DNA of 41,685 bases from a virus. The stretch lies in the IMG/VR virus record IMGVR_UViG_3300012354_000006, positions 1 through 41,685 of that record. The stretch is one strand, 5' to 3'. Position 1 is the first letter of the stretch; each line of letters starts with the position of its first letter. Shown piece by piece: positions 1-41,685 of the stretch. Below the pieces are notes generated by a model. The model had not been told where the DNA came from and did not search any database. It was given only the letters and a program-made list of their open reading frames with translations. Both the position numbers and the translations under genes were made by a program.

Positions 1-228
1 CGGGTGGTACAGCGTCATAGAGCCGCTGGTACTGCCATTCTGTACCACCGCCGTAGGGTTCACCTTGAGCCACTTGAGCGTCTCCATACCCGTGCCATCG
101 GCGGTGATATTGGCATCGGTGGCGGCGGAATTGATGCTGGCGACAAACGTTTCCAGGGGATTCAGAAAGCTGCTACTGATTCCAGGTGAACTCCCGTTCA
201 CGAATGGTCCAAAGATGGTATAGGCCAT
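1..228 (-). CDS. Virion/tail protein, 3' end cut by window edge
   Basis: The reading frame opens at ATG 228, eight bases or so after a strong AAGGAGG ribosome site, and runs without a stop to the window edge, so 76 residues are visible. The start is MAYTIFGPFVNG, followed by a Ser/Thr/Ala/Asn-rich stretch of the kind seen in phage fibre or structural proteins. It is the last visible gene of the late minus operon, just downstream of the 241-633 tail protein. Function is inferred from position and composition only; the C-terminal part lies outside the window. Confidence 0.6.
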   Translation of the reverse strand, partial: MAYTIFGPFVNGSSPGISSSFLNPLETFVASINSAATDANITADGTGMETLKWLKVNPTAVVQNGSTSGSMTLYHP

Positions 229-240
229 GCGGTCCTCCTT

Positions 241-633
241 TTAGGTGTGCGTGATAGTCAGGTCCACTTGCAGCGTGAGACTCTCCACAGCGGTCTTTGG
301 GTTGTGGGAGTACAACCCACGAGCAAGCAGCACGCCCGTATTGGCATGCGACGTCGCGGTACTCCCTCCGAACACACCAACCTCTTCAATGTCGACGCCC
401 ACAGCATCGGTCGGCGTCAGGTACAGTGCCGCTATCACTTCGCCCGGCGATGCTCCATTGGTGTAGGACGTGGTTTTTTTGCGGAACACCTCATTGCCGA
501 GCTTCGTATCGGCGGCAGTGGGTGTCGTGTTCGATGTCCCGACTGCGACATAGAGCAATTGCGGATTGGTTGCGCCCTTTGCGCCGTCTCGCAACAGGCC
601 CACGCCTGCGTCGGTCACTTGTATCGCGGTCAT
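241..633 (-). CDS. Distal tail / baseplate-type structural protein
   Basis: 130 residues with a good ribosome site (AGGAGGT) ahead of ATG 633. The sequence begins MTAIQVTDAGVGLLRDGAKG and contains the phrases YVAVGT and EEVGVFGG. This style is typical of phage tail-fibre or baseplate proteins, in which a short beta-rich N-terminal module handles attachment. It follows the tail hub gene by 12 bases, so it probably belongs to the tail tip. No enzymatic motif, signal peptide or membrane segment is seen. The exact role (collar, fibre base or accessory) cannot be told from sequence. Confidence 0.6.
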   Translation of the reverse strand: MTAIQVTDAGVGLLRDGAKGATNPQLLYVAVGTSNTTPTAADTKLGNEVFRKKTTSYTNGASPGEVIAALYLTPTDAVGVDIEEVGVFGGSTATSHANTGVLLARGLYSHNPKTAVESLTLQVDLTITHT

Positions 634-645
634 GCCTACCTCCTA

Positions 646-2157
646 CTAGCAAGGAAACAATGTTGTGTTCGGAAAGAGCGTCGTTGCGGGCACAGGGCAG
701 GTAAATGCAGTCGTCGTGAGGGTGCCCGCGGCGGTGATCGTGGCGGTGAAATTGACCGCGACATTGACCGATTGCGAGACACCGACATTGATGCTGTTTG
801 CTGGCGCTACACTCCTGAGCAACTTGTTGAAGAAATCGGTCCACCCGATGTCATACGGACCGGCTATGGCGGTGATCGTGTACCAGATGGTGAGCCCATT
901 TTGCGTATCGGATGCGCTTACCTCCTCGACAATCATCTGCAGGTTTGAGAATCCGAACGGCGCGTAGTTGACCGTGATGAGCTGCCCTGCCGCAAAATCA
1001 CTTTCTAAGGTAGAGAAGGTGAATTGTGTGGCCTGCACACCGTAACGTGTAAGCCGTTGTGAGGCTTCCGTGAAGGCATCGGCGGCGTTGGTGAGTGCCG
1101 CATCCTGATCTGCAACCTCTATCACACCCGAGGTTCCATCAAGCGATGCCTGATAGGAGACCAATGCGCTATTCTGCACAACCGCCGTGTTGGGATATTG
1201 CCCAATATAGCTGACGGCCAGCGTCTGACTGCTCGTCAGCTTTGCCGCACCGCTATCCTGCGTGATGAGAGGATCTCCCTTGGACCAGTAGAAATCTTTG
1301 CCCGTATCGACGCCAGTGATGCCGACCGTCTTAGCAACGCTGTTGACCGTGATCGTCGGCTGTGAATTGAGTGCATACCCCATTGGCCACGCGGTCGTAT
1401 TGCTATCCCCGATGCGCGTCTCGTTCTGCGTGACGGTCTGGGCCACGCCGCCCGTCACGTACTCTGTATTGCGAAAGAGCGGATTGGCGCGTACCACACG
1501 GGGCACGGTCCCGGAGAGTCTGCCGTCATCGATGGTCGTGCCATCAATCGTCGGGCCAATCACCGCCGTGTAGGGCACAAACCAGAGCTGTTTATACTGA
1601 TCAATTTGCCAGTAGTACGGGACGCCTGCATCACTGGCCGCTTTCACCAGCTCGTCCATGGCCTGTGCAACGGTGCAATAGGCAAAGACCGCCGACGGGA
1701 TGAGCCCGACATTGCCGCCTGGATAGAGGGTGTCCGATGGATAGAGCGTGGTGTTCGGTGTGAGGCCATCGTAGATCTGCCCGAGCGTGACGCCTTCTTG
1801 CACAAGAATCGTGTTGAGCAGATCTTGCGCAATATATCCAGCCGTTTTATTCGTGTAGGAGGCCGCAACCAGGCGCTTGACCGCAAGCCACTGCATATCC
1901 ATGCAGGAGATTTGCGTCTCCAACGTCGGACTGAACCCTGGTTTCTGCTCTTGTGGTTGATCGATGAAGCCTGCGAAGGCCAGGGCACTGTTTTGATCGT
2001 AGATCTGGACCTGTTGGTACTGCTGGTAGTGAGTGTTGCCCGTCACATCGTAGCTGGTGAAGTTCGCCTGTGCTCGCTTGCCGATCTTGCTATCGACGGA
2101 GAGCGTGCCGCTCTTCACCACCACGGATTGCCCGCTCACCTGGACGCTATAGACCAT
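646..2157 (-). CDS. Tail hub / tail-associated (Tal-like) protein
   Basis: 503 residues, starting at an ATG inside the last codons of the tape measure gene (11-base overlap), so translation is likely coupled. The beginning ([20 protein letters not shown]) and length fit the gp27/Tal-like baseplate hub proteins that follow the tape measure in siphoviruses. The middle contains [16 protein letters not shown], a phrase common in such hubs. The C-terminus has a near repeat, [12 protein letters not shown]. It would form the tail tip ring through which DNA passes. Position is the main support; no enzymatic domain was seen. Confidence 0.65.
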
Positions 2158-5100
2158 GCACGTTCACCCCCGATCGTATTTCGTGCATGACCGACGGCAG
2201 GATGAGACGCGCAAACTGCCGCCCGTCAATCTGCAAGATGATGGGTTGGGGAGTCCCCGAGGACGAGATGGGCGTGACCACTTCTCGCCCGCTCTCCCCA
2301 AATCGGTACCGTCGCCCTGATGCACCAATCCCCAGGATCTCTTCGTTAATGATGCCCCCGTTGCCGTAGCCGACATACGCGCCGCCACGCGCCAACGCGA
2401 CAATGCCAGGCACATTGAAGACCGATCCATAGCGGGATTGAATATAGCGAATGGCCGCCGCCGCGTTGTCGATGGGATTGAGCATATCGGTATGACCGCC
2501 CAGCGCATACGCGGCAAAGGTCGGGCCAATCGTCTGAAAGAGGCCTTCCGATGGATGACCGGCAGCCGCGTTGCTATCCCACAGGTTGACAGCGCCTGGA
2601 TTCCCGCCTGACTCATACATGGCAATGGTTTCCAACGCGGAGAGCCAGGACATCGGGACACCTGTTAACCTGATCGCGGCCTGGACCCAGGAGGCGAGGT
2701 TGCCACTGACTGCGGCCCCTGTAAATCCGGTCACTCCTGATGGGCTGGCAACCGGGGCGGGCAGCATCTTATTGAGGAAGGACACCGCCCATCCTTTGAC
2801 CATATCGACCGCGTGCGACGCTACACCGGAGAGCGCGCCCGGCAGACTGAACCCGGCATTGAACTTTTGCATCACCGCGTCAATCAGGGATGATGCCGCG
2901 CCCGTAATCCACGATCCGATGGAGCCCAGGATATCGCCTACCCCTGACGCGTAGCCAGGGAGCGCGCCACCACCGAGCAGGTTCATGGTGTCCGCATGTG
3001 AGAGCACGCTGGTGCCGCGTGGCAGTACGACCAGTTCTGGCCCTTTTTCACCAACGATGGCAGGCCCGCCAGGGTGTCCACCGGTGCCTGATGCATAGGA
3101 GGGGATACGGCCCATTCCAAAGTGAGGGACGGGCGATCCTGCGCCTAATTTCCCTGCGATCCAATCGATACCGCTGCCCATGAGGTTGACGAAGTTCTCA
3201 ACTCCTGTAATGCCCTTGTTTAATCCACTGATGATTCCATTGACAAAGCCACGTATGGCTGAGGCCGCACCTGATCCCATTTGCTGAATGCTTCCAATGA
3301 CACCATCTTTCATCTGACCAAGTTTCGAAAGAGCCTGATCTTTGAGTTGCCCAATCCAGGAAAGCGAGTTATGGACCCAGGTCCCAAGCCCACTCATCCA
3401 TCCACCGATCAGTTGCCCAAGAAAATTGAGACTGCCCCTGACCCAGGTACCCAGAGCGGACATCCAACTCCCAATCATGCGACCGAGCCGACCTTGCTGC
3501 TCATTCACCCATGCGGTGAAGGCGTCATTTGCACGATCATACCACCCCTTACGTGCCTCTAGATCCTGTGCAGCCAGTTCTTTGATCTTCTTGAGTCGTT
3601 CTTGCTTTTCTTTCTCAGATTGTGCAATGGCTCCCTGGGTCTGGTCGATGGATCGGCTGAGAGTGTTCTGTTTCATCTGGAGCCTGGTCTTATCCGCCCC
3701 GTCAGCCATCGTCTTGAGCTTATCCTGCACCCCTGTGCGCTCTTTTTCGAGATTGGCGAGCACGCCTTTTTGTTGATCCTCCGTATTCTGAATGGCCGTG
3801 ATCTTCATTTTTTGAAACGCGATATCGCTCTTGATCGCCATATCACCAGCCTTGCCCGAAAGCCAGTCCATCCATCCACCCCAATGCTTGATCACTTCAA
3901 TGATTCCAAAGATTGCCAGAGAGAGGACCGCAATGGCCGCTACGAACGGGAGCAACGGCACAATAGCCGCCCATGCCGCCGTCGCCATGCCGATCAGGGC
4001 TGCAACAACCAGAGGGGTCACCACCATGGCAAAGGCTACCAACACGGATTTAAGCGCGTCCATTGCCATTTCATTCTTCTTGAAGAAGTCAATCAGGCGC
4101 GCGCCGCCTGAGATGATGTTGGAAATACCACTCACCAGGGACTGCAGGGCATTCTGGACCGTGTGCGTCTTCTGCTCCCAGGTGATAAATCCGGTGATCA
4201 TGGGTGTGAGGGTATCAAGCAAGCGGCCAAGGATCGGCAACAGTTCTGTGCCAAGACTGATCATGAGCGCATTGACCGCCATTTTTGCCTGATCCAGTTT
4301 GAAGTTGAACGTACCCTGTACCTCGGTCCAGCCAAGCACCCCGTCTTTGCCGCTCTTCATGGCGGCGGTGACTTTGTTGATGTTGTCCTCGGTCTGTTTG
4401 AGTGCAGGCCCCGTGAGCATGGCAGCAAGTTTGAAGCCCACGATACCACCGGTGATGTTCTTTACGGCGGTTTCGTACTCCACACTGCCTGCTGGAAATT
4501 TCTGGCCCACATGATCTTCGATCATCTGCAACGCCTGGGGCAGGCCCTTGTTGACCAGTGCATCCTTTACCTGCTGTGCCGAGAGTCCCACGGCATGCAT
4601 CGAGTCCACTGCAACGCCTGAAGGGGCTTGTAAGGCAACAAGCACATGGGCAAGGTTCATCGCCGCCTGCCTACTCGTCATGCCCGCGTTGGTCATGGTA
4701 TCGATTGCACCGGCAACCTGGGGAAACGAAATATGCAGAGCGGAAGCAATCGGGAGCACAGCCCCCATGCTGGAAGACAACTCCTGAAGGGTCGTTTTGC
4801 CATTTTGCACGGTGACGATCAGGCCATTCATCGCGGCAGCCGATTGCGAGACGGGCATATGGTAGTCAGTCATCGTGGTAGTGAGTGCTTTGGCTACGAC
4901 GTCCAGATCTGCGTTCTCAGACTTTGCGCCACGGGCTGCTACCCCTAATACCTTGAGTGCATCTCCTGCACGATTGCCTGCACTCTCCACAAAATACATG
5001 CCCTTCGCCAGTTGCTCGGTTGAGGTGGCGGTATCCACGCTCATTTTGAGGACGCCTGCGCTGACCATTGGCAGGTTTTTCGAGAGTTCACCAGCGGAGG

Positions 5101-5323
5101 TCACGAGGCGGGTCATGGATGCCTGAAAGTTGCCCGCCATCTGGGCCGATTTCGCACCAAAGACCACCAGGGCCGCACCTGCCGCAACGAGCGCACCCCC
5201 GGCTAAAAGCCCGAGCTTGTTGCGTGTCGCATCCACAGAACCACCGACCGCCGCCAATTGTGAGGCGGCGCTAGCGGCTCCCTGAACGCTGACTTGTGCG
5301 ACGAGATTCGCGGCAACTGGCAT
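2147..5323 (-). CDS. Tape measure protein with lytic-transglycosylase-like domain
   Basis: The ATG at 5323 overlaps the stop of the upstream chaperone ORF (TAATG), giving 1058 residues; a longer frame to 5470 exists but would lie inside that ORF. The N-terminal third has the [13 protein letters not shown] region typical of TP901/phage-type tape measures. About residues 425-480 form a long hydrophobic block, followed by coiled-coil and amphipathic repeats ([15 protein letters not shown], then [15 protein letters not shown]). Residues of about 890-990 carry [14 protein letters not shown] with LFQTIGPTF downstream, matching the SLT lysozyme fold, where the first Glu is the expected catalytic acid. 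It sets tail length and probably helps cut peptidoglycan during DNA entry. Confidence 0.9.
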
Positions 5324-5517
5324 TACTTCCGCATCCTTTCCAGAAACTCCTGTGCCTCTACCTCCGCCGTCATGGCATCGAGCGCCCGCTCTTCCCAATA
5401 GATCGAATGTTCGAGCAGTTCCCACGGCGCGACGTTTAAATACTTTGCCGCCTGGATGAGCTGGTACCAATCGGGCAGGGTGCCCATCTTGCCCTGCGTG
5501 GCGAGATAGCGCCGCAA
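5323..5517 (-). CDS. Tail-assembly chaperone, downstream (GT-like) ORF
   Basis: 64 residues if read from TTG 5517, ending in the TAATG that starts the tape measure gene. No convincing ribosome site precedes the TTG. The frame is -1 to the upstream chaperone ORF and stays open back into it for about 75 bases, so this segment is more likely made as a C-terminal extension by -1 ribosomal frameshifting, as for gpG/gpGT of lambda-like tails. The sequence has an acidic helix ([20 protein letters not shown]). Position just before the tape measure is diagnostic of the family; the frameshift itself is inferred. Confidence 0.7.
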
Positions 5518-5522
5518 GCCGA

Positions 5523-5600
5523 TTAGCTCGTCGGCGGCGCTATCCCTTCCGGGCGTAGATCCCCCATGATGGCCTGCAAGATCTCGCCCCGGAAGCCCAC
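5523..5600 (-). promoter_or_regulatory. Probable programmed -1 frameshift window
   Basis: On the minus strand the -1 frame is free of stops from about 5600 to the end of the downstream chaperone ORF, overlapping the last 25 or so codons of the upstream one. A run of five G (plus-strand CCCCC at 5561-5565) in the context ATG GGG GAT allows the P-site codon GGG to re-pair after slipping back one base. No canonical X-XXY-YYZ heptamer with perfect re-pairing was found, so the slip site is uncertain. Confidence 0.4.
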
Positions 5601-5879
5601 CGGCAGTTCAGGGAAGCGAGTAGGATCAATTGGGAACATCACCTGCTCGTCCTCGTCCTCGTAGAGATCCCAGGACTGGATCAGGTTTGCCAGCATCTTG
5701 TTATAGTCGGAAAAACCCGCTTCGATGGTGCTCATGTCCATCGAGGCAAAGGCATTCAATCGCGCAAAGACGACCTCGGTGACGCGCCCAGGGTAGTACA
5801 CAATCGTTGAGGTGTCCTCACCCCATTTGATCGTGACCGTCGCGGTATTATTCGCAATCTTGTGTAGTGTGATTGGCAT
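5523..5879 (-). CDS. Tail-assembly chaperone, upstream (G-like) ORF
   Basis: 118 residues from ATG 5879, which has an AAGGAA ribosome site; a longer frame to 5969 would run into the tail tube gene. It starts [20 protein letters not shown] and contains a run of acidic residues (DLYEDEDEQ). It lies between the tail tube gene and the tape measure gene, the standard location for the chaperone that keeps the tape measure soluble during tail assembly. It ends in TAA 5523 while the -1 frame continues into the 5323-5517 ORF. Confidence 0.75.
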
Positions 5880-5887
5880 AGTGTTCC

Positions 5888-7174
5888 TTAAAGAGCTGTG
5901 AGTAAGTTTGTCAGCAGAAAGGTCTGTGCTTTGCCCCAGGTCGGATCTTCCACGACGGTGAACTCCCATTCCTCTGCGAACACGCCGTCCTTATCCGCAA
6001 ATGGCGACGGCTTGCTCACCTTCACGGCCATATCATGTTGGAAGATGTTGTAGGCCTGTGCCACCGATGCAATGGTCGGTGTGCCGCCCGATAAGCTGAC
6101 GTTGGTAGCTCCGACCGGTGACATATCGGATGCCAACGGGCCCGAGAAGGTGAAGGTGTATGGGCCACCTGCGCCGCCAGTGACGGTACAGTTCGTCAAA
6201 ACCGTGGAGAGCAACTGGAAGGCCGTATTCACCGTCGCGGAAGTCAAGGCAGCGCTATAGGTAATCGGGGCCGTGGTCAGCCCCTTATACGAGAGGGTAA
6301 AGGTCCCGCCTGTGGCACCTCCGGCAATCGTGACGGTCTGCAAATTATCGATGATCAGCCCTTGCCCCTGCACGCGTAAGAACTGCGTTTGTCCGGTTTG
6401 CAGGTACGACAATTCCGTCATGCCGACCGTATCAGCCTCCACGAGGAGCTTGATCGTGCAGCCTGGATTGAGATCAACATGTGCCGCCCAACCAAGGAAT
6501 GCGCGATTCATTGGGAAGAAGGGAGCATAGATGCCAGTAAAGCCATAATCGACATTCAAGACCTTGAGCAACTGCGTGGTCCCCAGGGCTGCTGAAGTGG
6601 AATCGAGATAGAAGTTGAGGTGCTTGCCCGCTAGCGGTGCCAGTGCGATGGCGGTCGGACTCCCGGTCATCGTGATGCCATTTTGTAATTGCTGTGCGAG
6701 CACCTTGCCGGAGATGCTGATGCCCGTCTTGCGATCGCCCTTATAGCCAAACTCGGTAATCAGTCCATAGTTCACTTTGTGCGCAAACGTGCCGTCGCCC
6801 TGTTCAATCGTGTAGGTCTGCGGCACTACCGAGCCCGTGAGAGGCGGTGTGAGGTTCCAGTCCTTCGCAGTGGCGGAGGCCCCGTGTGCGGTCGGCGTTG
6901 TGCTCCCACAAGCGGAGGTCAGCACATAGATGAGTCCGTTGTAGTCCAGGGTGCCGCCGAGTGTGCCCTCCACCCATTCGCTGTTCTCAATCTGCGAAGA
7001 GGGGTACTTGCGGCCCGTCGGGCTATACATCATGACATCGGCCATCGGGCCAAGCACAACGTCAAAACATTGGAGTAACTTTGTTGCTGCAACGTTCGTG
7101 CCAAGGCTTGACGTGCTCTCAGCTCCGAATTGGAGCCGTTGGTTGATACTTGACCTTTCTGGATTCCACGGCAT
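5888..7174 (-). CDS. Major tail tube protein with inserted Ig-like/beta domain
   Basis: 428 residues starting MPWNPERSSINQRLQFG. It lies between the tail terminator-like gene and the chaperone pair, the expected place for the tube subunit. Residues of about 275-375 form a separate Gly/Thr-rich beta module (TVTIAGGATGGTFTLSYKG, then GGAGGPYTFTFSG). This pattern is recognisable as a decoration module inserted in phage tube and capsid proteins. The C-terminus (EEWEFTVVEDPTWGKAQTFL) returns to the tube-like style. The subunit would polymerise around the tape measure, with the insert probably exposed on the tail surface. Confidence 0.75.
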   Translation of the reverse strand: MPWNPERSSINQRLQFGAESTSSLGTNVAATKLLQCFDVVLGPMADVMMYSPTGRKYPSSQIENSEWVEGTLGGTLDYNGLIYVLTSACGSTTPTAHGASATAKDWNLTPPLTGSVVPQTYTIEQGDGTFAHKVNYGLITEFGYKGDRKTGISISGKVLAQQLQNGITMTGSPTAIALAPLAGKHLNFYLDSTSAALGTTQLLKVLNVDYGFTGIYAPFFPMNRAFLGWAAHVDLNPGCTIKLLVEADTVGMTELSYLQTGQTQFLRVQGQGLIIDNLQTVTIAGGATGGTFTLSYKGLTTAPITYSAALTSATVNTAFQLLSTVLTNCTVTGGAGGPYTFTFSGPLASDMSPVGATNVSLSGGTPTIASVAQAYNIFQHDMAVKVSKPSPFADKDGVFAEEWEFTVVEDPTWGKAQTFLLTNLLTAL

Positions 7175-7177
7175 GTC

Positions 7178-7600
7178 CTAACTCCCTTGTAGATCTATGC
7201 GATACAGGCCGCCCAGGTGTCCCCATGCAGCTCCGTTAATCAGTTCGCTATAGGAGAGCGCCCCGTCCCGATAGCAGGAGAGGACGCCCCCACCGCTGGC
7301 AAGTCCGACGCTGCGTCGATCCTTGAAAAGTGAATCTATGCGATCAGCGATAACCACGAGCGCGCCGTACGTACTTGCCGGTCCCACGGCCTTGAGTTGC
7401 AAAAGCAGTGAGGCCCAGAGGCGCACCGCCTGCAGCGTCAACACATCCGTTCCTGATTGATGCACGACCAGCGCATACGGTGCCGCCGTATTTATATCTG
7501 CAAAACCCTGCCATACCCCTCCAACTGATGCGCTCATCAAAGCACTATCCGCCTGCATGGTACTCACCACCCACTGGAATGCGGCTGCGACTTCGCTCAT
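7178..7600 (-). CDS. Tail terminator / tail completion protein
   Basis: 140 residues beginning MSEVAAAFQWVVSTMQADSA, with YALVVHQSG and LYRIDLQGS near the end. Length, position directly upstream of the tail tube gene, and the 'short helix, YALV strand, final strand' pattern fit the tail terminator (gpU or DUF3168-like) family, which caps the tail tube and joins it to the head. Its ATG overlaps the stop of the gp10-like gene by four bases. The call rests on synteny plus general resemblance. Confidence 0.6.
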   Translation of the reverse strand: MSEVAAAFQWVVSTMQADSALMSASVGGVWQGFADINTAAPYALVVHQSGTDVLTLQAVRLWASLLLQLKAVGPASTYGALVVIADRIDSLFKDRRSVGLASGGGVLSCYRDGALSYSELINGAAWGHLGGLYRIDLQGS

Positions 7601-7935
7601 GTGATGCGTTTCTCCAGGGTGGCGCCCGCCGCCTCAAATTGCGCGCGCGTGTCCTCTATCCCAGGTTCGACAAACGGTCTAGCGGGCATATAGCGCGTTC
7701 CATAGTTTTGGTAGACCCAATAGTCCATCCCGATGATGATATCCTTCGTGGTCGGCGTATCGCCGTCGGCTACGGCCACGCTGTTGAGCATGTCGCCAGT
7801 ATCCACCTGCCCATTGGCAATAATATGCTGCTGAATGTTGGACACAGCATGCCAGGCGGTTTCAGCTGCAATCTCCGCACACGCCGGAGTGAGACGCGCC
7901 GCGATGAGATCGAAATGATTGAAAGAGCCTGCCAC
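7597..7935 (-). CDS. HK97 gp10-like head-tail joining protein
   Basis: 112 residues. The central phrase VDTGDMLNSVAV followed by YWVYQNYGTRYMPARPFVEPGI is the hallmark of the HK97 gp10 family (tail-completion or neck protein): an early V-D-T-G turn, the YGT.YM.ARPF motif, then a C-terminal helix. It is placed between the head-closure and tail-terminator genes as in HK97-like phages. It would act in the neck of the virion. Confidence 0.8.
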   Translation of the reverse strand: MAGSFNHFDLIAARLTPACAEIAAETAWHAVSNIQQHIIANGQVDTGDMLNSVAVADGDTPTTKDIIIGMDYWVYQNYGTRYMPARPFVEPGIEDTRAQFEAAGATLEKRIT

Positions 7936-7937
7936 GA

Positions 7938-8156
7938 TTAGTGTCCGGCACTCGCTGGAAGACCAGCACTCTCAGGGTTCCCGGCGCTATTACTGGTCCC
8001 GGTGCCGTCCGAGCCAGTTGGCGCAGCCACAGCGACCGAGTGACTGGCGCTATGGGATGGGGATGTTCCCTGTGAGCTCCCTGCGCTAATCGGGCTAAAA
8101 GCCAGTGCGAGAGCGAGAGCTATGATTCCGATCCCTACTCGTAGTCTTTTTGTCAT
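7938..8156 (-). CDS. Small Ser/Ala/Gly-rich protein with N-terminal signal/anchor
   Basis: 72 residues with a clear AAGGAAA ribosome site. The first 25 residues (MTKRLRVGIGIIALALALAF) form a basic start plus a hydrophobic segment typical of a signal peptide or anchor, with a possible cleavage after SPISA. The rest is low-complexity Ser, Ala, Gly, Thr and His with no fold in view. It lies between the head-closure gene and the gp10-like gene, where membrane or exported proteins are not expected. It could be a moron-type exported protein or an accessory factor; function unknown. Confidence 0.6.
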   Translation of the reverse strand: MTKRLRVGIGIIALALALAFSPISAGSSQGTSPSHSASHSVAVAAPTGSDGTGTSNSAGNPESAGLPASAGH

Positions 8157-8168
8157 GAGCGTTTCCTT

Positions 8169-8525
8169 TCATGCGATAGTGGTCATCAGGTACTCTTTGG
8201 TCACCGTGTAACTCTCTGCATTCCGCACATTCTGCACACGCCAGTTGAGAGAGTCGTACACAAGACGGTCATTCTCACGGATATCGGTGGTTTGCATCGC
8301 CCTGATCATCATTGCTCGCTGAGAACCAATAAGGGTCGCATAGACTTGCAATTGCGTCGCATTCGGCTTGATGAGATTCACCTGCACATTGCCCACCGAT
8401 CCCCACGTCTCGATGCTATGGCCGTAGCCGTCGCTGGTTACCGTCTTACGGGAGAGCGGTAAGGACACATCGAGCGCCCCCGCGACCGTTGCGGTCATGC
8501 TCGCGATTTCAGCAGCACTCAGCAT
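8169..8525 (-). CDS. Head-closure / head-tail connector protein
   Basis: 118 residues, beginning MLSAAEIASMTATVAGALDV and with IRENDRLVYDSLNWRVQNVRN near residue 85-105. That motif (a short strand with 'D.l...g..w.V..v') is characteristic of head-tail stopper proteins such as SPP1 gp16 or HK97 gp7-like families. It directly follows the connector adaptor gene, which fits. It would seal the capsid after packaging. Confidence 0.7.
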   Translation of the reverse strand: MLSAAEIASMTATVAGALDVSLPLSRKTVTSDGYGHSIETWGSVGNVQVNLIKPNATQLQVYATLIGSQRAMMIRAMQTTDIRENDRLVYDSLNWRVQNVRNAESYTVTKEYLMTTIA

Positions 8526-8537
8526 GGATTCTCTCCC

Positions 8538-9140
8538 TTATTGCCCGCTTGAAAGGTAATCAAGCTCGGTCGGCCCAAGCCCTACATTCGTCAGTGGAGA
8601 TGCGCCCGCCAGATCCGAGCGTCCCACGGTGATGCTGCCGGCGCGCTGCTTGCGGCGATATGTCGTCGCCAACTTCTGCAATGCATCGGCTTGCTGCCCC
8701 CGCTTGAATGATTGTCCATCGCTCGAAAAGTCATAGTTGAGCACAACGCGCGCCGCCCATCGCTCTAGCAAGTCCGCCGCCGCGCGATACACGTCATAGA
8801 GCTTGCCCGAGATGTACAAGGGTGGCAACATCGTGGCCGCAAACTGGAAATGCCCTGCAATCGGCTCGCTGAGTGAGGGCGTGACGACGTTGATCAGGTA
8901 TTGTTTGATGATCAGGTCGTCTTCCCACCCACCGAGTGCGGTATAGTAGTCCAGGTATTGGATGGTCGCGCCGCTAAACGTCGGTTTGGGCTCCATTGAG
9001 CCGTTTTTGATGTCGATGCGGCTCTCATCAAGCACGTCTTGAATGTCCTGGTCAGCAAAGATCTGCGAGGAGCCTGATGGATCGTTCAAAAGGAGACGCA
9101 CACGCGTGATAAGCGCGGCCATGGTATTTCTTACGGTCAT
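8538..9140 (-). CDS. Head-tail adaptor (connector) protein
   Basis: 200 residues, starting MTVRNTMAALITRVRLLLND and then IFADQDIQDVLDESRIDI. The 'i..vR.ll.D.....f.D..i...ld.sr' N-terminus plus helices containing AADLLERWA is typical of phage head-tail adaptors (gp6/gp15-like), which form a ring under the portal. The C-terminal tail is basic and Gly-rich. Its place between the capsid genes and the head-closure gene agrees. Confidence 0.7.
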   Translation of the reverse strand: MTVRNTMAALITRVRLLLNDPSGSSQIFADQDIQDVLDESRIDIKNGSMEPKPTFSGATIQYLDYYTALGGWEDDLIIKQYLINVVTPSLSEPIAGHFQFAATMLPPLYISGKLYDVYRAAADLLERWAARVVLNYDFSSDGQSFKRGQQADALQKLATTYRRKQRAGSITVGRSDLAGASPLTNVGLGPTELDYLSSGQ

Positions 9141-9161
9141 CTCAGACTCCTTTCTACGCGG

Positions 9162-9560
9162 TTATGGGCGCGCCAATTCCAGATCTGCCTGATAGGTCAC
9201 AGCTGGCACACCCGCGCCAGCGGTCGTGCAGTCCAGGCGGATCTGTGTGCCATTGGCGACGCTTGTTGGTGAGATGTCAAATGGAATAGCCACCTCAAGT
9301 GGCAGGCTGGTCGTGGTCAGCGGATACGACAACGAGGTGAACAGCCCCGTGTTGAAGGTGGAACCGCCGTCATACGACACCGCAAGGTTCCACGTCACCG
9401 TATTGGTCGTCGATGAGGTGGCAACCGTCGCGAGAATATGCAATTTGAGCCCACGCCGAGGTGTCCCTCCTGGCAAAACAAAGGGTGTGCCAGCGCTAAA
9501 GGTCGTGACGGTATTTTGTGAGCGACTGGCCTGAACCGTTGTCATCAAGTCAGCAGGCAT
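9162..9560 (-). CDS. Beta-rich head protein, possible decoration protein
   Basis: 132 residues with a good ribosome site. The sequence is almost all predicted beta strand, Thr/Ser/Val-rich (NTVTWNLAVSYDGGSTFNTG), without enzymatic motifs. It follows the major capsid gene by 21 bases. Capsid decoration or head-fibre proteins often occupy this place and have such composition, but similar proteins also occur in tails. The role is inferred. Confidence 0.45.
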   Translation of the reverse strand: MPADLMTTVQASRSQNTVTTFSAGTPFVLPGGTPRRGLKLHILATVATSSTTNTVTWNLAVSYDGGSTFNTGLFTSLSYPLTTTSLPLEVAIPFDISPTSVANGTQIRLDCTTAGAGVPAVTYQADLELARP

Positions 9561-9581
9561 GTGTTGTTCCCTTTCTGGCGA

Positions 9582-10667
9582 TTAGGCGATCTTGATGCCG
9601 TAGATACGGCCAATCGAACGGGTAGAGACGTTCATGACACCTACCGCCCAATCGATGAAGGTGCGGTAGAGCGCGCCGTTATAGATCAGGCCAAGATCCT
9701 TCACATTGATGGGCTCAAACTGCCAACCGAAGAAATGATCCTCTCCGTAGTTCACGGCATAGATGCTGGTGAAGTTCGACCCTGCGCCCTGGGCCGAGGT
9801 GTTGTCGTTCCCGTTTATATCCTCAGAGAGCTGTGTCGCCACGGAAGGGACCGATGGGCCGAGGATGATACGGGTACTCTGGTCTGCCTTGAGGCCAGGA
9901 TCACGGATCACCGCGCCTTTGTACTTCTCAATCGTGCGTCCGAACTGGTCTTGTGTGATATCCAGACCGCCGCTCGTGCCCAACCCGCGCAACATGAATG
10001 ATAAACGTCTTTTCACGTTATCATTCATGTACAGAACAACGCCATTTCCATTGGGGCTATCGACCGACCATAACAACTGCTCAAGCACCTCAATGACCTT
10101 GTTGCCAGATGAGGGTGTTGAGACCAGGGTGGCCTGGGTCATATCGAGAGCGATGCCAGCAGCGCCTCCGTTGATCTTGTTTTCTGGACGCACACCAAAG
10201 ACGGAGCCATTGTCAATACGAGAGCGTATGCCGACGATGGAGTTGGGCTCAACGGCATGGGTGTTGTTGAAGAATCTGAAGTTGAAATCATAGGTCACCG
10301 CTTTGAGAAAGGCTTGTGTTTGGAGTGCACGCGGCTCAACGATCTGGTTCTCGTCCTCCACCAGAAGTTTATCCACATCGATATAGTTGCGGAAGGTGAA
10401 AACTTGTTCCTGGTAGGCAGTCGGCGTGCCTTTGGTGGTCACACCCTCAGAGTTGAGCGGCGTCCAGTTCACCGTCGGCAGGTTGCCCTCAAAGCGCGTG
10501 CCGTTCTGGATCAGTGTTTTTTTGTTGACTAACGGGACATCTTGCAGCACGATCGCATAGTCAATCAGTGACATGGTGACGCGCTGTACAAGCGGCTGAT
10601 TGCTGTTGAGGGCATAATCAGCCAGGGTATAGGCATTCGTCGAGAATAGCCCCTGTGCTCCTGCCAT
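9582..10667 (-). CDS. Major capsid protein (HK97-fold)
   Basis: 361 residues, beginning MAGAQGLFSTNAYTLADYAL. Recognisable features are the N-terminal arm, an E-loop-like region (TPTAYQEQVFTFRNYIDVDK), a P-domain helix region (VIEVLEQLLWSV) and the late segment GEDHFFGWQFEPINVKDLG, all in the order expected for HK97-fold shells. The gene lies between a scaffold-like gene and the connector genes. It forms the icosahedral head. No long N-terminal pro-domain is present, consistent with a separate scaffold gene. Confidence 0.85.
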   Translation of the reverse strand: MAGAQGLFSTNAYTLADYALNSNQPLVQRVTMSLIDYAIVLQDVPLVNKKTLIQNGTRFEGNLPTVNWTPLNSEGVTTKGTPTAYQEQVFTFRNYIDVDKLLVEDENQIVEPRALQTQAFLKAVTYDFNFRFFNNTHAVEPNSIVGIRSRIDNGSVFGVRPENKINGGAAGIALDMTQATLVSTPSSGNKVIEVLEQLLWSVDSPNGNGVVLYMNDNVKRRLSFMLRGLGTSGGLDITQDQFGRTIEKYKGAVIRDPGLKADQSTRIILGPSVPSVATQLSEDINGNDNTSAQGAGSNFTSIYAVNYGEDHFFGWQFEPINVKDLGLIYNGALYRTFIDWAVGVMNVSTRSIGRIYGIKIA

Positions 10668-10684
10668 AAATCGATCCCTCTTCT

Positions 10685-10705
10685 ATCATCTCGACTGTAG
10701 ATGAT
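10685..10705 (-). promoter_or_regulatory. Hairpin in the scaffold-capsid intergenic gap
   Basis: ATCATCT (10685-10691) and AGATGAT (10699-10705) pair perfectly around a seven-base loop in the 59-base gap ahead of the capsid gene. No T-tract follows. A weak intercistronic stem of this kind may mark RNA processing or protect the capsid mRNA; this is inference. Confidence 0.35.
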
Positions 10706-10726
10706 CGATATCTTCACCCTGGCGAA

Positions 10727-11341
10727 TTATGGGCGCTTAAACACCTCGTTCCAGGATGGTATTCTGCCCGGGGTTTGACCGGGTGATTGAATGGAACTGC
10801 GTCCTGGGTTCATCGCGGGAATGTGCGGCGTGGGCGAGGTCTGTGCAGGCGAAGCGGGTTCGACTTTGGCAATCAGATAGGGATTGGCCTTGATTAAATC
10901 ATCGAGAGCTTTCTCAAGATTGGATGGCATCCCATCGTCGCCATATTCCAGTTGCTCACGTATGGCTGAGGCGGCAATGGACGGGTTAATAATCCCCCTG
11001 GCCTTTGCTGCTAGCTCAACGCGTGCGTCAACCAGCTGCTTTTTGTACTGTTGGATCTGTTGCTCTGCCTGTTCGCGTGCCTTATTCGCCTTGTCGACTT
11101 CAGAGAGTGCAGCCTCTTGCGCTTTGCGCTCCTGCTCTTCATAGCTGGTGAGCTTTTTGCGGTGTCGGTCGCGCTCTTCTGTGGCGTTCTTGTGCGAATG
11201 TTCTAATTCCGCAATTCTCGCCAACGCTTCCTCAAGCGTGGTCGCTAACTTCGGTGGCGTCGCGCCAGTTGAAGTGGTACCCGTCTCGGGTGATCCGGTC
11301 GTGGGCGTCGCGCCTGTACCGGATGAGGGTTCTGTTGTCAT
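10727..11341 (-). CDS. Capsid scaffold protein
   Basis: 204 residues: a disordered Ser/Thr/Pro/Gly N-terminus, a long charged coiled coil of about residues 35-105 (ALARIAELEHSHKNATEERD onward), and a Pro/Ser-rich C-terminus ending SWNEVFKRP. This is the standard make-up of gp20-like phage scaffolds, and the gene sits immediately upstream of the major capsid gene. The basic C-terminal end would contact the shell. The ribosome site AAAGGA precedes ATG 11341. Confidence 0.8.
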   Translation of the reverse strand: MTTEPSSGTGATPTTGSPETGTTSTGATPPKLATTLEEALARIAELEHSHKNATEERDRHRKKLTSYEEQERKAQEAALSEVDKANKAREQAEQQIQQYKKQLVDARVELAAKARGIINPSIAASAIREQLEYGDDGMPSNLEKALDDLIKANPYLIAKVEPASPAQTSPTPHIPAMNPGRSSIQSPGQTPGRIPSWNEVFKRP

Positions 11342-11406
11342 AAGTGTATCCTTTATCTGTCAGGTTGTCAAGATGTACTGTTTCTGATCGCTCCGACGTC
11401 TCACCT

Positions 11407-11748
11407 TCATTCATCCATACTTGCTTGCGCATATAATTCTAACGCTGCCTTATCTACTGCCTCAATCAAGGTCTTCCCTCGGCCTAGATAGTCACCAGCA
11501 ACGTAGATATGCACATCATCTAAGAACTTGACCGTAGCCGCATACAACTCACACCATTCAAGTGCTTGCTCAATCGTGGTGATCATATGCTGTAGTAGTT
11601 CTCCTGCTACAGCGATCATCAGTTGTTTGTTCTGTTCAGGCACATCAGCCCAGGGTTTTGCACTCTCTTTGCGCGTCTCGTATCCGAATTGAGGTGCTAA
11701 CCGCTCATAGGTCTCATGAAAGAGTTGTGCTAGTTGTTCTGCTGTCAT
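11407..11748 (-). CDS. Hypothetical helical phage protein
   Basis: 113 residues, acidic and predicted mostly helical, starting MTAEQLAQLFHETYERLAPQ, with no motif recognised. Its ATG overlaps the stop of the papain-like enzyme gene by four bases (ATGA), so the two are probably translated together. In this position between portal and scaffold it may be an assembly accessory, but nothing in the sequence shows that. Confidence 0.65.
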   Translation of the reverse strand: MTAEQLAQLFHETYERLAPQFGYETRKESAKPWADVPEQNKQLMIAVAGELLQHMITTIEQALEWCELYAATVKFLDDVHIYVAGDYLGRGKTLIEAVDKAALELYAQASMDE

Positions 11749-12236
11749 AGATGACTCCTTTCGCCTGCCTTGCGTGGTGGGAGCAACTTAAACAAGCGAG
11801 CGATGTCATTAGGCGTCATCGTGTACGGGTCCGAGAACATATCAGGCAACTCATAGCCGATATGATCAAGGTAGCGCGTCACATAATCGCTACAATCCCA
11901 GGTATTGAGATGCCCGAATTGGTACGGATTGTTGGGCGCAAGCACCTTCACCGCCTGGTAGAGGATATCCGTCCACCCGTACTCTTTCCCGATTTGCTGC
12001 ATTGCCCAGGTTATCCCCGTTTCAATGTCGAAGATCGGGCTGATATCGATCACCACATGGTTCTCGTCTTCCTTTGGGAGTGCATCGGAACGGATACCGA
12101 CTCGTGTTGCAGCCAGGCACCGGAATCTGTCGTAGACAATCGCGCAATGGACAAACGGACCATGCGTAGCGCTCGCTATGAGACGATCAGGCCACGCGCC
12201 GCTTGCTTTGTATAAGATGAGATCACCGCGTTTCAT
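11745..12236 (-). CDS. Permuted papain-fold (NlpC/P60-like, YiiX type) enzyme
   Basis: 163 residues, starting MKRGDLILYK as in the permuted NlpC/P60 or YiiX/YebB-type families, where the His precedes the Cys. The likely catalytic His is H30 (in GPFVHCAIVYD) and the likely catalytic Cys is C115 (in NTWDCSDYVTRYL). Members act as amidases or peptidases on cell-wall peptides, or as acyl hydrolases. There is no signal peptide. It lies between portal and scaffold genes, so it could be packaged in the virion or help with head maturation; that is inference. Confidence 0.7.
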   Translation of the reverse strand: MKRGDLILYKASGAWPDRLIASATHGPFVHCAIVYDRFRCLAATRVGIRSDALPKEDENHVVIDISPIFDIETGITWAMQQIGKEYGWTDILYQAVKVLAPNNPYQFGHLNTWDCSDYVTRYLDHIGYELPDMFSDPYTMTPNDIARLFKLLPPRKAGERSHL

Positions 12237-12240
12237 TTCC

Positions 12241-13701
12241 TCAACTCCTTACCATAAATGGCGACTCCATAGGTGGCTTGCCACTCTGTGTCGGTGGAGG
12301 CGTCGGCTGTCCAGGTTGTGCAGGTGGCATCATGGCGATTCTCATCTTTTGCGCCGCCTCCGTGTTCGCGCGGTCCATCTCCATCTGAGCGTCATAGCCC
12401 ATTTCCGCAATCAGTGTCTCATTGCTTACCCCTAATTTCTGCTTGGCGAGCACCGCATTCACCGTTTCCAGGTCGTCATGTGGCAGCGGATCTTGCCATT
12501 CGAGCGAGACTTCGATATCAGGCGAGAACTTGCCCAACACCAGCAAGGCTTTACTCACCTCGATGAGGAGCGCACCATATAAGCAGCGTTTCTTCTCTGT
12601 TTTCTGCAATAATGGCTGAAACATCAACTCCATCGTGATACCGGACACACGTCCCTTCACAATATCCTTGAGTCGCCCAAGCGCCACGGCGGGGACCGCA
12701 CTCTGTTCGTCCATATCGCTACGCAGATCGGCCTGAAAGGACAGGGAGTTGGCAAGGTCAGAGGCAATCGCGACCGCTACGATCTTGCCATCAGATGTCG
12801 GCATTCCGATAATACGGCCAGGCTTGATATCGATGGCTGATTCCGCGATGCCAGTAGCGTAAAGGATCGGCTGCCCGTACAAAATTTGCACCTCATTGGA
12901 GCAGGAGAGTGAGAGATTGAGCGCCTTATTCAGGTTGATCAGATCTTGTGTGATATCTGGCTTGCCCCAGAAATCATTGGGGCGTGGCCGATTCTTGCAG
13001 GAGAAGAGCGGCGCAAACGGATAGGGCCACAGGATCGGCTCGCCTGCCGATGTCCACAGACCACGGTCCCCGACGCGCGTCCAGTGCTGTATGCTCCACG
13101 TATCATCATCATCGGGCATGCCCTGCGATGCATTACCATCGGGATCAATGCGCGCAATCTCTTCACGGTAGTACACCTGTGCAGGTTTGCCGTTGACCTT
13201 CTCTACGACCGAGTACTCAATACAGTACAGTAACACGGTTTCACAGTCCTGTCGCGCCGTCTGGACGTAGACAGTGGATGGATCAACCACGACGAGACGA
13301 AAGTCTGTTCCATCCTGATTGGGCACGATGCGCAAGAAGGCGCGACCCGCCACCGCTCCATTGTGTGCGAGATCTTGCAGGAGCGGGAGACGTGTTTCGT
13401 TCTTGCCCCACGTCTGCTCAAGGAAGTCTTGAGCCTCTGATGGTGCGCCTTGCTCACAGGAGATGCCAACCGGCTGCCCAAAGAGGAAGTCAATGCCACG
13501 TTCCACAATCGGCTCACAACGGTTGCTCATCACATTAGGATCGGTGCCCTCGGGCATCTTCTTGAGTGGCGGATCAAGCAGCCCGTCAACGGCTTTCCAG
13601 GTGTCGGCGATCTCCTGCACGCGCTTCTTGTCCGCTTCAGTGATCTCGTAGACGGGCTGACCTGTGGCTTGCTGTTGTGGGGGTGCCATCGTCTGTGTCA
13701 T
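12241..13701 (-). CDS. Portal protein (SPP1 gp6-like)
   Basis: 486 residues. Features typical of this family are an N-terminal region with VMSNRCEPIVERGIDFLFGQ, the wing and stem region (SAVPAVALGRLKDIVKGRVS), and a Pro/Gln-rich C-terminus. Length is normal. Its position is downstream of large terminase and upstream of scaffold and capsid. It forms the dodecameric ring at the DNA-entry vertex and docks the terminase. Confidence 0.85.
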   Translation of the reverse strand: MTQTMAPPQQQATGQPVYEITEADKKRVQEIADTWKAVDGLLDPPLKKMPEGTDPNVMSNRCEPIVERGIDFLFGQPVGISCEQGAPSEAQDFLEQTWGKNETRLPLLQDLAHNGAVAGRAFLRIVPNQDGTDFRLVVVDPSTVYVQTARQDCETVLLYCIEYSVVEKVNGKPAQVYYREEIARIDPDGNASQGMPDDDDTWSIQHWTRVGDRGLWTSAGEPILWPYPFAPLFSCKNRPRPNDFWGKPDITQDLINLNKALNLSLSCSNEVQILYGQPILYATGIAESAIDIKPGRIIGMPTSDGKIVAVAIASDLANSLSFQADLRSDMDEQSAVPAVALGRLKDIVKGRVSGITMELMFQPLLQKTEKKRCLYGALLIEVSKALLVLGKFSPDIEVSLEWQDPLPHDDLETVNAVLAKQKLGVSNETLIAEMGYDAQMEMDRANTEAAQKMRIAMMPPAQPGQPTPPPTQSGKPPMESPFMVRS

Positions 13702-13704
13702 GGG

Positions 13705-13884
13705 CTATCCCTTCTTCTTGGGAGAACGAACGCGATTGAGACGCGGGTTGGCGCGTTTGGCGGCGGGTGATGCATTGCGCGCACTCTTGGCCAGGATGGC
13801 GGACGCCGCACCTTTGGAGATGCCTTGCTTGGCCGCGATGGATGAGGCCGCTTGTTGAAAGCCAGGATGTGCTTTTTTCGCCAT
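13705..13884 (-). CDS. Small basic phage protein (KKAHPGF family)
   Basis: 59 residues from ATG 13884 (MAKKAHPGFQQAASSIAAKQ), chosen because it has the GGAG site and because small basic phage proteins with this N-terminus are familiar. The C-terminus is Arg/Lys/Pro-rich (NPRLNRVRSPKKKG), suggesting nucleic-acid contact. It sits between terminase and portal genes. Function unknown; the frame could extend to 13908. Confidence 0.6.
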   Translation of the reverse strand: MAKKAHPGFQQAASSIAAKQGISKGAASAILAKSARNASPAAKRANPRLNRVRSPKKKG

Positions 13885-13897
13885 GATGGTGGCTCCT

Positions 13898-14113
13898 TTA
13901 TCCGGCAATATCCGATGGACTCAGTTCATCCATCGCCAACTTTGCCCAGGACTCTGCCTCTTGCAGTTTGGTGATCGCCAATGCAACCTCACGTCCACCG
14001 GCACCCCGCGCAATGTGCGTTCCTACCGTCTGTGCTTGCCGCATACACACACGGATCTGGATCCGCAAGGCTTCTGTTTCCTGAAAAAGTTTCTGCTGTT
14101 CTGCTTCATCCAT
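13898..14113 (-). CDS. Small helical hypothetical protein
   Basis: 71 residues with a strong AAGGAG ribosome site. Sequence MDEAEQQKLFQETEALRIQI suggests a helical hairpin or coiled coil; no motif is recognised. It lies in the terminase-portal gap, which in related phages often holds short unassigned genes. Confidence 0.6.
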   Translation of the reverse strand: MDEAEQQKLFQETEALRIQIRVCMRQAQTVGTHIARGAGGREVALAITKLQEAESWAKLAMDELSPSDIAG

Positions 14114-14140
14114 GATGTTTACTCCTTATAAATCCGCTTG

Positions 14141-14368
14141 CTAGACGCTCTCGTCTCTGTGTTCTTTCATCCAGGCTTGTGCTTGCCGCTTCTCGGAAGC
14201 TATGAGTTCTTCCACCGCTTTGATGATGCCTTCCCAGGCGGCAACAGGAAGTAGCACCTGCTTTGCCTCGCAATCCGTTATCATGAGAAGCAATCCGCTT
14301 TTTGTGAGATTCACTTCCACCAGTTCCGTTACTCTGCCATCTGGCCTTCTTGCTTCGACTATCGCCAT
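14141..14368 (-). CDS. Small hypothetical protein
   Basis: 75 residues with a GGAGAG ribosome site. A beta-rich half (MAIVEARRPDGRVTELVEVN) is followed by a charged helix (ELIASEKRQAQAWMKEHRDE). It follows large terminase by eight bases. No family recognised. Confidence 0.6.
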   Translation of the reverse strand: MAIVEARRPDGRVTELVEVNLTKSGLLLMITDCEAKQVLLPVAAWEGIIKAVEELIASEKRQAQAWMKEHRDESV

Positions 14369-14376
14369 ACTCTCTC

Positions 14377-15726
14377 CTAGTAAATTCTCTTGCTATATCC
14401 GACAGTAGATGGTATCAAATCAAAGTGTGCGATTAAGTACCTGAGACTATCTAACCCATGATCTGACTCTTTTACCGGTTCTTCCTTGTGCGCAACCCCG
14501 TTCCCTGGCTGCCTCCACACATAACTTTCAGGTTCTTCCATCAGTTCGGTTGGCAGTTTGCGCGCTGCCAGATCTCTATCTCTCTCGACTAAGCAGTCCC
14601 TGAAGATCATCACACGCGGCTTGTTGTCACCAGCTCCCTTGAACCGACTTGCCACTGCTTGAATGCCTGCACTCACATTCTTCTGTGCTTTGATCGTGCG
14701 CAATCCTAGATGTCTTTCGAGAGTCGCACGGTCCTCAGCATCGTGATCGCAAATAATCAGGCGCGGTATCGGATCGCCGCCCTGTGATTCACCCCAACGC
14801 GATAAGCGCCTGATATCCTTTGCGTGGTCTTCTACCAGGCGCTTTGTCATGTAGATTTGGCGATAGATGTACAATCGTCCATCTCCATCCATCGCTGCCC
14901 ACAAGCACACAAATGGGTTGGTAAAGCCGAAGTCGATAGCGAGATAGCGCGGCCATTCGGTTGGCACATTGAAACGATCTATGACGTTACGTGCGCGGTC
15001 CCAACTGTCCTCGTAGACCGTTCCCTCTGCAGCCGACCACATACCCCACCGTAGTCGTGCCAATCGCACGCCCGTCAATCCTCCCAACACTTCATGAATA
15101 TAGCGATCGCCCTCCGGTGTCCATGCTTGTGTAACAGAGTCAAAATATCTGGGGTTATCTTCATGCCTGCTCATCAAGCGTGTGGTGATGCCTGCATTCA
15201 TCCTGAGATTGAGCGGGTGCATGGGCGCATCAGGGTTGCAGTCCATGATGAGCTGCTGGTAGGGAGTCTTGCCATTCCTGAGACGAGAACGGACAAACTC
15301 TATATCCTCTATCGAACACTCAGTAGCTTCATTAATGTAAGCAAGATCGAACTCCCACGATTTCACCTTATCGGGCTTGTCCAGACCATTGACGATCATC
15401 ACCGAGCCGTTGGGATATTCAAATGCGGCTGGTCTGATCTTATTGCCACCGAAGTACTTGACGCCCTCCCTCGGATCTAACATCTCTCGGTAGGTGGCAA
15501 TGGCAGAACCTGCAAGCGATGTATTGCTCTTGCGTGCAACCAGGGCCTTAGCGCCGGGGTAGAGGGTAAGTAGGAGATGGATCTTGTATAACGCGGCATA
15601 CGTTTTGCCGGTACCAGCCGGACCGTCAAGCAAGCACTCAAGATCACGACATGCACCCAAGGCAAGATTGCCGCCACGGAATTCGGGCGCTTTGATGAGG
15701 ATCTCTTCACGCGCTTGTGTGGTCAT
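14377..15726 (-). CDS. terL: Terminase large subunit
   Basis: 449 residues. The ATPase part has Walker A GPAGTGKT (35-42) and a Walker B/catalytic stretch FDLAYINEATE (125-135). The nuclease part has AIDFGFTNP (D264), ICDHDAED (around 325-331) and a final acidic ESDHGLDSLRYL (419-430), giving the acidic cluster of the RNase H-like fold. The motor drives DNA into the head and cuts the concatemer. A GAGGAGT site precedes ATG 15726. The HNH gene between it and small terminase suggests a cos-type packaging arrangement, which is inference. Confidence 0.93.
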   Translation of the reverse strand: MTTQAREEILIKAPEFRGGNLALGACRDLECLLDGPAGTGKTYAALYKIHLLLTLYPGAKALVARKSNTSLAGSAIATYREMLDPREGVKYFGGNKIRPAAFEYPNGSVMIVNGLDKPDKVKSWEFDLAYINEATECSIEDIEFVRSRLRNGKTPYQQLIMDCNPDAPMHPLNLRMNAGITTRLMSRHEDNPRYFDSVTQAWTPEGDRYIHEVLGGLTGVRLARLRWGMWSAAEGTVYEDSWDRARNVIDRFNVPTEWPRYLAIDFGFTNPFVCLWAAMDGDGRLYIYRQIYMTKRLVEDHAKDIRRLSRWGESQGGDPIPRLIICDHDAEDRATLERHLGLRTIKAQKNVSAGIQAVASRFKGAGDNKPRVMIFRDCLVERDRDLAARKLPTELMEEPESYVWRQPGNGVAHKEEPVKESDHGLDSLRYLIAHFDLIPSTVGYSKRIY

Positions 15727-15741
15727 GTCAACACTCCTCTA

Positions 15742-15750
15742 TGGTATACT
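15742..15750 (+). promoter_or_regulatory. Extended -10 promoter for the 15771 gene
   Basis: TGG followed by TATACT (15745-15750) gives an extended -10 element 21 bases before ATG 15771. No good -35 is seen. It overlaps the upstream part of the terL leader on the other strand, so the two transcription directions diverge here. Confidence 0.4.
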
Positions 15751-15770
15751 TGAGAAAAAGGAGTCAGGAG

Positions 15771-16109
15771 ATGGAATGGCCGGAGAACACGCATCGATTC
15801 GCCATAAATCAGGACGGGAAGGATATCACTCTTCTGCTGTGGAAGCTCGGGAAGTTCTGCATTGACGAGATGGAGACTCTGTTGCACGGCACCGATTATA
15901 AACACGCACCCCTTTTCCATCCAGGCATCAATAGGCAGGAGTACAGAGAACAGAGAGAGTATCTGCTCACGCTGATGATGGATGTTGCGCAAGAAATCGG
16001 CGCAACGAAAGAGGATATCCTTGCAGCCTGGGATGCTGCCACATCGGAACGCGAAGAAGGGCAACGCTACGCGCAAGAAACAAAACAATATTGGAGTCAT
16101 GAGACATAA
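15771..16109 (+). CDS. Lone plus-strand hypothetical gene inside the late module
   Basis: 112 residues from ATG 15771, chosen for the AAGGAG site and its own extended -10 promoter; the frame also runs back to 15717. The product starts MEWPENTHRFAINQDGKDIT and is acidic and helical (REYLLTLMMDVAQEIG). It lies against the direction of all neighbours, diverging from terL and converging on the 16112-16357 gene with two bases between stops. That arrangement resembles a moron, a separately expressed extra gene. Function unknown. Confidence 0.6.
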   Translation: MEWPENTHRFAINQDGKDITLLLWKLGKFCIDEMETLLHGTDYKHAPLFHPGINRQEYREQREYLLTLMMDVAQEIGATKEDILAAWDAATSEREEGQRYAQETKQYWSHET

Positions 16110-16111
16110 TT

Positions 16112-16357
16112 TCATACTCCCTCTTGCTCCTTTACCAACTGTTTCAACTTCTCACGCTCTTGCTGTAGCCAGGCGAGCAACGAGAGAGCTTCCTTGGCAG
16201 TGAGAGAGAAGTACCTCATCTTGTCGGAGAGGAGCACCTCTTCGAAAGAGAAGTACTCCCCATCATTACTTAAATAGTCGCAATGGTCATAGCTGACCAT
16301 CGTGTTATGTCCCAGGTCGCCGTTATGCTTTGTTGCTGTCAATTCGCGCTCGCTCAT
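16112..16357 (-). CDS. Small hypothetical protein with charged C-terminal helix
   Basis: 81 residues from ATG 16357, which follows a GGGGGAAGG site; the frame could extend to 16390. Sequence MSERELTATKHNGDLGHNTM, then FSLTAKEALSLLAWLQQERE, whose second part resembles small accessory proteins with a C-terminal coiled coil. It lies just downstream of the HNH gene. No family recognised. Confidence 0.6.
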   Translation of the reverse strand: MSERELTATKHNGDLGHNTMVSYDHCDYLSNDGEYFSFEEVLLSDKMRYFSLTAKEALSLLAWLQQEREKLKQLVKEQEGV

Positions 16358-16358
16358 G

Positions 16359-17180
16359 TCATAGTAACCTTCCCCCTTCAGGCCATTCACTAGGGAGTTT
16401 CCTATTCTTACTCATATTGCATGGTGCACAGGCTATCACCAGATTGCTCATGTCATTGGAACCACCACGACTCAGAGGGACAACGTGATCAACATGATGT
16501 TTACCCCATTTGACTTTATGTTGACAGTAGTAACATTTGCCCTTTTGCCGCGTATATTGTTCTTGGATCTGCTGTGCAGTATGCGTTCCATTAGCCGCAC
16601 GTTTATGAGCGCGTCGGTTACGTGCATTGACACGTCTAAGATCTCGCGTCTTTGGGCGGTTGAGGTAGGTCTTGTTATATTCGCGTGCCTGCTCACGTAC
16701 ACGCTCATGTGTTCCTGGTGTATGATAGTAGGCTAAATCCGTTTCACGCTTATGCTCTTTGTTCTCTGGCTGGCCATAATAATCTCGTCGGTAGGATTGC
16801 ATATAATCTCGTCTATGCTCTTGCACCTCTGGACGGCTCTTATATTCCTGTGTCCAAGCTTGCCGCTTTGGGGTTGTATGCCGTTCCTTGTCTCGTAAAC
16901 GGTTGCGCTCTTTTATATCTGGACGGGCGTTATATTCTTTTTCTCTAGCACGTTCTCGCTCTTTAATATCGGCACGGTTTCGATACTCCGCTTTTTTATC
17001 CAGTATGTGCTCACGTACACCAGGACTATTCTGGTATGCTTTTACACAGGCTTTGCATCGGTACATTAGGCCATCTTTCTGGCTCTTGCAGCGATGAAAG
17101 AAATCAGTGGTTGCAGGGAAGGAATTCTCACATACGGTACATTGTTTGCAGGGCGTGTTGTCTTGAGGTATAGTGTCCAT
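16359..17180 (-). CDS. HNH endonuclease with zinc-finger N-terminus and Arg-rich repeats
   Basis: 273 residues from ATG 17180 (TTGGAG site), the longer frame to 17294 being unlikely. Residues 11-45 carry Cys pairs (CKQCTVC, then CKAC) that should bind zinc. Residues of about 55-195 hold roughly seven degenerate repeats of 17-22 residues, each built on a 'RP-[ED]-[IV]-[KQ]-E-[HR]-x-R' phrase, very basic. The C-terminus is a canonical HNH: CYYC at about 216-219, HHVDHVVPLSRGG, and CAPCNMSK. HNH enzymes beside terminase genes help cos cleavage in many phages, but the repeat array and isolated insertion also fit a homing endonuclease. Confidence 0.88.
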   Translation of the reverse strand: MDTIPQDNTPCKQCTVCENSFPATTDFFHRCKSQKDGLMYRCKACVKAYQNSPGVREHILDKKAEYRNRADIKERERAREKEYNARPDIKERNRLRDKERHTTPKRQAWTQEYKSRPEVQEHRRDYMQSYRRDYYGQPENKEHKRETDLAYYHTPGTHERVREQAREYNKTYLNRPKTRDLRRVNARNRRAHKRAANGTHTAQQIQEQYTRQKGKCYYCQHKVKWGKHHVDHVVPLSRGGSNDMSNLVIACAPCNMSKNRKLPSEWPEGGRLL

Positions 17181-17183
17181 GAG

Positions 17184-17202
17184 ACATCTCCAATTCAGAT
17201 GT
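17184..17202 (-). promoter_or_regulatory. Hairpin overlapping the HNH ribosome site
   Basis: ACATCT (17184-17189) and AGATGT (17197-17202) form a perfect six-base stem around the loop at 17190-17196. On the mRNA the GGAG of the ribosome site (17188-17191) falls half in the stem, a few bases before ATG 17180. Such a stem could lower translation of the nuclease, as known for several phage homing endonuclease genes; its effect here is inference. Confidence 0.4.
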
Positions 17203-17208
17203 TTCCGG

Positions 17209-17234
17209 CTAGGAGTGTTTGCAGCACTGCCTAG
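17209..17234 (-). promoter_or_regulatory. Second hairpin in the HNH leader
   Basis: CTAGG/CCTAG (17209-17213 and 17230-17234) and AGTG/CACT (17214-17217 and 17225-17228) pair with one bulged base and a seven-base loop. It lies in the 106-base gap between small terminase and HNH genes. No T-run follows, so it is not a standard terminator. Confidence 0.35.
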
Positions 17235-17286
17235 CGCAACAATATTTATGAGCTTATTATAGCATAAACCAGCTTGTAGAGCAAGT

Positions 17287-17727
17287 TTACTCACTCTTTA
17301 CCTCCCCGAGATACTGGTGAGGAATTTCCCTTATAATTATTTGATTCGCGACATTGGCCGCGTCCCGCTCCTGATCCAATCCCATCAACTCACTAATCCT
17401 TTTCGAGAGTGTGACGAACCGGTCCACTGCCCACGTCCAATTGGTATTCTTCTCATCGATGCCAGCCTTGTAACATCTCGCTTGCAATGTCGCTAACATG
17501 TAGTACTGTTTGTCGCGTAGTTCCTGTACATTGCGTGTGACACATCGGTCCAATTCTCGCTGTACTGCATTGTGAGCGGCCCCACGTGATGCATACCCTG
17601 CCTGTGCAGCGATGTCATCCCAGGACTGCACACCCTCCATATAGAGCTTGATTGCTGCTTGTGCACGGACGGCGGCATTGACATCACGGGTTGTACCACC
17701 AGTGTTTTTTGCTCGTCTACCGCTCAT
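17287..17727 (-). CDS. terS: Terminase small subunit
   Basis: 146 residues from ATG 17727 (AAAGGATG site). An N-terminal helix-turn-helix-like segment (SWDDIAAQAGYASRGAAHNA) is followed by helices (LDRCVTRNVQELRDKQYYML) and a short tail (IIIREIPHQYLGEVKSE), the usual plan of phage small terminases that bind the packaging site. It is upstream of the HNH and large terminase genes in the same direction. Confidence 0.75.
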   Translation of the reverse strand: MSGRRAKNTGGTTRDVNAAVRAQAAIKLYMEGVQSWDDIAAQAGYASRGAAHNAVQRELDRCVTRNVQELRDKQYYMLATLQARCYKAGIDEKNTNWTWAVDRFVTLSKRISELMGLDQERDAANVANQIIIREIPHQYLGEVKSE

Positions 17728-17731
17728 ACTG

Positions 17732-17944
17732 TCATCCTTTCGGCAATGCCGTGAGTTTGCCACAGAGGCACTGCTTCACTGCTGGTAGTCGTGTCTCGCT
17801 CACTGATACATGCAGTACCACCGCAACCGCGCCGCCGCAGTCTTTGCACATCAGTAACAAAGCATCTGGCCTGGATATGTAGAACCGTTTGCCGCCGTGA
17901 GGAACAAACGTACAAGGCGCATCGTGCGCGGTGATATCAATCAT
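17732..17944 (-). CDS. Small zinc-ribbon-like protein
   Basis: 70 residues from ATG 17944, overlapping the end of the preceding 51-residue ORF by eight bases. CKDCGG and a later CLCGK provide two Cys pairs about 25 residues apart, as in a small zinc ribbon. The start region has FVPHGGKRFYISRPDALL. Function unknown; coupled to its neighbours by overlap, so probably part of the terminase operon. Confidence 0.55.
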   Translation of the reverse strand: MIDITAHDAPCTFVPHGGKRFYISRPDALLLMCKDCGGAVAVVLHVSVSETRLPAVKQCLCGKLTALPKG

Positions 17945-18092
17945 GTTTTCTTACTCTATCTACATTTTTTATCGTTCGAGATCCGTGTCTATAGAACACT
18001 TTGGGGTAACTCACACGCGACTTTCTCCTGACCTGGTCAGATAATTTTATCTTTCGCTTGAATAGGCGTCTAAGGAGTAGGATCAGGAACAT
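17937..18092 (-). CDS. Short very basic hypothetical protein
   Basis: 51 residues from ATG 18092 (MFLILLLRRLFKRKIKLSDQ), with an AGGA site. Its ATG overlaps the stop of the 80-residue ORF upstream (ATGTTCCTGA), and its own stop overlaps the next ATG. This chain of overlaps is the main evidence that it is real. The short hydrophobic start followed by many Arg/Lys suggests a membrane- or nucleic-acid-contacting peptide. Confidence 0.4.
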   Translation of the reverse strand: MFLILLLRRLFKRKIKLSDQVRRKSRVSYPKVFYRHGSRTIKNVDRVRKHD

Positions 18093-18325
18093 AGTTGTGT
18101 ATCCTGTACCGAAGTAAAAACCATTCGTACATCGAATTCTGTTGTGCATCCGCTTAGTGCTCTTCCGATGCGTCTCTGTAATCGGGCCGGTATGTGGGCG
18201 CATACAGTATTCCATACCGGCTCGCCACACGAGAGAGCAGCAATCGCATGCTCACACCAGCGATCCAGCTCAGCCCGAGCCAGACGGACACTCTCAACGT
18301 CTGGCTCATCACTCTCAAGAGACAT
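18083..18325 (-). CDS. Small hypothetical protein
   Basis: 80 residues from ATG 18325, preceded by GGAAGGGG. Acidic helical start (MSLESDEPDVESVRLARAEL), then HIPARLQRRIGRALSG. No motif recognised. It is the first gene of the overlapping set that leads into small terminase. Confidence 0.5.
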   Translation of the reverse strand: MSLESDEPDVESVRLARAELDRWCEHAIAALSCGEPVWNTVCAHIPARLQRRIGRALSGCTTEFDVRMVFTSVQDTQLCS

Positions 18326-18427
18326 CGCATAGTACCCCTTCCAAACCTATGCTTTGCTACGAAAAAAAGACGCCCTGATCCTCTTTCGAGAAACAGAACG
18401 CCGTTATCGATTTAGTGCAGTCACGTT

Positions 18428-18631
18428 CTACTTATCGTGCGAAATATCGCGTTGTTTCCAATCAGTCCATTGAGGTGTACCGTTGCTCCATCTGGTACAC
18501 ATCTCGACGTTTCCGCCATTCTCCTCTTTGAGCAATCCTAGCTTTCTGCTTACTCTTTTCAGCCAGGACTCAGGAATACCAGGAAACTTGATAGCAAGAA
18601 ATTCACCAGTGGTCATCTTGCTCACAGACAT
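18428..18631 (-). CDS. Small hypothetical protein
   Basis: 67 residues from ATG 18631, with GAGGGGG directly ahead; the frame extends to 18793 but that part overlaps a terminator. The product starts MSVSKMTTGEFLAIKFPGIP and may hold a short helix-turn-helix-like turn (ESWLKRVSRKLGLLKEENG), though this is weak. A TATACT -10-like box lies about 35 bases upstream, so it may have its own promoter after the terminator at 18690-18737. Confidence 0.5.
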   Translation of the reverse strand: MSVSKMTTGEFLAIKFPGIPESWLKRVSRKLGLLKEENGGNVEMCTRWSNGTPQWTDWKQRDISHDK

Positions 18632-18689
18632 CCCCCTCTGCCATATGAGATGAAATAAGTATAGCATGTGGTTGCGCCGTATGCTAGTC

Positions 18690-18737
18690 CCAAAAAGAAA
18701 AGCACCGCATCGAGACGGGGATGAGTGATGCGGTGCT
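18690..18737 (-). terminator. Rho-independent terminator ending the replication/accessory operon
   Basis: AGCACCGCATC (18701-18711) and GATGCGGTGCT (18727-18737) form an 11-bp perfect stem with a 15-base loop. On the minus strand the stem is followed directly by TTTCTTTTT (18691-18699). It lies 78 bases after the last gene of the minus operon that begins above 23 kb and separates it from the late operon. Confidence 0.85.
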
Positions 18738-18814
18738 CGTGTTTGGCAACTTGGAGTTGGTAAGATTACTGCTCTGCACTCATTGTACCACATCTGCTCA
18801 TCATGTGCAACTGT

Positions 18815-18934
18815 CTACCGTACACAGCCATAGTGCGTGAAAACGTATTCACACAACAGCCAGCCTGTGAGTAGGCACGCCATGCTGCACAGTATCCAGG
18901 CCATAATCAGGCTAATCTTGTTGGCGAGATGCAT
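18815..18934 (-). CDS. 39-residue single-span membrane mini-protein
   Basis: ATG 18934 lies inside the 3' end of the 84-residue gene and has a GAGGATTG site. Sequence MHLANKISLIMAWILCSMAC continues hydrophobic to residue 28 or so, then turns polar (CEYVFTHYGCVR). It is one membrane span with four Cys. As the last gene before the terminator it is consistently in the operon. Function unknown. Confidence 0.5.
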   Translation of the reverse strand: MHLANKISLIMAWILCSMACLLTGWLLCEYVFTHYGCVR

Positions 18935-19166
18935 CAATCCTCACAAGTCGTCCTGGCAATGCTTCGTAGAATCGTTGGAGAGTGAACGTGTCTTCCTGCG
19001 CAAGAAGACAGGCGGAGATATCCTCTGGTGTGACCTCCGCTTGTTTGCATGCCGCTTCCACCTGCTTATACCTGTATCCGCCTGGAAGGATGCACGCCAC
19101 ACCTATCACGTCACGTTTCCATTGCGCTCTCTTGGAAAGTGTCTCCTTGAGTCCAAACCAGTTCAC
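18912..19166 (-). CDS. Small hypothetical protein, GTG start
   Basis: 84 residues from GTG 19166, which follows a strong AGGAGGA site. Sequence includes CILPGGYRYKQVEAACKQAE and FYEALPGRLVRIDASRQQ. No family recognised. It is flanked by two membrane mini-proteins in the same operon. Confidence 0.65.
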   Translation of the reverse strand: MNWFGLKETLSKRAQWKRDVIGVACILPGGYRYKQVEAACKQAEVTPEDISACLLAQEDTFTLQRFYEALPGRLVRIDASRQQD

Positions 19167-19175
19167 CGAGTCCTC

Positions 19176-19274
19176 CTAGCGGTTATAGACCGCAATCGTG
19201 ACCAGCAGGGTCAGCCACATATAGATCCCGATCAGAAAGATCACCAGGAAGATCCTGGCCTTGCTTTCAATCAT
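19176..19274 (-). CDS. 32-residue membrane mini-protein
   Basis: ATG 19274 to TAG 19176. Sequence begins MIESKARIFLVIFLIGIYMW and stays hydrophobic until VYNR, so it is almost a single membrane span. A six-codon ORF (19287-19267, MSHYDD) with a perfect AGGAGG site overlaps its start in another frame, so its translation is probably coupled to that leader. Confidence 0.5.
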   Translation of the reverse strand: MIESKARIFLVIFLIGIYMWLTLLVTIAVYNR

Positions 19275-19287
19275 CGTAGTGACTCAT
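19267..19287 (-). other. Six-codon leader ORF with strong ribosome site
   Basis: AGGAGGTGAGGAC precedes ATG 19287, which reads MSHYDD then TGA. The stop overlaps the ATG of the 32-residue membrane ORF (GATGATTGA). The ribosome site is better placed for the leader than for the next gene, suggesting reinitiation. Confidence 0.4.
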
Positions 19288-19312
19288 GTCCTCACCTCCT
19301 GTTTCCATTACT

Positions 19313-19753
19313 TCACCTTCTTTCTCCGTCTTTGAGAGCCAGTTCCCGTAGGGGAACGAGCAGATAGCCAGTATCAACCATACTGCGAGGAACAATACCG
19401 AAGGCCTTCATCTTGATCCGAACGCGACTGAGCAGATTGCGTACTGGACGTATAAGGATATCCCAATCCTCGCTCCCATACGATTCTTCTACTAATTCCT
19501 GTCGTGACTGTTCCACATCCTTATTGTAGTAGGCAGCGTAGAGATATTCATAGGGACAGTGATAAGGCACATGAAGAAGCAGTGTTTTGAACAACAAGTA
19601 CTCTGTGTGGGTAAAGGTCACGACCTCTACCACGTCACGCTCCGCGTTGTGCAGTATCGCTAGCTCATGACGGTGATCAACTACCAATTGATACTCAGAT
19701 GGAAGCAAGCCTGGAAGCGTGTAGCGACCAAATCTCTCGACTTGCTCATTCAT
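19313..19753 (-). CDS. Stand-alone winged-helix (OmpR/PhoB C-terminal-like) DNA-binding protein
   Basis: 146 residues. From about residue 40 the pattern VEVVTFTHTEYLLFKTLLLH, then IRPVRNLLSRVRIKMKAFGI and VDTGYLLVP follows the effector domain of OmpR-type regulators (strand, helix, recognition helix, beta wing ending G-Y). No receiver domain is attached. It would bind DNA, probably as a phage regulator. Its ATG overlaps the stop of the 101-residue gene. Confidence 0.65.
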   Translation of the reverse strand: MNEQVERFGRYTLPGLLPSEYQLVVDHRHELAILHNAERDVVEVVTFTHTEYLLFKTLLLHVPYHCPYEYLYAAYYNKDVEQSRQELVEESYGSEDWDILIRPVRNLLSRVRIKMKAFGIVPRSMVDTGYLLVPLRELALKDGERR

Positions 19754-20055
19754 GACTTCACCTGTGCATCTAACAACTTCTTCCCACTCTCTAGGAGGCG
19801 TTGTAGATAGTCTGCTAGCTCTTGCGCGAGTTGTCGTGACGCTCGCTTCCCTAACCCTGGAAACACGAGAGTAAGAGAGAGCACATTCTCATCTACGACG
19901 GTGATTGTAGACGAAACTCCTGGATGATATCGTTCGAGATAGGCTCCTATCACCTGGATCTTTGCCTGCGCCGCCGCGTACGCAATCGTCTGTAAGTGTC
20001 GATGCAACTGGATATATTCCTGCTCAATAAGCACTCTTTCAGCTTCCTCACTCAT
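19750..20055 (-). CDS. Helical hypothetical protein
   Basis: 101 residues: a helical start (MSEEAERVLIEQEYIQLHRH), a short beta section (STITVVDENVLSLTLVFPGL), then a helical end (QLAQELADYLQRLLESGKKL). It overlaps both neighbours by a few bases. No family recognised. Confidence 0.6.
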   Translation of the reverse strand: MSEEAERVLIEQEYIQLHRHLQTIAYAAAQAKIQVIGAYLERYHPGVSSTITVVDENVLSLTLVFPGLGKRASRQLAQELADYLQRLLESGKKLLDAQVKS

Positions 20056-20263
20056 GGCTTTTTCCTCTTAATGCCTCTTCTAGTGCCACAATCAAGGCGC
20101 GTGCTTGTTCTGCCGTGATAGAGGTTGATGTTTTCGTTGGTAGATAGGTATCCTTATCATAGCACTCGCCTATGGCATCAATGATGCCAATCTCGATAGT
20201 ATTGTCGTCCATATACTCGACGACAATGAGCTCAGTTGGGTCTGTCGTTTCTATCTCACTCAT
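20048..20263 (-). CDS. Small acidic hypothetical protein
   Basis: 71 residues, acidic and beta then helical (MSEIETTDPTELIVVEYMDD; AEQARALIVALEEALRGKSH). Overlaps the next gene by eight bases and the previous by four. Function unknown. Confidence 0.6.
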   Translation of the reverse strand: MSEIETTDPTELIVVEYMDDNTIEIGIIDAIGECYDKDTYLPTKTSTSITAEQARALIVALEEALRGKSHE

Positions 20264-20523
20264 GGTTCTGTGTCCTCATACAAACTCACGAAATGCGTCT
20301 TCTGTGGAGCCCGTTTCGGTACTGGGAGCAATGCGGTGGTATGTCGCTCAATCGGGAGCTGCGACACGCCGCAATGCATACAGAACGTGCACTCCACTAA
20401 CAAGACTTTTGAGCAGAGGTGGCATTTAGGGAGGACTCGCCAGCTTGCGGCCTCTTCTTTCGCCACGCTGATCGTATGCAACTGATCGTATAACCAGTGC
20501 AATATCCGCTGTTTGATACTCAT
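20260..20523 (-). CDS. Small zinc-ribbon protein
   Basis: 87 residues. KCHLCSKVLLVECTFCMHCG holds three close Cys pairs, a compact zinc ribbon at about residues 34-52. An N-terminal helix (SIKQRILHWLYDQLHTI) precedes it. The ATG overlaps the YopX gene's stop (ATGA). A nucleic-acid or protein adaptor role is possible but not shown. Confidence 0.6.
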   Translation of the reverse strand: MSIKQRILHWLYDQLHTISVAKEEAASWRVLPKCHLCSKVLLVECTFCMHCGVSQLPIERHTTALLPVPKRAPQKTHFVSLYEDTEP

Positions 20524-20936
20524 ACCTCTCCTGTAGTCCTCATGAGCTCAGGGTGCTCGTAGATATTGCCGATGATTTCACACTCTTCATGATTTGCCCA
20601 TAGGGTCGGTTGCCAGAATTCACCAAGTATCCAGGTCTCCCCTTCCACACAACAATCATTGAAGTACCCCCACGTGACGGGATAGACCCCTGGTCGACTC
20701 CCACTCGTATTCTCCTCTTCAATCTTCACGATATCACCGTCGTAGATCTCTTTGCCGTTCTTATCGTGCAGGCCGGTGTACTCCCTGAGAGCCACCTGAG
20801 AGAGGTCAGTGTAAAGCATGGTAGAGGCAAATCGGATCGTCACCGCGAAAACGCCTTGTTCGTCCATCTCCATAGCCGAGACGTGCCCCATTTCACGCAT
20901 GGCATGATGGTACGCTTGATACTTAGTCATTCTCAT
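20520..20936 (-). CDS. YopX-family phage protein
   Basis: 138 residues. REYTGLHDKNGKEIYDGDIV at about residues 50-70 and ECEIIGNIYEHPEL near the C-terminus are the signatures of the YopX family, common in phage accessory regions and without a settled function. The ATG overlaps the XRE gene's stop. Confidence 0.9.
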   Translation of the reverse strand: MRMTKYQAYHHAMREMGHVSAMEMDEQGVFAVTIRFASTMLYTDLSQVALREYTGLHDKNGKEIYDGDIVKIEEENTSGSRPGVYPVTWGYFNDCCVEGETWILGEFWQPTLWANHEECEIIGNIYEHPELMRTTGEV

Positions 20937-21229
20937 AGTTTCCTCTCTCGTAGCAATTGACGAAAGCTCTTGAACATCGTCATAACCTCATCTGGGCTAG
21001 CGTTTGCCTCTCGAATATCAGGAGGCAACTTACCCGCAAGATAGTAGACATAGTCCTGACTCATGTGTAATACACAGGCGATCATCTCAAGCAAGTAATC
21101 TCGGTTTGGTTTCCTGTTGCCACGCTCAATGTCAAGGAGATACTGAGGCGACATGTTCAGTTCACTTGCTAGCGCCTTGAGCGTCTTGCCTTCCTCCTGG
21201 CGCTTCTGTGCAATGAGTTTCCCTAACAT
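20933..21229 (-). CDS. XRE/Cro-type helix-turn-helix regulator
   Basis: 98 residues. The helix-turn-helix lies at about residues 16-46 (KTLKALASELNMSPQYLLDI then ERGNRKPNRDYL), the usual XRE fold. The C-terminal half (QDYVYYLAGKLPPDIREANA) is of the kind found in small phage and HipB-like regulators without a peptidase domain. It may be a repressor or Cro-like switch protein. The RBS is weak, so translation may be low. Confidence 0.8.
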   Translation of the reverse strand: MLGKLIAQKRQEEGKTLKALASELNMSPQYLLDIERGNRKPNRDYLLEMIACVLHMSQDYVYYLAGKLPPDIREANASPDEVMTMFKSFRQLLRERKL

Positions 21230-21275
21230 AGCACGTCACTTTCCCGCCTTTCGCACGGTTCTCGCTATAAGAAAA

Positions 21276-21428
21276 CTACACCCTTTCCTCTTCTTCAGGG
21301 ACAGAATACAGCAATTGAGCGGTCAACAAGCCTGCTTGCTCTTCTTGCTCTTCGGTCAGAATATACTCATTGTTTTCGTCGTGGGGCAGCGAATCATAGA
21401 ATTCCTGCCACTGCTCAAAAATGTTCAT
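21276..21428 (-). CDS. Small acidic protein
   Basis: 50 residues from ATG 21428 with a GGAG site; an alternative upstream start at 21467 falls in the mobile element's hairpin. Very acidic (TEEQEEQAGLL, PEEEERV). Acidic mini-proteins of this size can be DNA mimics or inhibitors, but nothing specific shows it. Confidence 0.5.
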   Translation of the reverse strand: MNIFEQWQEFYDSLPHDENNEYILTEEQEEQAGLLTAQLLYSVPEEEERV

Positions 21429-21450
21429 AAGTGCGCTCCATTTTTGGAAA

Positions 21451-21471
21451 CCCCTGGCTTTAGCCACGGGG
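21451..21471. repeat. Element-end hairpin, left
   Basis: Stem CCCC/GGGG plus TGGC/GCCA with one bulged C and loop TTTA. Matches the right-hand hairpin except for the bulged base (C here, T there). Confidence 0.75.
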
Positions 21472-21862
21472 AGGAATAAAATGGCTGCCCCGCAAGGCAG
21501 AGCCTACTCAACCTATGAGTACTCTGCTTGTGACTATTCAACCAAAGTCTAGACAGCCATGGGACAATAGAAACAGTATCAGCCCACACGGAAAGACACT
21601 CCTCTCTCTGAAGAGAAACTGCTTCGCATGTGGAGTTCTCCACATCCCGTAGACTGATACCATGCACATATCGGCATGAGGAGGGGTAACTTTCCTGGCA
21701 CGTAGAGCTTGTGTCTCCCTTGTGTGTAGGCGGCCAGTCCACTGCTTGCAGTGCGTCGTACGGGTAGCTCCCCGATGTCAGCCCGCCCAACGGGAAAGTA
21801 GCTTGCTGTTTTCCCAACGTAACACTCTCCTCTCTACCGGCAAGGGTAAGGGTAGTTACAAG

Positions 21863-21883
21863 CCCCTGGCTTTAGCCATGGGG
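21863..21883. repeat. Element-end hairpin, right
   Basis: Same 21-base hairpin as at 21451-21471 with T as the bulged base, in direct orientation 412 bases apart. Confidence 0.75.
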
Positions 21884-21919
21884 TCTGCTGACTCTCCTCG
21901 GTCTCCGAACTGTTTCTAC

Positions 21920-22339
21920 TCATCCCAGGAACACATTGACGATCTCATTGATGGTATCGGTGCTATCCCCGGAAGTCTGTAGTTCCGCTCCACTAGTGGA
22001 AGGTTTGACTTCCGTTTGCATATCTACGGAACTTTTTTCTTCCGCCGGGGAAGATTTTTCTGCCCTGCTACGTGTTTCTTGGAGCTTGAAGGTTCCGTTT
22101 TCGCCTTCCGCAATCGTAAGCAATCCCGCTTCAAGCACCGTATTAATGATCTGCCAGCGATGGAACTTCTCCCACACGGAAGTATCCACATTGCTAATCT
22201 TCTCAACATATTGGCGTATCCAGGCATCAAAGACGTTAGCGGGTGCCTGTCTTACGTTGTGCTCTTTGCTCTGCCAGGGAAAGGACGTTACCGCTGTCGT
22301 CCTTAGCGCCAAGTAGGGTGTTGATACCTGCTTGCTCAA
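21920..22339 (-). CDS. Hypothetical protein with Glu/Lys/Ser repeat tail
   Basis: 139 residues from TTG 22339, supported by AGGAGG eight bases upstream; it overlaps the previous gene by 104 bases in the +1 frame. A central helical segment (VFDAWIRQYVEKISNVDTSV, HRWQIINTVLEAGLL) may be a small fold. It is followed by a disordered tail with EKSSPAEEKSS repeats encoded by GGAA-N8-TTCC units. Function unknown. A frameshift fusion with the upstream ORF is an alternative. Confidence 0.5.
   Translation of the reverse strand: MSKQVSTPYLALRTTAVTSFPWQSKEHNVRQAPANVFDAWIRQYVEKISNVDTSVWEKFHRWQIINTVLEAGLLTIAEGENGTFKLQETRSRAEKSSPAEEKSSVDMQTEVKPSTSGAELQTSGDSTDTINEIVNVFLG
21971..22096. repeat. GGAA-N8-TTCC inverted-repeat array, left part
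   Basis: Three perfect units at 21971-21986, 21998-22013 and 22028-22043, then degenerate ones at 22049-22064 (GGAA..TGCC) and 22081-22096 (GGAG..TTCC). Each is a 4+4 dyad with exactly eight bases between. They lie in the 3' half of the 139-residue ORF. Confidence 0.75.
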
Positions 22340-23030
22340 GATACATCCTCCTTAATGGAAGCCGCTTATGCTTCCGGTAGTCTCTACGTTGGCGCTCACT
22401 CACATAGGTAGGTAAGTCGCCACTCACCAGGTACTCATCTAAGATTTCGTCTATCTGGTCATCCGTGTGCCGTCTGCCCAGGCCGTTGTACTCTTTCACC
22501 TTTCCACCGGAAGGTGTGTGTTCCGCTGGCTTCTTTGGGGAAGATTTTATTTCCGGATCGGAACTTTTTTCTTCCGGTTTCGACTTTGCGGAAGGTTTCA
22601 CTTCCTCCGGTTGTGGAACATCATCCTTCCGAACAGGTTGCGTAGTCGGTCCAGGAATGTCTTTTTGTTCCTCTGGCGCTCTGCTCTTTCCAGGCTCTTT
22701 TGCCGTCGGTGCTCCTGTTGTCGGAGGAACGCCTCGTGGCTCTGGCGGTTCAGACGGCCAAGGTGTAGGATGAGGGTAGACTTCTGGCTCATGATCAGCT
22801 CTTCGCTCTTTTTCAATCCGTGGTACCACGGGTGATGCATCTCGTTCTCCTGATGGGCTTGTAGGACGCGCTACAGGGTCGTAGGATCGTGTGTCCGGTT
22901 GTGGCGGTGTCGTGATGACGACCACACTCTCAATCGGGCCTGTGTCCTTTCCTGTGAATTCTACGGGACGTTCTACAACTCTCTCTATCCGTTCAACTGG
23001 TTTATGGATGATCTGTATCGGTCGGATCAA
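22236..23030 (-). CDS. Pro/Glu/Lys-rich protein with basic C-terminal domain
   Basis: 264 residues if read from TTG 23030. That start has no ribosome site, and the frame stays open upstream into the membrane-protein gene, in -1 phase to it. Residues 30-170 are a disordered Pro/Ser/Glu/Lys linker. The C-terminal 75 residues (GRRHTDDQIDEILDEYLVSG then YVSERQRRDYRKHKRLPLRR) form a charged helical domain that may bind nucleic acid. Either a weakly initiated protein or the tail of a frameshift fusion with the upstream membrane protein; both are inference. Confidence 0.45.
   Translation of the reverse strand: MIRPIQIIHKPVERIERVVERPVEFTGKDTGPIESVVVITTPPQPDTRSYDPVARPTSPSGERDASPVVPRIEKERRADHEPEVYPHPTPWPSEPPEPRGVPPTTGAPTAKEPGKSRAPEEQKDIPGPTTQPVRKDDVPQPEEVKPSAKSKPEEKSSDPEIKSSPKKPAEHTPSGGKVKEYNGLGRRHTDDQIDEILDEYLVSGDLPTYVSERQRRDYRKHKRLPLRRMYLEQAGINTLLGAKDDSGNVLSLAEQRAQRKTGTR
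22509..22630. repeat. GGAA-N8-TTCC inverted-repeat array, right part
   Basis: Five perfect units at 22509-22524, 22539-22554, 22560-22575, 22590-22605 and 22615-22630. Spacing between starts is 30, 21, 30 and 25, so the last unit is out of codon register with the others. The whole group lies within the 264-residue ORF. Confidence 0.8.
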
Positions 23031-23086
23031 GGGCCGATAGGGTTGTGCAGGCTCTGTTGAGCGCGGTACCGACGCTGCTGGCGGTT

Positions 23087-23926
23087 CTATGCGCCGCGTT
23101 GGTTGCTTCCCTGATCGTCCTGCCGTGGCATCAGGGAAGCGCGGAGAAAAGCATTGTCGGGTGTCCTCGGCGGCAAAGGCGTACCACCTAACAGCTTGCT
23201 TGTATAGTCTTGTGCCGTCTGGAAATCGCGTTCCTGCTCTTGCTGGCGTTGCTTCTCGATCTTCCGGCGCTCTGCTTTGGGCTGAAGCTTTTCTTGTTTG
23301 CGTTGTAAGTTGCTCGATTCAGCCTCATCCACACAGGAGAGATCACCAGTGTAGAAGCGCCTCTTTTGCTCTGCTGTCATGCCTGGAATAAGTTTCACGG
23401 ACTGTTGAACGATATCGCGGCCTGCATGCTGGCGTGCACGATCCACATCATACTCAACCGGCCTATTGACCGACGCATGGATGACTTTTGCTTGTGCGAA
23501 AGCATACCAGAGCATGATCAGACCGAGCACCAACACGACGATGGCCTGTTGCCAGTCGCCTTGGATCAAGACCACTAAGCAGCGAAAGAAGAGGCTTGAA
23601 AGTTCCATACCACCGACGATAAAGAGAATCTGGTGCCAACTGCGCTTGTAACTGCCATCGCCCTTTGCGGTAGTCTCGAACGCGACGACATGTTCCTTCA
23701 TGTATTCACCCAACACAAACGCCTGCAAGGATGCGCCTGCAATAATCAGCCCCAGGAAGATAGACCCTATCCAATTTGCCCATACTTTGCCGACGGCATG
23801 CTCTAAGGCGATTTCACCCAGGAAACCACCGAGCAAAAACGCTTGCGCAGCGAAGAACAAATGAACGACCAGCTCGACAAAGATTGCCCAACCGAGCGAG
23901 ACCTTATCGTTGTGTATCCACTTCAT
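23087..23926 (-). CDS. Four-span membrane protein with charged cytoplasmic tail
   Basis: 279 residues from ATG 23926, which has a GGGAGGG site. The first 150 residues hold about four membrane spans (LGWAIFVELVVHLFFAAQAF; IGSIFLGLIIAGASLQAFVL; ILFIVGGMELSSLFFRCLVV; AIVVLVLGLIMLWYAFAQAK). From residue 185 onward the chain is basic and coiled (LQRKQEKLQPKAERRKIEKQ). It is unlike typical phage proteins and more like conjugation or secretion-type membrane components, which is a resemblance only. It overlaps the next small membrane ORF's operon neighbourhood. Confidence 0.7.
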   Translation of the reverse strand: MKWIHNDKVSLGWAIFVELVVHLFFAAQAFLLGGFLGEIALEHAVGKVWANWIGSIFLGLIIAGASLQAFVLGEYMKEHVVAFETTAKGDGSYKRSWHQILFIVGGMELSSLFFRCLVVLIQGDWQQAIVVLVLGLIMLWYAFAQAKVIHASVNRPVEYDVDRARQHAGRDIVQQSVKLIPGMTAEQKRRFYTGDLSCVDEAESSNLQRKQEKLQPKAERRKIEKQRQQEQERDFQTAQDYTSKLLGGTPLPPRTPDNAFLRASLMPRQDDQGSNQRGA

Positions 23927-23930
23927 CACA

Positions 23931-24083
23931 CTACCCTCCCATGACTAACGCAAGCACAAACGCCACAATCGCAAACGCCCAGAAACTGGGGATGGCGATG
24001 AAACGCTGCAGAACAGGGTAGAGGAAAAAGGCGATCACAAACGCTATCGCTAACGAAAGTGCGCGGTTCTTCGAGAAATTCAT
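23931..24083 (-). CDS. 50-residue two-span membrane mini-protein
   Basis: ATG 24083 to TAG 23931, with AAAGG upstream. MNFSKNRALSLAIAFVIAFF forms the first span, and IPSFWAFAIVAFVLALVMGG the second. It ends five bases before the start of the larger membrane gene, so the two are probably translated in sequence and may form one complex. Confidence 0.6.
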   Translation of the reverse strand: MNFSKNRALSLAIAFVIAFFLYPVLQRFIAIPSFWAFAIVAFVLALVMGG

Positions 24084-24118
24084 CAATTTTGCCTTTCATG
24101 GTACACTGTTACTCGTGT

Positions 24119-24170
24119 AGCCAGAACCAGTTCACTGGCTTTAAGGCGCGGTCCCCGTTGGATACGCGCC
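24119..24170 (-). promoter_or_regulatory. Tandem hairpins between KGG gene and membrane genes
   Basis: GGCGCG/CGCGCC (24145-24150 and 24165-24170) and AGCCAG/CTGGCT (24119-24124 and 24135-24140) are two perfect six-base stems separated by four bases. No T-tract follows the second, so read-through into the membrane genes is likely. They may act as a weak attenuator or processing site. Confidence 0.35.
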
Positions 24171-24175
24171 ACTCA

Positions 24176-24427
24176 TCAACGCATTACTACACCAATTGCT
24201 CGACCAGCGTCATCGTATGTGAGATACTTTGACCGACGTCGGGAGATTGCGCCCCCTTTGCGCCCAGCTTCCCTGGCTTCCTCAGACGTAAAACGATGCG
24301 CGGTGCCCAGGCGTTGGGCAGCTCGCCCGCCCATCTGAGCAATCCGGAATCGCTCTTCAGGCGTCATGGACGCGAATCCCCTGCCTTTGCCCTGCACACG
24401 CGGCTTTTCAATCGTTTCTGAAATCAT
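24176..24427 (-). CDS. KGG-repeat stress-type small protein
   Basis: 83 residues. RGFASMTPEERFRIAQMGGR, AAQRLGTAHRFTSEEAREAG and RKGGAISRRRSKYL show the repeated 'F.s.EEA..AG.KGG' motif of the KGG/stress-induced family, about two and a half copies. These small proteins occur in bacteria and phages with no firm role. The RBS (AAAGGGAG) is close to ATG 24427. Confidence 0.85.
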   Translation of the reverse strand: MISETIEKPRVQGKGRGFASMTPEERFRIAQMGGRAAQRLGTAHRFTSEEAREAGRKGGAISRRRSKYLTYDDAGRAIGVVMR

Positions 24428-24444
24428 GGTTCATGACTCCCTTT

Positions 24445-24843
24445 CTAAATCGTCGTTCTCCCATTTACAACCCCTTCAAAGTGAGGGAGCACACCCAGAG
24501 GCGCATCCATGCAACACCAGAGATGCAGCGTATTGCCGAGGTTGACATAACGGTCCTTCGTTGGGAACACCTGATAGCATTCCCGGTCCTCACCAATAAA
24601 CAATTTGCGTGCGACCTGCAAATCTTCCCAGGTCGGCATCTTCTGGTTGGGTTTCGCCACACTCACATGTAGCCACTTGCGCCCATCGGCTTTGACCGTG
24701 ATGTCCTCAATCACGGTGATCGCCTGCCCTACCAATCGCTCCCACATGAGCCCATCGCCCCAGGGCTCAACCACATGCCATCCATCAGGAGCTGGCCGGC
24801 CGCTATAGGTCTTGCTACGATCAATCTCTGTAACCGTCTTCAT
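24445..24843 (-). CDS. Phage protein of the WLHVSVA / EDREAYQ type (DUF7694-like)
   Basis: 132 residues from ATG 24843 (AAGGAAG site); a longer frame to 24873 lies in the helicase-loader gene. The patterns KWLHVSVAKP, FIGEDRECYQVFPTKDRYVN and LHLWCCMD are those of small DNA-metabolism-neighbouring phage proteins grouped under DUF names. It would be expected beside replication genes, as it is here. Function unknown. Confidence 0.6.
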   Translation of the reverse strand: MKTVTEIDRSKTYSGRPAPDGWHVVEPWGDGLMWERLVGQAITVIEDITVKADGRKWLHVSVAKPNQKMPTWEDLQVARKLFIGEDRECYQVFPTKDRYVNLGNTLHLWCCMDAPLGVLPHFEGVVNGRTTI

Positions 24844-24850
24844 ATCTTCC

Positions 24851-25714
24851 TTACCCTCTCTGGTTGCGGCCACTCACGGCCACACCAGTACAATACTCTC
24901 GAATGCGTTCCACCACCCGTAGACCAGGATAGAACTCTCCTGCCTGTACCGTTTCCGGTCGCCAGTAGTTTTCCAGGTCTGGCGTGCTGAGATTGCTAGT
25001 AAAGATGGAATACAGACCGTTTGAACGGCGCTTTTCCACGATGTAGTAAAGCTGCTCTAACACATAGGCTGATGGCCGCTCGGTTGCGATATCATCAAAA
25101 ACCACGATATCGGTCTGCGTGACGGCATTCAGCAACTCGTCCTCTGTGATCTCGCTCTGCTTGCCAAATGATGCACGCAACTTGTTCATCAGTTCAATCG
25201 TGCTTACAAACAAGGTAGCGCGTTCACGGCTCATAAGCGCCTTCATCGCGCAAATCGCGAGCCCTGTTTTGCCGCGTCCAGCAGCGCCCCCGAGCCATAA
25301 CCCGCGTTTCATCTGCTCATCGGAGAGCAGGATGCCCCTTGTGAACTGTTGTACCTGCTGTCTGGCCAGCGCATCACCATCGACTGGAAACGTGTCAAAT
25401 GTCCAGTTACGCGCGTCCCACGGTATCTGAGATGCGCCGAATAATCGTGTCACCATTGCCGCCTTGCGTTGTGCCTCTCGTAAGTGCTCAACCGGACCCG
25501 AGCAGGTTGGGCAGGGCACTTCGCAGTAGCCGAACTTTCGATGATGCCCAGTATGGTTGTAGTGCACGCTGTAGTCACGCATCCATCCATGACACCCTTC
25601 CGAGAGCGTCATCTTGCAGGATGGGCACACCGACGGATCAGTCGCTGGTGGTGGCAAGACACCGGGCTTGACGAGCTGAAGGTGAGATCTGTTCGTGACT
25701 CGTTTTTCCATCAT
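24851..25714 (-). CDS. DnaC/IstB-type helicase loader ATPase
   Basis: 287 residues. Cys pairs (CPSC at 30-33, CEVPCPTC at 64-71) suggest a zinc-binding N-terminus. The AAA+ core has Walker A GGAAGRGKT (142-150) and Walker B DIVVFDDIA (202-210), then SIFTSNLS as sensor I. Together they match phage DnaC-like proteins that load the replicative helicase. The ATG overlaps the methyltransferase stop (ATGA). It is upstream in action of an unseen DnaB-type helicase, probably the host's. Confidence 0.85.
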   Translation of the reverse strand: MMEKRVTNRSHLQLVKPGVLPPPATDPSVCPSCKMTLSEGCHGWMRDYSVHYNHTGHHRKFGYCEVPCPTCSGPVEHLREAQRKAAMVTRLFGASQIPWDARNWTFDTFPVDGDALARQQVQQFTRGILLSDEQMKRGLWLGGAAGRGKTGLAICAMKALMSRERATLFVSTIELMNKLRASFGKQSEITEDELLNAVTQTDIVVFDDIATERPSAYVLEQLYYIVEKRRSNGLYSIFTSNLSTPDLENYWRPETVQAGEFYPGLRVVERIREYCTGVAVSGRNQRG

Positions 25715-26397
25715 GCCGCCGCTCCGATCTGCGAAAGTGTGGCTCTGAGCTGGTTGCCGATGAACTCAGTATAAGCGGGCGGTATGGCCTGGGCCAGCTC
25801 TTCCTTGCTCATCCAGCTAATCCCCATCGCGGCATGTCCGATCTCCACAGGCACGCTATCAGGCCGTGGTCGTCCGTCTTTGCGTGGTGTGCCTGGTAAC
25901 CAGCTATCCCAGACCGAATGACCAACGACTGAGATATGCGCAATTGCATGATTGCATGGACCTGGTGGCGGGATGAACACATCGGTATTGCCAATCTCAA
26001 ACAATCGCTCACGTTCCATAGGCAACCCAAACATAGACGCGCAGAGCATCAAAGATGCTTTCAAGTCGCTCTTTGCGCCCATGACATTTTCAATGATGAA
26101 TGGTTTCCCGCTAGCCTGTAAACGTTCCCGTACAGCAGCAATCAATCGCGGGTATTTCCCCTTCGGTGAAAGATTGCAGTACGTGTATGCCTTACAAACG
26201 GGCGATGCATGGATCACATCGAATCCATCAAGCGGAAACGTCAATGCATCGGCCTGGATAAACTGAAAGGGAAAATGCGGTTGCGGTTCCACGTCGACAC
26301 CGACGACCGCGTAACCTGCCAGGTGATAGCCCATTGCTGCCCCGCCAGCTTTGCAGAAGAGATCCAACAGGCGTGGCTTAGAACGTGGTTGCTGCAT
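25711..26397 (-). CDS. C5-cytosine methyltransferase-like protein
   Basis: 228 residues. Motif I-like LLDLFCKAGGAAMGYHLAGY binds AdoMet, motif IV-like IHASPVCKAYTYC supplies the probable catalytic Cys (residue 68, P-x-C), and IIENVMGA is motif VI. The usual PCQ is altered to PVCK, and the target-recognition domain is short, as in other phage 'DNA methylase' proteins. It could modify phage DNA to resist restriction, or act on nucleotides. The gene overlaps both neighbours in the replication operon. Confidence 0.75.
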   Translation of the reverse strand: MQQPRSKPRLLDLFCKAGGAAMGYHLAGYAVVGVDVEPQPHFPFQFIQADALTFPLDGFDVIHASPVCKAYTYCNLSPKGKYPRLIAAVRERLQASGKPFIIENVMGAKSDLKASLMLCASMFGLPMERERLFEIGNTDVFIPPPGPCNHAIAHISVVGHSVWDSWLPGTPRKDGRPRPDSVPVEIGHAAMGISWMSKEELAQAIPPAYTEFIGNQLRATLSQIGAAA

Positions 26398-27703
26398 AAC
26401 TCACCTCCTGATTCTGCACAAGAGGCTTGACCGGATAGAACTCTTTGTTTAATTGCTCTTGCCCATAGTTCGGATCATCGAACGAGGACAGGTGGATTCT
26501 CTTCTTCCCATGGTGGTACTCGGGATCTTCCGCAGGCTGTGCCGCCAGTGAGCGGAATCGTTCAAAATCGCGTGCCACGTCACCCAGGTGCATGCCATGT
26601 GTCCGATACCAGCCTTTGCTGTCCGTCTGGTACATCCACAAGCGGCATGCAGCAATCTCACCAGGATCAGGCTGAAAAGCTGCAAGTGAGGTTGCATGCT
26701 CAAGCAGTTTCGCGGTGGTCGGTGCGGGCGTCTTGAAGATCGCCCGCCACTCAGTGATCACGGCCTGCACTTCCCGTGGCGCTGACTCAAAGAGATCAGG
26801 CTTTATCGGTGCCGAGGTTCTCTTTCTCGCAGTACTTCGCTGCATGCGTTCATCAGCCAGAGCTCGGCCCGTATTTCCCGCAGCACCTGGTGAATGACGT
26901 TGAGAAGTATCCCTATCAGGGACAGAACGAGTAGCCCTAGAGACAGAATCAGGGCGATCATCTCGATCACGATGATTGATGGCATGGTATTCCTTTCCCC
27001 CGTCTGGGACCGTAGCACCCGACCCTGTTGGGGTTGTTGCTTGTGTAACATCTTCATTTTGTTCTGGAAGAGGCGTGTGCGGTGTGGTGGCTGCGAATGC
27101 AGCACCATAACTCTGTGCCGAATCTATGACAGGAATCTGTGTTGAATCTATGATAGATTCTATGTTGTAGTTACTTTTGGACGGGTCAACATCCATTTTT
27201 GAATGCGACCCGTTTATTTTTGGATGGGAGACCCGTTTATTTTTGGACGGGTCGCATTCACTTTTAGACCCGTTTATTTTTGGACGGGTCGCATGTGGAT
27301 CACGTTGCGGGAGTGCTCGTATCCGCTCATTAATGAGTTGGTAGTTGAGCAGGTACTTGAAGGTATCCCGTCCGAACATCTTATAGGGCTCGCGGGAAAG
27401 GAACCCTTCCCCCATCAAGACTTCCAGGCTATCAATCACCACGGTACGGCCATACATGCCGTACATCTCATCGATCCATTGCTGATAGCTCATGAAGACA
27501 AAGAGATCGTCGCCTCTTCCTCGCTTATCATTGGTCCAGTGTTCCATGATAGAGAGTACGAAGGATTCGCAATAAGGCGAGGCAGCGGTACGCTTCTTTC
27601 CTGGTTTTTTATACGTGATCTCTCCGCAGAGCGCGAGGTAATCTTCTCTGAACTCCACATAATACATATTGGCTTTGTGTTCGATAATGCTCTGGTTGCT
27701 CAT
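26378..27703 (-). CDS. Replication initiator-like protein (O-type), origin inside the gene
   Basis: 441 residues. Residues 1-130 look like a winged-helix replication N-terminus (SFVLSIMEHWTNDKRGRGDD, DSLEVLMGEGFLSREPYKMF). Residues 133-175 are the low-complexity translation of the iterons (PKINGSKSECDPSKNKR). Residues 200-300 are a disordered linker. The C-terminal 150 residues (AVITEWRAIFKTPAPTTAKL onward) resemble the DnaD/replication-protein C-terminal region. An internal origin is known for lambda O. Upstream of the helicase loader and methyltransferase, so replication is the inferred role. Confidence 0.7.
   Translation of the reverse strand: MSNQSIIEHKANMYYVEFREDYLALCGEITYKKPGKKRTAASPYCESFVLSIMEHWTNDKRGRGDDLFVFMSYQQWIDEMYGMYGRTVVIDSLEVLMGEGFLSREPYKMFGRDTFKYLLNYQLINERIRALPQRDPHATRPKINGSKSECDPSKNKRVSHPKINGSHSKMDVDPSKSNYNIESIIDSTQIPVIDSAQSYGAAFAATTPHTPLPEQNEDVTQATTPTGSGATVPDGGKEYHAINHRDRDDRPDSVSRATRSVPDRDTSQRHSPGAAGNTGRALADERMQRSTARKRTSAPIKPDLFESAPREVQAVITEWRAIFKTPAPTTAKLLEHATSLAAFQPDPGEIAACRLWMYQTDSKGWYRTHGMHLGDVARDFERFRSLAAQPAEDPEYHHGKKRIHLSSFDDPNYGQEQLNKEFYPVKPLVQNQEVSYAATTF
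27121..27296. repeat. Iteron-type origin region within the initiator gene
   Basis: GACCCGTTTATTTTTGGA recurs at 27207, 27230 and 27267. The copies at 27230-27253 and 27267-27290 are identical 24-mers whose ends GACCCG/CGGGTC are inverted repeats. A half unit (TTACTTTTGGACGGGTC) lies at 27171-27187. Beside them, 27121-27170 is AT-rich with repeats of GAATCTATGA. Iterons plus an AT-rich stretch in an initiator gene is the classic layout for phage origins; replication activity is not shown. Confidence 0.6.
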
Positions 27704-27813
27704 GCCGCCGCCTCACTTCCCACCATCATGATGTGGACAGGTGTCCGCATATTGCCAAACTTGTCCGCATGTGTTATACTCCATACCGGAGTGTTGGAAT
27801 GTTTTGTATTCAT
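27700..27813 (-). CDS. Small ORF coupled to the initiator
   Basis: 37 residues from ATG 27813 (MNTKHSNTPVWSITHADKFG), with its stop overlapping ATG 27703 of the initiator (ATGA) and its start overlapping the stop of the 16-codon ORF. The ribosome site is weak, fitting coupled reinitiation. It may be a leader rather than a functional protein. Confidence 0.35.
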   Translation of the reverse strand: MNTKHSNTPVWSITHADKFGNMRTPVHIMMVGSEAAA

Positions 27814-27860
27814 TGCCATTTCACAGGATGTGTGACCTCTTCCAAAGAAAAAACACACAT
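27810..27860 (-). other. 16-codon leader ORF
   Basis: ATG 27860 follows a strong AAAGGAGAGG site, reads MCVFSLEEVTHPVKWQ and ends TGA at 27810, overlapping the next ATG. It appears to be the entry point for a chain of coupled ORFs ending at the replication initiator. Confidence 0.35.
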
Positions 27861-27878
27861 CCTCTCCTTTCTTGCTAA

Positions 27879-28007
27879 CTATGGAATTGCGACATAGCCA
27901 CAATTCGTACAAATAATCGTCCCGTCCGTATCTTCCTCGGCACTCTTGCCACGCTCTGGACAGGAAATAGTTTTCCCGCATACCCAATTGATCAGCCACT
28001 TGATCAT
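27879..28007 (-). CDS. 42-residue zinc-ribbon mini-protein
   Basis: ATG 28007 follows a GAGAGGATG site. The frame reads MIKWLINWVCGKTISCPERG and then ICTNCGYVAIP, a compact ribbon with Cys at about positions 10 and 16 and a CxxC near the end. It lies just right of the initiator operon, before the IS110 copy. Function unknown; the last piece strongly resembles small zinc-ribbon domains in regulators. Confidence 0.55.
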   Translation of the reverse strand: MIKWLINWVCGKTISCPERGKSAEEDTDGTIICTNCGYVAIP

Positions 28008-28084
28008 GTCATTCATCCTCTCTTGCGTATAGCCTCATCAATAACACAACAATATGGACTTTTAGGCTAGCCCATGCTATGCTA

Positions 28085-28320
28085 TGGATGAGCAATGCGC
28101 AGTGTTGCATGAGCTAGATGCAACACTGGCAATGGCACACCTGTATGGTGTCTGGCCTCAAGGTCTCTATACTGGTTGGTCTGGTCTCTCTCACTCCTCA
28201 TGCGTGTACTGGATGGCTAGTCCTTATCGGTGGTTGGATACGGAAAGACCACCATTGACAGGCGCATTGCTTGCCCCCGTTCATCCCCGTAGTGCTTCCA
28301 CAACACGACAGGAAAAACAC
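28085..28320 (+). ncRNA. Candidate IS110 bridge RNA region
   Basis: This stretch between the left end and the transposase ATG has no gene. It begins with a perfect 10-bp hairpin: AGTGTTGCAT at 28101-28110 and ATGCAACACT at 28118-28127, with loop GAGCTAG. A second stem follows (ACACC/GGTGT near 28137-28153). IS110 elements encode a bridge RNA in the non-coding end, starting with a 5' stem-loop followed by target and donor loops, so position and first hairpin fit. The two loops were not resolved by eye. Confidence 0.5.
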
Positions 28321-29673
28321 ATGAAACTCTATTTCGGTATCGATGTTGGCAAATCCAACCACGTTGCAGCCCTGCTTTCGCGTCGGCTGCTTACCCGCTA
28401 CGGCCACTATCACCTGTGCCCAACCTTCAAGATTGAACAGTCCCGAGCAGGCTTTTTGAGCTTGCTTGGAATCATCAAAGAACATGGCCGCCCGACTGAG
28501 ACGTGCGTCCTGTTGGAGCGTACTGGACACTATGGCCAGGCGCTTGAGCAATTCTTGCAAGATCACGGCGTCAAGACCTATCGCATCCTGGCACAGACAC
28601 GTTACGGCAAAAACAAAACAGATAAACACGATGCCAGAGCGTTGGCAGCCATGCTCTACAGTCAGGTTGAACTGCATGCGCCAGTAGTGAATGAGAAAGA
28701 TCGTGTCTGGCAGATCAAAGCACCATCGGATGCTGCAAGTTGTTTGCGCGGCCATGTGCACCGTCGGTATGAGTTGGTGAACGAGAGCACGCAACGACGC
28801 AACCAATTGACCGCCATTTGTGACGAGCTCTTTCCAGAATTCACAGAAGTTTACACTGACCCCAACAGTGAGAGCGCGCTGCAGCTTCGAGAGAAGTTCC
28901 CAACGCCGCAGGCCTGCGCCAGTGCCAGCATTGACGATCTCTGCGCAACACGCAAACACACCAGGCCCAGTCGTGCCGACCTTGCCAGCCTGCAGCAGCT
29001 GGCAAGAGCGACTATCGGCACGACCGACCACGCCCGTCGGAGTAGTTTGCTTCTTGAGCAAGAACAGCTCATTGCAGAACTGCGCTTGCTCTGTGCCCAT
29101 ATCGGACGCCTGGAAGATGAGATTGCTGTCATTCTGGAAACATCCCGTGAAGGACAAATCTTGAACAGCTTCCCAGGCATCGGACCGATTAACGGCGCGG
29201 TGTTGCTGGCTGGCATAGGCTCCATTGCCAACTTCACAAGTAGCGCCAAGTTGCGTGGCTATCTCGGGTGGGCGCCCAAAGCTACACAGACCGGGACATC
29301 CTACGATAGCATCACTCTGGATAAAGGCGGCAATGTCTTGCTTAAGCGAACGATGTATCTGATTGCCATCAGTGCGATCCGTTCCGATCCTAGTTGGAAA
29401 CTCTTGTATAACAGACTCGTCGAGAGAAAGTGTGACTACGACGCCAGAACGGGCAAGTATCGCGGCAAAATGAAAGTGATCGGTCGCATCGCTGGCCAGA
29501 TCATTGGTGTGTTGTACGTGTTGCTGAGAAAAGATTACGATCTGCTGGCAGCCCTTGCGCCAGACGAGAAACCGCCGCCACCTGAGTTGTACGACGTGCA
29601 CAAGCATAGTATTCGGTTGAAAGCAGGAGAGAATCGTCATGGAAGCCCCTCACGAAACCGCTTGCAGAGCTGA
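28321..29673 (+). CDS. IS110-family transposase (DEDD)
   Basis: 450 residues from ATG 28321, which precedes MKLYFGIDVGKSNHVAALLS; a longer frame to 28084 crosses the bridge RNA region. The RuvC-like DEDD residues are D8 (FGIDVG), E66 (LLERTGHYG) and D101/D104 (KTDKHDARALA). The C-terminal Tnp20 domain has SFPGIGPINGAVLLAGIG and GWAPKATQTGTSYDS, where S327 is the probable nucleophile. The length is normal for the family, and the frame is intact, so the copy may be active. Confidence 0.9.
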   Translation: MKLYFGIDVGKSNHVAALLSRRLLTRYGHYHLCPTFKIEQSRAGFLSLLGIIKEHGRPTETCVLLERTGHYGQALEQFLQDHGVKTYRILAQTRYGKNKTDKHDARALAAMLYSQVELHAPVVNEKDRVWQIKAPSDAASCLRGHVHRRYELVNESTQRRNQLTAICDELFPEFTEVYTDPNSESALQLREKFPTPQACASASIDDLCATRKHTRPSRADLASLQQLARATIGTTDHARRSSLLLEQEQLIAELRLLCAHIGRLEDEIAVILETSREGQILNSFPGIGPINGAVLLAGIGSIANFTSSAKLRGYLGWAPKATQTGTSYDSITLDKGGNVLLKRTMYLIAISAIRSDPSWKLLYNRLVERKCDYDARTGKYRGKMKVIGRIAGQIIGVLYVLLRKDYDLLAALAPDEKPPPPELYDVHKHSIRLKAGENRHGSPSRNRLQS

Positions 29674-29949
29674 ATGAGATGCGTGCCACCGATGAGTTTG
29701 AGCCCCTTCTTCCCCAGGTCTCTCCCCTTTTCTCTTCTTTCCTCTCTGCTTTCTCCTATCTGGCATTGGTATTTTGTCGAGATCACTCTTGCGCCAGAAC
29801 GTTGCGCTATGCGTTGCCAGCGCAGGTTTCAGATTGTAACGGAAGCGTAGTGATCGGAACGCTCCCAGAGAATAGGACTCTTTTCCCCATCGTTTTGCCA
29901 GATACTCAACAGCTTCTTTCGAGTCTACTAATTCTTTCTCGTCTGACAT
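29650..29949 (-). CDS. HTH DNA-binding protein, 3' end probably altered by the IS110 insertion
   Basis: 99 residues from ATG 29949 (GAGGGAG site). DSKEAVEYLAKRWGKESYSL then RFRYNLKPALATHSATFWRK matches a small MerR/excisionase-type HTH. A basic tail (RRKQRGKKRKGERPG) follows. The last 15 or so residues and the stop lie in sequence shared with the IS110 right end and the 3' end of the transposase gene, so the original C-terminus has likely been replaced. It may be a regulator or excisionase of the phage. Confidence 0.5.
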   Translation of the reverse strand: MSDEKELVDSKEAVEYLAKRWGKESYSLGAFRSLRFRYNLKPALATHSATFWRKSDLDKIPMPDRRKQRGKKRKGERPGEEGAQTHRWHASHSALQAVS

Positions 29950-29991
29950 AGGCTCCCTCATGCTTTCAATTGGAAACAGCTTCATACCGAC

Positions 29992-30020
29992 ATTGTAACA
30001 CAGCGTTCCCAACTTAGCAA
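29992..30020 (-). promoter_or_regulatory. Sigma70-type promoter for the minus replication operon
   Basis: On the minus strand TTGCTA (30020-30015), a 17-base gap and TACAAT (29997-29992) form a good -35/-10 pair, with transcription starting near 29985, just ahead of the HTH gene's start at 29949. It diverges from the plus promoters at 30246 and 30335. Confidence 0.55.
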
Positions 30021-30245
30021 GCCCTACGGTACCTCTCCAAGACGCGTCTACAATAGAGGTAACAGGAACAGATAGAACACCTGATCTTACGCGGTGTAGA
30101 AGATTGCATACGTCCATCCTTTCCCATAAGTAGAAGGAACGCACTCATCAGTATAACATAGAAAAACGATGATTTGGTAAAGGAAAAGTTAAGATTCCAT
30201 TGAAGTCGTGATACTTTGATTACAAAACGACACAGTAACTACCAG

Positions 30246-30274
30246 TTGACGAAAGCCTAAAAAACGTGTACAAC
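30246..30274 (+). promoter_or_regulatory. Possible second early promoter
   Basis: TTGACG (30246-30251), 17-base gap, TACAAC (30269-30274). It precedes the stronger promoter at 30335. Support is limited to the box match. Confidence 0.35.
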
Positions 30275-30334
30275 TTTCAAAGAGATGAGTTTTCCAAAGA
30301 GCACGGAATTGGTCTGTTTTTGCCTCGAAAAGGC

Positions 30335-30363
30335 TTGACAAAACGTGGCGTTTCGACTATAAT
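30335..30363 (+). promoter_or_regulatory. Consensus early promoter with palindromic operator
   Basis: TTGACA (30335-30340), exactly 17 bases, then TATAAT (30358-30363), a perfect sigma70 match. The spacer holds the palindrome AAACG-TGG-CGTTT (30341-30353). The 19 bases at 30324-30342 (CTCGAAAAGGCTTGACAAA) are repeated, with one change, at 36580-36598. It would drive the plus operon from 30412. Confidence 0.85.
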
Positions 30364-30411
30364 ATGTATAGATGAAACGAGACGTTACAAGCAATTGGAA
30401 GGGCAAAAGCA

Positions 30412-30864
30412 ATGAGTACAGCAGTAGCAACAAAGACGCTGAGTCCATCAGCAAAGCAGGCACTATTGGATGCAACCGTAGATTTTAACAACATGATTAT
30501 CTTCCCAACGATTTTTGAGAAGTTTGACCGCAACGGCAATCCGGTGATCTGGTATGTGAGAAGCAATCGGATGGCCACCCGCTATTATGTGGTCATCTGG
30601 AATTATGACCGTTGCTCGTATCAGTGTTCGTGTGGAGCTGGCTGCAAAGAGCACAGCCACATCTCAGATGTGAGCGCATTCAACCATGCGAAACAGGTTG
30701 AGCAGGTGCAAGAGGTACTGCACATCGAGGAATATGTTCGTGAAGAGATCGACGAGGACGCGAAGTATGAGGCATGGAAGATCGAGCAGTTTGGGCCTGA
30801 CATGGTGATGTCTCGAAGTGAGTACATCACGTTCTTCAATCCCTGCGGATTGGAGGTGGCATGA
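30412..30864 (+). CDS. SWIM-zinc-finger-like early protein
   Basis: 150 residues, first gene after the consensus promoter. CSYQCSCGAGCKEHSHI (residues 68-84) gives a CxCx3CxxH cluster like a SWIM-type zinc finger, which usually binds DNA or proteins. The N-terminal region holds a beta segment (NGNPVIWYVRSNRMATRYYV) and the C-terminal half is acidic. As the first early gene it may be a regulator or host-takeover protein; this is inference. Confidence 0.65.
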   Translation: MSTAVATKTLSPSAKQALLDATVDFNNMIIFPTIFEKFDRNGNPVIWYVRSNRMATRYYVVIWNYDRCSYQCSCGAGCKEHSHISDVSAFNHAKQVEQVQEVLHIEEYVREEIDEDAKYEAWKIEQFGPDMVMSRSEYITFFNPCGLEVA

Positions 30865-31034
30865 TGGAACTGATTCCTGTTTCTGAGTCCGAAGAGAGTG
30901 AGCAATGGTCGTGCCTGAAATGCTGCCTACTTGGTAGACACACCGATGCCGTCGTCATCCTGGTGGATGAGGATGATGGTGATGTTGTGAAGACTGGCCT
31001 GTGTGGGAATCATGCAGAAGTGGAGGTGTCGTAA
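30861..31034 (+). CDS. Small Cys-containing protein
   Basis: 57 residues from ATG 30861 (overlapping the previous stop; GGAGG site). MMELIPVSESEESEQWSCLK continues CCLLGRHTDAVVILV and ends GLCGNHAEVEVS. Cys at 18, 21, 22 and 48 could form a small zinc site. Function unknown. Confidence 0.55.
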   Translation: MMELIPVSESEESEQWSCLKCCLLGRHTDAVVILVDEDDGDVVKTGLCGNHAEVEVS

Positions 31035-31225
31035 TGGGCACCCTCACCACATGGTACGCGTGCGGGCACTTCACCCGCACAACACTCCCTGGTCCCGATG
31101 ACCAGGTACAGAGCAGTGACCGATGCATGGATTGCTACCGCAACAGCCATAAGCTCCTGCAAGAGACGGAAACGTTGGTACAGTTCGTAGACAGAAAGCT
31201 GAAAGAAGAGCGGAGGAAGAGATAG
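31034..31225 (+). CDS. Small zinc-ribbon protein
   Basis: 63 residues from ATG 31034 (TAATG overlap with the previous stop). WYACGHFTR and SSDRCMDCYRN give a C-x-H...CxxC zinc ribbon, followed by a charged helix (LVQFVDRKLKEERRKR). Function unknown. Confidence 0.6.
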   Translation: MGTLTTWYACGHFTRTTLPGPDDQVQSSDRCMDCYRNSHKLLQETETLVQFVDRKLKEERRKR

Positions 31226-31227
31226 CC

Positions 31228-31353
31228 ATGTACACGATCACCGCTGATGGAACGGTTCTCTTCCGCTCATTCGATAAGCGTCTATCGAATGAAGTCTACA
31301 AAATGTATAAGTCGCTGTACCGTTGGGCCACGGTGAAGGCCACCAAATCATGA
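31228..31353 (+). CDS. 41-residue basic mini-protein
   Basis: ATG 31228 with a GGAGGAAGAG site. MYTITADGTVLFRSFDKRLS continues NEVYKMYKSLYRWATVKATK, basic and aromatic. Its stop (TGA 31351-31353) overlaps the next gene's ATG. Function unknown. Confidence 0.55.
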   Translation: MYTITADGTVLFRSFDKRLSNEVYKMYKSLYRWATVKATKS

Positions 31354-31643
31354 GGTGGTCGGTAGAAGACGAGATGCTACATATAGTTGAGAGTATTGAA
31401 AGAGGAGAGTTCACGATGAAATTAGCAACCACGGTACACGAATACGGGCCAGATATCTGGCTTACCAAAGAGCAAGCGTGCAAGATGCTTGTGGCAGCAG
31501 GGATGTATTCGCGCATCACCATGACGATGTGCCGGAAGCACGATATCCTTCTTGGCAGTTCCGGGCACATCAATAAGCAGTCGTTGGAGTTTTATATCAG
31601 TCTGCATAAGGATGATACCAAGATTTTAGATTTCAGCTATTAG
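31350..31643 (+). CDS. Small hypothetical protein, two possible starts
   Basis: 97 residues from ATG 31350 (ATGA overlap), or 75 from ATG 31416, which has the better AGAGGAGAG site. The second part, LATTVHEYGPDIWLTKEQAC then KMLVAAGMYSRITMTM, resembles a small HTH-like domain. The first 22 residues are acidic. Function unknown. Confidence 0.55.
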   Translation: MRWSVEDEMLHIVESIERGEFTMKLATTVHEYGPDIWLTKEQACKMLVAAGMYSRITMTMCRKHDILLGSSGHINKQSLEFYISLHKDDTKILDFSY

Positions 31644-31663
31644 GTAGGACAAGTAGCAACACT

Positions 31664-31679
31664 GGCGGTTTCTGCCGCC
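31664..31679 (+). promoter_or_regulatory. Intercistronic hairpin 1
   Basis: GGCGG (31664-31668), loop TTTCTG, CCGCC (31675-31679), 15 bases before ATG 31694. The sequence TGGCGGTTTCTGCCGCCTGG at 31663-31682 is repeated before ATG 32265. Confidence 0.6.
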
Positions 31680-31693
31680 TGGGGAGATTCGAG

Positions 31694-31930
31694 ATGAATA
31701 CGAACGAATTGACCAGCAAAGACCGTGAAGTGCTCTTACAGGCGTTCAAACAATTCCGCTCACACGATGACGAAAGAGATAGCGACTATAGCAATCGTGA
31801 TGAATTGGAGCGGAAGTTGGTAAATGGTGGAGAGTTGACGCGGGTGGACAAACATATGTTGCTCGTTGGGATTGCCAACGAGGTACCAGATCAGGATGTA
31901 TTCAACTACTTCAATAAGTTGCTAGGGTAG
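31694..31930 (+). CDS. Small acidic helical protein
   Basis: 78 residues with a GGGGAGA site. MNTNELTSKDREVLLQAFKQ, then a highly charged middle (RSHDDERDSDYSNRDELERK). Predicted helical; function unknown. Confidence 0.55.
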   Translation: MNTNELTSKDREVLLQAFKQFRSHDDERDSDYSNRDELERKLVNGGELTRVDKHMLLVGIANEVPDQDVFNYFNKLLG

Positions 31931-31939
31931 CAGTAGAAC

Positions 31940-31958
31940 GGGCGGTTCGATTCCGCCC
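31940..31958 (+). promoter_or_regulatory. Intercistronic hairpin 2
   Basis: GGGCGG (31940-31945) and CCGCCC (31953-31958) around TTCGATT, two bases before the AAAGGAG site of the gene at 31971. Sequence differs from hairpin 1 but shape and position match. Confidence 0.5.
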
Positions 31959-31970
31959 AAAGGAGTTGAA

Positions 31971-32228
31971 ATGGAGAAACAGTTTCTCAAAGTTGGCAGC
32001 AAGGTTTTCAACGTGAACCACATCACGATGATCGATCTGAACGAAGGTCGGTATGATCCTTCTGACGAAGTGTGGATAACGACGACGGATTGCACGGATG
32101 GACACTATATGGTCAAGAAACACACGCCGGAGGGCAAAGCGTTGATGGCCTGGCTCACAGACTCACAACGTTGTCAGGACGTGCTAGCGCCGCCGACAGA
32201 CGAGTCGGAATGGATACGTGAGGGATAG
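31971..32228 (+). CDS. Small hypothetical protein
   Basis: 85 residues with AAAGGAG. MEKQFLKVGSKVFNVNHITM is followed by VWITTTDCTDGHYMVKKHTP, a small alpha/beta pattern. No family recognised. Confidence 0.55.
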   Translation: MEKQFLKVGSKVFNVNHITMIDLNEGRYDPSDEVWITTTDCTDGHYMVKKHTPEGKALMAWLTDSQRCQDVLAPPTDESEWIREG

Positions 32229-32237
32229 TAGCACAGT

Positions 32238-32253
32238 GGCGGTTTCTGCCGCC
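32238..32253 (+). promoter_or_regulatory. Intercistronic hairpin 3
   Basis: GGCGG (32238-32242), loop TTTCTG, CCGCC (32249-32253); identical to hairpin 1 over 22 bases. It precedes ATG 32265 of the lipoprotein. Confidence 0.6.
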
Positions 32254-32264
32254 TGGGGGATATC

Positions 32265-32657
32265 ATGAAAAAACTTCTCGTCCTGGTCGGCTTCCTGGCC
32301 GTCCTTCTTACCGCGTGTGGCTCGCCAGGCGTAGCTACACCCACCGCCGATATCACCCAGACGGTGGCCTATCAACTGGCATTGATTGACGCACAGGGTG
32401 CTCCACCTGCTACGTCCACCGTAGCAAAGTATCAAAAAGTTCTTGATAGCCTGCACGACAAAACAGGCGACTCAGAGGCAGGGATCGCCAACGGGACGGT
32501 GGAAGGCCAGAAGATACTTCGCCAGGATGGCTACACGGGCGATGATCGCCTGTATACCCTGATGCAAGCATGCGACCAGGTGCTCACGAAGCAGGAGCAT
32601 CAGAAGTATGCCACGACTCTGGCGGAGCTGATCACCCTGATGGAAACCCCAAGTTAA
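32265..32657 (+). CDS. Phage-encoded lipoprotein
   Basis: 130 residues. MKKLLVLVGFLAVLLTACGS is a lipoprotein signal with lipobox LTAC, Cys18 the expected lipidation site. The mature part is polar (Thr/Ala/Gln-rich) with helices near residues 90-125. Lipoproteins in phage early regions often block superinfection; that role is plausible here but not shown. Confidence 0.7.
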   Translation: MKKLLVLVGFLAVLLTACGSPGVATPTADITQTVAYQLALIDAQGAPPATSTVAKYQKVLDSLHDKTGDSEAGIANGTVEGQKILRQDGYTGDDRLYTLMQACDQVLTKQEHQKYATTLAELITLMETPS

Positions 32658-32669
32658 AGGAAAAGAATC

Positions 32670-33320
32670 ATGACACAAACAGTACGGACCGTGAACATTC
32701 GCGGAAAAGACTATGTCGATGTTGCAGAGCGTGTCAGACTCTGCAACGCTGACCAGGGATTCTCGATGATTGGACAGGAGCGATACTCCATTGGGGAGCG
32801 CCATTTCTTCAGTGTGACGATCATCGTCAAGGATAAGCAGTACATTGGAGACGCTGAGATCAAGTTTGCGGCACCCAAGAACAGCCCTGATGGGACCAAC
32901 CCGGTAGAGTGTGCACAAACATCGGCGCTTGGCCGTGCGCTCGGGTTCGCTGGCTACGGGACACTTGAGTCTATCGCCAGTGCCGATGAAGTGCTCGCAG
33001 CGATCTCGGCGCAAGAGCACCCAACTGTACAAACTGCCAGCAATGGACAGCCACAAGAGAGACGCGTGGTAGATGCTGCACAGAACATACGTGCGTTGCC
33101 AGCTCCACAACCGGAGATCACGAATCTTGCAGACCAGCCAATCAATAGCGGACAGATGGATGCTATACGCCTGTTGTGCAAGAATCTAGGGCGCAATGTC
33201 CCAGATGGTGTGCAGCAACTGGATTTCCTGAAAGCAAAGGGGCTTATCCAGACCTTGACATCGGAATGGAATGTGGCCAGACAGAAGCAACAGAGCAATC
33301 GTGCTGCTGGTGCAAAGTAG
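32670..33320 (+). CDS. Possible recombination/annealing-type protein
   Basis: 216 residues. The N-terminal 110 residues (IRGKDYVDVAERVRLCNADQ; RHFFSVTIIVKDKQYIGDAE; CAQTSALGRALGFAGYGTLE) look like the compact Rad52/Erf-like annealing-protein pattern: strands, then a conserved GRAL helix. The linker is Gln/Pro-rich and the C-terminal 50 residues are a basic helix. A single-strand annealing or DNA-binding role is a guess from this resemblance; a plain hypothetical protein is the alternative. Confidence 0.45.
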   Translation: MTQTVRTVNIRGKDYVDVAERVRLCNADQGFSMIGQERYSIGERHFFSVTIIVKDKQYIGDAEIKFAAPKNSPDGTNPVECAQTSALGRALGFAGYGTLESIASADEVLAAISAQEHPTVQTASNGQPQERRVVDAAQNIRALPAPQPEITNLADQPINSGQMDAIRLLCKNLGRNVPDGVQQLDFLKAKGLIQTLTSEWNVARQKQQSNRAAGAK

Positions 33321-33326
33321 TGGGAC

Positions 33327-33343
33327 GCTGGCCCGATGCCAGC
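33327..33343 (+). promoter_or_regulatory. Intercistronic hairpin 4
   Basis: GCTGGC (33327-33332), loop CCGAT, GCCAGC (33338-33343), then AAAGG and ATG 33360. Same architecture as hairpins 1-3 with a different stem. Confidence 0.5.
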
Positions 33344-33359
33344 AGAAAGGCAAAACACT

Positions 33360-33644
33360 ATGAGATGTCAGGCGTGTAAGGAGCAGCCTGCTATGTGGTC
33401 ATGGCAGCCCTTTGGACCCTCAGAGGGCGGTTCATTCGTTGCTCCTGGGAGTCATTACAGAGGCTTCCCTGTGGTTAAGGTATGCGGTGAGTGCAAGGAT
33501 AAGGCGCAGAAGAGGAAACAAGTGAATTTCTCCTATCAAGGCACCCTCTACACATTCGTAGATGGTGTCGTTGCCACCTGTACCAGCCGCTCAGGGCAGG
33601 AGGATGAAGCATTGCCGCAAGACATGCTTGATCACCCCTTCTAG
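33360..33644 (+). CDS. Small zinc-binding protein
   Basis: 94 residues from ATG 33360. MRCQACKEQPAMWSWQPFGP and KVCGECKDKAQKRKQ place two CxxC pairs about 40 residues apart, a likely zinc site. The C-terminal half is acidic. Function unknown. Confidence 0.6.
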   Translation: MRCQACKEQPAMWSWQPFGPSEGGSFVAPGSHYRGFPVVKVCGECKDKAQKRKQVNFSYQGTLYTFVDGVVATCTSRSGQEDEALPQDMLDHPF

Positions 33645-33655
33645 GAGCGGAGGAG

Positions 33656-34030
33656 ATGATGAAAGACTATCCCACGCTCAGAGACCAGATAGGCAACTGG
33701 TGCCGCCACTTCAATGGCGTCCAGAACGATACCTGTAGAGCAGGCGTTCCCTACGATTCGGTGAGAGTGCAGGAGAAACGGCTCCCTTGCTTCAAAAATC
33801 AAGGCTGCTCGCATCTCTGCGCTTCTGCCTCATTTCGAACGTCAGCAGAACTTGACGTAGAAGTAGCCAGGCAAGAAGCAGCAGCAGCGGCGTTTTTGAC
33901 AGAGTTGGCCGAGGGCAAGACGTGCCCACACTGCCACACACCAATTGAGAGCAGAGAACAGGTAGGGCGTTGTGTCTATAGCTATCCCTGTGGGTGTCGG
34001 CATCAGGGAACGCTCCCAAAGGAGAGATAA
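33656..34030 (+). CDS. Cys-rich zinc protein
   Basis: 124 residues with GGAGGAG. About eleven Cys (for example WCRHFNGVQNDTCRAG, FKNQGCSHLC, CPHCHTPIE, YPCGCRHQG) point to two or more zinc knuckles. The middle is helical (ARQEAAAAAFLTELAEG). Function unknown. Confidence 0.6.
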   Translation: MMKDYPTLRDQIGNWCRHFNGVQNDTCRAGVPYDSVRVQEKRLPCFKNQGCSHLCASASFRTSAELDVEVARQEAAAAAFLTELAEGKTCPHCHTPIESREQVGRCVYSYPCGCRHQGTLPKER

Positions 34031-34266
34031 TGTCAAGACCGAAACCACTTGTCCCCATAGTGCCCGTGGCGATACCATCCAGGAACACCTGTCCCTGTAC
34101 TCATGCCGACGCCGTGGTGTGTCTTGCCCGTCGACACGCGGCATCCCCCAACATGGTCAAGCTGCTGACCAACGGTCAAGGCTGTGTATGCGCCTGTCAT
34201 CGCGACGACAATGGTGCACAGATTGCACAGGAGCAGTGGCGTCCGATGAAAGTGAGCGTGAAATGA
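34030..34266 (+). CDS. Small Cys/His-rich protein
   Basis: 78 residues from ATG 34030 (TAATG overlap). SRNTCPCTHADAVVCLARRH and GQGCVCACHRDDNG hold two Cys/His clusters, likely zinc-binding. It overlaps both neighbours by a few bases. Function unknown. Confidence 0.55.
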   Translation: MSRPKPLVPIVPVAIPSRNTCPCTHADAVVCLARRHAASPNMVKLLTNGQGCVCACHRDDNGAQIAQEQWRPMKVSVK

Positions 34267-34550
34267 GCGAAGAAACGTATTCCTGGACTGCCTGGCTTGC
34301 CAGTGAGACCCACTGCAAGTTTCTGCAAATAGAGTTGGAGGAAGTACAAAGGAGCCATGAAGCGATCTCGATTGACCTAGCTGCATGGAAGCAGATCGCA
34401 GCCAATTCTACGCAATTGTTAGACGCGGCCCATGAGCAGCTAAAAGAGAAAGACAAGCAGATCGACTTCCTCAACTCACTTGTAGCTGTACGAGATCAGG
34501 AGATTGCACAGTTACGACAGCTTATAAAAGAAACGGAGAAACCATCATGA
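34263..34550 (+). CDS. Coiled-coil protein
   Basis: 95 residues from ATG 34263 (ATGA overlap). From residue 35 it is a heptad-rich coil (AAWKQIAANSTQLLDAAHEQ, then LKEKDKQIDFLNSLVAVRDQ). Length and position in a cluster of overlapping genes suggest an oligomerising adaptor. Function unknown. Confidence 0.6.
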   Translation: MSEETYSWTAWLASETHCKFLQIELEEVQRSHEAISIDLAAWKQIAANSTQLLDAAHEQLKEKDKQIDFLNSLVAVRDQEIAQLRQLIKETEKPS

Positions 34551-34738
34551 GTGAACTTTTAAAAGTCTCGGAGGTCGCAAAAGTATTGCGTTGCGATGAT
34601 ACAACCGTCCGTCGTTGGGTGAAACAAGGCGCATTGGAAGCCGTGGTGTTGCCCCATGCCAACGAGCGAGCGTCGTATCGTATCAAACGTGCGACCCTGG
34701 ACAAGATCCTGAAAGCGGGGCAGAACGGACATGGCTGA
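34547..34738 (+). CDS. MerR/excisionase-type HTH protein
   Basis: 63 residues. LLKVSEVAKVLRCDDTTVRR then WVKQGALEAVVLPHANERAS follows the HTH_17/excisionase pattern: helix, turn, recognition helix with RRWV, then a wing. Small proteins like this act as regulators or excisionases. It overlaps the coiled-coil genes on either side. Confidence 0.75.
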   Translation: MSELLKVSEVAKVLRCDDTTVRRWVKQGALEAVVLPHANERASYRIKRATLDKILKAGQNGHG

Positions 34739-34919
34739 GTCCATTGATATTCAGTCCCTCCTCTCGATGCTCGCAGGAGAGGCCAGCCGATTGCAGTCTG
34801 AGAATAAGCGCCTGCACGAGATCAACAATTACTTGGAGCGTGCATTGGAAGAACGCAAAGTGGACATGGCACGTATGGAGATGGAATTGAAAGCAGCACA
34901 GGAGGATACTCATGCATGA
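34731..34919 (+). CDS. Small coiled-coil protein
   Basis: 62 residues, nearly all coiled coil (LQSENKRLHEINNYLERALE, RKVDMARMEMELKAAQED). Overlaps the HTH gene by eight bases and the next gene by eight. Might partner with the HTH protein; this is inference. Confidence 0.55.
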   Translation: MAESIDIQSLLSMLAGEASRLQSENKRLHEINNYLERALEERKVDMARMEMELKAAQEDTHA

Positions 34920-35328
34920 GTGCCCATTTTGCAGAATCATGCTCCCCAACTTAGAGGATATGTGGAATCCGATTGGCCGAGGCTTTGACGGCTCCCCTGC
35001 CAGCGTTGGCGGTATCCGCTCCTGTGCCTGGTGTGCGTCCAATGCAGCTATCATGGACACGGCTCATACGATGTTGCAGCAGCTAGCGGAGCCGCTCACA
35101 GGCTTCTTTACGGCGCTCTCGTCTCTTCTTACGCTGTGCCAGGATTTTGTCTGTGAGAGTGATACAGAGTTCGTACAGCGTGGTACATTTTCGACAGAAG
35201 ACGCGCAAGTCAGTTTTGCACAGCAAGATCAGTTCCTGGTCATTCAGGAAGACGAGAATGGATGGCAAGTCATAACCAGCTACAGTAGCCAGGATCGGGA
35301 GGACTGGCTAGCGCAGTGGAGGTCATAG
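34912..35328 (+). CDS. Protein with N-terminal zinc-type Cys pairs
   Basis: 138 residues. MHECPFCRIMLPNLED and GGIRSCAWCASN place CxxC pairs at about positions 4-7 and 38-41. The rest is helical with a C-terminal strand region (QFLVIQEDENGWQVITSYSS). Function unknown. Confidence 0.6.
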   Translation: MHECPFCRIMLPNLEDMWNPIGRGFDGSPASVGGIRSCAWCASNAAIMDTAHTMLQQLAEPLTGFFTALSSLLTLCQDFVCESDTEFVQRGTFSTEDAQVSFAQQDQFLVIQEDENGWQVITSYSSQDREDWLAQWRS

Positions 35329-35331
35329 AGT

Positions 35332-35529
35332 ATGGAGCAACAATTTCATGACGGCGACATTGTGACTCTGCCACAATATCCCCGCACTCGTTTTTGTTTG
35401 TCAGAAGTGACAGACACCAGGGCGCGTTTTTTGCCAGTGAAGAAAGATGGCACACGCGATCGGAGATGGGATGTAGGCTTTAGCGGGAGTGTGCAGGTGC
35501 CTGGCATCTGCGTGATTGAGCGAGGCTAG
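35332..35529 (+). CDS. Small beta-rich protein
   Basis: 65 residues with GGAGGTC upstream. MEQQFHDGDIVTLPQYPRTR and FLPVKKDGTRDRRWDVGFSG are predicted strands, like a small SH3-type barrel. Function unknown. Confidence 0.5.
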   Translation: MEQQFHDGDIVTLPQYPRTRFCLSEVTDTRARFLPVKKDGTRDRRWDVGFSGSVQVPGICVIERG

Positions 35530-35583
35530 GGTCAGGCGGTTTTTTGTGGCCATACTATCGTTACTGCACATCCCACTATCCTT

Positions 35584-35612
35584 ATTATCGGTTGGACTCC
35601 CTTATCGATAAT
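35584..35612. repeat. Inverted repeat in the 35530-35659 gap
   Basis: ATTATCG (35584-35590) and CGATAAT (35606-35612) pair perfectly, 15 bases apart, in a 130-base gap without a gene. It could be an operator or weak RNA stem. No promoter boxes with good spacing were found next to it. Confidence 0.4.
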
Positions 35613-35659
35613 TTGGAAGATCCTGCGATGCTGCTGTGAAAGGAAACAAGGAAACACTG

Positions 35660-35977
35660 ATGGATTATGTACAAGCGACCCGGGACCTAAAAGAGCTTGT
35701 CGCCTCTTTTGTCCCAGGCGATACTGCGCGGGAGCAAGAGTATCGTGCAGGCATGGACTCGGGATTGAAGTTTGCTTCCTCGTGGCCGTGGATATCCTCG
35801 CCCGAGAAGTTAGATAAGGCGTTGCGGCGCAATGCCGATCTTCAGTTTGCAGGCAAAGGATACGGCCCCGTGTTTCTCCGTGGGGCATGGGAGGGCTATT
35901 TCTCACGTCGTGGAGGATGGCTCCCCTATCACATTGATGCTTGTCCGTGGGCTGAATATTCGTCAGTTGAACAATAA
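35660..35977 (+). CDS. Hypothetical protein
   Basis: 105 residues from ATG 35660, chosen for its AAGGAAA site; a GTG at 35636 is an in-frame alternative. MDYVQATRDLKELVASFVPG, then LQFAGKGYGPVFLRGAWEG. Mixed alpha/beta, no motif recognised. Confidence 0.55.
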   Translation: MDYVQATRDLKELVASFVPGDTAREQEYRAGMDSGLKFASSWPWISSPEKLDKALRRNADLQFAGKGYGPVFLRGAWEGYFSRRGGWLPYHIDACPWAEYSSVEQ

Positions 35978-35980
35978 AGA

Positions 35981-36009
35981 GTATCGTCGGGTCTTCCAAC
36001 CCGCGATAC
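35981..36009 (+). promoter_or_regulatory. Intercistronic hairpin 5
   Basis: GTATCG (35981-35986) pairs with CGATAC (36004-36009), with an inner GGGT/ACCC stem and a short loop, ahead of the gene starting near 36060. It lacks a T-tract. Like hairpins 1-4 it lies between two early genes, though farther from the start codon. Confidence 0.45.
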
Positions 36010-36059
36010 CTGTATGAGCAGCCACGCGCTGCATGCAGGAGGACCTGCGAAAGGATGAG

Positions 36060-36395
36060 ATGCTAGAACTTATGAGGAAACAAGTAGCCAGTTATGCAGA
36101 GGGAGTAAAATCCCTCGTAGAGATCAAAGATAACAACAAAGTGACATTTCCATCGGGAACACAGTACCGCTCTGAAACCGCCAGTGAGCCGGCGCAGATC
36201 ATGCACCGATGGATGGTGCCCTCGGGTCACATCCTGAGCTATACGGAGTTGGTCCACCCTGAAGAGATTGACTATCTCAAGAGTGTGGGACGCTACCAGG
36301 AACCCTGCCTGGTAGTTCACGAATCGCCAGAATCGCGGGCATCGAGCGCCGCCCGTGGATGGGAAACATGGGAGAAGGTGTTCGGGTTTGCGTAG
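36060..36395 (+). CDS. Hypothetical protein
   Basis: 111 residues from ATG 36060, which follows AAGGATG; an in-frame ATG at 36033 would add nine residues. MLELMRKQVASYAEGVKSLV is helical, and IMHRWMVPSGHILSYTELVH, then ESPESRASSAARGWETWEKV complete it. No family recognised. Confidence 0.55.
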   Translation: MLELMRKQVASYAEGVKSLVEIKDNNKVTFPSGTQYRSETASEPAQIMHRWMVPSGHILSYTELVHPEEIDYLKSVGRYQEPCLVVHESPESRASSAARGWETWEKVFGFA

Positions 36396-36433
36396 GCTTC
36401 GTCCCTCGCAACGTGTAACAAGAAAACGCAAAT

Positions 36434-36460
36434 CGCCAGCCCGGTGTGTTCAGGCTGGCG
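36434..36460. promoter_or_regulatory. Strong hairpin after the 36060 gene
   Basis: CGCCAGCC (36434-36441) and GGCTGGCG (36453-36460) form an eight-pair stem. The plus-strand side lacks a T-run, while the minus-strand side is followed by ATTTGCGTTTTC. It may slow plus-strand polymerase before the second promoter, or end minus-strand transcripts. Confidence 0.45.
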
Positions 36461-36579
36461 ACCCACGGAAATCTTAGTGTCATTCCTGCATTCAGACATG
36501 TGTCGCTCTATGCGACGTGCTCAGTATAGGTGTTGCTGATGAGCGTGTCAACCAGTTTTTCAGCGATGCGGAAATTGGT

Positions 36580-36625
36580 CTCGAAAAGACTTGACAAATG
36601 TGTACCCTTGGGGTACAATGGGTAC
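36580..36625 (+). promoter_or_regulatory. Second early promoter with palindromic operator
   Basis: TTGACA (36591-36596), 17 bases, TACAAT (36614-36619). The spacer and -10 hold the palindrome GTACCC-TTG-GGGTAC (36602-36616) and another GGGTAC at 36620-36625. Bases 36580-36598 repeat the upstream element of the promoter at 30335. It would drive the genes at 36639 and 37094. Confidence 0.8.
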
Positions 36626-36638
36626 ATGAGGTGAATAC

Positions 36639-37091
36639 ATGACAGACAAAACCAGGATCGGTTCTCTCACAGAGGACGAGCGCAACATTATTAATTTCCT
36701 TTCCGCTGATGAGAGGAAAGCAGCGTTATTGATTGCAGGGAGAAAGAAAATGCAAGTAGCTATGATGACCGATGAGCAACGTGAAGAGACAAATGAGCAG
36801 ATGAAACGCGATACCATGGAAGTAACTACGCTTTCAGAGCAAGATCCACAAACGGTACAATCCGCAAATCAGCGGTGGGGCGGGACGACCGATGGCACAC
36901 AGATGGCAGTGTGGCAGCAACTAGACGGCTTCTATGGCTGTCTTCAGGGAGCCATAGGTGGCAACTGGTTTGAAGGGGAGGATCAGGGTCCATATCCGCT
37001 CCGTAGCGACATAGAAGAAGTGCTACGTGATGACTATGAGAATCCAGAGGAAGAAGCAGACATATACCCAGAAGAAGAAAGTGAGAACTGA
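36639..37091 (+). CDS. Acidic early protein
   Basis: 150 residues with a GAGGTG site after the second promoter. MTDKTRIGSLTEDERNIINF, then KAALLIAGRKKMQVAMMTDE; the last 35 residues are very acidic (YENPEEEADIYPEEESEN). A short helical N-terminal domain could be DNA-interacting. Position right after a repressible promoter suggests an early regulator or antagonist of host functions; inference. Confidence 0.6.
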   Translation: MTDKTRIGSLTEDERNIINFLSADERKAALLIAGRKKMQVAMMTDEQREETNEQMKRDTMEVTTLSEQDPQTVQSANQRWGGTTDGTQMAVWQQLDGFYGCLQGAIGGNWFEGEDQGPYPLRSDIEEVLRDDYENPEEEADIYPEEESEN

Positions 37092-37093
37092 TC

Positions 37094-37405
37094 ATGTATA
37101 GCGAACAAACCTACGAACAAAATTGCGCAAGATGGTTGAATCCAACGCAGGAAGAGCTCCTCTCGTGGGGAGACAAGACTATTAAGAACGGTACCACCTA
37201 CCGAGAAATTAAAGCTTGTGTCCCTGGGGATGTTGCACTCAATCGCTATAACGCAGAGTTGCAGTCGGACGGCATTACATGGAAAGTTTTCCATATGTCA
37301 GAGGACGAGTTTTTGCAGAAATACCGCATGCATCATATGGTAAGCATTGGATTTAGGACGGTAGATATCTACCGTCCCGCTGATAGTCCCTACTGGCGAC
37401 GTTGA
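37094..37405 (+). CDS. Hypothetical protein, last gene of the early operon
   Basis: 103 residues, starting MYSEQTYEQNCARWLNPTQE, and YAYRMHHMVS-like aromatic segments near the end (QKYRMHHMVSIGFRTVDIYR). It lies just before the mini-CRISPR-like unit, whose promoter overlaps its last codons. No family recognised. Confidence 0.6.
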   Translation: MYSEQTYEQNCARWLNPTQEELLSWGDKTIKNGTTYREIKACVPGDVALNRYNAELQSDGITWKVFHMSEDEFLQKYRMHHMVSIGFRTVDIYRPADSPYWRR

Positions 37406-37430
37406 CAGTGATTAATTTGTGTGCTATTCT
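37402..37430 (+). promoter_or_regulatory. Promoter of the mini-CRISPR-like unit
   Basis: TTGACA (37402-37407), 17 bases, TATTCT (37425-37430). It is a perfect -35 with a reasonable -10, starting about 20 bases before the first degenerate repeat, with no ORF and no ribosome site downstream. The array thus has its own promoter. Confidence 0.65.
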
Positions 37431-37455
37431 CTTCTCTGTATCCACTGTAGCTAAT

Positions 37456-37715
37456 GGGTACAGAGAACTAGCCCGTTTGAGGATACTGCAAAAATGCACA
37501 TATAGAGCCGATTTGTTACATGTCGACTAGTTACAATGCCATCGATCCGTTTGAGGATACTGCAAACTTCTGTGAGCTGCAACCGGCGGACATGCGCCCA
37601 ATGTTACAATGCCATCGATCCGTTTGAGGATACTGCAAAGGACGTTGTTGTAAGTTACGTCTTGCCATGCCATTGGCCCGTGAGAGGGTACTGCAACGTG
37701 AGAGGGTACTGCAAC
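37456..37715 (+). CRISPR. Phage-borne mini-CRISPR-like array without cas genes
   Basis: Two identical 37-base repeats, R2 at 37530-37566 and R3 at 37603-37639, are separated by a unique 36-base spacer (37567-37602). R1, degenerate in its 5' half, ends at 37492 and is 37 bases (37493-37529) before R2. R4, diverged (about 27 of 37 match), spans about 37661-37697, and its last 18 bases are duplicated at 37697-37714. The repeats begin GTTACAATGCC and end GAGGATACTGCAAA. Stem ATCC-GTTTGA-GGAT in R2/R3 becomes GCCC-GTGAGA-GGGT in R4, so pairing is kept while bases change. Repeat and spacer sizes fit CRISPR; no cas gene is in the window, so function would depend on the host system. Confidence 0.75.
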
Positions 37716-37729
37716 CGAATAGCCGCTAA

Positions 37730-37766
37730 AACAAGCCTCCTGAACTATCCATTCAGGAGGCTTGTT
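37730..37766. terminator. Strong bidirectional terminator after the array
   Basis: AACAAGCCTCCTGAA (37730-37744) and TTCAGGAGGCTTGTT (37752-37766) form a 15-bp perfect stem with loop CTATCCA. On the plus strand TTT ends the stem; on the minus strand TTTT follows. It closes the array transcript and the minus-strand operon from the right. Confidence 0.9.
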
Positions 37767-37771
37767 TGTGT

Positions 37772-37990
37772 CTACACCTTTGGCGGTTCTGGCGTTATTG
37801 GCTGTGTCGCATTGCTCTGCGTCGGTTGCCAGCGGAACGCACCCGACAAGAACCAGAACGAGATGAGCGGTGAAGTCGCCGCAAACGCATCTTGTGGTGG
37901 CACGATATGCAGAACTAATAAGATCGTGATCATTGCAATGAAGGTGACCGAGATAATGAGTGTCGGTAACTCTTGTAGAAAGTTGTTCAT
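37772..37990 (-). CDS. Small single-span membrane protein
   Basis: 72 residues. LIISVTFIAMITILLVLHIV is a membrane span, and a polar Pro/Thr-rich tail follows. It is the last gene of the minus lysis operon, before the terminator. It may be an accessory lysis or entry-exclusion protein. The RBS (AAGGAC) is far from the ATG, so the start is uncertain. Confidence 0.5.
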   Translation of the reverse strand: MNNFLQELPTLIISVTFIAMITILLVLHIVPPQDAFAATSPLISFWFLSGAFRWQPTQSNATQPITPEPPKV

Positions 37991-38134
37991 AAGTGGTTAT
38001 GAGTCCTTCCGAATTGATTATGAGAGCAGAAGCTGGTATACTTCCTTTGTAACTTGAGTAACATTTTCTGATTCATTTCAAACGAAACGGTACCTGAGCG
38101 AACACGCCGTAAGTTGCTCGCTTCCCCCTTTCCT

Positions 38135-39154
38135 CTAAACCGCTCCACTTGCCCCGTACCAGTGCGCTGTGCTGTCTGCATGCCACTCACAACGTAAATG
38201 CGCGCATTCCAGTACTTTTATCGCCGCTCCATTACCATCGATAGAACTGTATTCCCCCTTGAGTGGAGGCCCTGCATGAATACCCTTATCCAGCCACAGT
38301 GACAGCCAACTTTTCCAGATCCCGCTGCCCGTGGGAAGCGTTGGCTGAAGACTTTTCCAACAATCATCTAACTCTTGCTTCAAGTGTCCATTCGTGTTGT
38401 AGCGCGTCAATGCGTCCATTGAGGCAGGTGGTACAGGCGGTGCAGGCGTCGTGATGTGTGCCATAGCTCCCTTGACGATGCTTGCATAGGCTCCTATGGC
38501 TGTGTATTCCCAATAGCCGATGATTGGCGAATTGGCTTGTCTCGCTATCGCCAGGATATCGTTTGGCCCCGCGTCGGTTCCCAGATTAAGCACAGGATAA
38601 TACGGCAATCCATACGGATCAAACTGTGCATGGTAGACGCTAGCAAGGTAGTTCGAATAGACCTGTGGAAGCCAGAAATTGACACAAGGCGCTAGTGCAG
38701 AAAGCACACCATGCCAGTTCTGTAGTTGTGGATCTGCCCAGGTGGTCACACCGAATACGCCCGAGACGGGTTTGAGTGCAGTGCAAACGGTTTGGGCCCA
38801 ACTCACCTGTCCGTTATACTCTGCTTCCATATCAGCGACCACCACACCGCTATAGTGCATGGCCGCAATGAGAATGTTGATCTCGCTTTGAATTGCTCCA
38901 AACTTGTTTCCATAGCAGTAGGTATAAGGAAGCGCATGGATTCCCTCGGCCTTCACAGTATCCAATACCTTCTGCCAACCGCCGCTATTGGCATACCAGA
39001 CGTTGCCACCGTCGGCAATCTTCACCAAGAGTGCGGTGATACCAAGGGTCTTTGCTGTTCTGGCCGCTGTCTGGAATTGTGCGAGCGACCAGATTGCCGT
39101 CTCCACGCCAAGAAAGAGCGGTGAAGTGCCGAGATACTCAATCGGTGATGTCAT
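38135..39154 (-). CDS. Endolysin, glycoside-hydrolase (TIM-barrel) type
   Basis: 339 residues, starting MTSPIEYLGTSPLFLGVETA. Strand-helix repeats with ALLVKIADGGNVWYANSGGW, EGIHALPYTYCYGNKFGAIQ and GVVVADMEAEYNGQ resemble a GH25/DUF-type TIM barrel, with D and E of the ADMEAEYNG segment as likely catalytic acids. The C-terminal ~90 residues after a Pro-rich linker (TTPAPPVPPAS) should be a cell-wall-binding part. Its ATG overlaps the preceding mini-ORF. It would cut peptidoglycan at lysis. Confidence 0.7.
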   Translation of the reverse strand: MTSPIEYLGTSPLFLGVETAIWSLAQFQTAARTAKTLGITALLVKIADGGNVWYANSGGWQKVLDTVKAEGIHALPYTYCYGNKFGAIQSEINILIAAMHYSGVVVADMEAEYNGQVSWAQTVCTALKPVSGVFGVTTWADPQLQNWHGVLSALAPCVNFWLPQVYSNYLASVYHAQFDPYGLPYYPVLNLGTDAGPNDILAIARQANSPIIGYWEYTAIGAYASIVKGAMAHITTPAPPVPPASMDALTRYNTNGHLKQELDDCWKSLQPTLPTGSGIWKSWLSLWLDKGIHAGPPLKGEYSSIDGNGAAIKVLECAHLRCEWHADSTAHWYGASGAV

Positions 39155-39237
39155 GGTTTCCTACTTTCTTTGATAAGTTCATAGAGAAGTACAGCCCAGA
39201 GCAGAAGGGCAAAACTCCATCTGAGTACGTCAATCAT
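39151..39237 (-). CDS. 28-residue membrane mini-protein
   Basis: ATG 39237 reads MIDVLRWSFALLLWAVLLYE then LIKESRKP, a single span. Its stop overlaps the endolysin's ATG (ATGA). An AAAGGAG site lies a little far upstream. It may be a lysis accessory or holin-like mini-protein. Confidence 0.5.
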   Translation of the reverse strand: MIDVLRWSFALLLWAVLLYELIKESRKP

Positions 39238-39256
39238 GATTTTTCGCGCGTCTCCT

Positions 39257-39343
39257 TTATGCATAGGCCAGATAGCCGATAATCAGTCCAAGAAGTACGA
39301 TCAGCAGACTCAGACACACCAGGAAGAAGAGCGCGTGTTTCAT
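39257..39343 (-). CDS. 28-residue membrane mini-protein
   Basis: ATG 39343 reads MKHALFFLVCLSLLIVLLGL then IIGYLAYA, almost entirely hydrophobic. Its ATG overlaps the stop of the 61-residue gene (ATGA). Very small single-span proteins in lysis modules can act as pinholins or antiholins; not shown here. Confidence 0.55.
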   Translation of the reverse strand: MKHALFFLVCLSLLIVLLGLIIGYLAYA

Positions 39344-39525
39344 AGATGCGCTCCCAAGTCAACGAGCCAGGCCAGGAAGAACAGCAGTCCTAGGAGCACA
39401 AAGCCCACGAACCAGACCCAGCGCCAAAACTCAGCGGGCCGGTAGTTCTGCGATGTAAAGTACGCGCAAATCCAGAAAAACGTAAAGTCGATGAGTCCGA
39501 CGCCGAACCCGTGGATGATCAACAT
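39340..39525 (-). CDS. Two-span membrane protein, holin candidate
   Basis: 61 residues: MLIIHGFGVGLIDFTFFWIC forms the first span, and RWVWFVGFVLLGLLFFLAWL the second. Position just upstream of an endolysin gene and size fit a class II-like holin. It would form membrane lesions for endolysin release. A small-membrane accessory role is the alternative. Confidence 0.55.
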   Translation of the reverse strand: MLIIHGFGVGLIDFTFFWICAYFTSQNYRPAEFWRWVWFVGFVLLGLLFFLAWLVDLGAHL

Positions 39526-39537
39526 AGCTGTTTTCTC

Positions 39538-39894
39538 CTAGTCTGAGTGTTCTTCCTTCTTGATCTCCGAGATCGGAAGGGTATAGGTCCGTTTCGCTTG
39601 CTCATCAATGAGCGTGATATAGTCAGTGTTGACCTCCAGGATCAAGCCACGCCGCTTGAGCGCATAGCGCACGCTGGTCATCACCCGCTTCAAGGTGGCG
39701 ATCTCCTCCTGGACCCCTTCCAGACGCCTCTCCAATCCCTCATTTTCGTTCTTGAGGGCAAGAATCACCCGATCCTGGATTTCCTCTGCCTGCTGGCTAT
39801 AGCCAGTTCGGATCGCAATATAGCCGCCCACCAGGACACCAAGGGAGATCACGATAGAAATCACGGGCAGCATGGAAAGGGGATCAAAGGCCAT
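39538..39894 (-). CDS. Membrane-anchored coiled-coil protein
   Basis: 118 residues from ATG 39894 (GAGGGGGTGACG site). MAFDPLSMLPVISIVISLGV contains one N-terminal span, then a coiled coil (LKNENEGLERRLEGVQEEIA) and a C-terminal beta part (YITLIDEQAKRTYTLPISEI). A spanin-like or lysis-accessory function is possible; none is proven. Confidence 0.55.
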   Translation of the reverse strand: MAFDPLSMLPVISIVISLGVLVGGYIAIRTGYSQQAEEIQDRVILALKNENEGLERRLEGVQEEIATLKRVMTSVRYALKRRGLILEVNTDYITLIDEQAKRTYTLPISEIKKEEHSD

Positions 39895-40111
39895 CGTCAC
39901 CCCCACCGAGGGGGTGCGTCCCCTGCTTCGTGATTACCTGTCGCGTCGTCTCCGTCGCTTGCTTTGCCGTCTCCGCGCTTTTCTCTGCGAGGTTCAGCAG
40001 CGTTTGCTCCATGGTATGGATGTAGTGCGTGGTACTGCGCCAGATCGCCGTAAGCAGCGCCAGGATAGCAAACAACCAGACATAGAAAACGATGGTCAGA
40101 ATGAGTTGCAC
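39884..40111 (-). CDS. Small membrane-anchored coiled-coil protein
   Basis: 75 residues: MQLILTIVFYVWLFAILALL is an N-terminal span, followed by a helical tail (LLNLAEKSAETAKQATETTR). It overlaps the next gene's start region by 11 bases. It resembles small holin or anti-holin-like proteins, and pairs with the preceding gene in the lysis module. Confidence 0.5.
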   Translation of the reverse strand: MQLILTIVFYVWLFAILALLTAIWRSTTHYIHTMEQTLLNLAEKSAETAKQATETTRQVITKQGTHPLGGGDDGL

Positions 40112-40132
40112 AAGAACACTCCTCTCTTTTTC

Positions 40133-40483
40133 TCATGGTGCAGGCAAGATGACAAGTGTCTTCGTGTCCGTGTGCACAGGCTTGCCGCCTTTCGTGATCG
40201 TGATGTACATCGTCCACACACCCGCCGTGGCTACATCGGTGCTCGTATACGCATAGGACGCCACGCCATTGGCCGCATCGGTGATTGTCCAGACGCCCGC
40301 GCACACAATGAGCGTGCTACTGTCCGATGCGGAGACGCCTTGCATCTTCATGGAGATTGTACAGCCGACCAGCGAAAACGGCACGACGTTCCCTGATGCG
40401 TCTTGAGTCTTGAAGGACGGATTGAACGGCGCTCCCGTGTCTCCCTGGTAAATTGGCGAGAAATCATCGATCATCGTTGCCAT
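40133..40483 (-). CDS. Ig-like structural (BppU-type) protein
   Basis: 116 residues. FSPIYQGDTGAPFNPSFKTQ, then VPFSLVGCTISMKMQGVSAS and TAGVWTMYITITKGGKPVHT fit the N-terminal Ig-like baseplate module seen in BppU-type proteins of siphoviruses. It would be part of the tail tip or fibre attachment. Confidence 0.6.
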   Translation of the reverse strand: MATMIDDFSPIYQGDTGAPFNPSFKTQDASGNVVPFSLVGCTISMKMQGVSASDSSTLIVCAGVWTITDAANGVASYAYTSTDVATAGVWTMYITITKGGKPVHTDTKTLVILPAP

Positions 40484-40485
40484 CG

Positions 40486-40836
40486 TTACACCGCCTGGAA
40501 GTCATCGGTAAGTAGCGTCGTGCCGTCATCACCGACGAAGAGATACACGCCGTCATCACCGCGTTTCCATCCGATGCAATGCACCGTCGCACCTACCGTC
40601 ATGCTTTCATCGGGATGAAAGGCCACGGTACGCCTTCGGAAAAACACCGCGATGGCCCCGTCTGGAATGCTCACACGATGCACCGAGCGTCCCAGGTCGG
40701 CAGGGATGAGCAGCACACTGTTCACCTGTGCCTGATCGACACTAGCAAAGCCGTGTGCCGCGCTCTCTTCCTCAAGCGCCAGGCGGTCTTTATAGAACGC
40801 ACACCATGTATACACATCTTTTACTTGTTCTTGCAT
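40486..40836 (-). CDS. Hypothetical virion-module protein
   Basis: 116 residues. The N-terminal helical part (MQEQVKDVYTWCAFYKDRLA) is followed by strands (IPDGAIAVFFRRRTVAFHPD; GDDGVYLFVGDDGTTLLTDD). No recognised family, but it lies within the receptor-binding/tail-tip genes. Confidence 0.55.
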   Translation of the reverse strand: MQEQVKDVYTWCAFYKDRLALEEESAAHGFASVDQAQVNSVLLIPADLGRSVHRVSIPDGAIAVFFRRRTVAFHPDESMTVGATVHCIGWKRGDDGVYLFVGDDGTTLLTDDFQAV

Positions 40837-40855
40837 GTTCTATCCTTTGTCAAGT

Positions 40856-41380
40856 TCAAGCTTCATCATAAGTCAATATAATACTTGGTACAGCTATTGC
40901 CGTTCCAGGTCCGCCAGCATACGTGAAATCGACGCCAAACAGACACACGGCCATGCCGCCATTGGGTCCGGTTGAGCCACTGGATACGGAGGCTGCATCG
41001 TAGACTGCCGTTGAGGTCGTCATGGCCGTGTAGGTAGCGGGTGTTGCACCGTTGGAACCTGACGAGGCTGGCCTGTTGCCTGTTGCCGCTTGCGCATAGG
41101 AAGCTACGGCGACGGCCTTCCAGAACAAGAACAAGCCTGTTGTGGCTGCGCCTGACATCGAGATGCGCCGATTCGAGATGGTGGTCGTGCCAATGGTCGT
41201 GACGGCCAGGACGAGATTCTTCAACCAACTATAGACCGTACCGGTTGCCGTCGGGATCCCGACGGGCGTGGTGGTATCCGTGGCACTGTCACTGAGGTTC
41301 CATTTTATCCCTGTCTCAGCATTAGCCCAACTGACTGATGCTCCTGTCCCTAGTTGCCCCTGTACTACTGCTGCTCCCAT
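40856..41380 (-). CDS. Virion/tail-tip protein
   Basis: 174 residues, rich in Ser, Thr, Gly and Ala (GTTTISNRRISMSGAATTGL, then PASSGSNGATPATYTAMTTS), with predicted beta strands throughout. The style is that of phage receptor-binding or tail-fibre proteins. It lies between partial and small virion genes at the right edge. Confidence 0.55.
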   Translation of the reverse strand: MGAAVVQGQLGTGASVSWANAETGIKWNLSDSATDTTTPVGIPTATGTVYSWLKNLVLAVTTIGTTTISNRRISMSGAATTGLFLFWKAVAVASYAQAATGNRPASSGSNGATPATYTAMTTSTAVYDAASVSSGSTGPNGGMAVCLFGVDFTYAGGPGTAIAVPSIILTYDEA

Positions 41381-41393
41381 TTGTTTTACTCCT

Positions 41394-41685
41394 TTATTTC
41401 ACTTGAATAGTGGCTGTGCCGCTCCTGATAACAAGAGTGGCGGTGCCTGATCGAACAAAAATGGTTGCCTGTCCCCGGCGCGCCATGACGATGGCATTGG
41501 GGGTAATCGTCACCATCAGCGCCGCGCTTGAAGGGATCGTGCGTACGCCTGTGCCCTGGACGAGCATCGTGCTAGAAGTCGGGATGGTACGCGTTTGCGT
41601 GACCGAGAGCACAGCTGAGGTGACTATCGGTCGCTGCAACGTTTGCGAGCCGACCGCTTGACCCGGGATGGTGCGGGCTGATGTA
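41394..41685 (-). CDS. Beta-repeat virion protein, 5' end outside window
   Basis: The frame is open from the window edge to its stop at 41394, about 97 residues. Short repeats dominate: RTIPGQAV, RTIPTSS, RTIPSSAA, then SGTATLVIRSGTATIQV. This is typical of fibrous beta-repeat domains in phage fibres. The start codon lies to the right of the window. Confidence 0.55.
   Translation of the reverse strand, partial: TSARTIPGQAVGSQTLQRPIVTSAVLSVTQTRTIPTSSTMLVQGTGVRTIPSSAALMVTITPNAIVMARRGQATIFVRSGTATLVIRSGTATIQVK

What the first reader, a model, noticed from the sequence alone, without database searches (positions are those of the whole stretch)
37402..37766. Self-contained mini-CRISPR-like transcription unit on a phage, without cas genes
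Seen: a -35 TTGACA with 17-base spacing to TATTCT, two identical 37-base repeats with a 36-base spacer, a 37-base upstream spacer behind a degenerate first repeat, a diverged fourth repeat, and then a 15-bp terminator stem. The hairpin core of the repeat is kept by paired changes between copies (ATCC/GGAT versus GCCC/GGGT). Known: some viruses carry mini-arrays against rival viruses, and phages can carry solitary repeat RNAs that occupy host Cas proteins (RNA anti-CRISPRs). Inference: this unit either targets competitors through a host system or is a decoy, placed right where the early operon meets the late operon.
Basis: partly seen in the sequence, partly recalled or inferred. Interest (0 to 1): 0.9.

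Follow-up and report, generated by a model that had tools for sequence, protein, structure and literature searches.

The report
Cas-less mini-CRISPR cassette in soil phage
A soil bacteriophage carries a tiny CRISPR array of its own, two full spacers between a promoter and a terminator-like hairpin but no Cas proteins, so it probably borrows the host's CRISPR machinery; phage-carried mini-arrays are known, but this repeat matches no catalogued one and the target of its spacers is unknown.

Summary
At 37402-37767 there is a TTGACA-17-TATTCT promoter with TG, a 3'-half repeat, a 37-nt spacer, a 37-nt repeat, a 36-nt spacer, the identical 37-nt repeat, a 21-nt gap, a diverged repeat, an 18-nt tandem remnant, and a 16-bp hairpin. 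The 37-mer is the longest exact direct repeat in the ~45.3-kb phage. Of 30 proteins scanned, none is a Cas protein.

The repeat has the form of Cas6-processed type I/III repeats: stem ATCC-GTTTGA-GGAT, then the 8-nt tag ACTGCAAA. On the + strand it aligns with the Thermus type III repeat beyond shuffles (0-2/1000), and with the repeat of a mini-array in a related phage (0-1/1000). Another relative carries a V-U4-like Cas12 gene with its own 8-repeat array, so this phage group carries CRISPR parts more than once.

The exact 18-nt repeat core recurs in no array of 84,980 prokaryote species, and in IMG/VR only in a second contig of the same virus. The spacers match nothing. Host and target are unknown, and competitor targeting cannot be separated from a decoy role.

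Verdict: new member of a known kind (virus-borne mini-CRISPR array). The unit-like packaging and unmatched repeat are the unusual points.

The parts
37402..37430 (+). sigma-70-type promoter: TTGACA, 17 nt, TATTCT, TG before the -10
   Evidence: 10/12 matches; one of 8 such sites on both strands of 45.3 kb
37432..37467 (+). 13-bp near-perfect dyad TTCTCTGTATCCA/TGGGTACAGAGAA over the expected start of transcription (operator or 5' hairpin)
   Evidence: inverted repeat I2, 92% complementary; function inferred
37472..37492 (+). partial repeat 1 (3' half of the repeat only)
   Evidence: 20 nt identical to repeats 2 and 3
37493..37529 (+). spacer 1, 37 nt
37530..37566 (+). repeat 2, 37 nt, stem ATCC/GGAT and 8-nt tag ACTGCAAA
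37567..37602 (+). spacer 2, 36 nt
37603..37639 (+). repeat 3, identical to repeat 2
37640..37660 (+). short third interval, 21 nt (truncated spacer?)
37661..37697 (+). diverged repeat 4 (73%), stem GCCC/GGGT, tag ACTGCAAC
37698..37715 (+). remnant repeat 5, tandem copy of the 18-nt 3' part of repeat 4
37729..37767 (+). 16-bp hairpin with flanking A-tract and T-tract, probable intrinsic terminator working in both directions
   Evidence: inverted repeat I1, 100% complementary; one search does not list it, as its T-run is imperfect
37094..37405 (+). last gene of the early (+) operon, 103 aa, unknown; ends inside the -35 element
   Evidence: no relative outside this virus
37772..37990 (-). last gene of the late (-) operon, 72 aa, unknown, convergent with the array

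Best explanation
This is a virus-borne, cas-less mini-CRISPR array with two full spacers. Shown: the array anatomy; a promoter on the + strand just upstream; a hairpin just downstream; the absence of recognisable Cas proteins; and a + strand repeat with the shape of Cas6-processed type I/III repeats (stem-loop followed by an 8-nt tag, ACTGCAAA/C, compare ATTGCGAC and ATTGAAAC). Inferred: during infection the unit is transcribed from 37402. A host Cas6-type enzyme cuts at the base of each stem and gives crRNAs of the form ACTGCAAA-spacer-GTTACAATGCC... The host's own type I or III complex loads them. The two spacers then direct that complex against a competing phage or other mobile element that was not found here. 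The partial first repeat keeps just the 3' half that spacer 1 needs as its 5' tag.
For: Two identical 37-mers with unrelated 36- and 37-nt intervals and 73/74-nt units; Thermus type III arrays have 73-78-nt units. The + strand repeat aligns with the T. thermophilus pTT27 type III repeat at z 3.7-3.8 (0-2 of 1000 shuffles), while the - strand gives only 1.4-1.6 (cas10/csm/cmr genes flank those arrays). It also aligns with the repeat of a mini-array (2 repeats, 1 spacer) in related phage G031, at 0-1 of 1000 shuffles in either orientation; that array was found by terminase kinship, not by repeat similarity. The promoter and hairpin bracket the array on the + strand. No Cas protein in 30 proteins, no Cas12/TnpB domain, no Cas12m or V-U4 homologue. 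Viruses with such arrays that exploit host Cas proteins are documented (PMC6858448, PMC11656645).
Against: No target for either spacer in its own genome or in 2.0 Mb of fetched, mostly related-phage sequence, in 50,697 phage records, or as an exact 5' 18-mer in 2.9 million viral contigs; known mini-arrays mostly hit related viruses and have repeats identical to those of the host (PMC11656645). No sequenced species carries an array with the exact repeat core. No Rfam CRISPR repeat family matches even at E 10, although Rfam does recognise the Thermus repeat. The repeat is quasi-palindromic, so orientation rests mainly on the promoter; the - strand folds somewhat better as a whole (z -2.97 against -1.84). 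Repeats taken alone do not fold better than shuffles.
Confidence: 0.52

Rival explanations
1. Decoy or RNA anti-CRISPR. The unit makes crRNA-like RNAs with spacers that need no target. They occupy Cas6 and effector subunits of the host and blunt its immunity.
For: [quoted passage not shown] No spacer target was found. Own promoter and hairpin; diverged copy 4 keeps the stem.
Against: Racrs are solitary repeats, and the published search set clustered or flanked copies aside as arrays. Here two copies are identical and the intervals have full spacer length, which a decoy would not need.
Confidence: 0.22
2. Relic. A fragment of a host array captured by recombination and now decaying, expressed or not, without current function.
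For: Truncated first copy, 21-nt third interval, diverged fourth copy and tandem remnant. No homologous locus was found in relatives.
Against: Two copies are perfectly identical, and a promoter and hairpin frame the array closely, in a compact phage genome.
Confidence: 0.13
3. Guide array for a miniature type V effector (Cas12m-like V-M or V-U4-like) supplied in trans, read from the - strand.
For: Contig G052/L102 encodes Cas12m (PADLOC Cas12u1 E 1.6e-109) with a repeat whose reverse complement shares CCCGTGAG(C)AGGGTACTGCAAC with copy 4 (z 7.1). Relative G033 has a V-U4-like effector and array.
Against: L102 was found by a pattern that fixes the last 11-12 nt, which inflates the score. The strand at the repeat's 3' end that pairs with the loop in Cas12m crRNA (PMC10442227), present in L102 as GCTCAC...GTGAGAG, is missing here. 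Copies 2-4 match the Pelobacter and Rctr197k V-M repeats no better than chance in this orientation. No promoter lies on the - strand side.
Confidence: 0.07
4. Not CRISPR: spaced binding sites for a phage regulator, or a structured non-coding RNA with internal duplications, at the junction of the two operons.
For: Spacing of 73-74 bp is about seven helical turns. A 13-bp dyad overlaps the start site. No CRISPR match in Rfam.
Against: A 37-nt identical unit is long for an operator, and the later copies break the spacing (58, 18). Repeat and unit length, stem position and tag fit CRISPR and align with known CRISPR repeats beyond shuffles.
Confidence: 0.06

Closest known systems
Mini-CRISPR arrays of Saccharolobus portogloboviruses SPV1/SPV2 (PMC6858448)
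   Same: 1-2 spacers, promoter upstream, intergenic, no cas genes, carried by a virus
   Different: There the repeats are like host repeats and the spacers hit sister viruses. Here neither was found, and the carrier is a soil tailed phage with the array closed by a hairpin. That paper notes that the earlier-known phage mini-arrays lack leader regions; here a promoter, though no recognisable leader, is present.
Racr / solitary repeat units (PMC10651486)
   Same: CRISPR-repeat mimic on a phage behind its own promoter, no cas genes
   Different: Several copies and spacer-sized intervals instead of one repeat
Type III CRISPR repeat of Thermus thermophilus pTT27 (L257)
   Same: 36-37-nt repeat, stem then 8-nt tag (ATTGCGAC against ACTGCAAC), 73-78-nt units; alignment 0-2 of 1000 shuffles
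   Different: Only about 60% identical and from a thermophile of another phylum than the likely host; long arrays beside cas genes
Mini-array of related phage G031 (L152:1368-1479)
   Same: Same phage lineage (terminase 57% identity), no cas gene seen beside it, 37-nt repeats, repeat related at 0-1 of 1000 shuffles
   Different: One spacer, near the integrase, tag ATTGAAAT, different locus
V-U4-like Cas12 plus 8-repeat array of related phage G033 (L041:6842-8892)
   Same: Same phage lineage, 37-nt repeats, 72-75-nt units
   Different: Encodes its own effector; repeat only weakly similar (42-149 of 1000 shuffles on the + strand)

Membership tests
Virus-borne mini-CRISPR array | Two or more near-identical repeats separated by unrelated spacers of regular length | tested here: met
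   37-nt identical repeats, 37- and 36-nt spacers
Virus-borne mini-CRISPR array | No cas genes on the virus | tested here: met
   proteins of the remaining small ORFs and of the 3.6-kb gap were not all scanned with PADLOC
Virus-borne mini-CRISPR array | Repeat identical or close to a host CRISPR repeat | tested here: inconclusive
   exact core in no array of 84,980 species; host unknown
Virus-borne mini-CRISPR array | Spacers match other viruses or mobile elements | tested here: inconclusive
   no match; the last two are exact searches of 5' halves only
Cas6-processed type I/III CRISPR repeat | Stem-loop followed by an 8-nt 3' tag | tested here: met
   stem 4 bp, then ACTGCAAA; stability alone not above shuffles
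Cas6-processed type I/III CRISPR repeat | Sequence similarity to known repeats of the class | tested here: met
   0-2 of 1000 shuffles against the Thermus type III repeat, + strand
Cas6-processed type I/III CRISPR repeat | Member of a catalogued repeat family (not required of the class, but would settle it) | tested here: not met
   no Rfam CRISPR family at E 10; one search shows that the test works
Racr / solitary repeat unit | Single repeat without further copies nearby | tested here: not met
   copies at 73-74 nt
Racr / solitary repeat unit | Inhibits the host CRISPR-Cas | not testable with these tools
   -
Type V-M (Cas12m) array | Pseudoknot: the loop of the repeat pairs with its 3' end | tested here: not met
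   sequence of copies 2-4 against L102, Pelobacter and Rctr197k repeats; rule from PMC10442227
Type V-M (Cas12m) array | cas12m gene nearby | tested here: not met

The most novel reading that the evidence does not exclude
The unit is a dedicated, regulated phage RNA cassette (operator dyad, promoter, two guide units, terminator) that either reprograms or saturates the host's CRISPR complex at the switch from early to late expression. That would make it a standardised 'guide cartridge', swapped between phages of this lineage in which other members carry a mini-array or a whole Cas12-plus-array locus.
Probability: 0.15. Interest if true: 0.75.

Novelty: new member of a known kind. Interest (0 to 1): 0.5.

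Why it matters
If expressed and loaded, it adds a soil tailed-phage lineage to the viruses that turn host CRISPR on others. In this lineage at least three forms occur: a cas-less two-spacer cassette, a one-spacer mini-array, and a Cas12 gene with its own array. That makes it a natural series for asking whether phages use mini-arrays for competition or as decoys. A repeat with no match in 84,980 species also points to an unsequenced host CRISPR.

Tried and rejected
1. Host CRISPR with the exact core: 5 genome hits, all single copies in protein-like sequence.
2. The 5' half of the repeat as a tandem pattern in viral contigs: 95 stretches matched. In the 79 newly fetched loci inspected no other CRISPR array was recognised; the hits are mostly coding or protein-repeat sequence.
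3. 3'-end pattern: two real arrays (L101/G051, L102/G052) among coding repeats.
4. The phage's own Cas12: the 529-aa 'transposase' at 28084-29673 is an IS110-type transposase, not a TnpB/Cas12.
5. Cas9: the PADLOC Cas9 hits at 16359-17294 cover only the HNH part of a 311-aa endonuclease VII/HNH protein.
6. Spacer 1 has a 15-nt exact match in related phage G016, but only 18/37 in all; rejected as chance.
7. A 20-nt match on a Ciceribacter plasmid, E 3; chance.
8. tracrRNA-like anti-repeat: best complementary match 11 nt, E 0.24; none.
9. Conserved array locus in relatives: the two flanking genes tried have no relatives in IMG/VR, and the matching regions hold no array.
10. Restricting a genome search to the likely host phylum was not possible.

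Full report
WHAT IS THERE. The window is a 41,685-bp IMG/VR virus record. A second contig, IMGVR_UViG_3300012350_000092 (L003), overlaps both ends of it and closes the genome at about 45.3 kb. It carries the same array with 100% identity over 5,095 bp. The phage is a siphovirus by its tape measure, portal, terminase, major head and major tail proteins. The array lies between the end of the rightward early operon (last ORF 37094-37405) and the end of the leftward late operon (last ORF 37772-37990).

ANATOMY. On the + strand: promoter TTGACA-17-TATTCT with TG (37402-37430); a 13-bp dyad over the expected start (37432-37467); a 3'-half repeat (37472-37492); spacer 1 (37 nt); repeat 2 (37530-37566); spacer 2 (36 nt); repeat 3, identical (37603-37639); a 21-nt interval; diverged repeat 4 (37661-37697); an 18-nt remnant (37698-37715); a 16-bp hairpin (37729-37767). 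The 37-mer is the longest exact direct repeat of the genome, and the promoter is one of 8 sites with at least 10 of 12 matches. The two spacers are unrelated (9 positions in common), so this is not a plain tandem duplication. The hairpin has only an imperfect T-run and the terminator scan does not list it.

NO CAS GENES. PADLOC on 30 proteins finds no Cas protein apart from HNH-domain hits in an endonuclease VII-like protein. The Cas12f1-like/TnpB zinc-ribbon family has no match in the window or L003. Cas12m and the V-U4-like effector of a relative have no homologue.

WHAT KIND OF REPEAT. On the + strand the repeat folds as a 4-bp stem (ATCC/GGAT) followed by exactly eight bases, ACTGCAAA; copy 4 has GCCC/GGGT and ACTGCAAC. 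This is the layout of Cas6-processed type I/III repeats (established knowledge). As a control I took the T. thermophilus pTT27 arrays beside type III genes: repeat GTTGCAAGGGATTGAGCCCCGTAAGGGGATTGCGAC, units 73-78 nt. The window's + strand repeat aligns with it at z 3.7-3.8 (0-2 of 1000 dinucleotide shuffles); the - strand does not (z 1.4-1.6). Rfam detects the Thermus repeat but nothing CRISPR-like in the window unit, even at E 10. The class assignment therefore rests on layout and modest similarity, not on family membership.

RELATIVES. Terminase relatives reach 72% identity; I take them to be mostly soil phages, which is inferred. Two of them carry CRISPR arrays. G031 (57% terminase identity) has two 37-nt repeats and one 38-nt spacer, reverse-complement repeat GTCGCAATAGCCAGAAACCCGATTGAGGGATTGAAAT, near an integrase-like ORF. 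The window repeat aligns with it at 0-1 of 1000 shuffles in both orientations. This comparison is unbiased, because G031 was reached through its terminase. G033 (59%) has a 491-aa effector closest to Cas12u4 (E 1.6e-69), followed about 20 bp on by eight 37-nt repeats. The window's flanking genes have no relatives in IMG/VR, so the locus itself cannot be compared across phages.

TWO MORE ARRAYS were found by a pattern fixed on the repeat's 3' end: G051 (L101/L143), with 36-nt repeats ending TACTGCAAC and no Cas12m match, and G052 (L102), with a Cas12m (PADLOC Cas12u1; chain 23vw Cas12m in the PDB) and a repeat that shares CCCGTGAG(C)AGGGTACTGCAAC with copy 4 on the opposite strand. Because the search fixed part of that stretch, I treat the likeness as a lead. 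The Cas12m pseudoknot (PMC10442227), visible in L102, Pelobacter and Rctr197k repeats, is absent here.

TARGETS AND HOST. The spacers match nothing above shuffle level in the own genome and 2.0 Mb of fetched, mostly related, sequence, nothing in 50,697 phage records, and their exact 5' 18-mers occur only in this virus. The exact 18-nt repeat core occurs in no array of 84,980 prokaryote species. The host stays unknown. The G+C of 53% and the IS110 element would suit a soil Ktedonobacteria-like host, but that is a guess from memory and was not tested.

HOW IT PROBABLY WORKS. Own promoter, crRNA precursor, host Cas6 cut at the stem base, crRNAs with 5' tag ACTGCAAA loaded on a host type I or III complex: inferred in full. 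Whether the guides aim at competitors or merely occupy Cas proteins is open. The literature supports both uses (PMC6858448, PMC11656645 for competition; PMC10651486 for decoys, including inhibition by a non-targeting crRNA). I give targeting the edge because full-length, distinct spacers and identical repeats would be pointless in a pure decoy.

NOVELTY. Virus-borne mini-arrays are known. What differs is the compact unit with promoter and hairpin (PMC6858448 notes that the phage mini-arrays known then lacked leaders), a repeat with no match in the databases searched, and a phage lineage in which several forms of CRISPR cargo occur. I file it as a new member of a known kind.

Noticed in passing
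L041:6842-8892 (related phage G033, 61.5 kb): A 491-aa V-U4-like Cas12/TnpB-type effector followed about 20 bp on by a CRISPR array of eight 37-nt repeats; the last two spacers are identical. A complete miniature CRISPR locus in a relative of the window phage.
   Followed up: partly
L152:1368-1479 (related phage G031, 43 kb): A mini-CRISPR array of two 37-nt repeats and one 38-nt spacer, no Cas12m match in the record, beside an integrase-like ORF; its spacer has no match in the fetched sequences.
   Followed up: partly
L102:3491-6520 (G052, 13.7 kb viral contig): A phage-type contig (large terminase-like ORF) encoding Cas12m (640 aa, closest to a solved Cas12m chain 23vw) with a long, partly degenerate array downstream, more than ten copies.
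   Followed up: partly
L143:5700-6095 (G051, 42 kb): An array of about six 36-nt repeats in two sequence variants, without a Cas12m match, followed by a hairpin made of CCTCTCGCAAA / TTTGCGAGAGG; the motif GTTTGCGAGAGG also recurs beside the mini-array and integrase-like ORF of G031 (L152:1515-1680).
   Followed up: no
window 28084-29673: IS110-type transposase ORF of 529 aa inside the phage; the first ~75 residues look like an upstream extension. Bridge RNA not examined.
   Followed up: no
window 27203-27295: Tandem copies of AGACCCGTTTATTTTTGGACGGGTCGCAT (29 nt exact, 37 apart), hairpin-forming, near the start of the leftward genes; possible operators or terminators.
   Followed up: no
window 31663 and 32237: 22-nt exact repeat TGGCGGTTTCTGCCGCCTGGGG, hairpin-forming, between small early genes.
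   Followed up: no
L111:5855-7369 (Virus Rctr197k, KX853510): A Cas12m homologue annotated 'similar to transposase' beside an annotated CRISPR in a 197-kb phage; probably an overlooked phage-borne V-M-like locus.
   Followed up: partly
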